Shown here one piece after another: positions 1 through 64,000 of a DNA stretch of 64,000 bases (positions are counted from its first letter, which is position 1; each line of letters starts with the position of its first letter). The DNA is from Mucispirillum schaedleri ASF457 (lineage in GTDB: Bacteria > Chrysiogenota > Deferribacteres > Deferribacterales > Mucispirillaceae): contig NZ_CP097562.1 of the NCBI RefSeq assembly GCF_000487995.2, forward strand, positions 2,105,001-2,169,000, given 5' to 3'. The position numbers and the translations under genes are program-made. The notes beneath the pieces were generated by a model. The model searched no databases, was not told where the DNA came from, and saw nothing but the letters and a program-made list of their open reading frames with translations.

Positions 1-334
1 GAGTTAGAAAAACAGATAAAGGCCAGCCGCCAGCATCACCAGTTGACTGGATATAGAACTGATATTCTTTATCTATATCAGGGTATTCATCTTTATCTAC
101 TTTTACAGGAATATATTTTTCATTTAATATTTTTGCTGTTTCTTCATCTTCAAATGATTCTTTTTCCATTACCCTGCACCAGTGGCACGAAGAATAACCT
201 ATGCTTACAAAGACGGGTTTATTTAATTTTTTTGCCATGCTAAATACTTTATCATTCCAAGGCTGCCAGTGGACTGGATTATGGGCATGTCTTGCAAGAT
301 AAAGTGATTTTTCTTTATTTAAAATATTTTCCAT
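1..334 (-). CDS. DUF255 thioredoxin-domain protein (YyaL/SSP411-like), 3' part missing
   Basis: The reading frame starts at the ATG complementary to 332-334 and runs off the left edge of the window, so only about 111 N-terminal residues are visible. They begin [20 protein letters not shown] and contain NPVHWQPW, then [18 protein letters not shown], and later GGWPLSVFL. This is the typical N-terminal pattern of the DUF255 / spermatogenesis-associated protein 20 family (bacterial YyaL). In that family a thioredoxin fold with a CxxC is followed by a (alpha/alpha)6 glycosidase-like region. The usual HACHWCHVM motif is here SCHWCRVM, and both cysteines are kept. Cellular function is not established for the family. 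A terminator-like hairpin (353-380) separates it from the antiporter gene read in the same direction, so it probably has its own promoter. Confidence 0.85.
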
Positions 335-344
335 ATTACCTCTT

Positions 345-380
345 ATAAAAAATTGAGCCTGCACACATCTGCAAGCTCAA
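345..380 (-). terminator. Rho-independent terminator after the NhaC-type gene
   Basis: The arms 353-363 and 370-380 pair over 11 positions with one mismatch and leave a 6-nt loop. On the minus strand the stem is followed by a run of six T at 347-352. It lies just downstream of the stop of the minus-strand antiporter gene. Confidence 0.7.
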
Positions 381-405
381 AAAAAATAGATTATTTAGAA
401 GATGG

Positions 406-1965
406 TTATTCATCACCATATAAACTTCTGTTTTTTTTATTCAGCACAATTAGTATAGTTATAAGTAAAATCAAAGCTGCTCCAAATGAAAACAGCCAGC
501 TTTTTGTAAGTCCTGCTATAATAAAGCCTATAAGAGATACTGACGCAACAATAGAAGCATAAGGGATTTGTGTTGTAACATGGTCTATATGGCTGCATGC
601 AGCACCTGTTGATGAAAGGATAGTTGTATCTGAAATAGGCGAGCAGTGGTCACCAAAAACAGAGCCTGCAAGAGTAGCTGCAAGGTTAATAACAAGCAGT
701 TCTGGTGCAACACTTTCAGATACTGTTACCATAATAGGTATTAATATACCAAATGTTCCCCATGATGTTCCTATTGAAAAAGAAAGCAGGGCAGCAATAA
801 GGAAAACTATTGCAGGAATTAATACTACCGGCATATTTGATGTTTCTACTATATGGCTTACATATTCACCAGTAGAAAGTATATCACATGTTCCTTTAAT
901 AGTCCATGCAAATGCAAGTATCATACATGCAGTTACCATTGATTTAACACCAAGAACTATACCATCCATAAAATCATAGAAGTTAAGCACTTTCCGTGGC
1001 AGAAATAATATAAAAGCAACTATTACTGCACCAAAGCCCCCTAAAACAAGTGATTTTGTAGGGTCAGTATCACCAAAAGCCTGAAATAATGTTTTATTTT
1101 CGCTAAAATATCCGCCAGTATAAAGCATTGCTAAAACTGAAAATAATATTAATGCAAATATTGGTATTAATAAGTCATATACTTTACCTTTTTCTGATAT
1201 ATTTCTATTAGAAAAATCATCAGTATGGGTTGAAACTGTTTTAATATCATCAATAGTTTTTCTATGTTTTGCATGTCTTTCAAATTTTGCCATTGGTCCA
1301 AAATCTAAATTCCATATAGAAAGCAGAATTACCATTACAATAGTCAAAATAGCATAAAAGTTAAATGGAATAGTAGTTAAGAAAAGTTTCATTCTATCAA
1401 CATCTTCTGGAAGATATGTTAAAATAGAAGCTGCCCAGCTGGATATAGGGGCAATAATACATATTGGAGCAGCCATAGCATCTATCAGGTATGCAAGTTT
1501 TTCACGGGATATTTTATGCTGGTCTGTAACTGGACGCATAACAGTTCCCACAGTTAAGCAGTTAAAATAGTCATCAATAAATATAACAATACCTAAAATA
1601 GATGTAGCAAGTTTTGCACCAACAGGTGATTTTACTTTTTTAGAAGCCCACTGTCCGTAAGCTCTTGCACCGCCTGCTAATGTAACAACTGCCACTAATG
1701 CACCAAGTATACACATAAATATAATCATCATAACATTAAATTTATCTGCCATAATCGTAAACATATATTCTAATGAAAGAATAAGTTTATTAAAAAAGGA
1801 AGATTCTGCTGCACCATCTTTAACTGGCATATTAAATGTATAGATAACTGTGCCTGACAAAATACCTATAATCAAAGAAGATACAACATCTTTTGATTTT
1901 AAGGCTAAAACGATTGCAATAATCGGTGGTAAAATAGATAAAAAGCCAACATTAATATGTTCCAC
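406..1965 (-). CDS. NhaC-family Na+/H+ antiporter
   Basis: A 519-residue protein made almost entirely of hydrophobic segments (about 11-13 predicted membrane helices), as expected for the NhaC/MleN (IT superfamily) antiporters. Near the C-terminus it carries the conserved stretch GTSWGTFGILIPI, then FGDHCSPISDTTILSSTGA, the most diagnostic motif of this family. The N-terminal half has IDDYFNCLTVGTVMRPVTD, another conserved signature. Members exchange Na+ for H+, sometimes coupled to a carboxylate or amino acid; the substrate cannot be read from the sequence. The gene stands alone, with a terminator at 345-380. Its upstream region was cut by IS copy 1, whose flanking repeat begins 65 bp before the start codon, so its promoter may now lie partly within IS-flanking DNA. 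Confidence 0.85.
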   Translation of the reverse strand: MEHINVGFLSILPPIIAIVLALKSKDVVSSLIIGILSGTVIYTFNMPVKDGAAESSFFNKLILSLEYMFTIMADKFNVMMIIFMCILGALVAVVTLAGGARAYGQWASKKVKSPVGAKLATSILGIVIFIDDYFNCLTVGTVMRPVTDQHKISREKLAYLIDAMAAPICIIAPISSWAASILTYLPEDVDRMKLFLTTIPFNFYAILTIVMVILLSIWNLDFGPMAKFERHAKHRKTIDDIKTVSTHTDDFSNRNISEKGKVYDLLIPIFALILFSVLAMLYTGGYFSENKTLFQAFGDTDPTKSLVLGGFGAVIVAFILFLPRKVLNFYDFMDGIVLGVKSMVTACMILAFAWTIKGTCDILSTGEYVSHIVETSNMPVVLIPAIVFLIAALLSFSIGTSWGTFGILIPIMVTVSESVAPELLVINLAATLAGSVFGDHCSPISDTTILSSTGAACSHIDHVTTQIPYASIVASVSLIGFIIAGLTKSWLFSFGAALILLITILIVLNKKNRSLYGDE

Positions 1966-2029
1966 AATTATTCTCCTAAAAAGTAAAATATCAGGTAATT
2001 TTATTATATAATCTTAATTTTATCAACAA

Positions 2030-2055
2030 TAATTTTTATTTTATATATTCTTTGT
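2030..2055. repeat. 26-bp flanking repeat, left outer end of the IS-bounded segment
   Basis: It matches 10489-10514 at 25 of 26 positions. In the intact copies 3, 4 and 5 such a repeat flanks a single IS. Here one copy lies left of IS copy 1 and the other right of IS copy 2, over 8 kb away. Confidence 0.85.
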
Positions 2056-3149
2056 TCTTAACTAACAGGACAAATGTTACATTTTTAATAAAAAATAAAT
2101 CTTAAATTAATATAAATCAAGCAATAATTTATTTTCAATAACAATCTCATATGGAGATTTAAAATTTAAGCATGTTTTAGCAGTATTATTATATCTATCT
2201 TCATGCTTTTTAAGAGCCTTAATTAATTCATCTTTGGAATAGAATTTATTATTTGCATATAAAATTTTTCCATCCTCTCTATGACTTCTTTCCACCTTTC
2301 CATTCTGCCAAGGTGAATAAGGTCTTATTCGTTTAATAGTATATCCTTTCTTTTCAGCTGTCTCTTCAAAATAGCTTTTCTTGTTTGTAACTTCCTTATC
2401 ATTTACAAACTCATAGCCATTATCCACTTGAATTGTTTTTAGTGGAAAGCCAAATTTATTTTCCAGTTCGTCTAAAAACTTACCTGTTTCAAATGTGCTT
2501 TTTTCTTCTACTATTTCTAATACTCTCATTCTGCTGTATTCATCTATCGCTGTTATCTGATAATATTTTTTACCATAGCTGGAAAACATTATACATTCCT
2601 GTGGAACATATTTTATATCTATCTGAACCTTGTCGCCTATATACTGACCTGTTATTGGTTCATATCTTGTATAGCTCTTTTTTGACTTGTTTAATGACTT
2701 TAAGCCTTTCTTCCTTATCTGCATACACATACTGCCAAAACTACGATTATAACCAATTTCTAGAAGTCTGACATATACCTCCGCATTACCATACAAACCA
2801 TGCTCGGCATATGTGTTAAATATTAAATCAAGCTCTTCTTTACTATGCTTATTTGGACTGGTTCTTGGTCTACGACTTTTAAAAGATAAACTCTGAACTG
2901 TTCCATCATATTTCTTTAAATGCCTGTATACAAACATACGGTTCACTTGATATTTGCGGGCTGCTTTCGTTGCTCCTTTTTTTAATGCATACTCACATAA
3001 CCGTTGACGAAATCGCATTTCTTCTGTTATTATCACTTTATTCATTGTGATACCTCTTAGTTTAGTTTAGTTTTTTGCTTAATTTTATACTATATACTAA
3101 GAGGTATTTTGTTGTACTTATTTTTGTAACATATGTCTTATACTCTTAC
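2056..3149 (-). mobile_element. 1,094-bp insertion sequence, copy 1
   Basis: One of five nearly identical elements in the window, all 1,094 bp when bounded consistently. The boundaries come from the ~26-bp direct repeats around copies 3, 4 and 5. In transposase orientation the element starts GTAAG and ends GTTAAGA. The extreme ends are not inverted repeats of each other, but an inverted motif GACAWATGTTACA lies 12-14 bp inside each end. Copy 1's left flank repeat matches the right flank of copy 2, not its own right flank. The single DDE transposase resembles the IS481/IS3 catalytic core. The long target duplication recalls the IS1202 group, but family assignment needs an ISfinder search. Confidence 0.9.
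2107..3045 (-). CDS. DDE transposase of the 1,094-bp IS, copy 1
   Basis: A 312-residue transposase with an N-terminal helix-turn-helix (about residues 8-45, KGATKAARKYQVNRMFVYRHL) and an rve-type integrase core. Candidate catalytic residues are D143 (QIDIKY), D208 (VDNGYEF) and E252 (NGKVERSH), with 43 residues between the second D and the E. The ending RYNNTAKTCLNFKSPYE is typical of IS481/IS3-like enzymes. It is encoded by one frame with no programmed frameshift. This copy differs from the others at a few residues (for example N instead of S near residue 196, and K instead of Q near residue 280), and all catalytic motifs are intact. Translation is probably limited by the hairpin covering the start region. 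Confidence 0.93.
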   Translation of the reverse strand: MNKVIITEEMRFRQRLCEYALKKGATKAARKYQVNRMFVYRHLKKYDGTVQSLSFKSRRPRTSPNKHSKEELDLIFNTYAEHGLYGNAEVYVRLLEIGYNRSFGSMCMQIRKKGLKSLNKSKKSYTRYEPITGQYIGDKVQIDIKYVPQECIMFSSYGKKYYQITAIDEYSRMRVLEIVEEKSTFETGKFLDELENKFGFPLKTIQVDNGYEFVNDKEVTNKKSYFEETAEKKGYTIKRIRPYSPWQNGKVERSHREDGKILYANNKFYSKDELIKALKKHEDRYNNTAKTCLNFKSPYEIVIENKLLLDLY

Positions 3150-3215
3150 ACATAAAATACCTTTATTTAGAAAATTTCTTTTAAGTATTTTTATATACTG
3201 CCGATTAATCTATGT

Positions 3216-3572
3216 ATGGAAAATAATGGTAAATTAGTAAATAAAATACTGAAAGATTTTTTAAAAGGTGAAGCAGAGACTACTGATATGCGTATAATAT
3301 CTATACGCCATTTTTTATCTGCTCTAAATAATGCTGTTGATAAATATATTGCTGAAAACTATGACGAAAAAAACAGCGAAGACAAAAAGAAGCTTGCAGC
3401 AATGCTTGATGACATGGCAGAAATATACCGTAATGAGATTTCTGATTTGCTTGTAAAAAGAGGTAAGCTGCAGCATTATTTAGAAATATTTAATGATGAG
3501 TATAAACCAGATGCCAAAACTAATAAACAGTTTACAAAGGTAAAAGAAAGCCAGTCTAATTATATAAATTAA
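3216..3572 (+). CDS. Hypothetical protein, 118 aa
   Basis: I do not recognise a family. The product is small, charged and predicted to be largely helical (MRIISIRHFLSALNNAVDKYIAEN, then DKKKLAAMLDDMAEIYRNEISDLL), with a polar C-terminal tail rich in K, Q and N. There is no signal peptide or membrane segment. No strong ribosome-binding site is visible before the ATG, and an alternative in-frame start cannot be excluded. It is the first gene to the right of IS copy 1, starts 66 bp from the IS end, and converges with the HPt gene, with 10 bp between the two stops. Codon use looks like its neighbours. Confidence 0.55.
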   Translation: MENNGKLVNKILKDFLKGEAETTDMRIISIRHFLSALNNAVDKYIAENYDEKNSEDKKKLAAMLDDMAEIYRNEISDLLVKRGKLQHYLEIFNDEYKPDAKTNKQFTKVKESQSNYIN

Positions 3573-3582
3573 AACAGTTTTT

Positions 3583-3942
3583 TTATAAGCCGTAATCAGC
3601 TTTTACTGAATCAAACCATTCTTCAATAGACTGCTTTTCTGTGCCAAGTTGTTCAAATGCAGCTTTGTAGTCAAAATCTAAATCGTTTCTTGCATGCTGC
3701 TCTAAATCTTCACAAAGTTTTCTAAAATATTCAAAACCAAGATTAGCTGATGAGCCTTTTAATTTATGGCCTATTTTGTGGATAGCAGACCTGTCATCAG
3801 CTGCAACAGCTTCTGCAAATGCAGGAAATTCATCATTTACAGATGAAACAAATATACCAATAAGAGAAGCAATAATTGTTTCATCTATACCGCCCCCTAG
3901 AAACTCCACTATTTTTTTAATATCATATTTTAATTCATTCAT
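3583..3942 (-). CDS. Stand-alone HPt phosphotransfer protein
   Basis: A 119-residue histidine phosphotransfer domain. The phospho-accepting histidine is H59 in the family motif HKLKGSSANLG, followed by the helix FRKLCEDLEQHAR. HPt proteins relay phosphate between a hybrid histidine kinase receiver and a response regulator. No kinase or regulator is encoded nearby, so its partners must lie elsewhere in the genome. The protein consists of the HPt domain alone, with no fused receiver or kinase. It converges on the hypothetical gene at 3216-3572. Confidence 0.85.
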   Translation of the reverse strand: MNELKYDIKKIVEFLGGGIDETIIASLIGIFVSSVNDEFPAFAEAVAADDRSAIHKIGHKLKGSSANLGFEYFRKLCEDLEQHARNDLDFDYKAAFEQLGTEKQSIEEWFDSVKADYGL

Positions 3943-4164
3943 AAATATTTTTTATCATTGTCAAATAAATTAATCAAGAAAAAAGTTAATGAAATATCAA
4001 AAAAGATTTACATTTGTAACAATTTATTATTAAGCCACAGACAGTGTTATTTAATGCCTGCAATAATGGTGTAGAAAATGTGTTAAATCAGTAATAGTTA
4101 TTAAAAAATATAAGTTAGTAGTAGACAAACATTAATATTAAAATTAATATATGAAAGGTGATAT

Positions 4165-4761
4165 ATGGAAAATCTTGGCAAATTGATAACAACTGCTAGA
4201 AAGTTAAACAATATTGGCAGGTGGGCAAATGAGTTTTTACATCAAAGGTCATCAGTTGCAGAACATTCTTTTTCTGTTGCACAGATTGCCCAGCTTTTAG
4301 GGATAATTGAAGAAGAAAATGGCAGACAGATTGACTGGAAAAGGCTTTATAGAAAAGCCCTAAACCATGATATACCAGAAGCTGTTATGGGTGATGTAAT
4401 AAGCACTACTAAAAATTCTAATGCAGAAGTAAAAAAAGCATTAAGCATTGTAGAAGAAACTTTGGTAGAAGAAAACCTGCTTAATTCTATCTCTGAGCCT
4501 TATAAATCTATATACAGAGAAATTATTTTTGACGGAAAAGATGACAGTATTGAAGGTCTTATTTTGACAGCAGCTGATAATTTAGATGCCTTAATTGAAT
4601 GTATTCAGGAAATTAAACTTTCAAATTGTGAGCCATTTCTTGAAAAATATACATATATCCTTGATAAAATAAAAAGCATAGACTTATATTCTGCTGGCTA
4701 TTTCGCTCAGCATATTCTGCCATATATTACAAATAACTGTGATGCTTTAAAAGATAAGTAA
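4165..4761 (+). CDS. HD-domain 5'-nucleotidase, YfbR-like
   Basis: A 198-residue metal-dependent HD phosphohydrolase. The N-terminal segment RWANEFLHQRSSVAEHSFSV carries the first metal-binding histidine (H34), and LNHDIPEAVMGDV supplies the HD pair (H68-D69). A further D is expected in TAADNLDALIE. Spacing and length match YfbR-like 5'-deoxynucleotidases, which dephosphorylate dNMPs in the cytoplasm to balance nucleotide pools. Other HD-family hydrolases (HDDC2-like) are possible. A ribosome-binding site (AAAGGTGAT) precedes the ATG. The gene stands alone between AT-rich spacers; the 228 bp downstream hold nothing I can identify. Confidence 0.8.
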   Translation: MENLGKLITTARKLNNIGRWANEFLHQRSSVAEHSFSVAQIAQLLGIIEEENGRQIDWKRLYRKALNHDIPEAVMGDVISTTKNSNAEVKKALSIVEETLVEENLLNSISEPYKSIYREIIFDGKDDSIEGLILTAADNLDALIECIQEIKLSNCEPFLEKYTYILDKIKSIDLYSAGYFAQHILPYITNNCDALKDK

Positions 4762-5010
4762 ATATTTCAACTGAAATTATTTTTAAGACTGTATTTTTAT
4801 TTTAAGAAAATATTAATATTCTTATGCATTTTTTACATAAAATCCAGCTTATTATATTTTCTGCTTTTCTGCATCAAAATATTTACAATTTAATATAAAT
4901 ATATTATTTTAAATGTTTGAAATACTATTTTAATATATAAGAATAACTTTTAAGTTAAAAATTTACTGACTTTTTCAGTATTTTAAACTATGATAAATAA
5001 AGGAGTTTTT

Positions 5011-5496
5011 ATGAAAAAAATATTATTACCACTTTTGTTTATTTTATTGCTTTCTGTCATGTCTGGATGCAATAAAAATCAAAATACAAGTTCAGTATCC
5101 AGTATGGAAATACTTAATACTGAAAGTTTTAAATCAGTTTTGCAGGAACATAACGGTAAAGTTGTGCTTGTAAACTTTTTTGGCTCATGGTGCCCGCCTT
5201 GTAAAGCAGAAACTCCTGATTTTGTTCAAGTTTATGAAAAATATAAAGATAAAAGCAAGTTTGTAATTATTGGTATTGCTGTTGATAAAAACCAGTCAGA
5301 TGCACTTAAATTTGTTAAAGATTTTGGCATTACCTATCCTGTCTATCAGGCAGACAACAGTCTTCTTGCATATTTTCAAATAAATCCTATACCTACATCA
5401 TTTGTGTTTGATAAAGATGGCAGTTTATTAGACAGTATGGTAGGGTATATAAGTAAAGATATAGTTGAACAAATAGCACAATATGGGGGAGAATAG
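5011..5496 (+). CDS. TlpA/ResA-like thiol-disulfide lipoprotein
   Basis: I chose the internal ATG at 5011 because GGAG lies 5 bp before it and it begins a clean signal peptide (MKKILLPLLFILLLSVMSGC, lipid-modified C20). The mature part is a thioredoxin fold with the redox motif WCPPC (C61, C64) and the cis-proline region IPTSFVF, as in TlpA/ResA/AhpC-TSA proteins. Members reduce or exchange disulfides in the periplasm, for example during cytochrome c maturation, which would suit the multihaem cytochrome at 60.1 kb (inference). The stop is 2 bp before the pyrophosphatase start, so the two genes are probably co-transcribed. Confidence 0.85.
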   Translation: MKKILLPLLFILLLSVMSGCNKNQNTSSVSSMEILNTESFKSVLQEHNGKVVLVNFFGSWCPPCKAETPDFVQVYEKYKDKSKFVIIGIAVDKNQSDALKFVKDFGITYPVYQADNSLLAYFQINPIPTSFVFDKDGSLLDSMVGYISKDIVEQIAQYGGE

Positions 5497-5498
5497 CT

Positions 5499-7139
5499 AT
5501 GAATAAAGTGTTTATCTGCGGTCATAAAAATCCAGATACTGATTCAGTTGCATCAGCTGCTTGCTATGCTTATTTAAAATCACAGATTAATAAAGAATAT
5601 GAGTTTGTGCCTATAAGGTGCGGCACAGTTAATGACCAGACAAAATTTATATTCCAGAAAGCAGAAGCAGCACTGCCTGCATATATGAAAGATATATATC
5701 CAAAAGTCATAGACAGTATGACTACAAATGTTGTTACTGCAGAAGAAAATGACCCACTCTCAAAATTTTTAAGAATTTTAAGAGAAAAAAATCTCCGTTT
5801 TATACCTGTAATAAATAAAGAAAATGTATATGAGGGTATGCTTGGAGTAAACGATGTAACAGAGCTTTTTTTAAGAGATGACAGGGCAGCAAAACCAGTA
5901 TTTTCTTTAAGAGCAGATTCTCTTCGCCGCTCACTTAGGGGCACAGTGCTGAATGTTGGTGAATTAGAAGAATTTTCTGCATCAGTTGTTGTTGCAACAA
6001 TGGCCTATGATGATTTTCACAAGCATGTATCAAATGTTTCTAATGAAGAAAACACTCTTTTAATTACAGGTAACAGGCAGGATATTCTGCAGGATGCATT
6101 TACAAAAAAATATCCTGCTGTTATTATTGTTGGACTTAATGAAGAAGCATGTAAACAGCTTGATTTTGGCAATTATAAAGGCTGGGTGTTTTATTCTCCA
6201 TTTGATTCATCTCAAACTATACGCTGTGTAGAAATGGCTACCCCTATTGGTAAACTTTTAAATAAAGTAGAGCCATGTGCACCTTATGATTATATAGACA
6301 GTGTAGCAGAAGCAATCAGTAAATCAGCTACAAAAAGCCTGCCTGTTGTATCAGATGGTAAATTAATTGGTGTTATTACTGGCACAGATATTTTAAAACG
6401 CAAAAGAGCTAAACTTATTATGATGGACCATAATGAAGCTACTCAGGCGATAGACGGCATTGAAACAGCAGAACTTATGGAAATAGTAGACCACCACAGG
6501 CTTGGCACTATAAAAACAAGCAGTCCTGTTACATTTTATGCAAAACCTGTTGGCAGCACATGCACACTTGTTTATCAGCTTTTTAAAACATACAAAGTTG
6601 ATATTCCTAGAAAATATGCACTTCTTCTGCTTGGTGGAATGCTCAGCGATACAGTTATTATGAAATCGCCAACAACAACACAGGATGATATTAATGCTAT
6701 TAATGATTTAGCATCATTATGTGAAGTAGATGCAAAAGAATATGGTGTAGAGATATTCTCAGCAACAGATTCTCTTACTTCCCGCTCTGCAAAAGATATT
6801 ATAGGCACAGATTTTAAAATATTTGAAGAATACGGCATTCGTTTTGGTATAAGTCAGGCAGAGACAGTAACATTAACTCAGCTTGGAGAAGTAAAAGACA
6901 AATTGAAAAATGAATTATCCAACATAAAGGAAAATAATAAACTTGACTGGATGATGCTGCTTGTTACAGACATTATTAAAGAAGAAAGTCAGCTTTTAAC
7001 AACAGGCTTTGCTCCAGCTGAACAGATATTAGGCTATAAAAAATTAGAGGATAAACTGTTCTTTCTTCCGGGTGTCCTTTCAAGAAAAAAACAGCTTCTG
7101 CCAGAAGTATCAAGAATATTAGAAGAAATCAGCAAATAA
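5499..7139 (+). CDS. ppaC: Family II (DHH) manganese-dependent inorganic pyrophosphatase with CBS and DRTGG domains
   Basis: A 546-residue protein that hydrolyses pyrophosphate to phosphate. The N-terminal DHH domain starts with GHKNPDTDSVASA (metal ligands). It is split by a regulatory insert: a first CBS motif (about 75-125), a DRTGG-like middle, and a second CBS motif (about 260-310). The DHH core then resumes with MEIVDHHRLG and KPVGSTCTLVYQL, and the DHHA2 domain ends the protein with LPGVLSRKKQLLP. This is the nucleotide-regulated subtype of about 550 residues, in which AMP/ADP inhibit and ATP or diadenosine polyphosphates activate. A strong terminator follows at 7149-7173. This gene appears housekeeping-like, which makes its place between two IS copies noteworthy. 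Confidence 0.93.
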   Translation: MNKVFICGHKNPDTDSVASAACYAYLKSQINKEYEFVPIRCGTVNDQTKFIFQKAEAALPAYMKDIYPKVIDSMTTNVVTAEENDPLSKFLRILREKNLRFIPVINKENVYEGMLGVNDVTELFLRDDRAAKPVFSLRADSLRRSLRGTVLNVGELEEFSASVVVATMAYDDFHKHVSNVSNEENTLLITGNRQDILQDAFTKKYPAVIIVGLNEEACKQLDFGNYKGWVFYSPFDSSQTIRCVEMATPIGKLLNKVEPCAPYDYIDSVAEAISKSATKSLPVVSDGKLIGVITGTDILKRKRAKLIMMDHNEATQAIDGIETAELMEIVDHHRLGTIKTSSPVTFYAKPVGSTCTLVYQLFKTYKVDIPRKYALLLLGGMLSDTVIMKSPTTTQDDINAINDLASLCEVDAKEYGVEIFSATDSLTSRSAKDIIGTDFKIFEEYGIRFGISQAETVTLTQLGEVKDKLKNELSNIKENNKLDWMMLLVTDIIKEESQLLTTGFAPAEQILGYKKLEDKLFFLPGVLSRKKQLLPEVSRILEEISK

Positions 7140-7148
7140 ATACTAGAT

Positions 7149-7173
7149 AAAGGGAGCTTTTGCTCCCTTTTTT
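7149..7173 (+). terminator. Strong Rho-independent terminator after ppaC
   Basis: Nine perfectly paired bases (7149-7157 with 7162-7170), a TTTT loop and six T at 7168-7173. The ATG of the next open frame is the very next base. Confidence 0.92.
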
Positions 7174-8157
7174 ATGTGGAAGGACTTAGAGAATATTTAT
7201 AAAGAGATATTCGCTGTAACTTATGGTGCTCCAATGGATGAGCTATTTACACGCTACATGTATTATAAAAGAGCTAAACAAAAAATTAGCAATACAACAG
7301 TTGAAGGATTACGCAAATTTTATGAAAAAAACAACTATGAACTATTATGCAGTGAAGATACTTTTAATGATTTAGAATTTTTAGCTGATTTTTGGTTAAA
7401 GATATACAGACAAGATGATTGTTTTTCTAAGAGAATATTACAAAAATTATTTGTTTTAAAATACTCCCCTAATAGTATGTGGACATATTTAGTTACAACT
7501 TATTTTTTTAAATATAAAAATAAAAATAATGAATTAGATGAGAAAGATTTTTGTTTCTTTTTAGATAAAATAATTGCATTTATTTTTGGTTATTCATTAA
7601 TAAAACCAGGAATAAGTGCATTAAAAATTCCAGTATTTGCTGAATTAGTAAATATTATAAATAATAGTCAAATTGATTTTAAAAGACATAGAATTAATAA
7701 AGAATTAATTGCTCAAATGTTTGCTGACTATAATACATTTACTAATAATAGACCAATTACTAAATCAATGCTTGCATGGTGGGCATTTTATCAGAAAGAG
7801 CAAAAAATATTTGATTCAGATAAAAGTTTTCATATAGAGCATATTTATGCTAAAAAAAGGTATGATATAGATGGTGATTTACAGAATAAAAAGAATATTG
7901 AACTAATTGGTAATAAAATATTACTTGAAAATTATGTAAATATTAGAGCCGCAGATTATAGATTTAAAGAAAAAAAAATATATTATCAAGGGTATACTAC
8001 TAATGATGGGGTACAAAAGGAAGGTACTGGAATTGAAGAATTTCAAATATTAATGACTAAAGAAGATTTTAATGAAAAAGATATTATTGATAGAACAGAT
8101 GAAATTAGAGATTCTTTTATAAATTATTTAGAAAAAATGAATCTAATAGAAAGTTAA
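7174..8157 (+). pseudogene. C-terminal remnant of a DUF262/DUF1524 (GmrSD-type) restriction protein
   Basis: The 327-residue frame carries an HNH-like DUF1524 signature: HIEHIYAKKRYD, then NKKNIELIGNKILLENYVN and AADYRFKEKK. In full-length GmrSD-type (type IV restriction) proteins this nuclease domain is preceded by a ~200-residue DUF262 domain with a DGQQR motif. None of that is present here. The frame opens directly at the T-run of the ppaC terminator with no ribosome-binding site, so the 5' half appears to have been deleted or replaced. Helical DUF1524-preceding sequence starts at once (LENIYKEIFAVTYGAPMDEL). An independent nuclease gene cannot be excluded, but lack of translation signals argues against it. 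Confidence 0.65.
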
Positions 8158-8172
8158 TTTATATACATTATC

Positions 8173-8213
8173 TAATCTATGGGTAAATTTTTGAAAACTT
8201 TACCCATAGATTA
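8173..8213. repeat. Perfect 15-bp inverted repeat near fic
   Basis: TAATCTATGGGTAAA (8173-8187) pairs perfectly with 8199-8213 across an 11-nt loop. It is not followed by a T-run on either strand, so it is a poor terminator. The core GGGTAAA occurs again as its complement at about 8237-8246 and directly at 9374-9380, just outside both ends of the fic gene. Confidence 0.75.
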
Positions 8214-8251
8214 AGTTTGGTGTGTAAAAATCAGCAGATTTTACCCATTAC

Positions 8252-9322
8252 TTATGTATTAGATAATATATTAGCTAATGTTTCATTTATATAATATACA
8301 TTATTGCCTAATTTATGTTTAGATAAAATATTATATTCACATAATTCGTTTAAATATTTAGCTGATGTTCTTCTAGTAATATTTAAATATTCTTCTATAA
8401 ATGCAATTTTTGTATATGGCATATAAAAAAGAGCATTTATAAGTTCCTGAGAATAGTAATTGAGTTTTAATTCATCTCTTATTTTATGTTTTACTTCCAT
8501 CATTGTTTTTGATATTTTCTCAACAATACTGATAGTATGGCATGAAGTTTCATAAACTGCATCAAGCATAAATAATATATATGGTTCATAATCATTTGTT
8601 TTTGTAACATAATCAATTTTACTGTAATATTCCTGCTTATTTTCTATAATATATTTACTTAAATATAAAACTGGACTGTCTAAAAGTTTTTTTAAAGTTA
8701 AGTATAGCACATTGATAATACGACCAGTTCTGCCATTACCGTCAAAAAAAGGATGAATTTTTTCAAACTGATAATGAATTATTGCCATTTTAATAAGATT
8801 ATCAAGTTCTGGATATAAAGCATCATTATTAATAAAGTTTTCTAAGTCAGCAAATAATATTTCTATTTCCTGTTTTGTTTGTGGTGGTTCATAAATAACT
8901 TTACCTGTTGCAGCATTTAATATTTTAGTTCCACTTTGACTTCTAATTCCAGCATTATTTCTTTCAAGTATAGACTGAATTTCACATATTCCATTTATTG
9001 TTAAAAGCTCAGTATTTTTAATAATATCATAGCCACTGTATAGTGCTTCTACATAATTTTCTACTTCTTTTGCTGCAATATGTTGTGATTTATCAAAAAT
9101 AAACTGTTTATAAAGTTCATCATGTGTTGTAATAATATTTTCAATAGCAGAGCTGTCTTTAGCTTCCTGTAAAAATATGAAGTTAATCAATATTTTTTCA
9201 TTAGGAATTGTTTTCACAATACCTTTAAGCTCTGCAAGCTTTTTATTTGCAATATTAACTTTTTTTAATATGGATACTGTTTCCATATTATCTGTAATAT
9301 TTATTTTATCCAAATGATACAC
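8252..9322 (-). CDS. Fic-domain protein (probable AMP transferase) with C-terminal winged helix
   Basis: A 356-residue Fic protein. The active-site motif HPFFDGNGRTGR is at residues 190-201 (catalytic H190). An N-terminal inhibitory helix motif (S/T)xxxE(G/N) is present as SSAIEN at 57-62, placing it in the class with an internal N-terminal inhibitor. The last ~80 residues look like a winged helix (IAFIEEYLNITRRTSAKYLNELCEYNILSKHKLGNNVYY), common in chromosomal Fic proteins of this size. Such proteins transfer AMP to Ser/Thr/Tyr of targets, and some belong to toxin-like or regulatory systems; the target is unknown. It is the last gene before IS copy 2 and is flanked by GGGTAAA-containing sequences that could be binding sites. 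Confidence 0.88.
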   Translation of the reverse strand: MYHLDKINITDNMETVSILKKVNIANKKLAELKGIVKTIPNEKILINFIFLQEAKDSSAIENIITTHDELYKQFIFDKSQHIAAKEVENYVEALYSGYDIIKNTELLTINGICEIQSILERNNAGIRSQSGTKILNAATGKVIYEPPQTKQEIEILFADLENFINNDALYPELDNLIKMAIIHYQFEKIHPFFDGNGRTGRIINVLYLTLKKLLDSPVLYLSKYIIENKQEYYSKIDYVTKTNDYEPYILFMLDAVYETSCHTISIVEKISKTMMEVKHKIRDELKLNYYSQELINALFYMPYTKIAFIEEYLNITRRTSAKYLNELCEYNILSKHKLGNNVYYINETLANILSNT

Positions 9323-9394
9323 CTTAATATAATTTTAATTATATATAAGCAATCAAAAAAATCAATAGATAATGGGTAAATTTTTTAAAATTTT

Positions 9395-10488
9395 TCTTAA
9401 CTAACAGGACATATGTTACATTTTTAATAAAAAATAAATCTTAATTTAATATAAATCAAGCAATAATTTATTTTCAATAACAATCTCATATGGAGATTTA
9501 AAATTTAAGCATGTTTTAGCAGTATTATTATATCTATCTTCATGCTGTTTAAGAGCCTTAATTAATTCATCTTTGGAATAGAATTTATTATTTGCATATA
9601 AAATTTTTCCATCCTCTCTATGACTTCTTTCCACCTTTCCATTCTGCCAAGGTGAATAAGGTCTTATTCGTTTAATAGTATATCCTTTCTTTTCAGCTGT
9701 CTCTTCAAAATAGCTTTTCTTGTTTGTAACTTCCTTATCATTTACAAACTCATAGCCATTATCCACTTGAATTGTTTTTAGTGGAAAGCCAAATTTACTT
9801 TCCAGTTCGTCTAAAAACTTACCTGTTTCAAATGTGCTTTTTTCTTCTACTATTTCTAATATTCTCATTCTGCTGTATTCATCTATCGCTGTTATCTGAT
9901 AATATTTTTTACCATAGCTGGAAAACATTATACATTCCTGTGGAACATATTTTATATCTATCTGAACCTTGTCGCCTATATACTGACCTGTTATTGGTTC
10001 ATATCTTGTATAGCTCTTTTTTGACTTGTTTAATGACTTTAAGCCTTTCTTCCTTATCTGCATACACATACTGCCAAAACTACGATTATAACCAATTTCT
10101 AGAAGTCTGACATATACCTCCGCATTACCATACAAACCATGTTCGGCATATGTGTTAAATATTAAATCAAGCTCTTCTTTACTATGCTTATTTGGACTGG
10201 TTCTTGGTCTACGACTTTTAAAAGATAAACTCTGAACTGTTCCATCATATTTCTTTAAATGCCTGTATACAAACATACGGTTCACTTGATATTTGCGGGC
10301 TGCTTTCGTTGCTCCTTTTTTTAATGCATACTCACATAACCGTTGACGAAATCGCATTTCTTCTGTTATTATCACTTTATTCATTGTTATACCTCTTAGT
10401 TTAGTTTAGTTTTTTGCTTAATTTTATACTATATACTAAGAGGTATTTTGTTATACTTATTTTTGTAACATATGTCTTATACTCTTAC
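9395..10488 (-). mobile_element. 1,094-bp insertion sequence, copy 2
   Basis: Same length and orientation as copy 1. The right flank (10489-10514) matches the left flank of copy 1, while its own left flank (ending 9394) matches neither. It is closest in sequence to copy 5: both share the ACATATG form of the left inner motif and an I instead of V in the transposase. Confidence 0.9.
9446..10384 (-). CDS. DDE transposase of the 1,094-bp IS, copy 2
   Basis: 312 residues, full length, with the D143/D208/E252 triad intact. It differs from copy 1 by S instead of N before KFGF, I instead of V in RILEIV, and Q instead of K near residue 280. It is probably functional and may act in trans on the other four copies. 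Confidence 0.92.
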   Translation of the reverse strand: MNKVIITEEMRFRQRLCEYALKKGATKAARKYQVNRMFVYRHLKKYDGTVQSLSFKSRRPRTSPNKHSKEELDLIFNTYAEHGLYGNAEVYVRLLEIGYNRSFGSMCMQIRKKGLKSLNKSKKSYTRYEPITGQYIGDKVQIDIKYVPQECIMFSSYGKKYYQITAIDEYSRMRILEIVEEKSTFETGKFLDELESKFGFPLKTIQVDNGYEFVNDKEVTNKKSYFEETAEKKGYTIKRIRPYSPWQNGKVERSHREDGKILYANNKFYSKDELIKALKQHEDRYNNTAKTCLNFKSPYEIVIENKLLLDLY

Positions 10489-10514
10489 AAATTTTTATTT
10501 TATATATTCTTTGT
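10489..10514. repeat. 26-bp flanking repeat, right outer end of the IS-bounded segment
   Basis: It matches 2030-2055 at 25 of 26 positions. Its last two bases overlap the first bases of the IS30 element, so the IS30 insertion lies exactly at its edge. Confidence 0.85.
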
Positions 10515-11680
10515 AAAATCTAAAAACGATTGCAACATTTTAAGCAGTTGTTTAAGTTCTCATAAAATATATCATTAGCCGATTTATAATTAAATAATTT
10601 TCTAGGATAATTATTCATCCAGTCTTGTATTTTTTTAATATAAGCAGCTGAAAAGTTTTTAATATCAGTTTTCTTTTTAATAAATTTCCTTATAAGTTTA
10701 TTATTATTCTCATTACTTCCCCTCTCCCAAGAGCAATAAGGGTGAGCATAATAAATAGTTGTTCGTTTAGATACTTTATCATACACTGATTTTTCTAAAC
10801 CTGCCATATCTAAAAATTCTACACCATTATCTACTGTTATGCTCTTAAATATTAAGCTGAATTTATCTTTATACTTTCTTTCTAACTTATCTAATGCTGC
10901 TATTATACTTTTCTGTGTTTTATTTCTTAATTTGATTATTATTTCAAACCGTGATACTCGTTCTGTAAGCACCAGTAAGGCTGATTTACTGCCTTGTTTG
11001 CCCACCACTGTATCCATCTCCCAATTGCCATATAGTCGCTCTTTCAGTTCAAATGGTCGTTCGTCTATACTTCTGCCGCGTGTATTATTATAGGCTGTTC
11101 GTGGATTACTTTTACATTGTTTAGTATATTTTCTATATTCTATACTTTCTAATAGTCCTAATGATATATAGTTATATATTGTTTGGGTACTTATTGTTGA
11201 TATACACTGATGCCTTAACTCTCCAGATATAACATCTGGGGAATACTTCTCATCTAACTTACTCTGTATATAGTCTAATAAGCCATATTCAATGTTATAT
11301 TGTAATTTCCTACCTGTTTTACTCATTAAACCTTGCCTTATATTTAGAGAATAGTATGCACTATATTCTTTCCTTACACTCAAGTCACTGTTGAGAAATT
11401 CCACTGTCCCTCGCTTTATTTCTCGGTATATCGTGCTTTTAGACCTGCATAATATCTACGCTATTTCCAACACACTAACTTTGGATTTCAACAGACCTTC
11501 TAATTTATAACACTCAAATGCATTTAAGTGTTTATTTTTACGATTTTTTGGTGTAGTATCCATTTGTGGTTGTTACCTCTCTTACTCTATTTTTTGGCTA
11601 AAAAATATTATTTTATTTAAAGAGTTTTAACAACCACTTTTTTATTTATTCACTTTTTCGCAATCGTTTTTAGATTTTAC
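10513..11680 (-). mobile_element. IS30-family element
   Basis: The 1,168-bp element is bounded by perfect 21-bp inverted repeats, 10513-10533 and 11660-11680, beginning GTAAAATCTAAAAACG. It encodes one transposase on the minus strand, broken by a stop codon. Just outside, ATTTTATATATTCTT occurs on both sides (about 10495-10510 and 11682-11696), which is longer than the usual 2-3-bp IS30 target duplication. That may be coincidence in AT-rich DNA. Confidence 0.9.
10520..11563 (-). pseudogene. IS30-family transposase interrupted by an in-frame TAG
   Basis: The full frame would start at the ATG complementary to 11561-11563 and encode 347 residues. Codon 36 is TAG (complement of 11456-11458), where homologues keep the helix-turn-helix reading open. 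The sequence before it (MDTTPKNRKNKHLNAFECYK) and after it (ILCRSKSTIYREIKRGTV) continues in one frame, so this is a single nonsense change and not a frameshift. Downstream, the DDE domain is intact (NWEMDTVVGKQG; ITVDNGVEF; ERGSNENNNKLIRKFIKK). The 294-residue piece starting at 11404 lacks the DNA-binding N-terminus. Unless the stop is suppressed, the element is immobile on its own. Confidence 0.88.
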
Positions 11681-11751
11681 CATTTTATATATTCTTGTAT
11701 CTTTATTTATAATTTGATATTATAAATAAAAATGAAAACAGGAGTAAAAAT

Positions 11752-12141
11752 ATGGCAAAAGAAATAGAAATACAAATAAGGTTTAATGATTTAGATGGCT
11801 ATGGTCATGTAAATAATGCTGTTTATTTAAGCTACTGTGAAATAGCCCGCACAAATTGTTATTCAGATATATTTCATAACAGTATTGAAAATAAAATGTG
11901 GTTTATTTTAACAAGTGCAGAAGTGCATTATAAAAAGTTTTTAAAATTAGAAGATAAAGCATTTGTCAAACTTTGGCTTTCTAGTGCAAAAGGTGCATTA
12001 TTTACTTTTGAATATGAAATACATAATGGAAATGGTGTCATATATGCAGCAGCAAAAACTACTCATGCAGTATATGATGCAGTAAAAAATAAGCCTGTAA
12101 GAGTCCCACAGGCTGTAATAGATGAAGTTGAGACTTTATAA
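11752..12141 (+). CDS. Acyl-CoA thioesterase, 4HBT/YbgC-FadM type
   Basis: A 129-residue single hot-dog domain. The N-terminal motif RFNDLDGYGHVNNAVYLSYCE contains the conserved D-x-x-GHVNN. This is the catalytic pattern of 4-hydroxybenzoyl-CoA thioesterase-like proteins, which hydrolyse acyl-CoA or acyl-ACP thioesters in the cytoplasm. Length is normal for the family. A ribosome-binding site (AGGAG) lies 9 bp before the ATG. It converges with the AarF gene 8 bp away. Its promoter region is directly next to the right end of the IS30 element. Confidence 0.88.
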   Translation: MAKEIEIQIRFNDLDGYGHVNNAVYLSYCEIARTNCYSDIFHNSIENKMWFILTSAEVHYKKFLKLEDKAFVKLWLSSAKGALFTFEYEIHNGNGVIYAAAKTTHAVYDAVKNKPVRVPQAVIDEVETL

Positions 12142-12149
12142 TAAGTATA

Positions 12150-13721
12150 TTACTTATATTTTCCCTTGAATAGTGAAATAGTCAATAAGCCTGCTGCAAT
12201 ATATCCAATAGTAGTAAAAAGTGGCAGGTTAAATATTACAGGCTGAATATCTGCTATTGCAATAAGGCTTGAGCCTATTATTATGGCAGCAGTTATTAAA
12301 GCCAGTATTATTCTTTGTATCATTCTTTCTATAAATGACTGGGCATTTTCTGAAATTTGCAGTTCAGAATTAATCTTAACCTGTCCTTTGGCTATCATTT
12401 GGAGAATATCTATTGTAAACCCTGGAATTAAAGCCAGCTTTTCTAAACTTCCGCTTAATTCCATTACTGCTTTTCGCACTTTTTTAGTAAATTCGGATGC
12501 AGGATTTTTACTGTTTTTTATATGTGCTGCTGTAATATCAATAACATTAATGTCTGGGTTTAAAAAGGCAAGAACACCTTCTAATGTCATAATACCGCGT
12601 GCAAGCATTGATATAGTAGAAGGAACTTGTATATGATGAGTATGCAGTATTTCAAGCAGTTCACTTACGATACCCGCAAGGCTCATATTTCCTAAATCCA
12701 TTGTGCTGTATTTACTAAGAAACAAATCAATATCAGAATAAAGCCTGACATGGTCCACATCTTTTACAGGGTTTCCAAGTGTAAGTGCAATATCTTTTAT
12801 TCTGCCTGTATCATGTTTTGCAACTGATGCAATTAAATCAGCAATAAGCCCTTTGTCCCGCGGGCTTAGTTTGCCCATCATGCCTAAATCTATCCATATA
12901 ATCTGACCATCTCTTATTTTAATATTGCCGGGGTGTGGGTCTGCATGGAAAAAACCATAATCAATAACCTGAGAAATATAATCTTCTGCCAGTTTTGCAG
13001 CTATTTCTTTTTTATCATAACCACCTGCTTTCATCATTTCTTCATTATCAATAAAAAAGCCATCCACATATTCCATAACAAGTATTTTTTCAGAGCTGAG
13101 CTCTGTATATACTTCTGGGCATGTGGCATATATTACATTTTTATGGTTATTATAAAAAGTAACGGCATTTTCTGCTTCTTTAAGAAAATTCATCTCCTCC
13201 TGAGCTGTTTTCCAAAGTTCATCAATTATTGTTTCAAAATCAATAATAGTGTCTTTTTTAACTTTCTGCACCATGTTGGCAACACGACGCATAAGTTTAA
13301 TGTCCTGCTCCATGCGTTTGTAAATATCACGCCTTTGGATTTTTAAGACAACCTGAGTGCCACTTTTTTTTAATTTTGCTGAATGGACTTGTGCAATAGA
13401 AGCAGAGCCTAATGATTTATAGCTAAAATCATCAAAAAGCTCAGAAATATCTTTATTATATGTTTCCTGAATAATAAAGCATAAATCTTCGTCACTCATA
13501 GGCGGAACATCAGTTCTCAGCTTTTCTAATTCTTTAAGAAATGCTTGGGGCAGGGCATCTGTCTGCATAGACATTATCTGCCCCATTTTAATATAAGTTG
13601 GACCTAAATCTTCTAATATGCTGCGTAATTTTTCAGGCGTAATACCTGTAATAATATTATGTTTTCTAATAATAGAAAGTATTTCACGCAGGCGTGTCCT
13701 TTCATTATACTTACTTTTCAT
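12150..13721 (-). CDS. ABC1/UbiB-AarF family atypical kinase
   Basis: A 523-residue member of the UbiB/AarF/ADCK family. It has the KxGQ-type motif GPTYIKMGQIMSMQTDALP near residue 50, an alanine-rich nucleotide loop (LGSASIAQVHSAKL), and the catalytic/metal stretch GFFHADPHPGNIKI with IDLGMMG. Two hydrophobic helices close the C-terminus. In other bacteria these proteins support quinone biosynthesis or quinone handling at the membrane. Its menaquinone context here (futalosine hydrolase at 43.5 kb) is suggestive only. The start overlaps the phasin-like gene by 11 bp, so the two should be translationally coupled. Confidence 0.88.
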   Translation of the reverse strand: MKSKYNERTRLREILSIIRKHNIITGITPEKLRSILEDLGPTYIKMGQIMSMQTDALPQAFLKELEKLRTDVPPMSDEDLCFIIQETYNKDISELFDDFSYKSLGSASIAQVHSAKLKKSGTQVVLKIQRRDIYKRMEQDIKLMRRVANMVQKVKKDTIIDFETIIDELWKTAQEEMNFLKEAENAVTFYNNHKNVIYATCPEVYTELSSEKILVMEYVDGFFIDNEEMMKAGGYDKKEIAAKLAEDYISQVIDYGFFHADPHPGNIKIRDGQIIWIDLGMMGKLSPRDKGLIADLIASVAKHDTGRIKDIALTLGNPVKDVDHVRLYSDIDLFLSKYSTMDLGNMSLAGIVSELLEILHTHHIQVPSTISMLARGIMTLEGVLAFLNPDINVIDITAAHIKNSKNPASEFTKKVRKAVMELSGSLEKLALIPGFTIDILQMIAKGQVKINSELQISENAQSFIERMIQRIILALITAAIIIGSSLIAIADIQPVIFNLPLFTTIGYIAAGLLTISLFKGKYK

Positions 13722-14019
13722 TTTTTTCTTTTTCTATTTCTGCTATTTTGTCTTTTAATATTTTAATATCTTCATCAGATAAGTTTTTCATATCTTTAAT
13801 CTGGCTTATAAGGTCGGAATTTAATTCTTTTTCTTTTTCAATGATTTTTTCCTGCAGATTATGTTTTAATTCTTCATTTAAAGTTTTTCCCTGCTCAACA
13901 GTAAGAGCACCTCTTTCAATTAATTCATCAATTAATTTTTTAGATTTTTCGCTTGTTTTAGCAATAGCTCCAACACCAAATAAAAATGCTTTTTTCAAAT
14001 CATCACTTAAATTGCTCAT
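13711..14019 (-). CDS. Phasin-like coiled-coil protein
   Basis: A 102-residue, highly charged protein with a short hydrophobic N-terminal part (LKKAFLFGVGAIAKTSEKSKKLIDELIERGALTVEQGK) and a long lysine/glutamate-rich coiled coil. This resembles phasin/PhaI-like proteins often encoded just before UbiB-like kinases. It overlaps the kinase start by 11 bp, and a good ribosome-binding site (AGGAGG) precedes its ATG. No PHA synthase is in the window, so a role on storage granules is not supported; a partner or membrane-surface role with the kinase is an inference. Confidence 0.7.
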   Translation of the reverse strand: MSNLSDDLKKAFLFGVGAIAKTSEKSKKLIDELIERGALTVEQGKTLNEELKHNLQEKIIEKEKELNSDLISQIKDMKNLSDEDIKILKDKIAEIEKEKNEK

Positions 14020-14243
14020 TTTATCCTCCTTGTATTAAAATACAGCTTTTAGGACACATTTTTATAATATATAAAAGTATTTAAGATGTGATATATCCAT
14101 AAGCTATACTCTCAATTATATAATATAATAAGATAAAAGAAGATAATATATCTGTCAATCCATTTTTTATGTTGTCATTGTAACCATTTTTGTTATACTG
14201 CAACATATTATATACATACAACATATACATAATGGAGCATCCT

Positions 14244-14750
14244 ATGATAATTGAATTAAGAAATGAAGAAACAGGAAATGTAAAAAAAATAAGTCATGGT
14301 ATAAATTGGTTTTTACTGATTACTGCACCAATCTTTGGCATAACATTATTTAAGAATAAGTTAAACCGTTCTGGTTTTATAATGCTTATAACAAGTGCCT
14401 TATTTGTTTTAGGGATAATATGTTTTTCTGTATTTAGTTCATCTTATGCCAGCTTATATCCTTATGCTGGAGAGCAGGTGCAGCCAAGTGCATCTTTTGT
14501 TATGCAGATATACTATTTATTAGATATAGATTATGAAGATGTGCTGGAATTTTTTCTTGTAAGCTCTGCATGTCTTATTTTATTTATATCATGTTTCAGC
14601 TGTTTTACAGCATATAATGCTAATAAATGGATTGCAGAAAATTACAGATATGCTGGATATAAAGTTATTGCACCTAATACATTAGTTCGCAGTCTTTTGA
14701 AAAAAGACTGGGGATTAACTGATGATGACTTTATAGAAGAAAGTAAATAG
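14244..14750 (+). CDS. Small membrane protein of unknown function
   Basis: I chose the ATG at 14244 (MIIELRNEETGNVKK) because GGAG lies 8 bp upstream; an earlier in-frame ATG would add residues with no such signal. The 168-residue product has about three hydrophobic helices (INWFLLITAPIFGITLF, GFIMLITSALFVLGIICF, FLVSSACLILFISCFSCF) and ends in a soluble tail. The layout recalls DUF2628-type proteins, but I see no diagnostic motif. A clear terminator follows at 14754-14780. Confidence 0.65.
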   Translation: MIIELRNEETGNVKKISHGINWFLLITAPIFGITLFKNKLNRSGFIMLITSALFVLGIICFSVFSSSYASLYPYAGEQVQPSASFVMQIYYLLDIDYEDVLEFFLVSSACLILFISCFSCFTAYNANKWIAENYRYAGYKVIAPNTLVRSLLKKDWGLTDDDFIEESK

Positions 14751-14753
14751 TGC

Positions 14754-14780
14754 AGGGCGGTTTTTCCGCCCTTTATTTTT
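14754..14780 (+). terminator. Rho-independent terminator
   Basis: AGGGCGG (14754-14760), a five-T loop, CCGCCCT (14766-14772), then T-rich sequence on the plus strand. It lies between two convergent genes. Confidence 0.88.
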
Positions 14781-16053
14781 ATAAACCTGTTTTATACCCT
14801 TTAATAATAGATACAAACCTTTTTGGGTGCATAACAATAAGTATAATTGTAAATACTATATATATAACACTGAAAGTTATAAGCACAGTATCATGTGGTG
14901 TTGCATTTGGAATATATGCAGGAAGCATTTTATCATAAAATGGTGATAAAAATTGCAGCATAAATAATGCAAGAAGAGCAAAAGCTTCTTTTCTACCAGC
15001 AACAAGTCCTGCGATTAATGCAATAGCAAATGCAGATTGAGCAGCAGTTAACAGCAGTTCATGCATCTGCATAGCTGCAAGCGGCATAACTGTATAGAAG
15101 AAACCAGTATTATGTGGGTGGTCTGCTGTAGAGTAAGAAATGCTGTAAACAAGTGGTATCATACCAACAAGCAGTGTCCATTGGTTTAGTTTTGAAGAAA
15201 CAAGGCTTCCAAGGGCAAGTCCTGCACTTCCGCGGAGAGCAAAAGTAACAGCTACAATAAATTCTGGAGCTTCTGAAGCAATTGGAGCAAGCCACTGAAC
15301 AAGTAAAAATTCATTTACACCAAGCAGTTTACCGCTTGAAACAAGGCTTTCGCTGAATAATTCTGCATCTGCAAAAATAACTACGGCAGATATTAAGAAA
15401 AGCCCCCATGTAACAATAAGTCTTTTTTGTTTTGGGAGAGCAGCGATTGTTTTTGCGGGTCCTTCTATTTCTTCATTTTCTACTGGTTTTCTAATAATAA
15501 TAGTAATATACCATATAAAAATACCTATTAAAACAACAGTATCAAAAAGATTTAAAAAGCCTTTTAATGGGATAGTAATTGCATATATAGTAGCAAGCAT
15601 TAAAAAAAACAGTTCTGTTTTATGAGTGGATTCCAGCACAACTTTTTTTCTGAATTTAAAAGCAAATATTAAAATAATTACAGACCAGCCTACACCAATA
15701 AGAAGCCTGTTTGCACCTGTCATATTTGCAACAGCATAGTGGACATATTCACCCTGTGGGTCCTGTCCAGCCATCCATGTAAAATACATATCAACAGCAT
15801 ATTCTGGCAGCACTGCAATTAAAGCGACAAGAGCAACTGCAACAGCCTGAGGAATATCAAGCTGCATGACTTCGCATGCCCATGTTAAAATAAATGATGC
15901 AGAAAATATTGCAACAGCAGTAATCAGTGTCATAACAATAGGGTGCAGTTCTATACCAATCACTCTAAGCATAAAGCCCGGAATTGTTGCTGTAACTGCA
16001 ATAATAATTGGCATCCAGTTTTTCATATTTTTCTCCTTTTTATTTTTTTGCAC
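14779..16053 (-). CDS. Cation exchanger of the Na+/Ca2+ (CaCA) family, probably manganese-linked
   Basis: A 424-residue membrane protein with two internally repeated alpha-motifs typical of CaCA exchangers. The first is ALIAVLPEYAVDMYFTWMA with NMTGANRLLIG; the second is PIASEAPEFIVAVTFALRG with LGSLVSSKLNQWTLLVG. The two acidic positions in VLPEY and SEAPE would bind the cation. Around 11 membrane helices are expected, with a linker of charged residues in the middle. The gene lies directly behind a yybP-ykoY-type riboswitch and its terminator. That RNA class senses Mn2+, so Mn2+ export is a more likely job than Ca2+ transport (inference from context). A ribosome-binding site, AGGAG, precedes the start. 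Confidence 0.85.
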   Translation of the reverse strand: MQKNKKEKNMKNWMPIIIAVTATIPGFMLRVIGIELHPIVMTLITAVAIFSASFILTWACEVMQLDIPQAVAVALVALIAVLPEYAVDMYFTWMAGQDPQGEYVHYAVANMTGANRLLIGVGWSVIILIFAFKFRKKVVLESTHKTELFFLMLATIYAITIPLKGFLNLFDTVVLIGIFIWYITIIIRKPVENEEIEGPAKTIAALPKQKRLIVTWGLFLISAVVIFADAELFSESLVSSGKLLGVNEFLLVQWLAPIASEAPEFIVAVTFALRGSAGLALGSLVSSKLNQWTLLVGMIPLVYSISYSTADHPHNTGFFYTVMPLAAMQMHELLLTAAQSAFAIALIAGLVAGRKEAFALLALFMLQFLSPFYDKMLPAYIPNATPHDTVLITFSVIYIVFTIILIVMHPKRFVSIIKGYKTGL

Positions 16054-16056
16054 ATA

Positions 16057-16094
16057 TAAAAAAAGACCTTCGGCATGTAAAATGCCGAAGGTCT
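16057..16094 (-). terminator. Riboswitch-controlled terminator
   Basis: AGACCTTCGGCAT pairs perfectly over 13 bp (16064-16076 with 16082-16094) across a 5-nt loop, followed on the minus strand by T's at 16057-16063. The first strand of this hairpin includes the GACC segment of the aptamer, so ligand binding and termination should exclude each other. Confidence 0.85.
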
Positions 16095-16192
16095 TGCCAA
16101 TGATTTTCTAAATCAATGATAAAGCCAGTGTTATAAAAATAACACGAGATTGTTGACTTTATCCAAACAAATTTGGGCTACTCCCCTTCACA
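16082..16192 (-). promoter_or_regulatory. yybP-ykoY-type (Mn2+) riboswitch aptamer
   Basis: On the minus strand the leader begins GAAGGGGAGTAGCCC (16178-16192) and ends with AAGACCTTCGGC (16084-16095). These are the two conserved internal-loop halves of the yybP-ykoY class. Paired helices lie between them: TCGTGTTATTTTTATAACACTGG forms one hairpin and ATTGATTTAGAAAATCATT another. The class is known to bind Mn2+ and to switch on manganese-export genes. It sits between rpsT and the exchanger gene. Confidence comes from the motifs and the terminator overlap; a covariance-model search was not possible. Confidence 0.82.
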
Positions 16193-16270
16193 TAAAAAAG
16201 GACAGCATTATATAAAATTAAAATACTATAATAAAAAGTGCTGCAATTATTTATTATATATTTAATAAAA

Positions 16271-16543
16271 CTATTTATTTACAGTTTGTGCTTTGTTAAA
16301 CTTCATAGTAAGGCGTGAAACTTTACGGGAAGCTTGTTTTTTATGGATAGCACCTTTGCGTGCAGTTTTATAAATAACACTTACAGCTTGTTTTAATAAT
16401 GCTTCAGTATTATCAGCACCAGTTTCTAAAGCTTTCATATATTTTTTAATATATGTTTTCATAGCTGATTTATTAGATTTGTTAATCAGTCTTCTTTTTT
16501 CTGACTGACGAATACGCTTTAAAGCTGACAAAGTATGTGCCAC
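16271..16543 (-). CDS. rpsT: 30S ribosomal protein S20
   Basis: A 90-residue, strongly basic, helical protein starting MAHTLSALKRIRQSEKRR, with NKSNKSAMKTYIKK and the C-terminal GAIHKKQASRKVSRL. These are the standard S20 landmarks, and length is normal. It binds 16S rRNA in the small subunit. The gene is read on its own; the spacer upstream also holds the divergent promoter of the GGGtGRT pair. Downstream lies the Mn2+ riboswitch leader of the exchanger gene. Confidence 0.95.
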   Translation of the reverse strand: MAHTLSALKRIRQSEKRRLINKSNKSAMKTYIKKYMKALETGADNTEALLKQAVSVIYKTARKGAIHKKQASRKVSRLTMKFNKAQTVNK

Positions 16544-16650
16544 TCTAACACCTCAAAAATTAATAATGATTATTGTAGACTAGAAAAATAGCAATATTTA
16601 AAAACTTTGTCAAGCAAATATTATAAAAAAGTAAAGATTTTTATTATTCA

Positions 16651-16678
16651 TTGACAACACACAATATTATGCTAAAAT
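16651..16678 (+). promoter_or_regulatory. Sigma-70-like promoter for the GGGtGRT gene pair
   Basis: TTGACA at 16651-16656 and TAAAAT at 16673-16678 are separated by 16 bp. The first gene starts at 16868, giving a leader of about 180 nt with a small hairpin (TGGCA...TGCCA, about 16785-16801) and a strong AGGGAGG ribosome-binding site. No known riboswitch motif is visible in the leader. Confidence 0.6.
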
Positions 16679-16867
16679 ACTATATCATTAATAGAGCATA
16701 TTTTTTTAGTTAAGAATATGGGTTGTATGAAAAATGTCTTTTTAGTTTTTTTATTTTAATTACCCAGCTTTATTTTGATGAGTATGGCATTAGTTTTGCC
16801 AGAATAAATGCTTGTATTCATAGGTTTAGAAAAAATAAATGCAATAAATTATAAGGGAGGTAGGAAT

Positions 16868-17560
16868 ATGATTTATTCTACTGAAGTAGAGCATATGTGT
16901 CCAATAGCAAAAGGTGCATATCATGGTCCTGCACCAATACCACAGGAAGGTAAATGGGTTCAGGCAAAAGAAATTAAAGATATAAGCGGGCTTACTCACG
17001 GAGTAGGCTGGTGTGCTCCACAGCAGGGAGCATGCAAATTAACATTAAATGTTAAAGACGGTATTATTGAAGAAGCACTTGTTGAAACATTAGGCTGTTC
17101 AGGTATGACACATTCTGCTGCTATGGCATCAGAAATTCTTCCGGGTAAAACAATTTTAGAAGCATTAAATACAGATTTAGTCTGTGATGCTATCAATGTT
17201 GCTATGCGTGAACTTTTCTTACAAATAGTATACGGCAGGTCTCAGACTGCATTTTCAGAAGGTGGTCTGCCAATAGGTGCCAGTTTAGAAGATTTAGGTA
17301 AAGGTTTAAGAAGTCAGGTTGGCACAATGTTTGGCACAAAAGCAAAAGGTGCCAGATATTTAGAGATGGCAGAAGGTTATATTACAAGAGTTGCAGTTGA
17401 TGCGGATAATGAAATTATTGGCTATGAGTTTGTAAATCTTGGTAAAATGATGGATGCAGTCAAAAAAGGCACTCCAGCAGAAGATGCTTTAAACAAGGCA
17501 AAAGGTGTTTATGGCAGATTTAACGATGCGGCAAAATATATTGACCCGCGTCATGAATAA
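16868..17560 (+). CDS. NifU-like iron-sulfur scaffold-type protein of the GGGtGRT pair
   Basis: I chose the ATG at 16868 (MIYSTEVEHMCPIAKG), which has GGGAGGT 8 bp before it; the earlier in-frame ATG at 16808 has none. The 230-residue product holds cysteine-bearing segments (GVGWCAPQQGACKLTLNV, ETLGCSGMTHSAAMASEIL) that resemble the NifU/IscU scaffold fold. Proteins of this family are regularly encoded just before a GGGtGRT protein, as here. A role in iron-sulfur cluster handling is annotated for the family, but the exact reaction is not established. Only 17 bp separate it from the next gene. Confidence 0.78.
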   Translation: MIYSTEVEHMCPIAKGAYHGPAPIPQEGKWVQAKEIKDISGLTHGVGWCAPQQGACKLTLNVKDGIIEEALVETLGCSGMTHSAAMASEILPGKTILEALNTDLVCDAINVAMRELFLQIVYGRSQTAFSEGGLPIGASLEDLGKGLRSQVGTMFGTKAKGARYLEMAEGYITRVAVDADNEIIGYEFVNLGKMMDAVKKGTPAEDALNKAKGVYGRFNDAAKYIDPRHE

Positions 17561-17577
17561 TAATAAGGAGTGTAATT

Positions 17578-18576
17578 ATGGCATTATTTGAAAGTTATGA
17601 AAGGCGTATAGATAAAGTTAATGCAGCTTTAAAAGAATATGGCATATCAAGCTGTGAAGAAGCTCTTAAAATATGTGAAGAAAAAGGCTTTAATCCATAT
17701 AATATGGTAAAAGAAATCCAGCCTATTGCCTTTGAAAATGCTTGCTGGGCATACACTTGCGGTGCTGCTATTGCAGTTAAAAAAGGCTCAAACACAGCAG
17801 CAGAAGCGGCTGAAAATATAGGTATAGGTTTACAGGCTTTTTGTATCTCTGGCTCTGTTGCAGAAGACAGGAAAGTAGGTTTAGGGCATGGCAACCTTGG
17901 AGCTATGCTTTTAAGAGATGAAACAAAATGTTTTGCTTTTTTAGCAGGTCATGAATCATTTGCAGCAGCAGAAGGTGCAATTGGTATTGTTAAAAATGCT
18001 AATAAAGCAAGACAAACTCCATTAAGAGTTATCTTAAATGGTCTTGGCAAAGATGCAGCACAAATCATTTCCCGCATTAATGGTTTCACTTATGTTCAAA
18101 CTCAGTTTGACTATTCATCTGGTGAAGTAAAAGTAGTTAAAGAAAAAGCATACTCTAATGGTGAGCGTGCAAATGTTCGCTGCTATGGTGCAGATGATGT
18201 GAGAGAAGGTGTTGCAATAATGCACTTAGAAGGTGTTGATGTATCTATTACAGGCAACTCTACAAACCCAACTCGTTTTCAGCATCCTGTTGCAGGCACA
18301 TATAAAAAAGAATGCAACGAGCAGAATAAAAAATATTTCTCAGTGGCATCAGGTGGCGGCACAGGCAGAACTCTGCACCCAGATAATATGGCAGCAGGTC
18401 CTGCATCTTACGGCATGACTGATACTATGGGAAGAATGCACTCAGATGCTCAGTTTGCAGGTTCTTCATCAGTGCCGGCTCATGTTGAAATGATGGGATT
18501 TTTAGGTATGGGTAATAACCCTATGGTTGGTGCGACTGTTGCAGTAGCTGTTGCAACTGCTCAGGCTTTAAAATAA
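17578..18576 (+). CDS. GGGtGRT-family protein
   Basis: A 332-residue protein carrying the family's naming motif in ASGGGTGRTLHPDNMAAGP, followed by the conserved C-terminus (HVEMMGFLGMGNNPMVGATVAVAVA). It also has a conserved middle part, AFLAGHESFAAAEGAIGIVKNANKARQTPLRV. The function is not known in detail; the constant pairing with a NifU-like protein suggests joint action on a metal cluster. Ribosome-binding site AAGGAG is 8 bp before the ATG. A strong GC-rich terminator follows. Confidence 0.85.
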   Translation: MALFESYERRIDKVNAALKEYGISSCEEALKICEEKGFNPYNMVKEIQPIAFENACWAYTCGAAIAVKKGSNTAAEAAENIGIGLQAFCISGSVAEDRKVGLGHGNLGAMLLRDETKCFAFLAGHESFAAAEGAIGIVKNANKARQTPLRVILNGLGKDAAQIISRINGFTYVQTQFDYSSGEVKVVKEKAYSNGERANVRCYGADDVREGVAIMHLEGVDVSITGNSTNPTRFQHPVAGTYKKECNEQNKKYFSVASGGGTGRTLHPDNMAAGPASYGMTDTMGRMHSDAQFAGSSSVPAHVEMMGFLGMGNNPMVGATVAVAVATAQALK

Positions 18577-18602
18577 GCATATTATAAATTAATTGTAAAT
18601 AA

Positions 18603-18639
18603 AAAACCCCGCTTTTTGTTTTACTTTAAGCGGGGTTTT
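18603..18639. terminator. Strong terminator after the GGGtGRT pair
   Basis: A 12-bp perfect stem (18603-18614 with 18628-18639) built on CCCCGC/GCGGGG, with A's on one side and T's on the other, so it could work in both directions. The 150 bp after it to the M29 gene are plain AT-rich spacer. Confidence 0.9.
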
Positions 18640-18792
18640 ATATGTAGCAAAAGTTTTTATTTATAATGTTTTAATAAGTTTGCAGGTTTAAATATTTTTT
18701 ATTATTATTTTTTATATTTCATATATTAAATAATATTATATTTATTGCTTACAATTAAACTCAAAAACTTTTTAGGACACTATATTTTTATT

Positions 18793-19899
18793 CTATAAAA
18801 TATGTTTGCCGTCTTTATATACAAGCACACCATCAGCTTCTACTGTGCCACCGTTTTTCATATCTTTTATTAAATCCCAGTGCAGAGCAGAAATATTTTT
18901 TCCGCCAACTTCCTGATAGCTTGCACCAACTGCCAAGTGCATTGATTTCCCTATTTTTTCATCAAATAATATATTTTTAGTAGGTATTTGTATGTTATCA
19001 TTAAGCCCGAAAGCGATTTCACCTGCAAAGCGTGAGCCTTCATCCATATCAAGCATTTTATGTAAGAAATCCTGTCCTTTTTCAGCACGAGCTTCTACAA
19101 CCTTTCCTTTTTCAAACCTTAAAAAAACATTTTTTGCTTCTACACCATTATAAGTTGTAGGTATATCAAATAAAATAGTGCCTTCTGCACTGTCTTCTAC
19201 TGGGCTTGTAAATACTTCCCCGTCTGGCATATTTCTATAACCGCAGCAGTTTTCCCATTTTCTACCTGTTACATTTAATTTTAAATTAGTATCTTGTCCT
19301 TTAATATGCAGCCATTTAGTGCCATTCATCCTTTCTGCTATTGCTTCCTGCTCCGCTTCTACTTTTTTCCATGCAGCTATTGGGTCATCTTCATTTAATT
19401 TACATGCTTCATAAACAAATGCTGTATATTCATCAAGAGACATTTCAGCATCCTGAGCCATAGACTGATTAGGATATGGGCATAATGACCAGCGGAATTT
19501 GCCTTCTAATTCTCGTTTATTCATAATTTCTCTGACTGGAAGAGCAGTTTTACGCATTAATGCTATTTTGCTGTGGTCTGCATTAGTAAGAGATTTTGTA
19601 TTGATAGTAGAATCAATATAAATATAAGCTGTCATAATTTCAGCCTGTTTTATATCAAATTCAGGCAGATAAGTAAGCTGTTCATAGCTTGCATATTTTG
19701 CCATATATTCTTGACTTTCAGGTATAAAAAGCCTTAAAAATGGATATGCACCAAGTTTTATAATTTCTTTATACATAGCTTTTATAAGTGGTTCTGCTGA
19801 TGTTTCTGCTTTTATTTGCACCACATCCCCTTTTTTTAATTTAAGAGAATGGTGGGTAATAAGTTGTGCTAATTTCTCTTCATAAGATATATACTGCAT
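18793..19899 (-). CDS. M29 family (thermophilic-type) aminopeptidase
   Basis: A 368-residue metallo-aminopeptidase of the AmpS/PepS type. Recognisable parts are the N-terminal YEEKLAQLITHHSLKLKKGDVVQIKAET, TKWLHIKGQDTNLKLNVTGR, MPDGEVFTSPVEDSAEGTILFD and the closing metal-binding region KSMHLAVGASY...SALHWDLIKDMKNGGTVEADG. Members remove N-terminal residues from peptides in the cytoplasm using two metal ions. The ribosome-binding site (AGGAG) lies inside the 26-bp target duplication of IS copy 3, immediately upstream. The original upstream region is now 1.1 kb away on the far side of the IS. Confidence 0.9.
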   Translation of the reverse strand: MQYISYEEKLAQLITHHSLKLKKGDVVQIKAETSAEPLIKAMYKEIIKLGAYPFLRLFIPESQEYMAKYASYEQLTYLPEFDIKQAEIMTAYIYIDSTINTKSLTNADHSKIALMRKTALPVREIMNKRELEGKFRWSLCPYPNQSMAQDAEMSLDEYTAFVYEACKLNEDDPIAAWKKVEAEQEAIAERMNGTKWLHIKGQDTNLKLNVTGRKWENCCGYRNMPDGEVFTSPVEDSAEGTILFDIPTTYNGVEAKNVFLRFEKGKVVEARAEKGQDFLHKMLDMDEGSRFAGEIAFGLNDNIQIPTKNILFDEKIGKSMHLAVGASYQEVGGKNISALHWDLIKDMKNGGTVEADGVLVYKDGKHIL

Positions 19900-19900
19900 A

Positions 19901-19926
19901 AAATCTCCTTAGTGTGTTTTAATTTT
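19901..19926. repeat. Left 26-bp target duplication of IS copy 3
   Basis: Identical to 21021-21046 over 26 of 26 bases. It contains the ribosome-binding site of the M29 peptidase gene (TCTCCTT on the plus strand). Confidence 0.95.
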
Positions 19927-19968
19927 GTAAGATTATGAGACATATGTTACAAAAATAAGTATAAAAAA

Positions 19969-20026
19969 ATACCTCTTAGTATATAGTATAAAATTAAGCA
20001 AAAAACTAAACTAAACTAAGAGGTAT
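19969..20026 (+). promoter_or_regulatory. Start-site hairpin and internal promoter of the IS
   Basis: ATACCTCTTAGT (19969-19980) pairs perfectly over 12 bp with 20015-20026, which contains the AGAGGT ribosome-binding site just before the ATG at 20031. The 34-nt loop holds a -10-like TATAAA (19987-19992). Transcripts starting inside the loop lack the left arm and leave the ribosome site free. Read-through transcripts from outside would fold and hide it. The same arms are present in all five copies. Confidence 0.7.
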
Positions 20027-20030
20027 CACA

Positions 20031-20969
20031 ATGAATAAAGTGATAATAACAGAAGAAATGCGATTTCGTCAACGGTTATGTGAGTATGCATTAAAAAAAG
20101 GAGCAACGAAAGCAGCCCGCAAATATCAAGTGAACCGTATGTTTGTATACAGGCATTTAAAGAAATATGATGGAACAGTTCAGAGTTTATCTTTTAAAAG
20201 TCGTAGACCAAGAACCAGTCCAAATAAGCATAGTAAAGAAGAGCTTGATTTAATATTTAACACATATGCCGAGCATGGTTTGTATGGTAATGCGGAGGTA
20301 TATGTCAGACTTCTAGAAATTGGTTATAATCGTAGTTTTGGCAGTATGTGTATGCAGATAAGGAAGAAAGGCTTAAAGTCATTAAACAAGTCAAAAAAGA
20401 GCTATACAAGATATGAACCAATAACAGGTCAGTATATAGGCGACAAGGTTCAGATAGATATAAAATATGTTCCACAGGAATGTATAATGTTTTCCAGCTA
20501 TGGTAAAAAATATTATCAGATAACAGCGATAGATGAATACAGCAGAATGAGAGTATTAGAAATAGTAGAAGAAAAAAGCACATTTGAAACAGGTAAGTTT
20601 TTAGACGAACTGGAAAGTAAATTTGGCTTTCCACTAAAAACAATTCAAGTGGATAATGGCTATGAGTTTGTAAATGATAAGGAAGTTACAAACAAGAAAA
20701 GCTATTTTGAAGAGACAGCTGAAAAGAAAGGATATACTATTAAACGAATAAGACCTTATTCACCTTGGCAGAATGGAAAGGTGGAAAGAAGTCATAGAGA
20801 GGATGGAAAAATTTTATATGCAAATAATAAATTCTATTCCAAAGATGAATTAATTAAGGCTCTTAAACAGCATGAAGATAGATATAATAATACTGCTAAA
20901 ACATGCTTAAATTTTAAATCTCCATATGAGATTGTTATTGAAAATAAATTATTGCTTGATTTATATTAA
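20031..20969 (+). CDS. DDE transposase of the 1,094-bp IS, copy 3
   Basis: Full-length 312 residues with the same HTH and D143/D208/E252 residues as the other copies. It has V in RVLEIV, S in ESKFGF and Q in LKQHED. It is read divergently from the M29 peptidase gene and sits between that gene and its former upstream region. Confidence 0.93.
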   Translation: MNKVIITEEMRFRQRLCEYALKKGATKAARKYQVNRMFVYRHLKKYDGTVQSLSFKSRRPRTSPNKHSKEELDLIFNTYAEHGLYGNAEVYVRLLEIGYNRSFGSMCMQIRKKGLKSLNKSKKSYTRYEPITGQYIGDKVQIDIKYVPQECIMFSSYGKKYYQITAIDEYSRMRVLEIVEEKSTFETGKFLDELESKFGFPLKTIQVDNGYEFVNDKEVTNKKSYFEETAEKKGYTIKRIRPYSPWQNGKVERSHREDGKILYANNKFYSKDELIKALKQHEDRYNNTAKTCLNFKSPYEIVIENKLLLDLY

Positions 20970-21020
20970 GTTAAGATTTATTTTTTACTAAAAGTGTAAC
21001 ATTTGTCCTGTTAGTTAAGA

Positions 21021-21046
21021 AAATCTCCTTAGTGTGTTTTAATTTT
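21021..21046. repeat. Right 26-bp target duplication of IS copy 3
   Basis: Identical to 19901-19926. From here to about 21060 lies the sequence that formerly preceded the M29 peptidase gene. Confidence 0.95.
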
Positions 21047-21208
21047 CTATTGAAAATATATAAATAATCATATATCTTAAATATACAGTTAAGTCTGTTA
21101 TGTAAAATTGTCAATATTTTTATAAAAATAATCTATTCTTTTTTACATTTTTAGTATGTTTATTTTGAATATATGTATTATTTTTATAAATATTTTATGA
21201 GTATAGTT

Positions 21209-22216
21209 ATGAAGAAATATTTGATGATTATTTTAATCTTTTCAGTATCTTTCCAGTTATATGGTCAGTCAAGTAATTTTTTTGGCAATATACATGTTAT
21301 CACTCCAAAAGATTATTTTAATGCAGACAATACATCATATTATTTTGGATATGATGGCATAAAAACAATAAAAATAGATAACAGTTCGTTAATTATGAAT
21401 GAGCTGGCAGTTTTTTCTAATCATGGTTATGGTCATATATCTTTCAGCAGTTTTTTAACAGGTGTTTCTGAGGCTTTATATGCAGATGACGGCTCATTAG
21501 TAATTTATAGAACAAATAATGATTTCAGCTGTCAAAATGATACAGACAGCAACTGTTTATATTCACCTGTATATATAAGAAAGATTAATAAAAAGAGTTT
21601 AACAGGCAATATGTCCTTATATAGAATAGATAATACTATTCCACTGGAAGAAAAAGATATTATTAATTTTCCAGCAGGCTCAGAACTTTATTCTATTGTG
21701 GTAGAAGTCCCGGGTTATGATTTAAGCACATTTCTAGATATGACAAGCCTTGTATGCTCTAAAAATGAAGATAATCTATGCAGAGGTGTTATAAATAATG
21801 GTGTTATAGATAAAGCAGCATTATTTGAGCTTTCAAATATAAAAGAAAAAGATAAAGAGTTTTTATTTTCAGATACAGGTGATGGTTTAGTGTATAACTT
21901 TGATTTAATAGATAATAAGGTTATCCCATACAATAAAGAGTGTGTTCAGTCTGCGGTTGCTTTTGATGATTTGCAGGGCTGTATAGAGAGCAGTATGCCA
22001 AAAGGCACAATAACACAGAACAGACATCCATCAGGCATTATTTACTGGGAGATTGATTATAAAAATCCTGCTGTGGATAATGTATTTTTTTGGGTAAATA
22101 ACAGGGGAGAGCCATTTAAAGCTTATACTAACAGCAGGCTGGTTTATAATTTTAGTTTATTTAATAAAAATGCTGCTGATGTTATAAGCAGGGTATTCAT
22201 TGGTAAATTTGAATAG
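21209..22216 (+). CDS. Exported protein of unknown function
   Basis: I do not recognise a family. The likely start is the ATG at 21209 (MKKYLMIILIFSVSFQLYGQS), which gives a normal signal peptide ending around LYG-QS; earlier in-frame ATGs would only lengthen it. The mature protein of about 315 residues is rich in N, D, S and Y, with beta-strand-like segments and four cysteines in two close groups (SCQNDTDSNCLY and CSKNEDNLCRG) that may form disulfides, plus a later CVQS...GCIESS pair. It should be periplasmic or on the surface. No strong ribosome-binding site is visible. It ends 10 bp before the TetR gene, so the two may be co-transcribed. Confidence 0.6.
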   Translation: MKKYLMIILIFSVSFQLYGQSSNFFGNIHVITPKDYFNADNTSYYFGYDGIKTIKIDNSSLIMNELAVFSNHGYGHISFSSFLTGVSEALYADDGSLVIYRTNNDFSCQNDTDSNCLYSPVYIRKINKKSLTGNMSLYRIDNTIPLEEKDIINFPAGSELYSIVVEVPGYDLSTFLDMTSLVCSKNEDNLCRGVINNGVIDKAALFELSNIKEKDKEFLFSDTGDGLVYNFDLIDNKVIPYNKECVQSAVAFDDLQGCIESSMPKGTITQNRHPSGIIYWEIDYKNPAVDNVFFWVNNRGEPFKAYTNSRLVYNFSLFNKNAADVISRVFIGKFE

Positions 22217-22226
22217 TGGAGGTTTT

Positions 22227-22817
22227 ATGAGGGAAAGGCATAGGTCGCAGGAAACAAAGGAAAGGTTTAAAAAAGCATTTTTTGCTTTATATGCAGAAAA
22301 AAAAATTGAAAAAATTACAATTAAAGAGGTGGCAGATTTAGCAGGTTTTAATCGCGGCACTTTTTATTTATATTATAAAAGTATATATGATTTACTGCAA
22401 AAATCAGAGCAGGAGCTTCTTGATGATTTTGCTAAAATGATAGATTTTAATGTTCAGTTTTATTTTGGTTTGATAGATGCACCAGATGAATCAATGCAGC
22501 CAAATTCTTTAGAGCATACTGAATATATCCGCATATTAAATGGTGAAAATGGTGACCCTCGTTTTAAATCCCGTATGAAAAATATTATAAAAGATGCTTA
22601 TAGAAAACATATAAGTCAGGATAATTCTGTCAGGGTAAGTAAATTTGAATATCTGCTTGAATATGTTGTAGAAGCAAATATGTCTATTTTTCAATACTGG
22701 TTTATGAATAGAGATAAAGATTTTCCAAGAATTTCATTGAAAGATGTTAGTGAGATTATTCAGTATGTAGACCAGAATGGTTTTAAAAAAGCCTTTGAAA
22801 CATTTGCAGATAAGTAA
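22227..22817 (+). CDS. TetR/AcrR-family transcriptional regulator
   Basis: The ATG at 22227 (MRERHRSQETKERFKK) is preceded by GGAGG at 5 bp, so I prefer it to an earlier in-frame start. The 196-residue protein has the TetR DNA-binding domain in residues ~8-55, including the helix-turn-helix EKITIKEVADLAGFNRGTFYLYYKSIYDLL. The variable C-terminal ligand and dimer domain follows. The neighbouring exported protein gene is the nearest candidate partner. No efflux operon is adjacent. Confidence 0.87.
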   Translation: MRERHRSQETKERFKKAFFALYAEKKIEKITIKEVADLAGFNRGTFYLYYKSIYDLLQKSEQELLDDFAKMIDFNVQFYFGLIDAPDESMQPNSLEHTEYIRILNGENGDPRFKSRMKNIIKDAYRKHISQDNSVRVSKFEYLLEYVVEANMSIFQYWFMNRDKDFPRISLKDVSEIIQYVDQNGFKKAFETFADK

Positions 22818-22855
22818 TTGAATATATTTTATATTATACAGCTTTCACATTATAA

Positions 22856-22976
22856 GTCATTTTGAGCCTGATTTGTAAAGGCGAAAAAACTAATATTTTA
22901 TATATTGCAGTAATGTATAATATATTTAAAACTATCTAGCTTTTTAGATACCTCGCCTTTTGGCTCAGTAAGACAT
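22856..22976. repeat. MITE-like palindromic unit 1
   Basis: A 121-bp unit. The left arm reads GTCATTTTGAGCCTG...AAAGGCGAAAAA and the right arm is the inverted form, TAGATACCTCGCCTTTTGGCTCAGTAAGACAT in two stretches. The centre is AT-rich. There is no gene within it. Confidence 0.7.
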
Positions 22977-23052
22977 AACGATACAGCTCTATTATATAAT
23001 TATGTTTGGATAAATCTAAATATATAAGTTGCTATACTAATTCACACACATT

Positions 23053-23172
23053 GTCATTCTGAGCATAGCGAAGAATCTATATATATTAATTTCAATAATT
23101 ATAAATACTATTTCTAAAACTGTTGCAGTTCTTATATTCTAGATACTTTGCCTTTCAGGCTCAGTAAGACAT
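23053..23172. repeat. MITE-like palindromic unit 2
   Basis: A second, 120-bp unit in the same 414-bp spacer. The left arm is GTCATTCTGAGCATAGCGAAG and the right arm, inverted, is GATACTTTGCC...GGCTCAGTAAGACAT. No coding frame covers the spacer 22818-23231. Confidence 0.7.
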
Positions 23173-23198
23173 CTGCATTATATGAAATTTTAAAATTA

Positions 23199-23224
23199 AA
23201 GAGGTTTGTTTTACCAAACCTCTT
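23199..23224 (-). terminator. Terminator after enolase
   Basis: A 10-bp perfect stem AAGAGGTTTG (23199-23208 with 23215-23224) with a 6-nt loop, followed on the minus strand by TAATTTT. It is directly downstream of the eno stop codon. Confidence 0.75.
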
Positions 23225-23231
23225 ATTTATA

Positions 23232-24539
<1,308 letters not shown>

Positions 24540-24712
24540 TTAATGTATTTTATTATTTTTTTAAATAAAGTTCAATATATTTTACTTCATTTTTATGTTT
24601 AAAAAAAATAGTTTTTTTGTTATATATAAAACTAGATATAGTTCTAAATAACAGGCTGTAGTTGAAACTGTAAGCTTTTTGGATACTATCAAAAATTGAA
24701 GAGGTAATCGTT

Positions 24713-26023
24713 TTGTATAAAATACCAAATCTAGTGTATGCTAATGAAAAAGGGGAGATATTTGACCATCCAGAATTAAAAATGGCAGTTCGCAGCGGTC
24801 CTTATGATTTTATTCCTTATGAAACGGAGCTTATAAGACTTCCAAAATCATCAAGGCTTTATTTTATGCCACATACTCATCCTGTAGCTTATGATGAGAA
24901 TAAGGCGAATATGATAGAGTTTAAAGAGGGCTTTGCAGTCAGTGTGTTTTTATCCCCTGGATTTTTAAGGCTTTTTTTACCGGCTTACAGAAAAACAAAA
25001 GATTACACTATGCCATTATTTGCATATACTGCGGTAGGTTATCTTGATGGCCACTTTGTAGTGCTTGCAATACAGGTGGATAATATATCAAAATGGGACC
25101 CTGCAAATTATGATTTTTCCTGTAATTTTGATAAACAGGTTGATGAATTTATAAAAAATGCCCCAGAAAACAGACTTTATAACCAGCTTAGGAAATGTGC
25201 AACAGAATATCACTGCACAGCAGCAAAAAATGTATTTTATCCACGATGGGAGTGCCCTATTCCAACAAGCCCAGCATGCAATAGTGCATGTGTAGGCTGT
25301 ATTTCATTACAGGCTTCAGAATGCTGCCCGTCGCCGCAGGATAGAATATCTTTTGCCCCAACTGCTGAAGAAATTGCAGAAGTAGCAATACGCCATGGTG
25401 AAAGGGCGAAAGACCCGCTTGTAAGTTTTGGACAGGGTTGTGAAGGAGACCCATGCCTTGCAGCAGATAATATTGCAAAGGCAGTTAAAATTATTAAAAG
25501 AGAAAATCCAAACCTGACAGTTAATTTTAATTCTAACTGCTCCATACCTGATAATGTGGCAAAGGTTTTAGATGCTGGTGTAGACAGTGTAAGGGTCAGC
25601 TTAAATTCTGTAATAGAAAGCACATATAATGCTTATTACCGCCCACGCACATACAAATTTCAAGATGTAGTAAAAAGTGTAGAATTAATTAAGCAGGCAC
25701 AAGTATTTTTACAGCTTAATTTATTGACATTTCCGGGAGTAAATGACAGAGCATCAGAAACATCTGCACTGCTTGATTTTGTGGAAGAATATAAAGTTGA
25801 TTTAATACAGATGCGTAATTTAAATATTGATGCAGAGCTTTTACTTTCAAGTCTGCAGTTAAAGCCAGATGAAATACACGGCATAAAAAATATGATGAAA
25901 CTGATTAAAAAAAGGCATCCAGAAATACAGTTTGGTTATTTTAACAGAATGAAGAAAGATTTTCATGCACACTCAGGTTTTCCTGATTTAAGACAGCCTA
26001 AAAAGGGGAAAAGCCATATTTAA
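24713..26023 (+). CDS. Radical SAM protein with an N-terminal extension
   Basis: Starts at TTG 24713 (GAGG about 9 bp upstream), giving 436 residues. The first ~180 residues are a separate domain with no motif I know. The radical SAM cluster motif CxxxCxxC is C189, C193 and C196 (ACNSACVGC), followed by VSFGQGCEGDPCL, the glycine-rich SAM-binding strand, and more cysteines (ASECCPS) that could hold a second cluster. The reaction is unknown. It is followed 7 bp later by a probable tRNA-modifying methyltransferase, so a shared role in RNA modification is possible but only inferred. Confidence 0.8.
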   Translation: MYKIPNLVYANEKGEIFDHPELKMAVRSGPYDFIPYETELIRLPKSSRLYFMPHTHPVAYDENKANMIEFKEGFAVSVFLSPGFLRLFLPAYRKTKDYTMPLFAYTAVGYLDGHFVVLAIQVDNISKWDPANYDFSCNFDKQVDEFIKNAPENRLYNQLRKCATEYHCTAAKNVFYPRWECPIPTSPACNSACVGCISLQASECCPSPQDRISFAPTAEEIAEVAIRHGERAKDPLVSFGQGCEGDPCLAADNIAKAVKIIKRENPNLTVNFNSNCSIPDNVAKVLDAGVDSVRVSLNSVIESTYNAYYRPRTYKFQDVVKSVELIKQAQVFLQLNLLTFPGVNDRASETSALLDFVEEYKVDLIQMRNLNIDAELLLSSLQLKPDEIHGIKNMMKLIKKRHPEIQFGYFNRMKKDFHAHSGFPDLRQPKKGKSHI

Positions 26024-26030
26024 TAGAAAT

Positions 26031-26708
26031 ATGCCTGCCTGTATATATGGCAATAAAAAAATAATAAATACTCGTGACGGTTCATATACATTTTACAGTA
26101 TGGAGTATAATGAATCCTACAAAACAAAATCAGTAGGGGCATATACTGAAAGTCTGCATAAATTTGTAAACGGCACAAATATAATAGAAAGAGCCAGAGA
26201 AAAAAATATCAGGCTTTTAGATATATGTTTTGGTATAGGGCTTAATTTAGCAGTAACATTTGATGAGGCATTAAAAAACGGTATTACAAACAGGATACAT
26301 GCTCTTTCTGTGGAAAAAGATGCATCTCTTATAAGTATAGTGAAAAATACCCATATTTTAATGCCTGTAAATGGTTATAAAGTAGTCCGAAGTCTTTTAG
26401 ATAATAATTATGTAGATAATTTTTCAATGGAAATATATATTCAAGATGCTGTAAATTTTATTTATTCACTAAACCATAAGTTTGATGTTATATATTTTGA
26501 CCCATTTTCTAAAAAGCATAATAGTGAAATGTGGAGCGATGATATGTTCTGCAAGCTGTATTCGCTTTTAGAAACAGGTGGAGTATTAACAACTTATGCT
26601 TCTGGCAAAGGTATAAAAGAAAGCCTTGTAAATGCAGGATTTTCCATATCAAGTTTAGTTTCATTAGGCACAAGATACCAGCCTGCAACAAAAGCTGTGA
26701 AATATTGA
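26031..26708 (+). CDS. MnmD-like tRNA methyltransferase
   Basis: 225 residues. It has the SAM-binding segment IRLLDICFGIGLNLAVTFDEAL. The DUF752/MnmC-N pattern is VIYFDPFSKKHNSEMWSDDMFCKLY and then TGGVLTTYASGKGIKESLVNAGF. This family performs the SAM-dependent methylation that completes mnm5(s2)U34 in tRNA. The oxidase half found in fused MnmC is absent, as in stand-alone MnmD. It is probably translated together with the radical SAM gene 7 bp upstream. The 3' end lies 26 bp from the left end of the IS3 element. Confidence 0.78.
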   Translation: MPACIYGNKKIINTRDGSYTFYSMEYNESYKTKSVGAYTESLHKFVNGTNIIERAREKNIRLLDICFGIGLNLAVTFDEALKNGITNRIHALSVEKDASLISIVKNTHILMPVNGYKVVRSLLDNNYVDNFSMEIYIQDAVNFIYSLNHKFDVIYFDPFSKKHNSEMWSDDMFCKLYSLLETGGVLTTYASGKGIKESLVNAGFSISSLVSLGTRYQPATKAVKY

Positions 26709-26734
26709 TATTATATATGCTAGATTTAGCCAAA

Positions 26735-28064
26735 TGAACTTATCCAATAAAGTTGTACTAGCCATACAAGGAGTGTATATGGCAAGAAAATACAGTTATG
26801 AGTTTAAGAAATATCTAGTAACAGTCCTAGAAAATGGAATAATGAGTGTCAGTGAATTATCAAGATGCTGTAAAATCCATAAAGGAGTAATATGTAATAT
26901 CTATAACAGATATAAGCATTCAGGCGAATCAAGGTTACATCATATCTTTACCCGCAATGAATATAGTAGAGCTTTTAAATTAAATGTGTTAACTTATAAG
27001 GCATCAAATAATTTAAGTTATGAGCAGACAGCACTACATTTTAATATACCATCAGCATCAGTAATATATGATTGGCATAATTTCTGCTGTAATTATAATG
27101 GAGATAATATGTCATATAAGAGCCCGAATAATAAACATCTTCACTTTGTAAAAGATATTAATAATCAAGCAGAAGTGTGTGAAGAATACAAATCAATGAA
27201 AGCAAGAATAGCAGAGCTTGAAAAAGAGCTGTATTACAGTTTGGATATCCTGTTGTCTGTGAGTAATATGAAAAGAAGCACTTACTATTATAATGTTAAA
27301 AAGCCTGCTGCATTAGATAAATATGCAGAAGTCAAGGCATCTATATTAGAGATATATGAAAAACCTAACAAGACTTATGGTTATCCAAGAATAACAAAGG
27401 TATTAGAGAAACTGGGTTATACTTATGACAGGAAGACAGTGTATAAATTGATGAAAGAACTAAAAATTTCATCACTAATCAGGGTTAAGAAAAGGTATAA
27501 ACAAGGCAGAGTAAGTCATATATGCAGCAATAAATTAAACAGAGCCTTTACAAGTGAGAGACCATGTTTAAAATGGGTAACAGATGTGGCAGAGATAAAA
27601 ATTAATAATGAAAAGGTGTATTTATCAGCAATAATGGATTTGTATAACAGAGAAATAACAGCATACAGTGTAAGCAAATATAATAATGAAGATATGGTAA
27701 TTGATAGTTTAAAGCAGGCAATAGATAAAACAAAAGATACAACAGGGTTAATGATACATTCAGACCAGGGCATATTATATCAGGCTAATGAGTTTAGAAA
27801 TTTATTAAAGTCCTATAATATAGAGCGGAGTATGTCAAGGCGTGGCAACTGCTATGATAATGCTGTTATGGAAAGTTTCTTTGCTGTATTAAAATGTGAA
27901 TTTGTTTACATTAACAAGTTCAAAAATATAGAACAGTTTAAATATGAACTTGAAAAATATATTGATTTCTATAATAATTACAGAATCAAAGCTAATGGAC
28001 TTACACCTTTACAGGAAAAAGAAATTTATTTAGTGGCTTAGTACAAAATTTTTGGATAAGTTCA
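26735..28064 (+). mobile_element. IS3-family element
   Basis: The 1,330-bp element is bounded by imperfect ~30-bp inverted repeats, starting TGAACTTATCCAA at 26735 and ending TTGGATAAGTTCA at 28064. It encodes one transposase frame. I see no convincing short target duplication next to the ends. It lies 26 bp after the methyltransferase gene and next to a MITE-like repeat on its right. Confidence 0.88.
26779..28041 (+). CDS. IS3-family transposase in a single frame
   Basis: I start at ATG 26779 (MARKYSYEFKKYLV), which has AAGGAG 7 bp before it; the longer frame would run into the terminal repeat. The 420-residue product joins an OrfA-like part (two helix-turn-helix regions, residues ~1-150) to an OrfB-like DDE domain: WVTDVAEIKI, MIHSDQGILYQ and NCYDNAVMESFFAVLKCE. 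In most IS3 elements OrfA and OrfB are joined only by a -1 frameshift. Here the join is in frame, and the leucine-zipper/linker stretch between KARIAELEKEL and ILLSVSNMKRSTYYY looks shorter than usual. It is either a naturally fused variant or an internal deletion. Confidence 0.85.
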   Translation: MARKYSYEFKKYLVTVLENGIMSVSELSRCCKIHKGVICNIYNRYKHSGESRLHHIFTRNEYSRAFKLNVLTYKASNNLSYEQTALHFNIPSASVIYDWHNFCCNYNGDNMSYKSPNNKHLHFVKDINNQAEVCEEYKSMKARIAELEKELYYSLDILLSVSNMKRSTYYYNVKKPAALDKYAEVKASILEIYEKPNKTYGYPRITKVLEKLGYTYDRKTVYKLMKELKISSLIRVKKRYKQGRVSHICSNKLNRAFTSERPCLKWVTDVAEIKINNEKVYLSAIMDLYNREITAYSVSKYNNEDMVIDSLKQAIDKTKDTTGLMIHSDQGILYQANEFRNLLKSYNIERSMSRRGNCYDNAVMESFFAVLKCEFVYINKFKNIEQFKYELEKYIDFYNNYRIKANGLTPLQEKEIYLVA

Positions 28065-28081
28065 AGAGTTCCCACATTGCA

Positions 28082-28155
28082 GTCATTTTGAGCTTGATTT
28101 TTTAAAGGCGAAAAATCTAAATTATATATGACAGTGAATCAGGCTAAGGATGAGC
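28082..28155. repeat. MITE-like unit, partial
   Basis: The left arm GTCATTTTGAGCTTG...AAAGGCGAAAAATCTAA is clear; the right arm is degraded (TCAGGCTAAGGATGAGC). It lies 18 bp outside the right end of the IS3 element. Confidence 0.55.
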
Positions 28156-28251
28156 TAATTTAGCTTAAATTCTCTTGCTGTATTCATTGATTATATACAG
28201 TTTTCATATTACATTATACCTGCCTAAAAAATAAGCTGTCCCAGTAATCAT

Positions 28252-29601
28252 TTATCTTCCCATTACCTGTTTTATAACCAAAGTATTTCGCCATAGAATA
28301 AAGCCCAATATAGTAGTTACTGCTTCAGCCAGCGGAACTGCTGCATAAATACCTTTTTCCCCTAAAAATAAAGGCATAATTAATATAAATGCAACAGGAA
28401 GCATCAGCCCCCTTGATACTGCTACTGCAACAGAGTGAAGTGGTTTTTGGAAGGCTGTAAAAGATGAGCTGAATATTATATTTAATCCAATAAATAAAAA
28501 GGCATATTTTACATAGTCTGCAAAAATAAGTGCAGTATCAAAGGCATCTTTATCTGAAACAGGGTTTAAAAATGTTGCTATTATTTTTTCAGGTATGAAT
28601 GTAAATAATGCAAATACAAATAAGCCAATAAATATTACAGAAATTCGTGAAAGAGATATTATTTTTTGTATTCTTGTATATTTTAAAGCACCAAAGTTAA
28701 TAGATATTAATGGCACAAGGGAATCGCCTACTGCATAGCAGAGCATATTTGCAGCCCATAGAGCATAGTTTATAACAGTAAATGCTTCTACACCATAAGT
28801 GCCAAGTCTTTGCACCATTATATTATTAAATAAATAAGCAACAACAGCAACAGAAGCTTCACTTAAAAGTTCAGAAGAGCCGTTATAAGATGCATATATT
28901 ATTTCTTTCCATTTTCCTATTCTGCATGTTAAATACAGCCTGCCTTTTTTAAAGAAAAAGTGTAATAATATTAAAAATGTAGAAGCCATAAATGACAAGC
29001 CTGTGCCAAGTGCTGCTCCAGATATTCCCATATTCATATGGACTATAAAAATATAATCAAGTATAAAGTTTAATACTGCACCAAATAATACAGCAGTAGA
29101 AGCAAGATATGGATTTCCGTCAGTTCTTATCATTACAGATAGGCAATATTCTAAAGACTGAAATAAGAAGAAAATAGATACCATTTTAAGATATGGCACA
29201 GCATATACCATAATCTCATCATTAGCACCTAAAAGTCTTGAAACATTTTCACTAAATATAAAACAATAAGCAGTAAAAAATAATGACATTACAGTTATAG
29301 TGATTATAACTTTTGTAAAGACAGCTGCTGCTTTATATTCTTTTCTTTCTCCAAGATATTTGCCTATAAGCACTGCTACTCCAATAGTCAGCATAATGGA
29401 TATACCAAAAACTACTGTTATAAGCGGTATTATAATATTGACAGCAGCAAGGGCCACACTGCTTACATATCTGCTTACAAAATATCCGTCCACCAGTGAA
29501 ACAGAGCTCATGGCAATAAGCCCTATCATATTTGGAAAAGTAAATTTAAAATAAGTTTTATATATACTGCCAGAAACTATTTCTAATTCATCATATTTCA
29601 T
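28252..29601 (-). CDS. MATE-family efflux transporter A
   Basis: 449 residues with 12 hydrophobic segments arranged as two homologous halves. The pattern begins FKFTFPNMIGLIAMSSVSLVDGYFVSRYVSSVALAAVN and the second half has GVEAFTVINYALWAANMLCYAVGDSLVPLISINFGA. MATE proteins export drugs or organic cations, driven by Na+ or H+. The gene follows a second MATE gene by 4 bp, and the two are clearly paralogous, so they are probably one transcript and could form pairs. Confidence 0.88.
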   Translation of the reverse strand: MKYDELEIVSGSIYKTYFKFTFPNMIGLIAMSSVSLVDGYFVSRYVSSVALAAVNIIIPLITVVFGISIMLTIGVAVLIGKYLGERKEYKAAAVFTKVIITITVMSLFFTAYCFIFSENVSRLLGANDEIMVYAVPYLKMVSIFFLFQSLEYCLSVMIRTDGNPYLASTAVLFGAVLNFILDYIFIVHMNMGISGAALGTGLSFMASTFLILLHFFFKKGRLYLTCRIGKWKEIIYASYNGSSELLSEASVAVVAYLFNNIMVQRLGTYGVEAFTVINYALWAANMLCYAVGDSLVPLISINFGALKYTRIQKIISLSRISVIFIGLFVFALFTFIPEKIIATFLNPVSDKDAFDTALIFADYVKYAFLFIGLNIIFSSSFTAFQKPLHSVAVAVSRGLMLPVAFILIMPLFLGEKGIYAAVPLAEAVTTILGFILWRNTLVIKQVMGR

Positions 29602-29605
29602 AATA

Positions 29606-30946
29606 TTATCTTTTTAATAAAAATTTTCTGCTAAGCATAAACAATGTTAAAGCAGCAGCAAAAGTTAATAATTCACTTACTGGAATAACTGTGTAGATAC
29701 CTGTTTTGCCAAAATATAAAGGCAGTATTAAAAGCATGGAGCATGGCAGTATCAGCGACCTTAATGTAGCAATTATGGCAGATTCTTTTGGTCGCAGCAT
29801 TGCAGTAAAGTATGATGAAAACACCATATTTACTCCGCTTAGAAAAAATGCCCATTTAATTATACTCATAAACTCAACAGCCATATTAAAAGCAGCAGAT
29901 GAAGTATTTTTAATAAATAAAGCAGTAAGAGTGTCTCCAAAAAAACTGATTAAGAAAAATATAAATATTCCATTAGATATTGTAAATATCAGCCCTGTTA
30001 TTAAGAAGTTTTTAATACGGTTAAATTTACCAGCACCGTAGTTTGTGGAAATAAGTGGGTTAAGAGAGTCTGCTGCTGCATAGTTTACCATATTTCCAAG
30101 CCATAAAATATAATTAATAGCAGTAAATGCTGCAACACCTTCTTCTTTTGCATATTTCATCATTATAATATTAAATAAAGCCATAGTAACCCCAACAGAT
30201 ATTTCATTCAAAAATTCTGATAATCCATTAAAGCTTGATTTTAATATTTCAGAGAAATTATTTAGTTTTAATGATATTCTTAACACACCTTTTTTCATTG
30301 CAAAATGTATGAAAAGAATGATAAAACCTGCTAAAAATGATATACCTGTTGCATAAGCTGCCCCTGCTACTCCCATATTAAAAACTGCAATAAATAATGC
30401 ATCTAATACTATATTAATTACTGCTCCAGTAATGAGAGCAAAAGATGCGGTATATGGGAAACCATCCACCCTTGCAAAAACTGATAAACCATAGCCTATT
30501 GTAGTAAACATTACAAAGGGGATTACTATTTTGATATATAAAACACTAATAGGTGTTGTTTTATCACTGCCGCCAATTAAATATATTATTTCTTCTGTAA
30601 ATATAAGAATAATAATAGAGATTATAATAGTAATAACGGCAACTGTAATAATAGATTTTGTAAATATCTGGCATGCTTTTTCAGTATTTTTTTCACCAAG
30701 ATATTTGCCTGTTGAAACAGCACCACCTACCATTACCATCATGGCAAGACCCCATATAAAGCTGAATACAGGATATGAAATATTAACTGCTGCAAGAGAT
30801 AACTCCCCAGCATAATTTCCAATAAATATACCATCAACAATACCTGCTGATGACATAAGTATAAAACTTAATATATTTGGCAGGGCAAATTTATAAAACA
30901 GCCCTGTTTCATTTAAAGATGTAATATCTGACTGATTAATGTTCAT
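29606..30946 (-). CDS. MATE-family efflux transporter B
   Basis: 446 residues, first gene of the MATE pair. It begins with a soluble lead (MNINQSDITSLNETG) and then YKFALPNILSFILMSSAGIVDGIFIGNYAGELSLAAVN, a close match to the start of the other copy. The second half has GVAAFTAINYILWLGNMVNYAAADSLNPLISTNYGAG. The copies are similar along their whole length, so a local gene duplication is likely. The substrate is not predictable. The start has only a weak Shine-Dalgarno sequence. Confidence 0.88.
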   Translation of the reverse strand: MNINQSDITSLNETGLFYKFALPNILSFILMSSAGIVDGIFIGNYAGELSLAAVNISYPVFSFIWGLAMMVMVGGAVSTGKYLGEKNTEKACQIFTKSIITVAVITIIISIIILIFTEEIIYLIGGSDKTTPISVLYIKIVIPFVMFTTIGYGLSVFARVDGFPYTASFALITGAVINIVLDALFIAVFNMGVAGAAYATGISFLAGFIILFIHFAMKKGVLRISLKLNNFSEILKSSFNGLSEFLNEISVGVTMALFNIIMMKYAKEEGVAAFTAINYILWLGNMVNYAAADSLNPLISTNYGAGKFNRIKNFLITGLIFTISNGIFIFFLISFFGDTLTALFIKNTSSAAFNMAVEFMSIIKWAFFLSGVNMVFSSYFTAMLRPKESAIIATLRSLILPCSMLLILPLYFGKTGIYTVIPVSELLTFAAALTLFMLSRKFLLKR

Positions 30947-31216
30947 AAAATAATCCTAAAATAACAGCATAAAATACATAAATGCATATTTTACTGCAAA
31001 AATATTTAAAAATTTGAAAAATTATAAAAAAATATGTGCTGAAAATAATATTCAGATACAAAGTGGTGGTTTAATGAAAAACCTGTCAAAAGAGAGTTTG
31101 TTAGAAAATGCATATTGCGGATATAAGTTCATATTCTAATCCCAGTCTTTAAGCATAACACATTTGTAACATGATGTCAAAGGAAAAAATAAATTGAAAA
31201 AATCTATCTTTATTTG

Positions 31217-31245
31217 TTGACATATAAGTAATATACCGCTATCTT
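31217..31245 (+). promoter_or_regulatory. Promoter before transketolase
   Basis: TTGACA at 31217-31222 and TATCTT at 31240-31245 with a 17-bp spacer, about 55 bp before the start codon. It is the only clear signal in the 355-bp spacer between the divergent MATE and transketolase genes. Confidence 0.5.
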
Positions 31246-31301
31246 CTATTTCAAGTAGTTATGTTTTAAGTAACTGTATTATAGTATGAAGGGTTAAGAT
31301 T

Positions 31302-33227
31302 ATGGACTTTCAAAGTTTTTCAGATAAAATAGCAGGTCTTGATTACAGCAGGTTAGAGCAGGAAGCTCTCTTATGCAGAGGCGATATTCTTACAATGACA
31401 ACACTTGCTGCAAGCGGTCATCCTGGCGGCTCTATGTCAACTATTGATGTTCTTTTAACAGTTTACAATATTGCAAATGTTAACCGTAATAATCTTCATG
31501 ATTTAAACAGGGACAGAATTTTTGTTTCTCATGGTCATATTTCTCCTGCTGTTTATTCATGTCTTGCTAAAAAAGGTATTTTACCGCAGGATGAGTATAT
31601 TGCATATTTTAGAAAAGCAGGCAGTATGTATGAAGGTCATATTGAACGCTCTATTCCCGGTGTTGAATGGACAACAGGTAATCTTGGGCAGGGGCTTTCT
31701 GCTGCATGCGGAGCTGCTGTTGCTGGCAAAGTTAATGGCAATGAGTTTGATATTTATGTCTTTATGGGTGATGGAGAGCATGAAAAAGGTCAGATTACAG
31801 AAGCAAGACGATTTGCAGTTAAATATAACCTTTCAAATATTACAGTAATTGTTGATTATAATGCATTGCAGATTTCTGGAGATATTTCTAATGTAATGCC
31901 TTCTATGAATATTGCAGAAAGCTATAAATCTGATGGATGGGAAGTTCTGCATATAGACGGTCATAATTTTAAAGAAATAGCTGGTGCTTTATTAAAAGCA
32001 AAATCATGCAGCAGACCAGTATGTATAATTGCAGAAACTTCTATGGGAAGCGGTGTATCATTTATGGAGCATAAAGCATGTTTTCATGGTGCTCCACTTT
32101 CAGAAGAGCAGTATTATGAAGCTGTGAAAGAGCTGAAATTAGAGCCATCGCTTGAAAAATATAAAGAAATGCGTAAAGGCTTTATGTGGGCAGCTCCACA
32201 TATAAAAGCAGAAAATCCTAAAATAAATATTAATCAAGGCAGCCGCATTATATATAATGCTGATGTTAAAACTGATAACAGAAGTGCATTTGGTGCTGCT
32301 TTATTAGACCTTGTAAAAATAAATAAGCCGAAAGAATATACAGATGTGGTTGTTTTTGACTGTGATTTAGCAGGCTCAGTAAAAACAAATGGTGTTGAAA
32401 AAAATTATCCTGAAAATTTCTTTCAGTGTGGTATATCTGAGCATCATACAGCAGTATGTGCCGGTGCGGCATCAGTTAATGGAGTTATCAGCTTTTTTGC
32501 AGATTTTGGCATGTTTGGTGTTGATGAAGTTTATAACCAGCAGCGTTTAAATGAAATTAACTCTGCTAATATAAAATTAGTTACTACCCATGTAGGAATA
32601 GATGTTGGCGAAGACGGCAAAACTCACATGTGTATTGATTATATAGGGCTTTTAAGAAACATATTTGATTTTAAAATCATTGTTCCTGCTGACCCTAATC
32701 AGGTTGATATAGTTATTAGACATGCAGCAAAAGAACAGGGCAATTTTCATATAGCTATGGGCAGGTCAAAAGTGCCTGTAATTACAAAAGAAGATGGCTC
32801 AGTATTTTTTGACGAAAATTATGAATATATTTATGGTGCAATTGATATTATAAGACAGGGCTCAGATGGTGCTGTATTAGCTTATGGCTCTACATTATAT
32901 AGAGCAGTGCAGGTGCATGATATATTAAAATCAAAAGGCTTAAATTTTTCAGTGATTAATGTGTCTTGTCCTGCATATATCAATGATGAAGCATTTAATA
33001 AAATAGCAGGATATAAAAAAATATTCACTTATGAAGACCATATTTCATCAACTGGTTTATACTGCACAATAGCTAATATGGCTTTAAGCAGGAAGAAATT
33101 TATTGATGCCACATGTTTTGGAGTTAATGAGTTTCCAATGTCTGGTCAATCTGATGAAGTATATGATATGCTTTCATTAAGCCCTGAAAAAGTGGCAGAA
33201 AAAATTATTAAAGAAATGGGTGCATAA
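31302..33227 (+). CDS. tkt: Transketolase
   Basis: A full-length 641-residue transketolase, thiamine-diphosphate dependent, moving two-carbon units between sugar phosphates in the pentose-phosphate pathway. The N-terminal half has AASGHPGGSMSTIDVL, GNLGQGLSAACG, and the TPP-binding motif GDGEHEKGQITEARRFA. The central domain has FQCGISEHHTAVCAGAAS (catalytic glutamate), FADFGMFGVDEVYNQQ and THVGIDVGEDGKTH. The C-terminal domain ends normally. It lies first in a run of same-direction genes; the next gene starts right after its stop. Confidence 0.93.
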   Translation: MDFQSFSDKIAGLDYSRLEQEALLCRGDILTMTTLAASGHPGGSMSTIDVLLTVYNIANVNRNNLHDLNRDRIFVSHGHISPAVYSCLAKKGILPQDEYIAYFRKAGSMYEGHIERSIPGVEWTTGNLGQGLSAACGAAVAGKVNGNEFDIYVFMGDGEHEKGQITEARRFAVKYNLSNITVIVDYNALQISGDISNVMPSMNIAESYKSDGWEVLHIDGHNFKEIAGALLKAKSCSRPVCIIAETSMGSGVSFMEHKACFHGAPLSEEQYYEAVKELKLEPSLEKYKEMRKGFMWAAPHIKAENPKININQGSRIIYNADVKTDNRSAFGAALLDLVKINKPKEYTDVVVFDCDLAGSVKTNGVEKNYPENFFQCGISEHHTAVCAGAASVNGVISFFADFGMFGVDEVYNQQRLNEINSANIKLVTTHVGIDVGEDGKTHMCIDYIGLLRNIFDFKIIVPADPNQVDIVIRHAAKEQGNFHIAMGRSKVPVITKEDGSVFFDENYEYIYGAIDIIRQGSDGAVLAYGSTLYRAVQVHDILKSKGLNFSVINVSCPAYINDEAFNKIAGYKKIFTYEDHISSTGLYCTIANMALSRKKFIDATCFGVNEFPMSGQSDEVYDMLSLSPEKVAEKIIKEMGA

Positions 33228-33914
33228 TTGATAATTTCAGGAAGAAACCCTGTAATAGAAGCTAAAAAAAGCGGTAAAGCTAAAAAGATAATTGTCAGAC
33301 AGGGGGCAAGTATCCATTTTGATAATATAAACATACCTTTTGAAGTGCTGGGAAGAAGAGCTTTTGAAGAAAAATATGGCACAGAAACTCAAGGGGTAGT
33401 ATGTGTTGTAGATGATTTTGAATATACAGAGTTAAAAGATATTCTTAAAAAATCATCACGGATAGAAGGTGTTGTTTTTTTAGATAAAATACAAGACCCA
33501 CATAATTTTGGTGCAGTAATAAGAGCATGTCACTGCTTTGGCATAAGGTATATTATTGTTCCACGACATGACCAAGCCAAAGTGAGCCCTGCTGTATATA
33601 AAGCCAGTGCAGGTTCGTTATTTTATACAGAAATATGCGAAGTGGTTAATCTGGGACAGGCAATAGATGAATTTAAAAGCAAAGGTTTTGCTATTGCTGC
33701 AGCAGATATTTATGGTGATATTAATTTAAAATCAACATCAAGTATCGTAAAATATCCACTTGGTGTTATTATAGGCTCAGAGGGCAGGGGTATTAGAGAA
33801 AGTATTTTAGAAAGAGCTGACTATAAACTTAAAATCAGTATGGCTTCTGATATAGATTCTCTTAATGCATCAATGAGCTGTGCGGTTATACTTTATCAGC
33901 TTTTCAGCAGGTAG
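33228..33914 (+). CDS. rlmB: TrmH/RlmB-type 23S rRNA 2'-O-methyltransferase
   Basis: Starts at TTG 33228, directly after the transketolase stop, suggesting translational coupling. The 228-residue SpoU-type (SPOUT) enzyme has a small N-terminal RNA-binding domain (ISGRNPVIEAKKSGKAKKIIV). The three knot motifs follow: LDKIQDPHNFGAVIRACHCFG, GVIIGSEGRGIRESIL and ISMASDIDSLNASMSCAVILYQL. This pattern fits RlmB, which methylates the 2'-OH of a conserved 23S guanosine; a tRNA target (TrmH) cannot be excluded. Confidence 0.85.
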   Translation: MIISGRNPVIEAKKSGKAKKIIVRQGASIHFDNINIPFEVLGRRAFEEKYGTETQGVVCVVDDFEYTELKDILKKSSRIEGVVFLDKIQDPHNFGAVIRACHCFGIRYIIVPRHDQAKVSPAVYKASAGSLFYTEICEVVNLGQAIDEFKSKGFAIAAADIYGDINLKSTSSIVKYPLGVIIGSEGRGIRESILERADYKLKISMASDIDSLNASMSCAVILYQLFSR

Positions 33915-33923
33915 AGTATTTAT

Positions 33924-34358
33924 ATGGCTTTAGTCAGGCTTGCAGTTGAAGGCAGGGTTAAGGATAAGATTATCCTTAATTTTATCAGCGAATATCAAAA
34001 ACGCCTGTCGCCATACTTTAAACTGGAGCTTGCAGAGCTGGGAGAAGGTGGCAGATATTTTGAAAAATTAAGTAAACAGCAGGCTGCATCAGAAATATTT
34101 ATTGCTATGGATGCAGGCGGAAAAAAGTTTACAAGTGAGGGGTTTGCAGAATGGTTTAATACTAAACGCAGCCTTTCAAAAAATATAACTTTTGTAATAG
34201 GTGAGGCAACAGGGCTGTCTAAGCAGGCACGAGAGACAGTGAGTGAATTTATATCCCTTTCTGATATGACATTTTCATATAAACTAAGTCTTATGGTAAT
34301 GGCAGAGCAGATATACAGGGCTGTAACAATTATCACAGGGCATCCCTATCACAAGTAG
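33924..34358 (+). CDS. rlmH: 23S rRNA pseudouridine-1915 N3-methyltransferase RlmH
   Basis: 144 residues with the RlmH C-terminal knot: FVIGEATGLSKQARE, then LSLSDMTF-like SLSDMTFSYKLSLMVMAEQIYRAVTIITGHPYHK, which is the standard ending of the family. It methylates pseudouridine 1915 in 23S rRNA on the assembled ribosome. It starts 9 bp after rlmB and is followed 9 bp later by the dksA-like gene, making one operon with transketolase. Confidence 0.93.
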   Translation: MALVRLAVEGRVKDKIILNFISEYQKRLSPYFKLELAELGEGGRYFEKLSKQQAASEIFIAMDAGGKKFTSEGFAEWFNTKRSLSKNITFVIGEATGLSKQARETVSEFISLSDMTFSYKLSLMVMAEQIYRAVTIITGHPYHK

Positions 34359-34367
34359 GAGAGTAAG

Positions 34368-34730
34368 ATGGATAAGGCGACTAAGGAACATTTCCGAGAA
34401 AAACTTCTTGCTATGAAAAAAGAGCTTATAGAAGCACTAAACAACAAGTATAATGAAGCATTAGAACTTGGTTCTGACGGTATTCAAGATACAGCTGATG
34501 AGGCATATAATCTTTATAATAAGAATATCATGCTTGGCAGAGTTGAAACAGATGCTCTTAAATTAAGACTTGTTGATCAGGCTTTGCAGCGTATTGAAAA
34601 TGATACTTACGGTGTATGTATAGAATGTGAGGAAGAAATAAACCCTCGCAGACTTGAATATGTGCCGTTTGCAAGATACTGCACAGAATGTAAAAGTGAA
34701 CTGGAGAAAAAAGGTTTAATTAAAATGTAG
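34368..34730 (+). CDS. DksA/TraR-family zinc-finger protein
   Basis: 120 residues: a coiled-coil hairpin in the N-terminal part (HFREKLLAMKKELIEALNNKYNEALE) and a C4 zinc finger CIECEEEINPRRLEYVPFARYCTEC. The DTADEAYN region supplies the acidic coiled-coil tip. DksA-type proteins bind the RNA polymerase secondary channel and modulate rRNA and stringent transcription. It is the last gene of the tkt-rlmB-rlmH operon, and a terminator follows at 34743. Confidence 0.9.
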   Translation: MDKATKEHFREKLLAMKKELIEALNNKYNEALELGSDGIQDTADEAYNLYNKNIMLGRVETDALKLRLVDQALQRIENDTYGVCIECEEEINPRRLEYVPFARYCTECKSELEKKGLIKM

Positions 34731-34742
34731 TATGGCTTTTTT

Positions 34743-34765
34743 AAGGGGCATTTTTCCCCCTTTTA
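34743..34765 (+). terminator. Terminator of the tkt-rlmB-rlmH-dksA operon
   Basis: AAGGGG (34743-34748) pairs with CCCCTT (34757-34762) and is followed by TTTT. Confidence 0.75.
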
Positions 34766-34776
34766 CATATATAAAA

Positions 34777-34801
34777 GCTGTCTTATGCTGTATAAGACAG
34801 C
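34777..34801. repeat. Perfect 10-bp hairpin
   Basis: GCTGTCTTAT (34777-34786) pairs with 34792-34801 around a 5-nt loop. It has a short T stretch only on the minus side, so it could be a back-up terminator for leftward transcription. Confidence 0.6.
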
Positions 34802-34918
34802 CTTACTGTATTTTATAATTTTCATCTGCTTTTACTATTATTTTCACTTATTATTCACCATACTAAATAATAAGCATGGTTTTGCTTGCTCTAAATTCCC
34901 TAAAAACTTTCATAATAT

Positions 34919-35195
34919 TACATTTTAAGCCTGATTTTTACATGCGAAAAATCTATAATTATATATGTGACACGGAAGCAGATTCAGTAAGACAATGCAG
35001 GGACAGGAAGTCCCGTCTGAAAGTAAGCAAAGGGAGCATTTACTGCGACCAAGCGTGGTTTTTCAAATTCAAGGGGAGCGTTTTTTGCGACGCAAGGACT
35101 TTCCAAGCGAGCAGCGACGGAATTAAAAGTCCGCAGCTGGACAAAATTTGAAAATAAAGGATAAAATAAGATACTTTGCTTATAAATCAAGCTCA
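34919..35195. repeat. MITE-like unit with a GC-richer insert
   Basis: The left arm (ACATTTTAAGCCTG...GCGAAAAATCTATAA) is followed by CAGTAAGACAATG at 34985-34996. Then comes a GC-richer block (about 34997-35150) with two imperfect copies of GGGAGCRTTTNNTGCGAC at about 35034 and 35075. A degenerate inverted arm, AGATACTTTGC...AAGCTCAAA, closes it at about 35170-35195. No credible gene covers this 468-bp spacer. Confidence 0.55.
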
Positions 35196-35198
35196 AAT

Positions 35199-36323
35199 TT
35201 ATTGATTTTGATTACTGCCATATACATTAATAAGTAATATTTCAGCATCTGTTCCTACTCTCACAGGCGGACCCCACAGCCCTATACCGCTTGAAACAAT
35301 ATAATAAAAACCATCATCCACAAGCATACCGTGAGAAAGAAGTGTCATTTTTCGCACAATTAAGTTCAGTGGGAATGTCTGCCCGTCATGAGTATGACCA
35401 GAAATTTGAATATCTGCATTTATACTTTTGCCGTCTTTTAATCCTTTTGGCACATGGTCAAGTATTATTACAGGTTTTGCTTTATCTTCTACTTTATCAT
35501 ATAGAGTTTTGATATTTTGCCGCATACTCCCATCATCATTTGTATGGCGAAGGCTGTCTCTTCCTATAATATAAACCCCTTTTTCTTGGATATAAGTAAC
35601 ATTATCTATTAATATATTTATATCTGCCTGTGTTAGAAGTTTTTTTATTGTTTCTGCATCTGAACTGTAATAGTCATGGTTGCCAATAACTGCATAAACT
35701 CCAAGAGGTGCATTTAGTTTTTTTAATTCATGTATATGAGCCTGTGTTAAATCTTTTATATTATTATCTATAATATCACCTATAATAAAAATAACATCAG
35801 GTTTCATATTGTTAATAATTTGGACTTCTTTACTAAGTCTTTTTGGGCTCATATCTGCCCCAATATGTAAGTCAGAAAGTGCGGCAATAGTTATATTTTC
35901 TTTCAATTCTTTTTTTAGAGTTACAGTATATGCTGTAATTTTTGTATTATGACTATTTATATAGCCGTATATTATAGTAACTAATGTAAGCACAAGGACA
36001 ATAATCATCTGCACTTTATGGCTTAAAAATGGAGTATGCAGCAGTTTGAAAATAAGCCTGATAATATCTGTTGCTGCAAGATAGATAAAAAGATAGTTAG
36101 TAAAAGCAAGTATTAAATGTGTTGCAAAGATAATGCTGTTTGGAATATGTATGCCAAATGTTTTAACTAAAATTCTTGCGATTAAAAAAGTGCTGAATAA
36201 TATTAAAAAAATAAAAATAATAAGCCACATATTATACTTTTTAAAAAATGCCTGATAGAGCCTGAATGCAATATATGAGCCAAAAACAATATTTTGAAGT
36301 ATAATTAATAAAATGATACCCAT
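35199..36323 (-). CDS. Membrane-anchored metallophosphoesterase A
   Basis: 374 residues. The first ~130 residues hold about four membrane helices; the rest is a calcineurin-like phosphoesterase with DLHIGADMS, GDIIDNN, GNHDYYS and SGHTHDGQTFPLN, which are the standard metal-binding motifs of the YkuE/YaeI group. The catalytic domain is probably periplasmic or at the membrane face. It may act on phosphorylated lipids or cell-wall precursors; the substrate is not known. It lies 45 bp after its paralogue and is probably co-transcribed with it. Confidence 0.87.
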   Translation of the reverse strand: MGIILLIILQNIVFGSYIAFRLYQAFFKKYNMWLIIFIFLILFSTFLIARILVKTFGIHIPNSIIFATHLILAFTNYLFIYLAATDIIRLIFKLLHTPFLSHKVQMIIVLVLTLVTIIYGYINSHNTKITAYTVTLKKELKENITIAALSDLHIGADMSPKRLSKEVQIINNMKPDVIFIIGDIIDNNIKDLTQAHIHELKKLNAPLGVYAVIGNHDYYSSDAETIKKLLTQADINILIDNVTYIQEKGVYIIGRDSLRHTNDDGSMRQNIKTLYDKVEDKAKPVIILDHVPKGLKDGKSINADIQISGHTHDGQTFPLNLIVRKMTLLSHGMLVDDGFYYIVSSGIGLWGPPVRVGTDAEILLINVYGSNQNQ

Positions 36324-36368
36324 ACTTTCTCCAAGTTTTACTCTATATTACTGCTGTATCCACTATCT

Positions 36369-37481
36369 TTATTTGTTTGTTACATTAATCAGCACTATTT
36401 CTGAATTAGTGCCTACTCTGAAAGGCGGTCCCCATAAACCAAGTCCGCTTGTAACCAAAAAGTGAAATCCATCATATTTTTTCATACCATAAGATACTTC
36501 ATACATTTTTTTTACAATAAGATTTACAGGAAAAAACTGTCCATCATGAGTATGACCAGAGATTTGTATATCTGCATTTATTTTTATGCCATCTTGTGGT
36601 GATTTTGGTATATGGTCAACTATTATGACAGGCTTTGTTTTATCATCTATTTTGCTGTATAAAATTTCAATATCTGTTCTTTCATTATTAGATGAGCTGC
36701 TGTGACGCAGACTGTCTCTGCCTATAATATAAACTTCCTTTTCTGGAATATATGCAATATCATCAATTAAGGTTGTAAACCCTGCTTTATTAAAAACTGA
36801 TAAGACATCTTTTTGACTGCCACTGTAATACTCATGGTTGCCAAATACTGCATATATTCCAAATGGTGCTTCAATTTTTTTAAACTGTTCAATATATTCT
36901 TCTGTAAAATCATTTATATTATTATCTATAATATCTCCAGCAATTAAAACAAAATCAGGCTTTAAATTATTTATAATTTGTATTTTTTTATAAAGCCTTT
37001 CCGCAGTCATATCAGAGCCTATGTGAATATCTGATAATGCCGCAATAGTAAATGGTGTATGTATTGTTTTATTTAATGCAATATTATATTCATTAACTTT
37101 TGTAAGATGGCTGTTTATGAAACCAAGTATACATATAATAACAGATATTATCACAACAATAATACCCTGAATATAATGATTAATAAAAGAAATTTTAAAA
37201 AGTTTCAGTATTAATTTTATAATATCTGTAAGCAGATAAAAAATAAATATGTATATAAACAGCCCTAAAAAAATATCAGAAATAAAAATAAAAAAATCAT
37301 GTATTTGATAGTCTGAAAGTTTTTCTATACTTCTTGTGATTATAAAAGAGTTGCATATTAATATAATCAATGAAATAACTGCAGATTTTTTATATTTTGT
37401 AAAAAAAGATAAATATAAGTGGTATGCTGTATATATAGAAAAAATAATATTTTGTATTATAATTAATACCAGCATGCTCAT
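36369..37481 (-). CDS. Membrane-anchored metallophosphoesterase B
   Basis: 370 residues with the same architecture as its downstream neighbour: about four membrane helices, then DIHIGSDMT, GDIIDNN, GNHEYYS and SGHTHDGQFFPVN, and the shared ending GLGLWGPPFRVGTNSEIVLINV. One clear difference is NHE in place of NHD. The pair evidently arose by local duplication and has diverged considerably. Confidence 0.87.
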   Translation of the reverse strand: MSMLVLIIIQNIIFSIYTAYHLYLSFFTKYKKSAVISLIILICNSFIITRSIEKLSDYQIHDFFIFISDIFLGLFIYIFIFYLLTDIIKLILKLFKISFINHYIQGIIVVIISVIICILGFINSHLTKVNEYNIALNKTIHTPFTIAALSDIHIGSDMTAERLYKKIQIINNLKPDFVLIAGDIIDNNINDFTEEYIEQFKKIEAPFGIYAVFGNHEYYSGSQKDVLSVFNKAGFTTLIDDIAYIPEKEVYIIGRDSLRHSSSSNNERTDIEILYSKIDDKTKPVIIVDHIPKSPQDGIKINADIQISGHTHDGQFFPVNLIVKKMYEVSYGMKKYDGFHFLVTSGLGLWGPPFRVGTNSEIVLINVTNK

Positions 37482-37577
37482 AACTTACTCCTTATAATAA
37501 GGAAAATTATATATTTAAAGCTGATACATATCAATAAAAAATCATAATAATTTTACAAATCATTTATATTTGATTAT

Positions 37578-37611
37578 AAAAAAGACTGCCGAAAATTTAT
37601 CTTCGGCAGTC
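37578..37611 (-). terminator. Orphan terminator-like hairpin
   Basis: GACTGCCGAA (37584-37593) pairs perfectly with 37602-37611, with T's on the minus strand at 37578-37583. No protein gene is read into it, as the 448-bp spacer 37482-37929 has no credible frame. Confidence 0.75.
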
Positions 37612-37877
37612 AAATTCAGCTTACAGCTGCATAGGGTTCAAATATAACATAGGGGAGGTTGTTTATATTTGAAAATTAATATATATGGGAAAGAATAAAA
37701 AAGACTTAATTTGTCTTATATTATAAGTATATGTTTTTTTAGATAAAAATCAAGTCTTAAAATATAAAAAGTAAAATTATGTATATAATTTATACACATT
37801 TTATAAAAGCAATAAAAATAAAGATATAACATACTGATAATAAAGAGCAAATATTTATTTATAAAGAGTATAAAATG

Positions 37878-37914
37878 AAAAAGCCTGCCAAAAAGTTTAC
37901 ACAATTCAGCAGGC
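37878..37914 (-). terminator. Terminator after the substrate-binding protein genes
   Basis: GCCTGC (37883-37888) pairs with 37909-37914 and is followed by T's on the minus strand at 37878-37882. It lies just after the stop of the third lipoprotein gene. Confidence 0.65.
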
Positions 37915-37929
37915 ATATTAAAAATATAT

Positions 37930-38925
37930 TTATTTTGTTATTAATTTTCCATCTTTAATAAGATACTGAGCAGAATTAATTAATTCATCACTAAAAGTGA
38001 TACCTAATAATTTTGCAGTATCTAAATCAAGCAGTTTATTATAAAATTTAGGGTCATTTAACGACTGTATTGGAAGCTCTTCTGCTTTTTTGCCCTGCAG
38101 CACTTCTGCAATAAGTCTGCCTGTCATTCTACCCATTTCATAGTAGCTGAACCCTAAGGCATAAACTACACCGCCATTTAATGTTGGAGTAATATCGCCT
38201 CCAAAAACTGGTATTTTATTTTGTTTTGCAGTATCAGTTAAGGCAGACATTGCTGTTGCAATAGAGTTGTCTGTAAAGCAGTAAAAAGCATCCACTCTTG
38301 AAACAAGGCTTTCTGCTGCCTGTTTAACTTCTGCAGGTGTTGCTATTGTCTGCACAATAAGTTCAACACCAAGTTCATCACATACCTGTTTTGTTGTTTC
38401 TGCCATACTTACAGAGTTTGTTTCAGATGTTGTATAAATGATACCTAGTTTTTTAAAGTCATATACTTTTTTAAACTCAATAAGCTGTTCTTTTATAGGT
38501 ATAGCATCAATAACCCCTGTAATATTTTTATTTCCTTGTGTTATAGATGAGGCAAGGCCGGCTTTTACAGGGTCAGTCACAGCAGTAAAAACAATAGGTG
38601 TATTTGGAAGCTGGTTTGCAAGAGTAACTGTCATAGGTGTTGCAATACCAACTGCAACATCAACATTATCACTTTTAAACTTGCTTGCAATAGCAGAAGA
38701 AATGTTTAAATCACCATTAGCATTCTGCAGGTCAATATTTGCATGTATATTTAACTCTTTTAATTCATCAAGTATACCTTTTTCAGCATCATTTAATGAA
38801 TTGTGTGATATTAATTTTGCAATACCAATAGTTGGCAGTTCCGGTTTTTTTGCTTCATTTTTTTTGCATGCAGTAAAGCTTAAAGCAAGGCATACAGTAA
38901 GTATAATAAATAATAGTTTTTTCAT
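37930..38925 (-). CDS. ABC substrate-binding lipoprotein (PF04392 type), copy C
   Basis: 331 residues with a lipoprotein signal peptide ending SFTAC-KKN. The mature part follows the PF04392 (YtrF/TrpX-like) layout: TIGIAKLISHNSLNDAEKGILDEL, VGIATPMTVTLAN, PIVFTAVTDPVKAGLASS, NITGVIDAIPIKEQ, and GVVYALGFSYYEMGRMTGRLIAEVL. Members bind small ligands such as aromatic amino acids in the periplasm and feed an ABC importer. It is the last of three tandem paralogues; no permease or ATPase gene is adjacent. Confidence 0.85.
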   Translation of the reverse strand: MKKLLFIILTVCLALSFTACKKNEAKKPELPTIGIAKLISHNSLNDAEKGILDELKELNIHANIDLQNANGDLNISSAIASKFKSDNVDVAVGIATPMTVTLANQLPNTPIVFTAVTDPVKAGLASSITQGNKNITGVIDAIPIKEQLIEFKKVYDFKKLGIIYTTSETNSVSMAETTKQVCDELGVELIVQTIATPAEVKQAAESLVSRVDAFYCFTDNSIATAMSALTDTAKQNKIPVFGGDITPTLNGGVVYALGFSYYEMGRMTGRLIAEVLQGKKAEELPIQSLNDPKFYNKLLDLDTAKLLGITFSDELINSAQYLIKDGKLITK

Positions 38926-38934
38926 AGTGATACC

Positions 38935-39936
38935 CTATTTTTTCACTTCTTTGCCATTTTCTAAAAATATTGTATTTTCAGAAATAAGGTCTTGTGGTAT
39001 AGTTACTCCCAGTGCATTTGCAGCATCATTATCAATAATAGTTTGAGTTTCTTTTGCACCTTTCATATATCTTGTTGGTATATCTTCTGTTTTTTTGCCA
39101 TTTAAAATATCTATAATCTGCTGGCCTGCAAGCCTGCCTATAACATAATAATCAGCCCCAGCAGTATATAAAACACCGCCAAACTGTAAAGAAGATGATG
39201 GGTCAGCAGAAAATACTGGCAGATTATTTGCAGCAGCAGTTGATGTGATAGAATTTAATGATGAGCATACATTATTATCTGTCACCACATAAAAAGCATC
39301 AACTCTTCCAATTAAACTTTCAGCAGCCTGTTTTATTTCATTAATATTAGTAATAGGCTGGCTGATTAATTTAATACCAAGTTTATCACATACTTCTTTT
39401 GTTACTTTATGCATTACAACAGAGTTATCTTCTGAACTTGTATAAATCATACCAAGTCTTGTAAATGGCACAATAGAGCGGAAAGCATTTATCTGGCTTT
39501 CAATATCTACAGCATCGGAAACTCCTGTAATATTTTTGCCACCTTTATCTTTACTTGGCACAAGATGAGCAGCAACAGGGTCGCTTATTGCAGCAAAAAC
39601 TATTGGAGTAGTTTGTAAAGTATTAAGCAGTGCAATAGCCATAGGGGTGCCTATACCAACAGTTACATCAACACCATCTGATTTAAACTTATTTGCAATA
39701 GATGTTGCAATATTCATGTCTGCATTTGCGTTTTGAAGGTCATAATTTACTTTTATGCCTTTTGCTGTTAGTTCGTCCTGAATACCTTTTTCAACAGAAT
39801 TTAATGCAGGATGAGCAAGCAGCTTTGCAATTCCTATTGTTGGAAGTTTTTCCTGAGCTGTATTTTCATTTTTTTTACAGCCTGAAATTGAAACAGCCAT
39901 TAAAACTGCTGAAAACATAATAATAATTTTTTTCAT
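38935..39936 (-). CDS. ABC substrate-binding lipoprotein (PF04392 type), copy B
   Basis: I start at the ATG at 39936 (MKKIIIMFSAVLMAVSISGC), which has GGAG 7 bp upstream; a TTG four codons earlier overlaps that site. The lipobox SISGC is clear. The body has TIGIAKLLAHPALNSVEKGIQDEL, VGIGTPMAIALLN, PIVFAAISDPVAAHLV and GVLYTAGADYYVIGRLAGQQIIDIL. It is similar to its neighbours along the full length, with spacing of 9 and 21 bp, so all three are one transcription unit. Confidence 0.85.
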   Translation of the reverse strand: MKKIIIMFSAVLMAVSISGCKKNENTAQEKLPTIGIAKLLAHPALNSVEKGIQDELTAKGIKVNYDLQNANADMNIATSIANKFKSDGVDVTVGIGTPMAIALLNTLQTTPIVFAAISDPVAAHLVPSKDKGGKNITGVSDAVDIESQINAFRSIVPFTRLGMIYTSSEDNSVVMHKVTKEVCDKLGIKLISQPITNINEIKQAAESLIGRVDAFYVVTDNNVCSSLNSITSTAAANNLPVFSADPSSSLQFGGVLYTAGADYYVIGRLAGQQIIDILNGKKTEDIPTRYMKGAKETQTIIDNDAANALGVTIPQDLISENTIFLENGKEVKK

Positions 39937-39969
39937 TTTTTTCTCCAAATCATTATATTATATTTTGTT

Positions 39970-40968
39970 TTATTTAATTTTATTATTTTCTATTATTTTT
40001 GTATTTTCTGTAATTAATGCTTTTGGTATTTCAATATTTAAAGCTTTTGCCCTGTCCATATCTATAATCATAAGTGATTCATCAGGATATTTCATAAATG
40101 TAACAGGCATTTCATCTGGTTTTTTACCTTTTAAAATCTCTACAGCCATTTTGCCTGTTTTTCTTCCTGCTTTATAATAGTCAAATCCAACAGCATATAA
40201 AACACCACCATTTACTGCTGATGTATAATCTTCTGAAAATATTGGTATATTATTATTTGATGCAGCAGTTATTAGGGCATTTAATCCAGAAACAAGAGTG
40301 TTATCTGTTACCACATAAAAGGCATCTACTCTTGAAACAAGGCTTTCTGCTGCCATATTAACTTCTACTGAGCTGTATATTGTAATAGGCAGAAGCTCTA
40401 TACCCATTTCTTTACATACTTCTTGAGTTATTTTAAGCATTGTAATAGAGTTTCTTTCTGCACCATTATATATAAAGCCAAGTTTTTTAAATGGATATAT
40501 AGAGTGGTATATTTTTAAATGTTCTTTAATAGGCAATGCGTCAGAAAGCCCTGTTACATTATTTTTACCTTTATCAAGGCTGTCAACAAGTCCTGCACCA
40601 ATCGGGTCATTAACAGTTGCAAAAAGAACTGGTCTGTCTTTAATGCTGTTTGCAAGAGCAACGGCAGTAGGTGTTGCAATACCTATTGATAAGTCCTTTT
40701 TATCTGTCGCAAATTTAGAAGCAATAGCATTAATAATATTTGCATCATTATTAGCATTCTGGCTGTCTATTAAAACATTCATATTTTGAGCTTTCAGCTC
40801 ATCAATTATACCTTTTTCTATTTCAAGCAGAGCAGGGTGGTTATTAATAACCGCTATCCCAACTTTATATGAAGCACTGTTATTATCACTATTTGCAGCA
40901 TTTTTATTGCATCCTGTATAAATTATAAATATAACTGTAATTAGAAGTATATATATTTTATTTTTCAT
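39970..40968 (-). CDS. ABC substrate-binding lipoprotein (PF04392 type), copy A
   Basis: 332 residues, first gene of the triplet. The lipobox is FIIYTGC. The binding fold shows VGIAVINNHPALLEIEKGIIDEL, IGIATPTAVALANS, PVLFATVNDPIGAGLV, NVTGLSDALPIKEH and GVLYAVGFDYYKAGRKTGKMAVEIL. The three copies differ clearly in sequence, which suggests different ligands and not a dosage effect (inference). Confidence 0.85.
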   Translation of the reverse strand: MKNKIYILLITVIFIIYTGCNKNAANSDNNSASYKVGIAVINNHPALLEIEKGIIDELKAQNMNVLIDSQNANNDANIINAIASKFATDKKDLSIGIATPTAVALANSIKDRPVLFATVNDPIGAGLVDSLDKGKNNVTGLSDALPIKEHLKIYHSIYPFKKLGFIYNGAERNSITMLKITQEVCKEMGIELLPITIYSSVEVNMAAESLVSRVDAFYVVTDNTLVSGLNALITAASNNNIPIFSEDYTSAVNGGVLYAVGFDYYKAGRKTGKMAVEILKGKKPDEMPVTFMKYPDESLMIIDMDRAKALNIEIPKALITENTKIIENNKIK

Positions 40969-41124
40969 AATGTATAACCTGTTTTATTAAAATCTTTGTA
41001 AGAATAACATAAAAATTTTTATTTTAAAAGGTTAATTTAGAAAAAATAATAGTATGTGTTAAATCTAGAAATAATTGCAATGTTAAATATTCAGGTCTTA
41101 CTTAGCCTAAAAGGCGAAGTATCT

Positions 41125-41775
41125 TAATTATCCTTTATTAAAAAATTCATCCGTGAATTTTTTAAAACATGCTCTGCCGAAACAAGTTCGGCTATCGCTT
41201 ACTTTCAGACGGCTCGTCCTGAGCCTGATTCTGTATCATGCTGGGCCAAAGGCGAAGTATCTATAATGGTAATGTTTTATAGTTCCTTCGCTCGCAGATA
41301 CTCACTCAGGAAGACATATTTTAGTATATCAAAAATATATGCAGTATAAAAATGCTACTGCATTAAAAAATATACAAAGTAAAGTAAAATATTTATATAC
41401 TTCAACTTATGCCACACTGAGCCTGCTATAGTATCATACTGAGCCAAAGGCGAAGTGTCTTAATTATCCTTTATTAAAAAATTCATCCGTGAATTTTTTA
41501 AAACACGCTCTGCCGAAACAAGTTCGGCTATCGCTTACTTTCAGACGGCTCGTCCTGAGCCTGATTCTGTATCATGCTGGGCCAAAGGCGAAGTATCTAT
41601 AATGGTAATGTTTTATAGTTCCTTCGCTCGCAGATACTCACTCAGGAAGACATATTTTAGTATATCAAAAATGTATGTAGTATAAAGATACTGCTGATAA
41701 AAATATATACAAAGTTAAGTAAAGTATTCATACACTTCAATTTATGTCATACTGAGCCTAAAAGGCGAAGTATCT
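41125..41775. repeat. 336-bp tandem duplication of repeat DNA
   Basis: The unit 41125-41460 is repeated from 41461 on with a constant offset of 336 bp and few changes (for example AAACATGC becomes AAACACGC). The second copy breaks down near 41690 but regains the arm at 41744-41775. Each unit holds several copies of the TGAGCC...AAAGGCGAAGTATCT arm, a small hairpin GCCGAAACAAGTTCGGC, and the GC-richer CTTACTTTCAGACGG segment. The surrounding spacer 40969-41960 has no credible coding frame. Confidence 0.85.
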
Positions 41776-41960
41776 AAAAATTATACAATTTAAATATATT
41801 ATGCAATGTTGTAATAAAATATAATTTAGCTTTTTTGCCTGTTAAAATCAGGCTTACAATGAATTATATAATAAAAATTTTTGGATAAAGCCATTTTTAT
41901 TATGCTTGTAATCTTTTGGTTATAATAGTAGAATAAGATAAATAATTCAGGGGCATTAAA

Positions 41961-43259
41961 TTGCAGGAAAGGCATTTTTATTCTACAAATGAGATTATAG
42001 AAAAAATAGATATTGAGCCTGTTGAGCTTATTAAATCATTTTATCCACTTACACTTTTAAGGCGTATATATTTAACTTTTACTTTTTTTTCTAATAAAAG
42101 TCTTATTAATCATGCAGCTTCTGGAGCATTTTATTTCCTGCTTTCTATTGTGCCTCTTGCTTTGTTTTTTGTATATGTGCTTGATTCGTGGCTTTCAGGA
42201 TATGGCATAGTATCTGATTACTTTTTTCAGCTTTTATCTGAAATAAATCCAGAAATAGATAAACAGTTTTTTGAAAATCTAGGTCTTTTAACGGGTGGAA
42301 GTTCTATATATGGTATTGTGAGTATTTTTGGGCTTTTATGGAGTTCAAGGCTTATTTTTACAAGTATCAGAAATGGTTTTGATGTTATATTTCCAAGCAG
42401 CAGCCAAAGGGGATTAATAAAAAACAACCTTGTTTCACTAATATTTTTGCCTATTATATTTATTGCAACTACTGTTTTCTTTTTAGCTGGTGCAGTAATT
42501 AAGCAGTTAAATAAATTAATATATACATTAGAATTAAATGATATTATAGATTTATCATTTTTAGATAAACTTGCAGGTATCTATCCTGTAATTCTTGCTG
42601 TTTTTGTTGCATTTATGCTTTACAGATTTATTCCTAATGTGAAAATAAAAGGCACTTATACTTTAACAGGAGCTATCTTATTTGTGGCAGTTATGATTTT
42701 TACACAGAAAATATTAGGGCTGTTTATCTCATGGACTCAATACCATATATTATATGGTGTTATCAGTGCATTAATCATTGCTCTTTTTTGGACATATATA
42801 CTTTTTTCACTGTTTTATTTTTTTGCAGTTTTTATATATGTGCAAAGCCACTATAAAGAGCTGGAATTTATTAAATGGTATAGTGCTGTTAATGGTAAAG
42901 CAGGTATAATTGACAAATTATTTTTTCGTAACTCTTTATCTTCTTTAAAATGTTTTCAAAAGGCAGTATCAAAAGATGAAGTAATATTTAAGCATGGAAG
43001 TAATGGCGGTTTTATATTCCTGCTTTTATCTGGAATAGTATTTTTAGAAAAGGATAAAAAGTTTGTTTCAGATATTGCAGTAAATTCATTTTTTGGAGAA
43101 AGTGGGGTAGTAGGTGAGTGCATATATGATATTGACGCTGTATGTCAGGTCCCCGGATTTATTTTGCAAATACCGCAGGACCTTTATGAAAAAATAGTTT
43201 CAGCAAGCCCAGCTATTTCTCAAAATATGCTTCAAACTGTAATTGAAAGAAAGTATTAA
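41961..43259 (+). CDS. YihY/BrkB-family membrane protein fused to a cyclic-nucleotide-binding-like domain
   Basis: Starts at TTG 41961 with AGGGG 8 bp before it; 432 residues. Residues ~45-310 form the YihY/UPF0761 membrane part with six helices (INHAASGAFYFLLSIVPLALFFVYVL, SIYGIVSIFGLLWSSRLIF, YTLTGAILFVAVMIFTQKILGLF, LFWTYILFSLFYFFAVFIYVQ). The last ~105 residues resemble a cNMP-binding beta-barrel: AVSKDEVIFKHGSNGGFIFLLLSGIVFLEKDKKFV then SFFGESGVVGECIYDIDAVC. The phosphate-binding RxA motif of true cAMP binders is not evident, so ligand binding is uncertain. The function of YihY proteins is not settled. Confidence 0.78.
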   Translation: MQERHFYSTNEIIEKIDIEPVELIKSFYPLTLLRRIYLTFTFFSNKSLINHAASGAFYFLLSIVPLALFFVYVLDSWLSGYGIVSDYFFQLLSEINPEIDKQFFENLGLLTGGSSIYGIVSIFGLLWSSRLIFTSIRNGFDVIFPSSSQRGLIKNNLVSLIFLPIIFIATTVFFLAGAVIKQLNKLIYTLELNDIIDLSFLDKLAGIYPVILAVFVAFMLYRFIPNVKIKGTYTLTGAILFVAVMIFTQKILGLFISWTQYHILYGVISALIIALFWTYILFSLFYFFAVFIYVQSHYKELEFIKWYSAVNGKAGIIDKLFFRNSLSSLKCFQKAVSKDEVIFKHGSNGGFIFLLLSGIVFLEKDKKFVSDIAVNSFFGESGVVGECIYDIDAVCQVPGFILQIPQDLYEKIVSASPAISQNMLQTVIERKY

Positions 43260-43297
43260 TAGTATTTGCTGGATATATCCAAAAATTTTGCATATCA

Positions 43298-43423
43298 GTC
43301 ATTTTGAGCCTGATTTTTCAAGGTGAGAAATCTGAATGATTTATTATTATATAAGTGCATAATATATTTAAACTATCTTATTTTTTAGATAATTTGCTTA
43401 AAAATCAATCTCAGTATTGACAT
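43298..43423. repeat. MITE-like palindromic unit 3
   Basis: A 126-bp unit with left arm GTCATTTTGAGCCTG and right inverted arm TTTAGATAATTTGC...CTCAGTATTGACAT. It fills half of the 247-bp spacer. Upstream, 43270-43290 resembles an inner part of the IS3 terminal repeat (ATCCAAAAATTTTG). Confidence 0.65.
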
Positions 43424-43506
43424 ACTGTTTTTTTAAACATTTATCCTTATCACTCTCATTATTACTGAATTTATTTTATAAGTTCATTATATAGATTAGT
43501 CTAAAT

Positions 43507-44157
43507 TTACTTATGTGTTTCAATAAATAAATCTACTGCCTTTTTTAAAGATACACAGGCATTATTTATATCCCACTGCTGTTTTTCAATATTTCCGCAG
43601 TAGTTGGAAACAGCCCTTATTTGATATGGTTTTATACCAAACTTATTAGCAGCTATACCAAAAGCAGCACCTTCCATATTTTCAACAAGTGCATTTGTTT
43701 TTGCCATATATATGTTAGAAAGGCTGTTAAATTGTGGTATTAATGAAACAGTATTAGATGAAACCTTTTTAAAATTTTCATCAACTTGAAATTCTGCTCT
43801 ATTATCCTTTGCTATAATAAAGCCTTTTTCGTGAATAGTAGTAAGAATATTTCCATTATAATTTGCTTCATCTGCAAAGTAATCATAATCTATACAGACA
43901 ACATCACTTATTTTAATGCCTGTGTTTTGGTATGCTCCGCATATTCCTGTTAAAAGTGGATATTTTGGTTTAAATTCTGAAAAGAAAAGGGCAGAGTGAG
44001 CAGCAGCATTTGATTTGCCTGCACCTGTTATGATAATTGGTATAGATTTATATACAGCAGTATCAAAATAAAAGTAAGATGAAAAATCAGAAATATTTAA
44101 AACTTTTCTGCACTCTAAAAATGTAGGGAAAAAAATAACAATGTTAGTATTAAACAT
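43507..44157 (-). CDS. mqnB: Futalosine hydrolase
   Basis: 216 residues of the nucleoside phosphorylase/hydrolase fold. Landmarks are ITGAGKSNAAAHSALFF, LLTGICGAYQNTGIKISDVVCID, ALVENMEGAAFGIAANKFG (the acidic MEGA motif that contacts the ribose) and IRAVSNYCGNIEKQQWDINNA, the SNY...W motif typical of MqnB. The enzyme removes hypoxanthine from futalosine in the alternative menaquinone pathway. It is 3 bp from the next gene upstream (44161-44742), with which it is probably co-transcribed. MTA/SAH nucleosidase is the main alternative, but the motifs favour MqnB. Confidence 0.8.
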   Translation of the reverse strand: MFNTNIVIFFPTFLECRKVLNISDFSSYFYFDTAVYKSIPIIITGAGKSNAAAHSALFFSEFKPKYPLLTGICGAYQNTGIKISDVVCIDYDYFADEANYNGNILTTIHEKGFIIAKDNRAEFQVDENFKKVSSNTVSLIPQFNSLSNIYMAKTNALVENMEGAAFGIAANKFGIKPYQIRAVSNYCGNIEKQQWDINNACVSLKKAVDLFIETHK

Positions 44158-44160
44158 TGA

Positions 44161-44742
44161 TTATTTCAGTCCTGCATGGTTTATCCTGTATGTGTTTGCA
44201 AGAAAATGTGCTCTTTTATATTCGCTGTTTGCAAGCACTTCTACAACATTTTGGTTTCTGCCAGTAATAAATCTAATAATAATATCAGCAGGTGCCATGC
44301 CTTGTTTTTGCAGTCTGTTTATTATTTCAGCTGCTGCCATAATATTTTCTTCACTATTATATGGGTTTGAAAATGAACTGTTAAGAAAATCAAAGCATGA
44401 AATAGTTGTAAGCCCCATACCACCTGTTACTGTCAATGAATACTGGTGTGGTTTAGATATTAGAACAGCAAGCATATTTTTATCAACATCATAAATATCT
44501 GATGCTTTTTCAAGAAGAATATCAATATCATCCTGCGAAACAGATTCTAAATTAAGCCCAGTTTCTAAAACTATGTTTTTTGCCAGATAATAAAGAGCTG
44601 TAACACGCTCATCAAAAAAAGATGGATTAATTAACTGTCTAGGATTAAACTCAGCAATAAAAGAGATGACATTTATACATAATAAAGCCAGAATACTGGC
44701 ACTTAATAACTTAAAATATAATTTTTGCAATTTATTACCCAA
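44161..44742 (-). CDS. Membrane-anchored, degenerate lytic-transglycosylase-like protein
   Basis: 193 residues with an N-terminal anchor (LLSASILALLCINVISFI). The C-terminal half keeps the scaffold of an SLT domain: VDKNMLAVLISK, TVTGGMGLTTISCFDFL, then NPYNSEENIMAAAEIINRL, matching the usual G-x-MGLMQ and DPYNPEENI segments. The catalytic Glu of the ES motif, expected just after AVLI, is absent (SKPHQYS). It may bind peptidoglycan without cutting it, or serve another role. It directly precedes mqnB. Confidence 0.6.
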   Translation of the reverse strand: MGNKLQKLYFKLLSASILALLCINVISFIAEFNPRQLINPSFFDERVTALYYLAKNIVLETGLNLESVSQDDIDILLEKASDIYDVDKNMLAVLISKPHQYSLTVTGGMGLTTISCFDFLNSSFSNPYNSEENIMAAAEIINRLQKQGMAPADIIIRFITGRNQNVVEVLANSEYKRAHFLANTYRINHAGLK

Positions 44743-44924
44743 AAATATTAATATATTTTAGGAATATAGTATAAAAAATTATTTGTCAAGCAGTTTGTTT
44801 TAAAAAAAGCCTTTCAAATCAAGAAAAAATCAACTGATTTTGCATATATGCATTAGCTAGGTATAATAGATTTATACTTTAAGTTATCTAATCAGGCTTA
44901 AAATTATATAATATTTTATTTTAT

Positions 44925-46241
44925 TTATTTTTTCAAAATAAGATATGCTGAAATTGCAGCAGTATTTAGTGCAGGAACAAGATTTTTTTCATCAAAATCA
45001 AAATAATCATTATGATGACCTGCATATCTGTCTATACCTGCTTGAATATATGTGCCTATGCCGCCATTTTCCTGCACACAGCTCATTATACTGGCATAAT
45101 CTTCCCCAGCACCAAAGCTAACATTTTCTATTACTTTTTTATATTCTGGCACATATTTTACAGCTTCTTTTACATATTCAATCATTTCCCTGCTGCTTTG
45201 TCCGCTGCTTGAACCACCTGCTGTTTTTATGGTATACGAGCAGCCTTCCATAAGTGCTGATGCCTCTATTATTCTCCTGCTTTCTTCTACCATATATTCA
45301 TTTAACTGGCTTGTTTCGCCCCTTGTTTCCATAATAAGCTCAGCTTTAGCAGGTATTATATTTCTTCCCTCACCAGCTGTAAGCCTGCCAACATTTATCC
45401 TTGTAGCTCCTTTTCCATTTCTGCTGACAGCATGCAGATTAAGAGCTGCATTACATGCTGCAAGCAGTGCATTCCTGCCATCTTCCGGATATGCTCCAGC
45501 ATGAGCCTGTTTACCTTGAAATGTTACATCAAATTTAGTAGAAGCAAGAAATTTATCTGCTCCGCATATAATAGTATGACTATCATTAGCCTGAAAGCCT
45601 ATATGTATACCAATAATATGTGTAATACCATTACATGCACCGGCTTTAATCATAGGCATAGCTCCTCGGAGCCCTTCTTCTGCAGGCTGAAATATAAACC
45701 TGATGCTTCCTTTTAAACTGTCTTTAATATTTGCTATAATTTCAGCAGCTGCAAGTCCTAATGACACATGGGCATCATGTCCGCAGGCATGCATTGCACC
45801 ATTATTGACGGATGAAAAGTTTTCTTTATTTGGTCTATGGTTTTCATCTGCTGTTTCAGTAACATCGTTGCTGTCCATATCAAAGCGAAAGGCAAGATAA
45901 GGCCCGTCATCACTAAATTTCATATCTGCCCAAAATCCAGTATAACCATGGGTCATTTTTTCAACAAGTGCAGCATCTGCCCCTTGAGATACTGCCCGCT
46001 GTTGATTTTCTTTTAATATTTTTTCAGAAGGCACACCCATCATATAATCTTTATTATTTGCTTTATCACCCATAGTAATAGTGTATCCTAACTCAGCCAT
46101 TCTTTTTTGGGCAATAGATGATGTGCGAAATTCTGTCCAGCCAGTTTCAGGGTATTTATGCAAATCACGCCTGCATTTTATAAGCTCATGTTCTTTTTCT
46201 TTTGCGAGTGTTTTAATTCTTTCTATTATTATATTATCCAT
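44925..46241 (-). CDS. M20-family amidohydrolase (AbgA-like)
   Basis: 438 residues. The metal-binding and catalytic motifs are AMHACGHDAHVSLGLAAAEI, FIFQPAEEGLRGAMPMIKAG and the later FGAGEDYASIM, with the dimerisation insert beginning FDVTFQGKQAHAGAYPEDG. The long N-terminal part with YTGFWADMKFS fits the p-aminobenzoyl-glutamate hydrolase A (AbgA) branch more than simple N-acyl amino-acid hydrolases. It is a single gene, and the 353-bp spacer upstream holds repeat fragments only. Confidence 0.83.
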   Translation of the reverse strand: MDNIIIERIKTLAKEKEHELIKCRRDLHKYPETGWTEFRTSSIAQKRMAELGYTITMGDKANNKDYMMGVPSEKILKENQQRAVSQGADAALVEKMTHGYTGFWADMKFSDDGPYLAFRFDMDSNDVTETADENHRPNKENFSSVNNGAMHACGHDAHVSLGLAAAEIIANIKDSLKGSIRFIFQPAEEGLRGAMPMIKAGACNGITHIIGIHIGFQANDSHTIICGADKFLASTKFDVTFQGKQAHAGAYPEDGRNALLAACNAALNLHAVSRNGKGATRINVGRLTAGEGRNIIPAKAELIMETRGETSQLNEYMVEESRRIIEASALMEGCSYTIKTAGGSSSGQSSREMIEYVKEAVKYVPEYKKVIENVSFGAGEDYASIMSCVQENGGIGTYIQAGIDRYAGHHNDYFDFDEKNLVPALNTAAISAYLILKK

Positions 46242-46430
46242 AATTTTTTTTACCTATTGCTATAATAGTATCTATTACAACTTACTCTTGCAGGTTTGCT
46301 TTTTTAAGCCAGACTTTCTGCAAAAGATAATTTATACCAAAAACACATTTTTTAATTATATGTTATTTTATATAAAAGTCAATATTACAGAATGGCAGTG
46401 GCATAAGGCTGCTTATAAATATTGCTGTTA

Positions 46431-46457
46431 TGTTATGCTGAGCTATGCGAAGTATCC
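46431..46457. repeat. MITE-like arm, isolated
   Basis: GTTATGCTGAGCTATGCGAAGTATCC resembles the conserved arm of the ~120-bp palindromic units but has no partner arm nearby. Confidence 0.5.
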
Positions 46458-46487
46458 AGGTTTGATTTATATTATTACAGTAAAAAA

Positions 46488-46531
46488 GAAATATATTTAT
46501 TAGCTTAGTCCAAAATTTTTGAATAAGTCTA
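46488..46531 (+). mobile_element. Relic of the right end of an IS3 element
   Basis: The sequence matches the last ~44 bp of the IS3 element at 28021-28064, including the end of the coding frame and most of the terminal repeat (GCTTAGTCCAAAATTTTTG). The rest of the element is missing. Confidence 0.6.
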
Positions 46532-46555
46532 ACTGCATTATAATTTTTATATAAC

Positions 46556-46586
46556 AAAAAAAGGCAAAGCATATAAAAGCTTTGCC
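46556..46586 (-). terminator. Terminator after tRNA-Leu
   Basis: GGCAAAGC (46563-46570) pairs with 46579-46586 and is followed on the minus strand by seven T at 46556-46562. Confidence 0.88.
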
Positions 46587-46594
46587 ATATAGTA

Positions 46595-46677
46595 TGCCGA
46601 AGGCGGGACTTGAACCCGCACGAGGAAGCCCCACCACCCCCTCAAGATGGCGTGTCTACCAATTCCACCACTTCGGC
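46595..46677 (-). tRNA. tRNA-Leu, anticodon GAG
   Basis: 83 nt on the minus strand. The acceptor stem is GCCGAAG/CTTCGGC with discriminator A. The D-loop is GGTGGAATTGGTAGACAC. The anticodon arm is CCATC-TTGAGGG-GGTGG, giving anticodon GAG (reads CUC/CUU). There is a long variable arm and the T-arm GCGGGTTCAAGTCCCGC. The 3' CCA is not encoded. Confidence 0.95.
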
Positions 46678-46689
46678 ATTAGAGATATT

Positions 46690-46718
46690 TATATATATTA
46701 AAAAAATTTTTTTGTCAA
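46690..46718 (-). promoter_or_regulatory. Promoter of tRNA-Leu
   Basis: On the minus strand TTGACA (46713-46718) and TATATA (46690-46695) are 17 bp apart, about 12 bp before the tRNA. The duplicated target of IS copy 4 begins only 4 bp upstream of the -35 box. Confidence 0.75.
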
Positions 46719-46721
46719 TAG

Positions 46722-46747
46722 AATATAATAAATTTATTTAATTTTGT
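46722..46747. repeat. Left 26-bp target duplication of IS copy 4
   Basis: Identical at all 26 positions to 47842-47867. Confidence 0.95.
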
Positions 46748-47841
46748 TCTTAACTAACAGGACAAATGTTACACTTTTAGTAAAAAATAAATCTTAACTT
46801 AATATAAATCAAGCAATAATTTATTTTCAATAACAATCTCATATGGAGATTTAAAATTTAAGCATGTTTTAGCAGTATTATTATATCTATCTTCATGCTG
46901 TTTAAGAGCCTTAATTAATTCATCTTTGGAATAGAATTTATTATTTGCATATAAAATTTTTCCATCCTCTCTATGACTTCTTTCCACCTTTCCATTCTGC
47001 CAAGGTGAATAAGGTCTTATTCGTTTAATAGTATATCCTTTCTTTTCAGCTGTCTCTTCAAAATAGCTTTTCTTGTTTGTAACTTCCTTATCATTTACAA
47101 ACTCATAGCCATTATCCACTTGAATTGTTTTTAGTGGAAAGCCAAATTTACTTTCCAGTTCGTCTAAAAACTTACCTGTTTCAAATGTGCTTTTTTCTTC
47201 TACTATTTCTAATACTCTCATTCTGCTGTATTCATCTATCGCTGTTATCTGATAATATTTTTTACCATAGCTGGAAAACATTATACATTCCTGTGGAACA
47301 TATTTTATATCTATCTGAACCTTGTCGCCTATATACTGACCTGTTATTGGTTCATATCTTGTATAGCTCTTTTTTGACTTGTTTAATGACTTTAAGCCTT
47401 TCTTCCTTATCTGCATACACATACTGCCAAAACTACGATTATAACCAATTTCTAGAAGTCTGACATATACCTCCGCATTACCATACAAACCATGCTCGGC
47501 ATATGTGTTAAATATTAAATCAAGCTCTTCTTTACTATGCTTATTTGGACTGTTTCTTGGTCTACGACTTTTAAAAGATAAACTCTGAACTGTTCCATCA
47601 TATTTCTTTAAATGCCTGTATACAAACATACGGTTCACTTGATATTTGCGGGCTGCTTTCGTTGCTCCTTTTTTTAATGCATACTCACATAACCGTTGAC
47701 GAAATCGCATTTCTTCTGTTATTATCACTTTATTCATTGTGATACCTCTTAGTTTAGTTTAGTTTTTTGCTTAATTTTATACTATATACTAAGAGGTATT
47801 TTTTTATACTTATTTTTGTAACATATGTCTCATAATCTTAC
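46748..47841 (-). mobile_element. 1,094-bp insertion sequence, copy 4
   Basis: Inserted between the tRNA-Leu promoter and the end of the defence island, with a perfect 26-bp duplication, so it is a simple independent insertion. It belongs to the same subtype as copy 3 (GATTATGAGAC end). Confidence 0.95.
46799..47737 (-). CDS. DDE transposase of the 1,094-bp IS, copy 4
   Basis: 312 residues, full length, motifs intact. It differs from the other copies by N for T at residue 62 (RPRNSPNK), outside the catalytic core. Confidence 0.93.
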   Translation of the reverse strand: MNKVIITEEMRFRQRLCEYALKKGATKAARKYQVNRMFVYRHLKKYDGTVQSLSFKSRRPRNSPNKHSKEELDLIFNTYAEHGLYGNAEVYVRLLEIGYNRSFGSMCMQIRKKGLKSLNKSKKSYTRYEPITGQYIGDKVQIDIKYVPQECIMFSSYGKKYYQITAIDEYSRMRVLEIVEEKSTFETGKFLDELESKFGFPLKTIQVDNGYEFVNDKEVTNKKSYFEETAEKKGYTIKRIRPYSPWQNGKVERSHREDGKILYANNKFYSKDELIKALKQHEDRYNNTAKTCLNFKSPYEIVIENKLLLDLY

Positions 47842-47867
47842 AATATAATAAATTTATTTAATTTTGT
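47842..47867. repeat. Right 26-bp target duplication of IS copy 4
   Basis: Identical to 46722-46747. The unduplicated site continues into AAAATCTAATAT. Confidence 0.95.
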
Positions 47868-47972
47868 AAAATCTAATATAAAAAACATAATTATTATATT
47901 GCTGATACTTTTTTTCTATATATAAAATATCTAAAGTTTAAGCATAAAATATGTAGTTCTGAAATGTCTATA

Positions 47973-48719
47973 TTATTTTTCAGAAACAATATAAGTGAAA
48001 TCTTTATCTTTTTTAAATAAATTTTCAAGACCGCTTGTAAGATTAATAGATATTTTATCGTCAATAATAATATATCTATCGTGAGCGGCATCATCACTTG
48101 ATTGACATATAACTTTGTAACCTTTATTTTTAAATTTTGCTTCTATTGTATTACAGGATAATTGCTGTTTTTGACCTTTTAAAGTAAATTCTATATCTTG
48201 ATTTAAATCATTTTTGTTAAACCAATTTATTAAATTATCAATTACATTTTCTTTATATAAAAATTTATCAATAATAGTAATTTGGTTTGCATTTTTCATT
48301 AAGCTTATAATATGTTTTTTTGCTTTATCTCTATTACTGCCGCTTTCAAATTTTTTTGCATAAATATGTGTAGGTTTATCTTTTATGCAGATTTTATGGC
48401 AATCTAAAGTATTAAGAGAGATATGGTTATTTGTGAGTAATATTTTATATTTTGATTTTTCAAGCATTTCTTTATAGAACTGATTAGAATAGAGTTCTGA
48501 ATATGTATCTATACATTCACAATATGGAATTTGAGTGGTTAAGGCTTTTTGCAATGCAATATCATCATTTGAAAAATAATTTATTATTTGTTCATTAGTT
48601 ATTACAAATGGTTTAAAATGATAAAATAGATTATGTATTGTTTCTTTATTATAGCTATCGCCGTAATAAAATTTAAAAAATTCATTTAATAATGATTCTT
48701 CTAATACAATATAGCTCAT
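47973..48719 (-). CDS. PLD-like protein, third gene of the DUF262-ATPase cassette
   Basis: 248 residues with no signal peptide. The C-terminal half has the layout of a single phospholipase-D-like domain of the MIT-C type: HIISLMKNANQITIIDKFLYKENVIDNLINWF (strand and helix), then AAHDRYIIIDDKISINLTSGLENLF, where H213-D-R215 and the following I-D-D occupy the place of the HxK-type active site. The N-terminal ~110 residues are not recognised. It could be a nuclease, a nucleic-acid binder or an effector; activity is unproven. Its start is 3 bp after the ATPase stop, so the genes form one operon. It is the last gene of the island. Confidence 0.6.
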   Translation of the reverse strand: MSYIVLEESLLNEFFKFYYGDSYNKETIHNLFYHFKPFVITNEQIINYFSNDDIALQKALTTQIPYCECIDTYSELYSNQFYKEMLEKSKYKILLTNNHISLNTLDCHKICIKDKPTHIYAKKFESGSNRDKAKKHIISLMKNANQITIIDKFLYKENVIDNLINWFNKNDLNQDIEFTLKGQKQQLSCNTIEAKFKNKGYKVICQSSDDAAHDRYIIIDDKISINLTSGLENLFKKDKDFTYIVSEK

Positions 48720-48722
48720 ATT

Positions 48723-49700
48723 TTACCTGTAAATCTTTAAATAATCAGTAAGAGTTGCATCAAAAAAACCAGTAGGAAATTTACGCTGATTATTTTCTTT
48801 ATCAACAAATCTTCCTTTTTTATCTGTATATATTGCCTGAAATGGCTTATTAATTTCTTTATATTGAAATACTACTTTATCATAATCTATGATACCTTGG
48901 TTTACATTATAGCAGAGTTTATATATTAAATGTTCGCAGTGGGTTTCAAGTATGACCTGCACACCAAGTTGTGCAATAAATGCAAAAAAGTCAGCCAGTT
49001 TGCTTTGAGCTTTTGGGTGCAGGTGCACTTCTGGATTTTCAATTATTACAGTATCGCCAATTTTGGCAGTTAAGCATGCAATAAGTATAGGAAATACCAT
49101 ACTTGTTCCAAAGCCAGTATTTAGTGGGGAATATGCTTCCACATCGTGTGGGGCTTGATAGTATAATGATACTTTATCTGCCTGTCTATCTGCTTTTACA
49201 GTAGTCCCTAATATGTATTTCATCCAATAAGCTGTTTGGCTTCTTAATGTCGTATTAATATCATTTTCATTATCGTTATTAATTGATAATTCAACTATAT
49301 TGTCATGCTGTTTTATTGAATATATATAAGGGGCATATTCTCCACGAATTCCTAAATTATCATCAGTTGTAATATCATATTGTTTATCAGGACTTACCCT
49401 ATCAGCTTGCAAAAAAGTATACTTTATATTTTTATTTTGGTTTTCTTGTATTACTCCATTATCTATATTTATAGAACTGTTTATGTTATTACTAAATGTA
49501 TATTCAATTTTTCCATTTACAGCTATTATTCTATCTTTAATATAGCTAGTATAATTTTTATAGTTTCCTGCTAACATACATGCAATAATTGCTGTTGATT
49601 TTCCACTGGAATTTTCACCACAAAATATAGTTAATGGTTTAATTTCTAATTTTGTATCTTCTAGCACTTTAAATTTAATAATATTTAATTCTTTAAGCAT
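48723..49700 (-). CDS. ABC-type AAA ATPase (DUF3696/AAA_21-like), second gene of the cassette
   Basis: 325 residues. Walker A is CGENSSGKST (residues 27-36), following the ATPase start ELNIIKFKVLEDTKLEIKPLTIF. A signature-like LNTGFGTSMVFPILIA lies near residue 193. Walker B is VIIENPEVHLHPKAQSKLADF, and the H-loop is VILETHCEHLIYKL. This arrangement is that of SMC/OLD-like ATPases used in several anti-phage systems, but no nuclease (Toprim) domain is fused. It overlaps the DUF262 gene by 8 bp, so translation is coupled. A sensor or motor role beside DUF262 and PLD partners is an inference. Confidence 0.8.
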   Translation of the reverse strand: MLKELNIIKFKVLEDTKLEIKPLTIFCGENSSGKSTAIIACMLAGNYKNYTSYIKDRIIAVNGKIEYTFSNNINSSINIDNGVIQENQNKNIKYTFLQADRVSPDKQYDITTDDNLGIRGEYAPYIYSIKQHDNIVELSINNDNENDINTTLRSQTAYWMKYILGTTVKADRQADKVSLYYQAPHDVEAYSPLNTGFGTSMVFPILIACLTAKIGDTVIIENPEVHLHPKAQSKLADFFAFIAQLGVQVILETHCEHLIYKLCYNVNQGIIDYDKVVFQYKEINKPFQAIYTDKKGRFVDKENNQRKFPTGFFDATLTDYLKIYR

Positions 49701-50868
49701 ATTTAGTCCTTAATTCTTCAATATTATCTGATAATTTTATGAAATGTTCTTTCATTCTCTTAATACTATTTGATGAATTATCAAGAGTAGATTGAAACCA
49801 ACTTTTGTTTATTATATTATCTAATTCTTTATGCCATGTATCTAAATCTATCTTTATTTGATTTTGTAATGATGCAGTAATAAAGAAAAGCGATTCAAAC
49901 ATAATCATATTAAATGTATTTGAAGTGCTGTTTCTTTTAAATGTGTTATCTTTATAAATATTATATAATAACTGCATGCTCGTTTTAAATGTATATTCTA
50001 ATTTACTACATTCATTCTCATCCATACTATTCATAATACGCATATATTTTCCTAAAAAATTATCAAAACTGCCATTTATTTCAGGGTCAATATTTGCAGG
50101 TATTTTTTTAATAAGCTGGACATTATATGCCAAATAAAAAGCCAATGCTCTTAATATTACATATCTATCTCTCATTCTTTTAGAGTCTAATTTTAATGTA
50201 ACAGCTTTTTTAAATTCATCGCATTCTGCTAATTCTTTTAATAATTTTGTAGATTTACCTTTATATAGAGCATGACGCATTTCCTGTTTATTAAGTGGAG
50301 TGCCTCCACTATTAATTCTTTCAAATATATCTAATTTAACTGTTTCTGGAGTATCTGCACTCATAACATATACTTGTATTTGGTATCTTTCTATTCTTGC
50401 TTGGTTGTCTCGTTGCAAATCTTTAAACAATTTTCCTTTTACACCATCAATATATGTCAAATCTTGTAGTTTAAATTCATTTTTAAAATATTCTGTGATT
50501 GTATGCAGCCTTTGTAAACCATCAACAACACTTAATCCACCACCTTTATTTTCTGCAAAATAAAATAAAGGTAATGGTATACCCATTAAAATAGATTCTA
50601 TTAGCCTTGATTGTTTTTTTCTATCCCAAAGTCCTTTATTTCGCTGAAATTCAGGATTTAAGTTTATTTCTTTAAACTCATTAATTGCTCTATTGATTTC
50701 AAAAAGAGAAAATTGCTCTTTTGAAAATTCTACTTTTGCAGGATATGGGTTACTGCTTGAAGAAAATTTAATAACTTCTTCTTCATCTAATTTTTCCATT
50801 TCTTGATTAATTTCTTTTTCACTATCTTCATTTATAGATTCATTATATTGATTATATTCCTGCATCAT
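49693..50868 (-). CDS. DUF262 (ParB/GmrS-like) protein, first gene of the cassette
   Basis: 391 residues. After an acidic N-terminal tail the DUF262 core appears: INLNPEFQRNKGLWDRKKQSRLIESILMGIPLPLFYF, then VVDGLQRLHTI (residues 115-124), the nucleotide-binding DGxQR motif, and FERINSGGTPLNKQEMRHALYKG. The C-terminal region is helical and lacks an HNH/DUF1524 nuclease. In GmrSD and SspE this domain uses nucleotides to control a nuclease. Here the nuclease function would have to come from a partner, perhaps the PLD-like protein. GGAG precedes the start; it begins 53 bp after hsdS. Confidence 0.82.
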   Translation of the reverse strand: MMQEYNQYNESINEDSEKEINQEMEKLDEEEVIKFSSSSNPYPAKVEFSKEQFSLFEINRAINEFKEINLNPEFQRNKGLWDRKKQSRLIESILMGIPLPLFYFAENKGGGLSVVDGLQRLHTITEYFKNEFKLQDLTYIDGVKGKLFKDLQRDNQARIERYQIQVYVMSADTPETVKLDIFERINSGGTPLNKQEMRHALYKGKSTKLLKELAECDEFKKAVTLKLDSKRMRDRYVILRALAFYLAYNVQLIKKIPANIDPEINGSFDNFLGKYMRIMNSMDENECSKLEYTFKTSMQLLYNIYKDNTFKRNSTSNTFNMIMFESLFFITASLQNQIKIDLDTWHKELDNIINKSWFQSTLDNSSNSIKRMKEHFIKLSDNIEELRTKYA

Positions 50869-50921
50869 TTACTCCAATTATTAATAATAAATACCAGTAA
50901 AAAAAGTAAAAATCAAAAAAA

Positions 50922-52394
50922 TTATATAATATCTTTTAATTTATTGCAATAGGTTAAAAGTTCATCAACTTTTTTTACAATCCTTTCCTGCTCTTTAAGT
51001 GGCGGAAGTGGGATTAAAAAATATTTGATAGTATTTAATGAAATGTTGTCATTAGTTGATATTTTTTCTTTTTGTATTATGTTTTGTATTAAGTTTGATA
51101 ATATTACATAATGTATATACTGTTCTTTTATTGTATTAATTTTTATTGTTGCAACTCGTTGATTTGTTGCCATTGGTTCTGTTATTTCCTTGATTAATAA
51201 ACTTTTACCAACTGTTCCCCCTGTCATACATAAAATTATATTATTCTTATTTAAAATATATTCATCAAGTTTATTAGTATACTCATATCTAACTATATTC
51301 TTATCTATAAATCCATCTTCATTGAAATCAGAGATGCGTATAACTCTGATACCTTGTTTTTTAAATAATACACTTTTAAAAGCATATCCTCCATTTATTA
51401 CTGCAATATCCCCCAGTCTGACCCATTTCCAGTTTTCAGGTATATTATAAGGTATTTCATCATCAGTTACAGGCGGCAGTGGTTTTTCTTTTTTTATTTG
51501 ACCTTGGTTTATTAAATTTTTTTTCTCTTTTACAATTTTATCATAAAGTATGCTTGCAGGCTCATCCTGAATATCCTGCTGCACTAATTTTCCTTCTACT
51601 GCATACTGTAAAATAGATTTTGGCAGGTTGTCTGCAAAATATTTATCTAATGATAGTAACTTTTCTTCTTCCTGCTCTAATTTATCACATAAAGCCATAA
51701 GCTTATCAACTTTCTTCACAATTCTTTCCTGTTCTTTGAGTGGCGGAAGTGGGAAAATTATGTTTTTTAATTTTTCAGAAGATACTTCAATAACTTTCAT
51801 TCCTTTTGCAATTTTATTTTTTTGTATTTGAAAGCAGCTAGAATTAAATAAATATATTAAATACAATGGGTTTATTGAATGTTTTATAATTGCGGTATGT
51901 CCACCAGTTACTATTGGATAATTACCCAGCCATGCAATACTTTTGCATACATCATTCATATTTTCACTTGTAACTGCCATAATAATATCTGAGTATTCAA
52001 CTGTTTTTAGTTTATTTCCAATTTGTTCCGATGTGTATGTTATAGTAGTATTTGTTGAATATTTATAATACTTATGTATTTGTCCATAATGGATACATGG
52101 AATACCATTATTAGTAAAATCATTTTTAGTTAATCCACTTCCTCGTTTAATCACACACACTTCCCCCAGCCTGACCCATTTCCAGCTTTCAGGTATATTA
52201 TAGGGTATTTCATCATCAGTTACAGGCGGCAGTGGTTTTTCTTTTTTTATTTGACCTTGGTTTATTAAATTTTCTTTTTCTTTTATAATTTTATCATAAA
52301 GTATGCTTGCAGACTCATCCTGAATATCCTGCTGCACTAATTTTCCTTCTACTGCATACTGTAAAATAGATTTTCTTAAATTTTTTATATTCAT
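50922..52394 (-). CDS. hsdS: Type I restriction-modification specificity subunit HsdS
   Basis: I start at the internal ATG (MNIKNLRKSILQYAVEGK) because AGGAAA lies before it and an earlier in-frame ATG has no such signal. The 490-residue protein has two target-recognition domains. Each is preceded by the same conserved segment (SILQYAVEGKLVQQDIQDE...PYNIPESWKWVRLGE) and followed by FPLPPLKEQERIVKKVD with a coiled-coil spacer. The two TRDs differ (CVIKRGSGLTKNDF versus AVINGGYAFKSVLF), so a bipartite, asymmetric target is expected. The repeated halves are nearly identical in DNA as well. Confidence 0.9.
   Translation of the reverse strand: MNIKNLRKSILQYAVEGKLVQQDIQDESASILYDKIIKEKENLINQGQIKKEKPLPPVTDDEIPYNIPESWKWVRLGEVCVIKRGSGLTKNDFTNNGIPCIHYGQIHKYYKYSTNTTITYTSEQIGNKLKTVEYSDIIMAVTSENMNDVCKSIAWLGNYPIVTGGHTAIIKHSINPLYLIYLFNSSCFQIQKNKIAKGMKVIEVSSEKLKNIIFPLPPLKEQERIVKKVDKLMALCDKLEQEEEKLLSLDKYFADNLPKSILQYAVEGKLVQQDIQDEPASILYDKIVKEKKNLINQGQIKKEKPLPPVTDDEIPYNIPENWKWVRLGDIAVINGGYAFKSVLFKKQGIRVIRISDFNEDGFIDKNIVRYEYTNKLDEYILNKNNIILCMTGGTVGKSLLIKEITEPMATNQRVATIKINTIKEQYIHYVILSNLIQNIIQKEKISTNDNISLNTIKYFLIPLPPLKEQERIVKKVDELLTYCNKLKDII
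51411..51621. repeat. Internal hsdS direct repeat, copy 1
   Basis: 211 bp matching 52164-52374 with few differences, offset 753 bp (251 codons), so recombination between them would remain in frame. Confidence 0.85.
52164..52374. repeat. Internal hsdS direct repeat, copy 2
   Basis: The 5' copy of the 211-bp repeat described at 51411-51621. Confidence 0.85.
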
Positions 52395-52483
52395 ATTTTT
52401 CCTGCTGTATTTATACATTTATGCTGTGTGATTTCAATAATAAGATTTCAGACTATTCACATTCTTTTACAGTGACAACAAGT

Positions 52484-52518
52484 GTCATTTTAAGCATGTG
52501 TAAACAGGCGAAAAATCT
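52484..52518. repeat. MITE-like arm between hsdM and hsdS
   Basis: GTCATTTTAAGCATG...CAGGCGAAAAATCT matches the left arm of the palindromic unit. It lies within the 142-bp gap of the hsd operon; no opposite arm is seen. Confidence 0.55.
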
Positions 52519-52536
52519 TTTTATTTTTGCTCTGTT

Positions 52537-53976
52537 TTAATCATTATTTTTTTGCATTGTTGTAATAATATCATTTAAAAGATTATCAATATTTTCTGAT
52601 ATTTCTTTTCTTGTATTTATATAGTTATCAATAAACTCATAAGGGTTTAATATTTCTTCTTCCAAATGTGGAAATCCGCAGAAATCAAGGTTATAATTAT
52701 TTGCAATAATTTCATCTATGCTTATAAGTTTTGATACTTCACTTTCTCTTCTGTTGTGCCACCATGCACGCACTGGGTCAAAATGAATATCAAGCATAGG
52801 GCGAGTTTTAGAAAAATGTTTATATCCTTCTGGCATTTCAAGCCTGTAATACCAAATATTTTCTGTTTTTTTGCCTTTTTCAAAAAATAAAAGGTTAGTG
52901 TTAATTTTTGTATAAGGTGCAAAAACATCATTTGGAAGCCTTATAATAGTGTGCAGGCTGCACTCTTCTAAAAGTTTCTTTTTTATACTCGTTTTAACAT
53001 TACCGCCAAATAAAAAGCCGTCAGGCAGGACAAGACCGCATCTGCCATTTTCTTTTAATAAATACATAATATGCACCATAAATAAATCGGCAGTTTCTTT
53101 TGACCTTAAATTACTTGGCACAGAGCTTGTAACAGCATCTTCTTCTGCTCCCCCAAAAGGTGGGTTTGTAACAATAATATCTACTAATTCATTATCGTTA
53201 TAATCTGCAACTGGGGTGCGAAGAGTGTTATCATTTATAATATTTGGCACATCTATATTATGCAGTATTAAATTTGTAACACATAGTATATGGGGGTATG
53301 GCTTTTTTTCTATACCTTTAATATTTGATTGCAGCAGTTTATAATCTTCTGGAGTGCTAATCTTATATCTATCTATGACACTTGTTAAAAAACCGCCAGT
53401 GCCGCATGCTGGGTCCAGCACTTTTTCATTAATCTTTGGGTCAATCATTTCTACTATAAACTTAGTAACAGGTCTTGGTGTATAAAACTCTCCAGATTTG
53501 CCTGCACTTTGCAAGTCTTTAAGCATTGTTTCATATATATCATTAAATAAATGGAAATCAGGCATAGCCGTAAAATCAAGCTCTTTATTTAATTTATTAA
53601 TAACCTGTCTGAGTAATGTGCCAGATTTCATATAATTTATAACATCATTTATTGTAGTTTTTAAAAGCCATTTGCGTTTTGTGATATCTTGATAAGTTTC
53701 AAGGGCTTTAATATCATCAAACATATGCTCAATAAATTTTAAAAGCTCATTACCTGTAATACCTTCATCATCTGCTGCCCAGTTACGCCATTGATAGATT
53801 TTTGGCATAACAGGTTTATAGTCATCTTCTAAAAGTTCCCATTCCTGCTCTTTATAATCAAAAGCTTTTAAAAATAAAAGCCATGCAATCTGCCCTATAT
53901 ATTGAGCATCGCCATTTATACCTTCATCCATTCGCATTATATCTTTTAACGCTTTTGTTAAGCCTGATATTGCCAT
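52537..53976 (-). CDS. hsdM: Type I DNA adenine methyltransferase HsdM
   Basis: 479 residues. The N-terminal HsdM helical domain (residues ~1-140) precedes the catalytic domain with the SAM motif DPACGTGGFLTSVIDRY and the adenine motif IVTNPPFGG. LQSAGKSGEFYTPRPVTKFIVEMI is the typical lead. It methylates N6 of adenine at the HsdS-defined site. Only 9 bp separate it from hsdR upstream. All motifs are intact, so methylation may continue although the restriction subunit is broken. Confidence 0.95.
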   Translation of the reverse strand: MAISGLTKALKDIMRMDEGINGDAQYIGQIAWLLFLKAFDYKEQEWELLEDDYKPVMPKIYQWRNWAADDEGITGNELLKFIEHMFDDIKALETYQDITKRKWLLKTTINDVINYMKSGTLLRQVINKLNKELDFTAMPDFHLFNDIYETMLKDLQSAGKSGEFYTPRPVTKFIVEMIDPKINEKVLDPACGTGGFLTSVIDRYKISTPEDYKLLQSNIKGIEKKPYPHILCVTNLILHNIDVPNIINDNTLRTPVADYNDNELVDIIVTNPPFGGAEEDAVTSSVPSNLRSKETADLFMVHIMYLLKENGRCGLVLPDGFLFGGNVKTSIKKKLLEECSLHTIIRLPNDVFAPYTKINTNLLFFEKGKKTENIWYYRLEMPEGYKHFSKTRPMLDIHFDPVRAWWHNRRESEVSKLISIDEIIANNYNLDFCGFPHLEEEILNPYEFIDNYINTRKEISENIDNLLNDIITTMQKNND

Positions 53977-53985
53977 TTTTACCCC

Positions 53986-55323
53986 TTATGCTGCATAAAT
54001 TTCATTTTCCAGCTCTTTTATAATATTTTCAAAATTTTTTCTACCCTTAAATATTCTATTTAATATATACATTGGGCTGCCTATTTTATTTACTGGCTCC
54101 AGTTTTAATATATCTATCGTTTCTAAATTTATTATGTCAGTTTCTGCATATTTATCAAGAAGTGCATTTATAACTTCCTGCACTTTCGCCCCATATTTTG
54201 CAAAATAGTTGCGTTTTTTTACATTTGCTATACGCTCTTTTTTAGTTAATGGCGGTTTATCATAAGCTATATGGCAGAGCATATCAAAAGGGTCTAAATC
54301 TCTTTTTGTGTTTGCCTTTAATTCTTCTATAAATATACCAGCTTTTTCCATTTCATCTATTATTATAGATTTTTTCTCTGCACTGTTCCAAGCCTGTAAA
54401 AAATTATCAAGAGTAGCATATTTATTTTTTATATTTTTTCTTGTATAATCTTTAAAAGATTCTGTTATAAGTTTGCCATTATAGTCTAAATATTTTACTA
54501 AATCTTTTAATACTGATACTTCCACATTATCAACATAGTATTTTTTAGGCTCATTAGTAACTGGTGGCAGTAAAGTTCCTTTCTTTTCTTCTTTTTCTGC
54601 AGTTTCTACTGTGTTTACATATTCATTACAAAAGTCATACTCTTTGTTTTTTTTAGTTATATTATATTCTTCACTTTGCAGTGGTTCGCCGTCAAAAGCA
54701 TTATCAGCAAAAAGCCGTGTAACATTTCTAAAATCAATTATAGTAAAATACAGCTTGTTTTTTTCTTCCACAAGTCTTGTGCCCCTGCCTATAATCTGCT
54801 TAAATTCTATTATACTGTTTATATTACTGTCTATTACTATAAACTCTACAGTTTTAGTATCAACACCAGTAGATAAAAGTTTAGATGTGGTGACTAAAAC
54901 TGGATAGCTTGAGTTTTTATTGCAAAAGTTTTCTATCTGGTTTTTTCCTTCTTCATTATCACTTGTTATCTGCATAACATATTTATTATTAATTTTGACC
55001 ATATCTGCATTTTCATTAACAAGAGCCTGACGCATAAAGGCAGCATGTTCCTGATTTACACAGAAAAATATTGTTTTTGCCATTCGCTTATTATGAGCTT
55101 TTAAATAGTCAGATACATATTTTGCAACAGTTTCTGTTCGTTTTTCTAAAAAAAGTGTTCTATCAAAATCTCTATCATTATATTCTCTATCTTCTATTAA
55201 ATTGCCATACTTGTCTTTCTGATTAAGCTCTGGTCTAAACCCTTCCACATCTTTATCTAATATTATGCGTATTACTTTATATGGAGCTAAAAAGCCGTCT
55301 TCTATACCCTGTTTTAAAGAATA
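53986..55323 (-). pseudogene. hsdR: HsdR, C-terminal fragment (gene split by IS copy 5)
   Basis: The frame continues from the IS boundary (SLKQGIEDGFLAPYKVIRI once the IS and one duplication are removed) to the normal stop. It holds the second RecA-like helicase lobe (AKTIFFCVNQEHAAFMRQALV, LVTTSKLLSTGVDTKTVEFIVID, FKQIIGRGTRL) and the C-terminal HsdM-contacting region. Its only possible start would be an internal GTG with no ribosome site. With the other fragment it would make one protein of about 800 residues. Confidence 0.92.
55298..55323. repeat. Left target duplication of IS copy 5
   Basis: Matches 56418-56443 at 25 of 26 positions, or 26 of 26 if the boundary is moved by one base. Both copies are hsdR coding sequence. 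Confidence 0.93.
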
Positions 55324-56417
55324 TCTTAACTAACAGGACATATGTTACATTTTTAATAAAAAATAAATCTTAATTTAATATAAATCAAGCAATAATTTAT
55401 TTTCAATAACAATCTCATATGGAGATTTAAAATTTAAGCATGTTTTAGCAGTATTATTATATCTATCTTCATGCTGTTTAAGAGCCTTAATTAATTCATC
55501 TTTGGAATAGAATTTATTATTTGCATATAAAATTTTTCCATCCTCTCTATGACTTCTTTCCACCTTTCCATTCTGCCAAGGTGAATAAGGTCTTATTCGT
55601 TTAATAGTATATCCTTTCTTTTCAGCTGTCTCTTCAAAATAGCTTTTCTTGTTTGTAACTTCCTTATCATTTACAAACTCATAGCCATTATCCACTTGAA
55701 TTGTTTTTAGTGGAAAGCCAAATTTACTTTCCAGTTCGTCTAAAAACTTACCTGTTTCAAATGTGCTTTTTTCTTCTACTATTTCTAATATTCTCATTCT
55801 GCTGTATTCATCTATCGCTGTTATCTGATAATATTTTTTACCATAGCTGGAAAACATTATACATTCCTGTGGAACATATTTTATATCTATCTGAACCTTG
55901 TCGCCTATATACTGACCTGTTATTGGTTCATATCTTGTATAGCTCTTTTTTGACTTGTTTAATGACTTTAAGCCTTTCTTCCTTATCTGCATACACATAC
56001 TGCCAAAACTACGATTATAACCAATTTCTAGAAGTCTGACATATACCTCCGCATTACCATACAAACCATGCTCGGCATATGTGTTAAATATTAAATCAAG
56101 CTCTTCTTTACTATGCTTATTTGGACTGGTTCTTGGTCTACGACTTTTAAAAGATAAACTCTGAACTGTTCCATCATATTTCTTTAAATGCCTGTATACA
56201 AACATACGGTTCACTTGATATTTGCGGGCTGCTTTCGTTGCTCCTTTTTTTAATGCATACTCACATAACCGTTGACGAAATCGCATTTCTTCTGTTATTA
56301 TCACTTTATTCATTGTTATACCTCTTAGTTTAGTTTAGTTTTTTGCTTAATTTTATACTATATACTAAGAGGTATTTTGTTATACTTATTTTTGTAACAT
56401 ATGTCTTATACTCTTAC
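55324..56417 (-). mobile_element. 1,094-bp insertion sequence, copy 5, inside hsdR
   Basis: It cuts hsdR between helicase motifs. Removal of the IS and one duplication would restore the frame exactly. The sequence is closest to copy 2. Confidence 0.95.
55375..56313 (-). CDS. DDE transposase of the 1,094-bp IS, copy 5
   Basis: 312 residues, same protein sequence as copy 2 as far as I can compare (I in RILEIV, Q in LKQHED). All DDE residues are present, and it is read in the same direction as the disrupted hsdR. Confidence 0.93.
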   Translation of the reverse strand: MNKVIITEEMRFRQRLCEYALKKGATKAARKYQVNRMFVYRHLKKYDGTVQSLSFKSRRPRTSPNKHSKEELDLIFNTYAEHGLYGNAEVYVRLLEIGYNRSFGSMCMQIRKKGLKSLNKSKKSYTRYEPITGQYIGDKVQIDIKYVPQECIMFSSYGKKYYQITAIDEYSRMRILEIVEEKSTFETGKFLDELESKFGFPLKTIQVDNGYEFVNDKEVTNKKSYFEETAEKKGYTIKRIRPYSPWQNGKVERSHREDGKILYANNKFYSKDELIKALKQHEDRYNNTAKTCLNFKSPYEIVIENKLLLDLY

Positions 56418-56443
56418 ACTTCTATACCCTGTTTTAAAGAATA
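56418..56443. repeat. Right target duplication of IS copy 5
   Basis: The second copy of the hsdR target sequence; see 55298-55323. Confidence 0.93.
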
Positions 56444-57463
56444 TGTATATACAGGCTCTCCAAAATATGAAATATTAGATACTTCTTTATTTTCTTTTGG
56501 TGTGGCGGTCAGACCAATTTGAGAAGCACTATCAAAATATTCTAATACTTCTCGCCACTGGCTGTCTTCGCTGGCACTGCCCCTGTGGCACTCATCAACT
56601 ATTACTAAATCAAAAAAGTCTTTGCTAAACTGCTTAAATATATTTTTTGTATCATTCTGTCCAGTAATACTTTGATATAACGCTAAATATATCTGGTAAG
56701 ATTTATCAACCTTTCTATTTGTTACAATAGTCATATTTTCTTTAAATGGAGAAAAATCACCGGTGTAAGTCTGGTTACGCAAAGCTTCTCTGTCTGCTAA
56801 AAATAGTATCCTTTTTTTAATGCCTGCAATCCACAGCCGCCATGCAATTTGAAAAGCTACATAAGTTTTGCCTGTGCCTGTTGCCATTACTAGAAAAACT
56901 CTTTTTTCTCCATTAATTATGGCATTATATGTATTATTAATGGCATTAAGCTGGTAATATCTAGGGATTTTATCATTTTCAGTATAATATGATGAGCTTA
57001 ACTGTTTTTCTTTTGCACTGTCTATATTATTATATTGTTTATATATATCCATAAGTTTATCAGGGGATGGGAAATCTAAAAGGCTGATTTCTTTTTCTAT
57101 TTTTTCATTTTCACCAGAGTATTTATTATGGAAAATAAACCCATCACCATTTGATGAAAATATAAATGGAATATTAAGCATTTCTGCATATCCTAAAGCC
57201 TGCTGCATTCCATCTGATATTTTATGTTTATTGTCTTTTGCTTCAATTACTGCAATAGGTGTATGAAAATTATAAAACAGCACATAATCTGCCCGTTTAA
57301 TAGTATTGGTATCACGGATACATGTATTGTGTCTTGCAATAACTCTGCCTGCTGTAAGCTGGTATTCTTCTCTTATCTGGTGTTCTTGCCAGCCTGCATT
57401 TTTAACAGCAGGTGTGATATATCTTGTGCGAATTTCCTGTTCTGTAAGCTCTTTTTTATCCAT
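56418..57463 (-). pseudogene. hsdR: HsdR, N-terminal fragment (gene split by IS copy 5)
   Basis: The likely start is ATG 57463 (MDKKELTEQEIRTRYITPAV) with AAGGTGAT upstream. The fragment includes the PD-(D/E)xK nuclease core (ADYVLFYNFHTPIAVIEAKDN), Walker A (VMATGTGKTYVAF), Walker B/DECH (LVIVDECHRGS) and motif III (IGLTATPKE). It then stops at the IS junction after SLKQGIEV. Lacking the second helicase lobe, the product should not translocate or cut DNA. Confidence 0.93.
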
Positions 57464-57535
57464 AGTATCACCTTGATACATATTATAAAAATATATTCAA
57501 AATGTAAATATAAATATATGTTATGGACTTATCCC

Positions 57536-57651
57536 GTCTTAATGAGCAAGAAAGGCGAAGTATCTACAACTATATATATTAAATATATCATACACTGATG
57601 TAATATAAATAATCTAGATTTTTCGCCTTTAAAAATCAGGCTCAAAATGAC
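57536..57651. repeat. MITE-like palindromic unit 4
   Basis: A 116-bp unit. GTCTTAATGAGCAAGAAAGG begins the left arm, and the right arm is inverted (TTTTTCGCC...TCAGGCTCAAAATGAC). It occupies the spacer upstream of hsdR; a half arm (AAAAATCAGGTTCAAAATAAC) follows at about 57665. Confidence 0.7.
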
Positions 57652-57746
57652 TTATAGTGTGAAAACTGCTAAAAATCAGGTTCAAAATAACTGTAATCTG
57701 ATTTTTTTGTGTAAGTTCAGTGAGTATTAAGTATTTAATATCATCA

Positions 57747-58307
57747 TTATTGTTTGGTTTGTTTTCTATAATCCCATGGAGCCTGCGGATTATTATCTGC
57801 CCAAAGTCCTGCTTTTTTATTTTTAGCTGTAATTTGTGCAAATATAGTGTATAACGATTTATTATAATACATGTAGTTCCATGCACAGCCTTTTTTTACC
57901 ATTTCAAGATTAATATTTGTATTTCCTTTAAATATTACTGCAACAGTTCTACCATATTTATCAGTGCTTTTATTTTTATTCCTTGGTATATAAGATATAT
58001 TTTGATTTTTAATCATTTCTTCAAGACATAATTGGGATTGTTCTCCAAAGGGCTGTTTCAGTTCTGGTGCATCTATGCCATAAAGCCTTATTTTCACTTT
58101 TTTATTATTATGTGTGGTAATATTTATTGTATCACCATCATGTATTGAATTGATATGTTTTATTGTGATTTTATTCTCATCTACAGCTGAAAAATCATAC
58201 AATGTGTCATTTAAAAACCCACCCATACTGCCTATAATTGTCGCTATAATAATCACAGCAACAGTTCTTGGTTTAAGATTAAATCGTGTATTTTTCTTTC
58301 TTTTCAT
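57747..58307 (-). CDS. Membrane-anchored thermonuclease (staphylococcal nuclease-like)
   Basis: 186 residues. One N-terminal hydrophobic segment (TVAVIIIATIIGSMGGFL) acts as an anchor or uncleaved signal. The SNase domain has HDGDTINITT (calcium ligand D), VKIRLYGIDAPELKQPFGEQS (catalytic R and E region), and DKYGRTVAVIF (second R), and ends GLWADNNPQAPWDYRK as usual. It should degrade extracellular or periplasmic nucleic acid with Ca2+. It stands alone beside the defence island, without an obvious link. Confidence 0.9.
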   Translation of the reverse strand: MKRKKNTRFNLKPRTVAVIIIATIIGSMGGFLNDTLYDFSAVDENKITIKHINSIHDGDTINITTHNNKKVKIRLYGIDAPELKQPFGEQSQLCLEEMIKNQNISYIPRNKNKSTDKYGRTVAVIFKGNTNINLEMVKKGCAWNYMYYNKSLYTIFAQITAKNKKAGLWADNNPQAPWDYRKQTKQ

Positions 58308-58515
58308 AATTTCACCGCATTATATATTAACACATTCTTCTTATTTGTTATTGAATTTCTAATTTTACTGCTTGCAAAAAGACTAATAAATACATTAATA
58401 TCTTCTGAATAGTTTATAAATTATATAGAACTTTAATAACTATAAAATGTCTTACTCATAATTGCAACTATTTTATTAGAGTTTGTTATCAGTGTGCATT
58501 ATGCAATATAATTGA

Positions 58516-58544
58516 TTGACAAATTTATACAGTTTATGTAATTT
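58516..58544 (+). promoter_or_regulatory. Promoter before the TolC gene
   Basis: TTGACA (58516-58521) and TAATTT (58539-58544) with a 17-bp spacer, about 30 bp before the start codon; AGGAGAT precedes the ATG. Confidence 0.6.
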
Positions 58545-58573
58545 ATAAATTTCAGTTTTTATTAGGAGATAAT

Positions 58574-59899
58574 ATGCTTAGATACCTTATTTTAATTATT
58601 GCTGTGGCTTTTATGCCATTAACAGCATCTGCACTGACTATTGATGAAACAGTTACATTAGCTCTTGACACAAACAATAATATTAAAAGTAAACAGTATA
58701 CAGTAAAAGCTAAAAATTTAGCAGCTGATAATGCTATCCTTATTTTTATGCCATCAATTGGTGTTAGTTATAATTATCAATATTCATGGCAAGATCAAAC
58801 AAAAGCTCTCAATACTAAAACCGAAGGTGATTTATCAACATTCAGTGCTTATGCAAACCTTAACTTATTTAACGGCTTATCTGATTTATTTGGGTATCAG
58901 CTGGCAAGGCTTGACAGAGATATGGCAGTTTCTGATTTAGATGCTGTATCTTATCAGACTATTCTTGATGCTCAGCTTGCATTTATTAATGTATTAAAAG
59001 CAAAAAGTGATTTAGAAGTGGCAGAAAGCAATTTAAAATTACTTGAAATGCAAAAAAGAGATGCCCAAATCTCTGCTGATAATGGCTTAATTGCAAAAAA
59101 TGATTTGCTGCAGACTGAAACATATTTAGCTTCTGCACAGCTTCAAAAAATTACTGCACAAAGTGCCGTTACCAGAGCTATACAAAGCCTTGAAAAAGTA
59201 ATGAATAGAAAGTTAGCTCCAAATGAAGAGCTTATAGAGCCGGTGTTTATGGATGTTACTTTAGATAGTGAAGAAGCATTAAAAGAAAAAATGTTTGCAA
59301 ATAGAAGTGATTTAAAAAAGTTAGAGCAGTCTTATGAAGCTGCTAAAAAGACAGAAAACCGTTCATTAAGTGGTGTATATCCAACTATTGATGCATCATT
59401 TAACTATGCAGGCTATGGTGATTCTTTTGACCCATTTGCAGGAAACCCAGGCGGAATGGATTCTAACATGACTGTTGGAATTACTGCATCATGGAATATT
59501 TTATCAGTAGCATCTGCATCAATGCTGTCTATTTCAGATAAAAGAACTCGTCAGGCACTGGCTTATTCTATTGCAGATGCAAAGCAAAATATGATGCTTG
59601 ATTTACAAACTAAAATAGAAAGTTATTATACATCAAAAGCTCAGCTTGCTCAGTCAATTATAGGTGTGCAGCATGCAGAAGAAAATTACCGTGTTACTAA
59701 AAACCTTTATGACCAAAGTGCTGCAACTATGACAGAGCTTTTAGATGCATCATCTTTATTAAATGAAGCAAAAGTTGCAGAATCAAATGCCAGATACAGT
59801 GTTATATCATCTGTATATAATTTAGAATGGGTAATACAGGAAAAACTTCCTGTTCATGATGTTAATCAGTATACCCCAGTTGAAAGCCCATTAAGATAA
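58574..59899 (+). CDS. TolC-family outer-membrane efflux protein
   Basis: 441 residues. The signal peptide is MLRYLILIIAVAFMPLTASA. The mature protein shows the two-fold TolC repeat: LTIDETVTLALDTNNNIKSKQYTVKAK and long helices (LDAQLAFINVLKAKSDLEVAESNLKLLEMQKRDA), then the second half (IESYYTSKAQLAQSIIGVQHAEENYRVTKNLYDQSAATMTELLDASSLL). Such trimers form outer-membrane channels for efflux or type I secretion. The inner-membrane pump and adaptor are not in the window. A good terminator follows. Confidence 0.92.
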   Translation: MLRYLILIIAVAFMPLTASALTIDETVTLALDTNNNIKSKQYTVKAKNLAADNAILIFMPSIGVSYNYQYSWQDQTKALNTKTEGDLSTFSAYANLNLFNGLSDLFGYQLARLDRDMAVSDLDAVSYQTILDAQLAFINVLKAKSDLEVAESNLKLLEMQKRDAQISADNGLIAKNDLLQTETYLASAQLQKITAQSAVTRAIQSLEKVMNRKLAPNEELIEPVFMDVTLDSEEALKEKMFANRSDLKKLEQSYEAAKKTENRSLSGVYPTIDASFNYAGYGDSFDPFAGNPGGMDSNMTVGITASWNILSVASASMLSISDKRTRQALAYSIADAKQNMMLDLQTKIESYYTSKAQLAQSIIGVQHAEENYRVTKNLYDQSAATMTELLDASSLLNEAKVAESNARYSVISSVYNLEWVIQEKLPVHDVNQYTPVESPLR

Positions 59900-59915
59900 T
59901 TAACGCAAAAATCAG

Positions 59916-59941
59916 GCGGAGAAATATAATCTCCGCTTTTT
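59916..59941 (+). terminator. Terminator after the TolC gene
   Basis: GCGGAGA (59916-59922) pairs with TCTCCGC (59930-59936), then TTTTT. Confidence 0.88.
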
Positions 59942-60098
59942 AAGATAATTACTGCCTACATAATTTTTACATTTTTTTTAAAAATCATAAAAAACTACTT
60001 GATTTTATCATACATTTTATATAGAAAATATATGAATAAAATTTACATAAGTTTTTAATGTTAAATAACATAGATATTTATATGGGAAAGGAGTAAAT

Positions 60099-61436
60099 AT
60101 GAAAAATTTACTAGAAAAATTAAAAGCTTTTTTCAGCGGTAAAAATAGTGCTGACAAAAGCCATGCAGGCGGTTCTGCAGAGAATAATGCAGGTGAAAAA
60201 CAGCCGGGTCGTTTTAAAAGATTATTTTTAAACATTAAAGCTTATGCAAAAAGAAAGCCATCTGCATTTATTGCTATTATCATTGGTATTGTTTTTGTGC
60301 TGCTTTTTATTACTTATGAAGCACTTCATTTAACAAGCACTCCACAGTTCTGCGGTATGTGCCATGTGGAAACAGAAACTGGTGCCGGTGCTGAATATCA
60401 TACATGGAAGAAAAATATACATGCTGCTGTAGATGTTGGCTGCATTGACTGCCACGGCAAACCGGGTTTTTTTGGCTATATGAGAGCTAAAATGGGCGGT
60501 ATGTATGACTTATTCAGTGAAATAGTTCATTCTAAAGAAAACAAAATGGCTATTTTGACAGAAGGTGCTACAAACAAAGAATATGCTGCAAAACTTGTTC
60601 CAAATGACTGGTGTTTAATATGCCACTCTGATGATGAAAATAAACGAATTAGAGAAAATACATTTATGTCTTTCTTTGGTGTGAAAATGCGTAAAGTAGA
60701 TGCAGTTAAAAACCCAGAATTTAGAGAGCTTAATGGTTTAAGAGATATATATAATGATGAAATGCCAAATATTTCTTTCAGCCATGATAATCATGTTAAT
60801 ACTCTTGGTTTAAGCTGTATAGAATGTCACATGGGTGTTGCTCATGGTGGTGAATTCCAAAACAGAACTAAAATGGAAGACTGCTTTGCATGTCATAATG
60901 CAGAAAGAGAGAAAAATCCTGAAATAAATGCTCCAGAAAATGATGCCTGCAGCACCTGCCATACAACAGTTGCTGCTATGCATGAAGGCACATTATTATT
61001 AGAAGAAGGGCAGGAGCCAACTCCACCATCAATGATGGTAGACCAGGGGGTATATGGTGCTGAAAACTGTTCTACATGCCACATGGGAGGTGCATTTGAT
61101 TTACCAACTGCTGCAACCTGCGGACCAACATGCCACGGCGATATGGATTATGGCTTTATGTATGATGATATAAGAGCTCAGTTTGATGCTGTTAAAGCTC
61201 CACTTGATAAATTAAATATGCAGCTTTATGCAGTTGTTGATAAAATGACAAAAGAACAGCATGCAAAATTTAATGAATTTAAAAATTATTATGAAATATT
61301 AGCTAATGATAATTCAAAAGGTATACATAATGACAGTATCTATGTTAAAGCTGCAGAAAAAGCAGCAGCAGTTGGCAACGAGCTTGCTTCAAGCTTAGGC
61401 ATCCCTGTAGCTGCTCCAGAAGAAAATCAGGAATAG
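60099..61436 (+). CDS. Membrane-anchored multihaem c-type cytochrome (NapC/NirT-like)
   Basis: 445 residues. One membrane helix (FIAIIIGIVFVLLFITY, residues 57-73) follows an unusually long charged N-terminal tail of about 55 residues. The periplasmic part contains seven CxxCH haem sites: CGMCH (C85), CIDCH, CLICH, CIECH, CFACH and two CSTCH. A further CGPTCH has three residues between the cysteines. The first sites resemble NapC/NirT quinol dehydrogenases that pass electrons from menaquinol to periplasmic reductases. Eight haems is more than the four of NapC, so it may combine quinol oxidation with a larger electron wire. GGAG precedes the start. Confidence 0.88.
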   Translation: MKNLLEKLKAFFSGKNSADKSHAGGSAENNAGEKQPGRFKRLFLNIKAYAKRKPSAFIAIIIGIVFVLLFITYEALHLTSTPQFCGMCHVETETGAGAEYHTWKKNIHAAVDVGCIDCHGKPGFFGYMRAKMGGMYDLFSEIVHSKENKMAILTEGATNKEYAAKLVPNDWCLICHSDDENKRIRENTFMSFFGVKMRKVDAVKNPEFRELNGLRDIYNDEMPNISFSHDNHVNTLGLSCIECHMGVAHGGEFQNRTKMEDCFACHNAEREKNPEINAPENDACSTCHTTVAAMHEGTLLLEEGQEPTPPSMMVDQGVYGAENCSTCHMGGAFDLPTAATCGPTCHGDMDYGFMYDDIRAQFDAVKAPLDKLNMQLYAVVDKMTKEQHAKFNEFKNYYEILANDNSKGIHNDSIYVKAAEKAAAVGNELASSLGIPVAAPEENQE

Positions 61437-61470
61437 ATAAGCTAATATCTTTTTTAAGATATAATATATA

Positions 61471-61507
61471 AGGGGCGGAAAATATTATGTTTTCGCCCCT
61501 TTTTTTG
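61471..61507 (+). terminator. Terminator after the cytochrome gene
   Basis: AGGGGCG (61471-61477) pairs with CGCCCCT (61494-61500), with extra A-T pairs inside, then seven T. Confidence 0.92.
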
Positions 61508-61580
61508 TTTTTTACAGATTTTGTTTTTATTTTGCTTGATTTATAAGATATATTTTTTATAATAAATTTTGGAGTAATGC

Positions 61581-63476
61581 ATGACAAAAGATGATAAAAA
61601 AATAGTCCGCAATGTAATTTTATTTTGTATTATATTTTCAGTATTTTTTACAGTTTACAGGGTATCATCACTACTTGATAAAAAGTATGAGGATATTTCC
61701 CCGCAGGATAATAATACTACTGCTGCACCACCTTTTACAAGCATTGAAAATAACAGCACTCCAAAAAATTATGATAATATTGCAAAAGCATATGTTTTGC
61801 CAGCAGCTGATATGTCTTTAATGCAGGAAAATAAACAAGCTGCTGATAATAACAGCGGTATAATAAATTCTCTTGCAGATTTAAATAAAAATGATAAATC
61901 TATTGCCAGCCCTTATGATAATCTAGATATTATGCTTTATGAAGCAGCCATTCAAGGTGATTTTGAAAGTGTCCGCAGGTATATTGATATGGGAGCAAAT
62001 ATAAATAGTGTAGACAGCAGCGGAAGCACCATAGTTTATAGGATGAGCCTTTTAAAAAATGTATCTATGGACCAGATGAACTGCTTCAATTATCTTTTGT
62101 TAAAAGGAGCTGATGTAAATAAGGAAAACTATAACGGCTATACTCCATTAACTGCTCATTTTTCATCAAATCTTTTCAATAAGGAATTTTTAGACAGGCT
62201 TATACAAAATAATGTAGAAATCAATAACCCTGATTTTGACGGCGATACTCCGCTTCATTTTGCAGTTATGAATAATAATATAGAAGCTGTAGAATATTTA
62301 TTAGAAAATGGTGCTAATGCCAATGTAAAAAATAAAGATGGCATTACACCTTTACACATTGCAGTAAAAGAAAAAAATTATGATATTACTGCCAGATTAC
62401 TAGATGCAGGAGCAGATAGAAACACAAAAGATATTGACGGCATAAGTGCCTTAGATATTGTTAAAGCCAGTAATGATGTAGATTTATTTAAACTTTTCAG
62501 CATTACTCAGGAAGATATTAAAAAAGATAAACTGCAGGCAGAGCTGCAGCAGGCACTTATTAATAATATATCTAAACCAGCAGTAAAGGCTGTGAAAGAA
62601 AATATAGATAAAGGATTTTATAACAGACCAGTAAAGCAGGATAAGGGTGCATCATCTATTGATGGTAAATTTGTTGGCGAAAATCCAACTCCATTAATAG
62701 CGGCTTTATATTTTGGTTATAATGATATTGCAAAAGCTCTTATAAATATAGGGGCAGATGTAAATAAACCTAATGATTATCCTTTTTATTCTCCATTAAT
62801 GGTAGCAGCAGAAAGCAGTAATAAAGAAATGGTTAATCTGCTGTTAAATAAAGGTGCAGATGTAAATTATCAATCTAAAATGGATGGTATAACTGCATTA
62901 AATGTGACAAATAGTGCAGAAATTGCAGAAATTATATTAAAAGCAAAGGCAGACCCTGATATATCATCAAATGCAGCATGTCGTTCTGCACTGCAAATGG
63001 CTGTTATTAATAATAATTATGATTTGGCAGAAATACTTTTAAAGTATGGAGCAGATGTAAACCATGTAGACTGTAGTGAATATAAACCAGTTATTGCAAA
63101 TGCAATAGATACTGGCAACCCTGCAATAGTCAGACTTCTTTTAAATTATAATGCTGGAGTAAATACTGAAGTAGGCGAAGATTTATCAACCAAAGTGATA
63201 GATTATGCAAAACAGAAAGGAAATAAAATGATTATAGATATGATTAATGAAAAACTGCAGCAGTCAATATCTAAAAAACAGGAAGTTTTAAATAAAGATA
63301 ACTCATCATTACTTATTAAAAACAATGTAAAACAGGAAGATAACATATCAATAAACAGTAAAATTAATGATAATATATCATTTAAAGAAAATATTGAAAC
63401 AAAAATGAACAAAAACGATAACAGCTTATCAAATGAAATAGATAATATTATGGATGATATTGTTAGTGATTTATAG
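61581..63476 (+). CDS. Membrane-anchored ankyrin-repeat protein
   Basis: 631 residues. One N-terminal helix (NVILFCIIFSVFFTVYRVS) suggests a signal anchor. The rest is outside the membrane and holds two blocks of ankyrin repeats. Block one is about residues 120-310 (DGDTPLHFAVMNNNIEAVEYLLENGANANVKNKDG and neighbours). Block two is about 355-560 (TPLIAALYFGYNDIAKALINIGADVN; SALQMAVINNNYDLAEILLKYGADVN). A non-repetitive helical linker lies between them, and the tail is rich in N, K and S. It probably binds proteins in the periplasm; the partner is unknown. GGAG precedes the ATG. Confidence 0.88.
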   Translation: MTKDDKKIVRNVILFCIIFSVFFTVYRVSSLLDKKYEDISPQDNNTTAAPPFTSIENNSTPKNYDNIAKAYVLPAADMSLMQENKQAADNNSGIINSLADLNKNDKSIASPYDNLDIMLYEAAIQGDFESVRRYIDMGANINSVDSSGSTIVYRMSLLKNVSMDQMNCFNYLLLKGADVNKENYNGYTPLTAHFSSNLFNKEFLDRLIQNNVEINNPDFDGDTPLHFAVMNNNIEAVEYLLENGANANVKNKDGITPLHIAVKEKNYDITARLLDAGADRNTKDIDGISALDIVKASNDVDLFKLFSITQEDIKKDKLQAELQQALINNISKPAVKAVKENIDKGFYNRPVKQDKGASSIDGKFVGENPTPLIAALYFGYNDIAKALINIGADVNKPNDYPFYSPLMVAAESSNKEMVNLLLNKGADVNYQSKMDGITALNVTNSAEIAEIILKAKADPDISSNAACRSALQMAVINNNYDLAEILLKYGADVNHVDCSEYKPVIANAIDTGNPAIVRLLLNYNAGVNTEVGEDLSTKVIDYAKQKGNKMIIDMINEKLQQSISKKQEVLNKDNSSLLIKNNVKQEDNISINSKINDNISFKENIETKMNKNDNSLSNEIDNIMDDIVSDL

Positions 63477-63560
63477 TATTTTTGCTAAATCATTTTAGCA
63501 GTATATGTTGCACTTTATATATTTATGTGCTACAAGTTTTTTAAATCATAAGGAGGATTT

Positions 63561-64000
63561 ATGGAAAATTCATCAGTTTTAGATAACAGTAATAATGGAA
63601 GTTCTTTTAAAGAAAAAAAGCCAAAAAGAAAGCTTAATAAAAAAGTTCTTATTATATGCTCATTAATTACTTTTTTAATTATTTTGGCAGCAGTATATTT
63701 TATTATAAGTAATAGATATACAAAAATGGTAGAAAATTACATTAATGAAGAATTAAGCTATATTGCTCAAGATTATGGTAATAGATTTAATTATAAGCCA
63801 TTTAAATGCAGTGGATTTAAGGAAGTAAAATGCAGCACTGATTTTATTGAGTTGTATGAAGAACCATATAAGTTTTCAGTAAAAAATATATCATTTACAG
63901 CAGCACCATCAGTAACTGATGTAAGGACAGTATCATCTGGCAATATTGAAATCCGTTCTGCTTATACAAAAGATGATTTAGAATCTAATAATGCTTTTAT
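63561..64000 (+). CDS. Membrane-anchored protein of unknown function, 3' part missing
   Basis: Starts ATG 63561 with AGGAGGA 5 bp before it and runs past the right edge; 146 residues are visible. A polar, lysine-rich lead (SSFKEKKPKRKLNKK) is followed by one helix (VLIICSLITFLIILAAVYFII) and then a soluble region with three cysteines (KPFKCSGFKEVKCSTDF). I recognise no family. It follows the ankyrin gene by 84 bp in the same direction and may share its transcript. Confidence 0.7.
   Translation, partial: MENSSVLDNSNNGSSFKEKKPKRKLNKKVLIICSLITFLIILAAVYFIISNRYTKMVENYINEELSYIAQDYGNRFNYKPFKCSGFKEVKCSTDFIELYEEPYKFSVKNISFTAAPSVTDVRTVSSGNIEIRSAYTKDDLESNNAF

What the first reader, a model, noticed from the sequence alone, without database searches (positions are those of the whole stretch)
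14779..16192. Mn2+ riboswitch (yybP-ykoY type) controls a Na+/Ca2+-exchanger-family gene
Seen: a leader with GGGGAGTAGC and AGACCTTCGGC and a perfect 13-bp terminator that uses the second motif, directly before the exchanger. Known: this RNA class binds Mn2+ and controls manganese export or homeostasis genes. Inferred: this CaCA protein is a manganese exporter, not a calcium exchanger.
Basis: partly seen in the sequence, partly recalled or inferred. Interest (0 to 1): 0.6.

Follow-up and report, generated by a model that had tools for sequence, protein, structure and literature searches.

The report
Manganese riboswitch before a cation exchanger
A gut bacterium (Mucispirillum) carries a genuine manganese-type RNA switch in front of a cation-exchanger gene that databases call a calcium exchanger, and the same pairing recurs across several bacterial phyla, which suggests that this transporter expels manganese, perhaps along with calcium.

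Summary
On the minus strand, 16192..16058 is a yybP-ykoY (Mn2+) riboswitch with an overlapping 14-bp terminator, just before a 415-aa exchanger gene (ATG at 16026). Rfam's cut-off is missed (25.6 of 45 bits), but the E. coli mntP riboswitch misses it too (41.6). A covariance model built only from exchanger leaders of other phyla hits the window (56 bits, its only hit in the 2.35-Mb genome) and also the E. coli mntP and alx leaders. 13 of 20 pairs covary on both sides; the Mn2+-reading adenosine is invariant in 43 of 43. The leader precedes the exchanger in 53 of 79 relatives from several phyla. Predicted nascent folds switch from aptamer to terminator, as in the L. lactis Mn2+ ON-switch. The protein belongs with the H+/Ca2+ exchanger CAX (PDB 4kpp; 39% identity). 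The genome lacks MntP, GDT1/UPF0016 and TerC. Manganese export is therefore likely. 'Not a calcium exchanger' is unsupported: the nearest solved relative carries Ca2+, and this is the genome's only CaCA protein. Caveats: an L3 loop one base longer than in solved Mn2+ aptamers, and no ligand or transport data.

The parts
16085..16192 (-). yybP-ykoY (Mn2+) riboswitch aptamer: four-way-junction fold with P1.1, P1, P2, P3/P3.1 and P4
   Evidence: R1 model 56 bits, E 5e-11; RF00080 25.6 bits; covariation on 43 homologues
16177..16186 (-). L1 motif GGGGAGUAGC
   Evidence: GGGAGUA and the closing C are invariant in 43 homologues
16185..16189 (-). 5' strand of switch helix P1.1 (GAAGG)
   Evidence: pairs with 16091..16087; three of its five pairs covary on both sides, helix paired in 98.6% of cells
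16146..16153 (-). L3 loop ACAAUCUC, 8 bases; 16151 is the counterpart of the Mn2+-reading adenosine (A41 of L. lactis, A48 of X. oryzae)
   Evidence: adenosine invariant in 43 of 43; loop lengths; role of the adenosine from PMC6754395
16087..16091 (-). 3' strand of P1.1 (CCUUC), shared with the terminator stem
16063..16095 (-). intrinsic terminator, 14-bp perfect stem with 5-base loop; U tract 16064..16058
   Evidence: -22.6 kcal/mol
16207..16212 (-). TATAAT, possible -10 box of the leader's own promoter
   Evidence: seen in the sequence; no -35 partner found and the promoter scan is not above chance; unproven
14779..16026 (-). CAX-type cation antiporter of the CaCA superfamily, 415 aa, probable start ATG 16026 with GGAG six bases upstream
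   Evidence: PF01699 83 bits; PDB 4kpp phmmer E 5e-84, TM-score 0.84; the GTG at 16053 listed by the ORF listing lies just past the terminator and is less likely

Best explanation
A transcriptional Mn2+ ON-switch. When Mn2+ is low, the 3' strand of helix P1.1 (CCUUC) is drawn into a 14-bp terminator and transcription stops before the gene. When Mn2+ is high, the ion is read at the L1-L3 interface through the N7 of adenosine 16151, docks the two legs of the aptamer, stabilises P1.1 (GAAGG/CCUUC), and lets RNA polymerase read through into the exchanger gene. The product is a CAX-type, probably H+-coupled, divalent cation antiporter that exports the excess Mn2+ and may also export Ca2+. Shown here: RNA homology, covariation, the overlap of the two helices, conserved linkage to the gene, and the protein family. 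Inferred: Mn2+ as ligand, direction of switching, and Mn2+ as transported ion.
For: A model from 33 exchanger leaders outside Deferribacterota (R1) finds the window as its only hit in the genome, and finds the E. coli mntP leader at 46.6 bits (E 4e-9) and the alx leader at 24.5 bits as the only hits in 53.5 kb. It also finds 7 of 9 plasmid MntP leaders. Covariation: 174 two-sided cells against 52 in shuffles, 96.8% of cells paired against 23-48% in slid controls. Adenosine invariant 43 of 43. Leader before the exchanger in 53 of 79 relatives with upstream DNA: Deferribacterota, Desulfovibrionales, Syntrophobacteraceae, Armatimonadetes, Acidobacteria, WS1, Zipacnadia. Nascent transcripts of 106-120 bases fold with P1.1 formed; from 126 bases the terminator wins, matching the L. 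lactis mechanism (PMC11087558). The genome has no MntP, GDT1, TerC or Nramp, and its one CDF protein is nearest FieF. The fold matches the solved H+/Ca2+ exchanger CAX.
Against: The L3 loop has 8 bases, against 7 in L. lactis, X. oryzae and E. coli mntP, so metal selectivity could differ. RF00080 gathering score not reached. The closest solved relative carries Ca2+, and the genome has no other CaCA protein or Cation_ATPase_C-type pump for Ca2+. The CDF protein also scores with the MntE model, below its cut-off, so another Mn exporter is not excluded. 26 of 79 relatives lack a detected leader. Similar RNAs also precede nhaA and Tim44-like genes, so the class is not tied only to Mn exporters. 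No ligand binding, expression or transport data.
Confidence: 0.8

Rival explanations
1. The RNA is a Mn2+ riboswitch, but the exchanger's main job is Ca2+/H+ exchange; Mn2+ induces it because Mn2+ stress upsets Ca2+ handling, or because Mn2+ is only a minor substrate.
For: Nearest solved relative is an H+/Ca2+ exchanger; only CaCA protein in the genome and no Cation_ATPase_C-type pump.
Against: Riboswitches normally report the substrate of the gene they control (general knowledge); the leader is kept before this family in several phyla; some CAX proteins carry Mn2+ as well as Ca2+ (PMC4982074).
Confidence: 0.12
2. A yybP-ykoY variant whose altered L3 loop has changed the ligand to another divalent metal, possibly Ca2+ itself.
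For: 8-base L3 loop in Mucispirillum, its sister genus and three unrelated exchanger leaders; the review PMC7266159 expects variants with other metal specificity; the target is in a calcium-exchanger family.
Against: The Mn2+-reading adenosine is invariant; orthologous exchanger genes mostly carry the standard 7-base loop, so the same gene would then be under different metals; the loop resembles that of mntP (ACAAUCUCG against ACAUACUCG).
Confidence: 0.07
3. A sodium riboswitch (DUF1646 or nhaA-I type), given that the target is annotated as a Na+/Ca2+ exchanger.
For: Databases name such proteins sodium/calcium or sodium:proton exchangers; yybP-like RNAs precede nhaA in related genomes.
Against: No DUF1646 or nhaA match among Rfam hits with E up to 10; the architecture is the four-way junction with the L1 and L3 motifs of the Mn2+ class; the DUF1646 motif is described as two extended stems (PMC9337991).
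Confidence: 0.01

Closest known systems
[quoted passage not shown]
   Same: L1 and L3 motifs, invariant adenosine, P1.1 competing with an intrinsic terminator, predicted ON-switch
   Different: L3 loop one base longer; the target here is a CAX-type exchanger (the L. lactis target is yoaB; a P-type ATPase from memory)
E. coli mntP leader
   Same: Found by the exchanger-leader model (46.6 bits); near-identical L3 motif
   Different: A translational switch per PMC11647493, without the overlapping 14-bp terminator; different transporter family; 7-base L3
H+/Ca2+ exchanger CAX (PDB 4kpp, Archaeoglobus fulgidus)
   Same: 39% identity, TM-score 0.84; E74 and E251 align with E78 and E255 (that these are the catalytic glutamates is from memory of the structure paper); SSKxNQW motif shared
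   Different: Archaeal protein studied with Ca2+; Mn2+ transport by it was not found in the papers held; no riboswitch known to me

Membership tests
Mn2+ (yybP-ykoY) riboswitch, RF00080 | Score above the Rfam gathering cut-off | tested here: not met
   25.6 of 45 bits. A curatorial threshold, not a defining feature: the E. coli mntP leader itself scores 41.6
Mn2+ (yybP-ykoY) riboswitch, RF00080 | Homology to riboswitches before recognised Mn genes | tested here: met
   R1, built without them, hits E. coli mntP and alx and 7 of 9 plasmid MntP leaders
Mn2+ (yybP-ykoY) riboswitch, RF00080 | L1 GGGGAGUAGC motif and junction with covarying P1.1, P1 and P3 | tested here: met
Mn2+ (yybP-ykoY) riboswitch, RF00080 | Invariant L3 adenosine whose N7 contacts Mn2+ | tested here: met
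   43 of 43; role from PMC6754395
Mn2+ (yybP-ykoY) riboswitch, RF00080 | L3 loop length of the solved aptamers (7 bases); not known to be required for membership | tested here: not met
   8 bases here; 7 in most exchanger leaders
Mn2+ (yybP-ykoY) riboswitch, RF00080 | Selective Mn2+ binding | not testable with these tools
   needs in-line probing or a termination assay
CAX-type branch of the CaCA superfamily | CaCA fold with two alpha repeats and conserved glutamates | tested here: met
   PF01699, 4kpp match, E74 and E251 invariant in 44 homologues
CAX-type branch of the CaCA superfamily | H+-coupled divalent cation transport | not testable with these tools
   needs vesicle transport assays
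Na+ riboswitch (DUF1646) | Rfam match | tested here: not met
   absent among hits with E up to 10

The most novel reading that the evidence does not exclude
The 4kpp (CAX) branch of the calcium exchangers is, in many bacteria, a Mn2+ efflux family under Mn2+ riboswitch control, taking the place of MntP, UPF0016 and TerC in Mucispirillum; its 8-base-L3 aptamers may be tuned to a different Mn2+ range or another metal.
Probability: 0.5. Interest if true: 0.55.

Novelty: new member of a known kind. Interest (0 to 1): 0.42.

Why it matters
The riboswitch class is known. The gain is functional: a conserved RNA sensor links Mn2+ to a transporter branch known from one solved H+/Ca2+ exchanger and usually annotated as a sodium or calcium exchanger. 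If confirmed, many such annotations would need changing, and the best candidate for the Mn2+ efflux route of a gut commensal would be identified. It also shows that the Rfam cut-off misses this whole group of riboswitches.

Tried and rejected
Rfam at gathering score on the window and on 20 relatives gave no RF00080 hit; scoring the E. coli mntP leader showed why this is uninformative. PyrR (27.9 of 54 bits) and the other low-score Rfam hits are taken as chance matches. A sodium riboswitch was considered and dropped. A viral-contig scan for the 8-base L3 form found nothing. The two founding Mn2+ riboswitch papers (Dambach 2015, Price 2015) are not in the library, so whether they list this exchanger family among targets could not be checked. 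Text searches of held papers for yybP with antiporter, calcium or CaCA terms showed no title or abstract reporting the link, but those papers were not read one by one. An earlier count said 8 of 9 MntP leaders; the correct count is 7 of 9.

Full report
WHAT IS THERE. The window is 64 kb of a complete 2.35-Mb genome whose nearest relatives are Mucispirillum, Deferribacterota. On the minus strand lie, in order, rpsT (16543..16271), the leader, and the exchanger gene (16026..14779, 415 aa). The leader carries GGGGAGUAGC and, about 80 bases later, CAAGACCUUC, which continues into a perfect 14-bp terminator (16095..16063) with a U tract. The folding energy is far below that of shuffled sequence (z -6.5).

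IS IT THE Mn2+ RIBOSWITCH? Rfam's RF00080 gives 25.6 bits, under its cut-off of 45. An independent test was then made. 80 relatives of the exchanger were fetched. 33 leaders from outside Deferribacterota were aligned (A2) and made into a covariance model (R1). R1 hits the window with 56 bits and nothing else in the genome. It also hits the E. coli mntP and alx leaders, which it had never seen, as the only two hits in 53.5 kb, and 7 of 9 MntP leaders on plasmids. The E. coli regions were chosen because they hold mntP and alx; the whole E. coli genome could not be searched. On 43 homologous leaders, 13 of 20 pairs covary on both sides, with 174 such cells against 52 in shuffles and 96.8% of cells paired against 23-48% for slid structures. 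Helix P1.1 itself covaries (G-C to A-U at columns 7/124), which is the helix that must switch.

BINDING SITE. In solved structures Mn2+ is read by the N7 of one L3 adenosine, in UCA(41)AUUC of L. lactis and ACA(48)UACU of X. oryzae (PMC6754395). Here L3 is ACA-AUCUC, and the corresponding adenosine (16151) is invariant in 43 of 43. L3 is one base longer than in those two. The same 8-base form appears in the sister genus and in three unrelated exchanger leaders (L062, L069, L070), while most exchanger leaders have 7. This is the main reason for caution on the ligand.

SWITCHING. With RNA energy rules, transcripts ending at 106-120 bases fold as the full four-way junction with P1.1 formed; once the 3' half of the terminator is made (126 bases on), the terminator takes over. 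This is the geometry of the L. lactis ON-switch, where Mn2+ stabilises P1.1 and suppresses termination (PMC11087558). The direction of switching here is inferred.

THE PROTEIN. It matches PF01699 and, in the PDB, chiefly 4kpp, the H+/Ca2+ exchanger CAX (phmmer E 5e-84; predicted model pLDDT 87.7, TM-score 0.84). E74 and E251 (numbered on the protein without its first Met) align with E78 and E255 of that protein and are invariant in 44 relatives. The alpha-2 motif SSKLNQW is nearly invariant in the relatives and shared with 4kpp (SSKVNQW). So 'Na+/Ca2+ exchanger' is the superfamily name only; H+ coupling is more likely, by kinship.

LINKAGE AND GENOME CONTEXT. 53 of the 79 relatives with upstream DNA have the leader, across several phyla. 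In Deferribacterota, R1 finds leaders in 12 of 51 genomes: Mucispirillum and one sister genus, where the same sequences precede this exchanger, and three genomes of another family, before or close to nhaA. The window genome has one CaCA protein (this one), no MntP, GDT1/UPF0016, TerC, Nramp or Cation_ATPase_C pump, one CDF protein nearest FieF, and one DtxR-family regulator. That leaves this gene as the best Mn2+ efflux candidate, but equally as the best Ca2+ efflux candidate.

CONCLUSION. Riboswitch identity is close to certain (about 0.97). Mn2+ as ligand is likely (about 0.87). The whole account, with Mn2+ export as the gene's function, I put at about 0.8, with Ca2+ as a possible second substrate. 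'Not a calcium exchanger' is unsupported. The class and its mechanism are known; the exchanger family as target may or may not have been listed before, since the founding papers could not be read.

Noticed in passing
L095 1501-1604 (-), L096 1501-1602 (+), L097 1501-1604 (-): In three other Deferribacterota genomes a yybP-ykoY-like RNA with an alx-type L3 (GUCAUUACG or GUCAGUACG) precedes nhaA, a Na+/H+ antiporter (in L097 with a short stretch or small ORF between). E. coli alx responds to alkaline pH as well as Mn2+ (literature), so a pH link is possible.
   Followed up: partly
L129 1501-1601 (-) and L131 1501-1634 (-): In two Desulfovibrio-type genomes a second yybP-like RNA precedes a gene for a Tim44-like-domain protein (Pfam run on L129 only), a target I have not seen described.
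   Followed up: partly
L128 1501-1596 (-): In a Desulforhabdus genome a second yybP-like RNA precedes a small zinc-ribbon-like protein, with a gene resembling an antiporter or NADH-dehydrogenase-type membrane subunit further down.
   Followed up: no
L125 1501-1592 (+): The Armatimonadetes genome with the exchanger leader also has a yybP-like RNA upstream of a TerC-family gene.
   Followed up: partly
L046, L052, L065 leaders: Three Desulfovibrio leaders carry an extra stretch of roughly 75-80 bases in or near P4; the model still matches the rest.
   Followed up: no
L033, L037, L041, L048, L050, L051, L055: In Humidesulfovibrio-type genomes the exchanger lacks the leader and follows a small conserved gene instead (MKD-LG-YY-P...).
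   Followed up: no
window 9446-10384 (-) and 20031-20969 (+): Two nearly identical transposase genes in opposite orientation flank this region; another transposase-like gene lies at 10520-11404.
   Followed up: no
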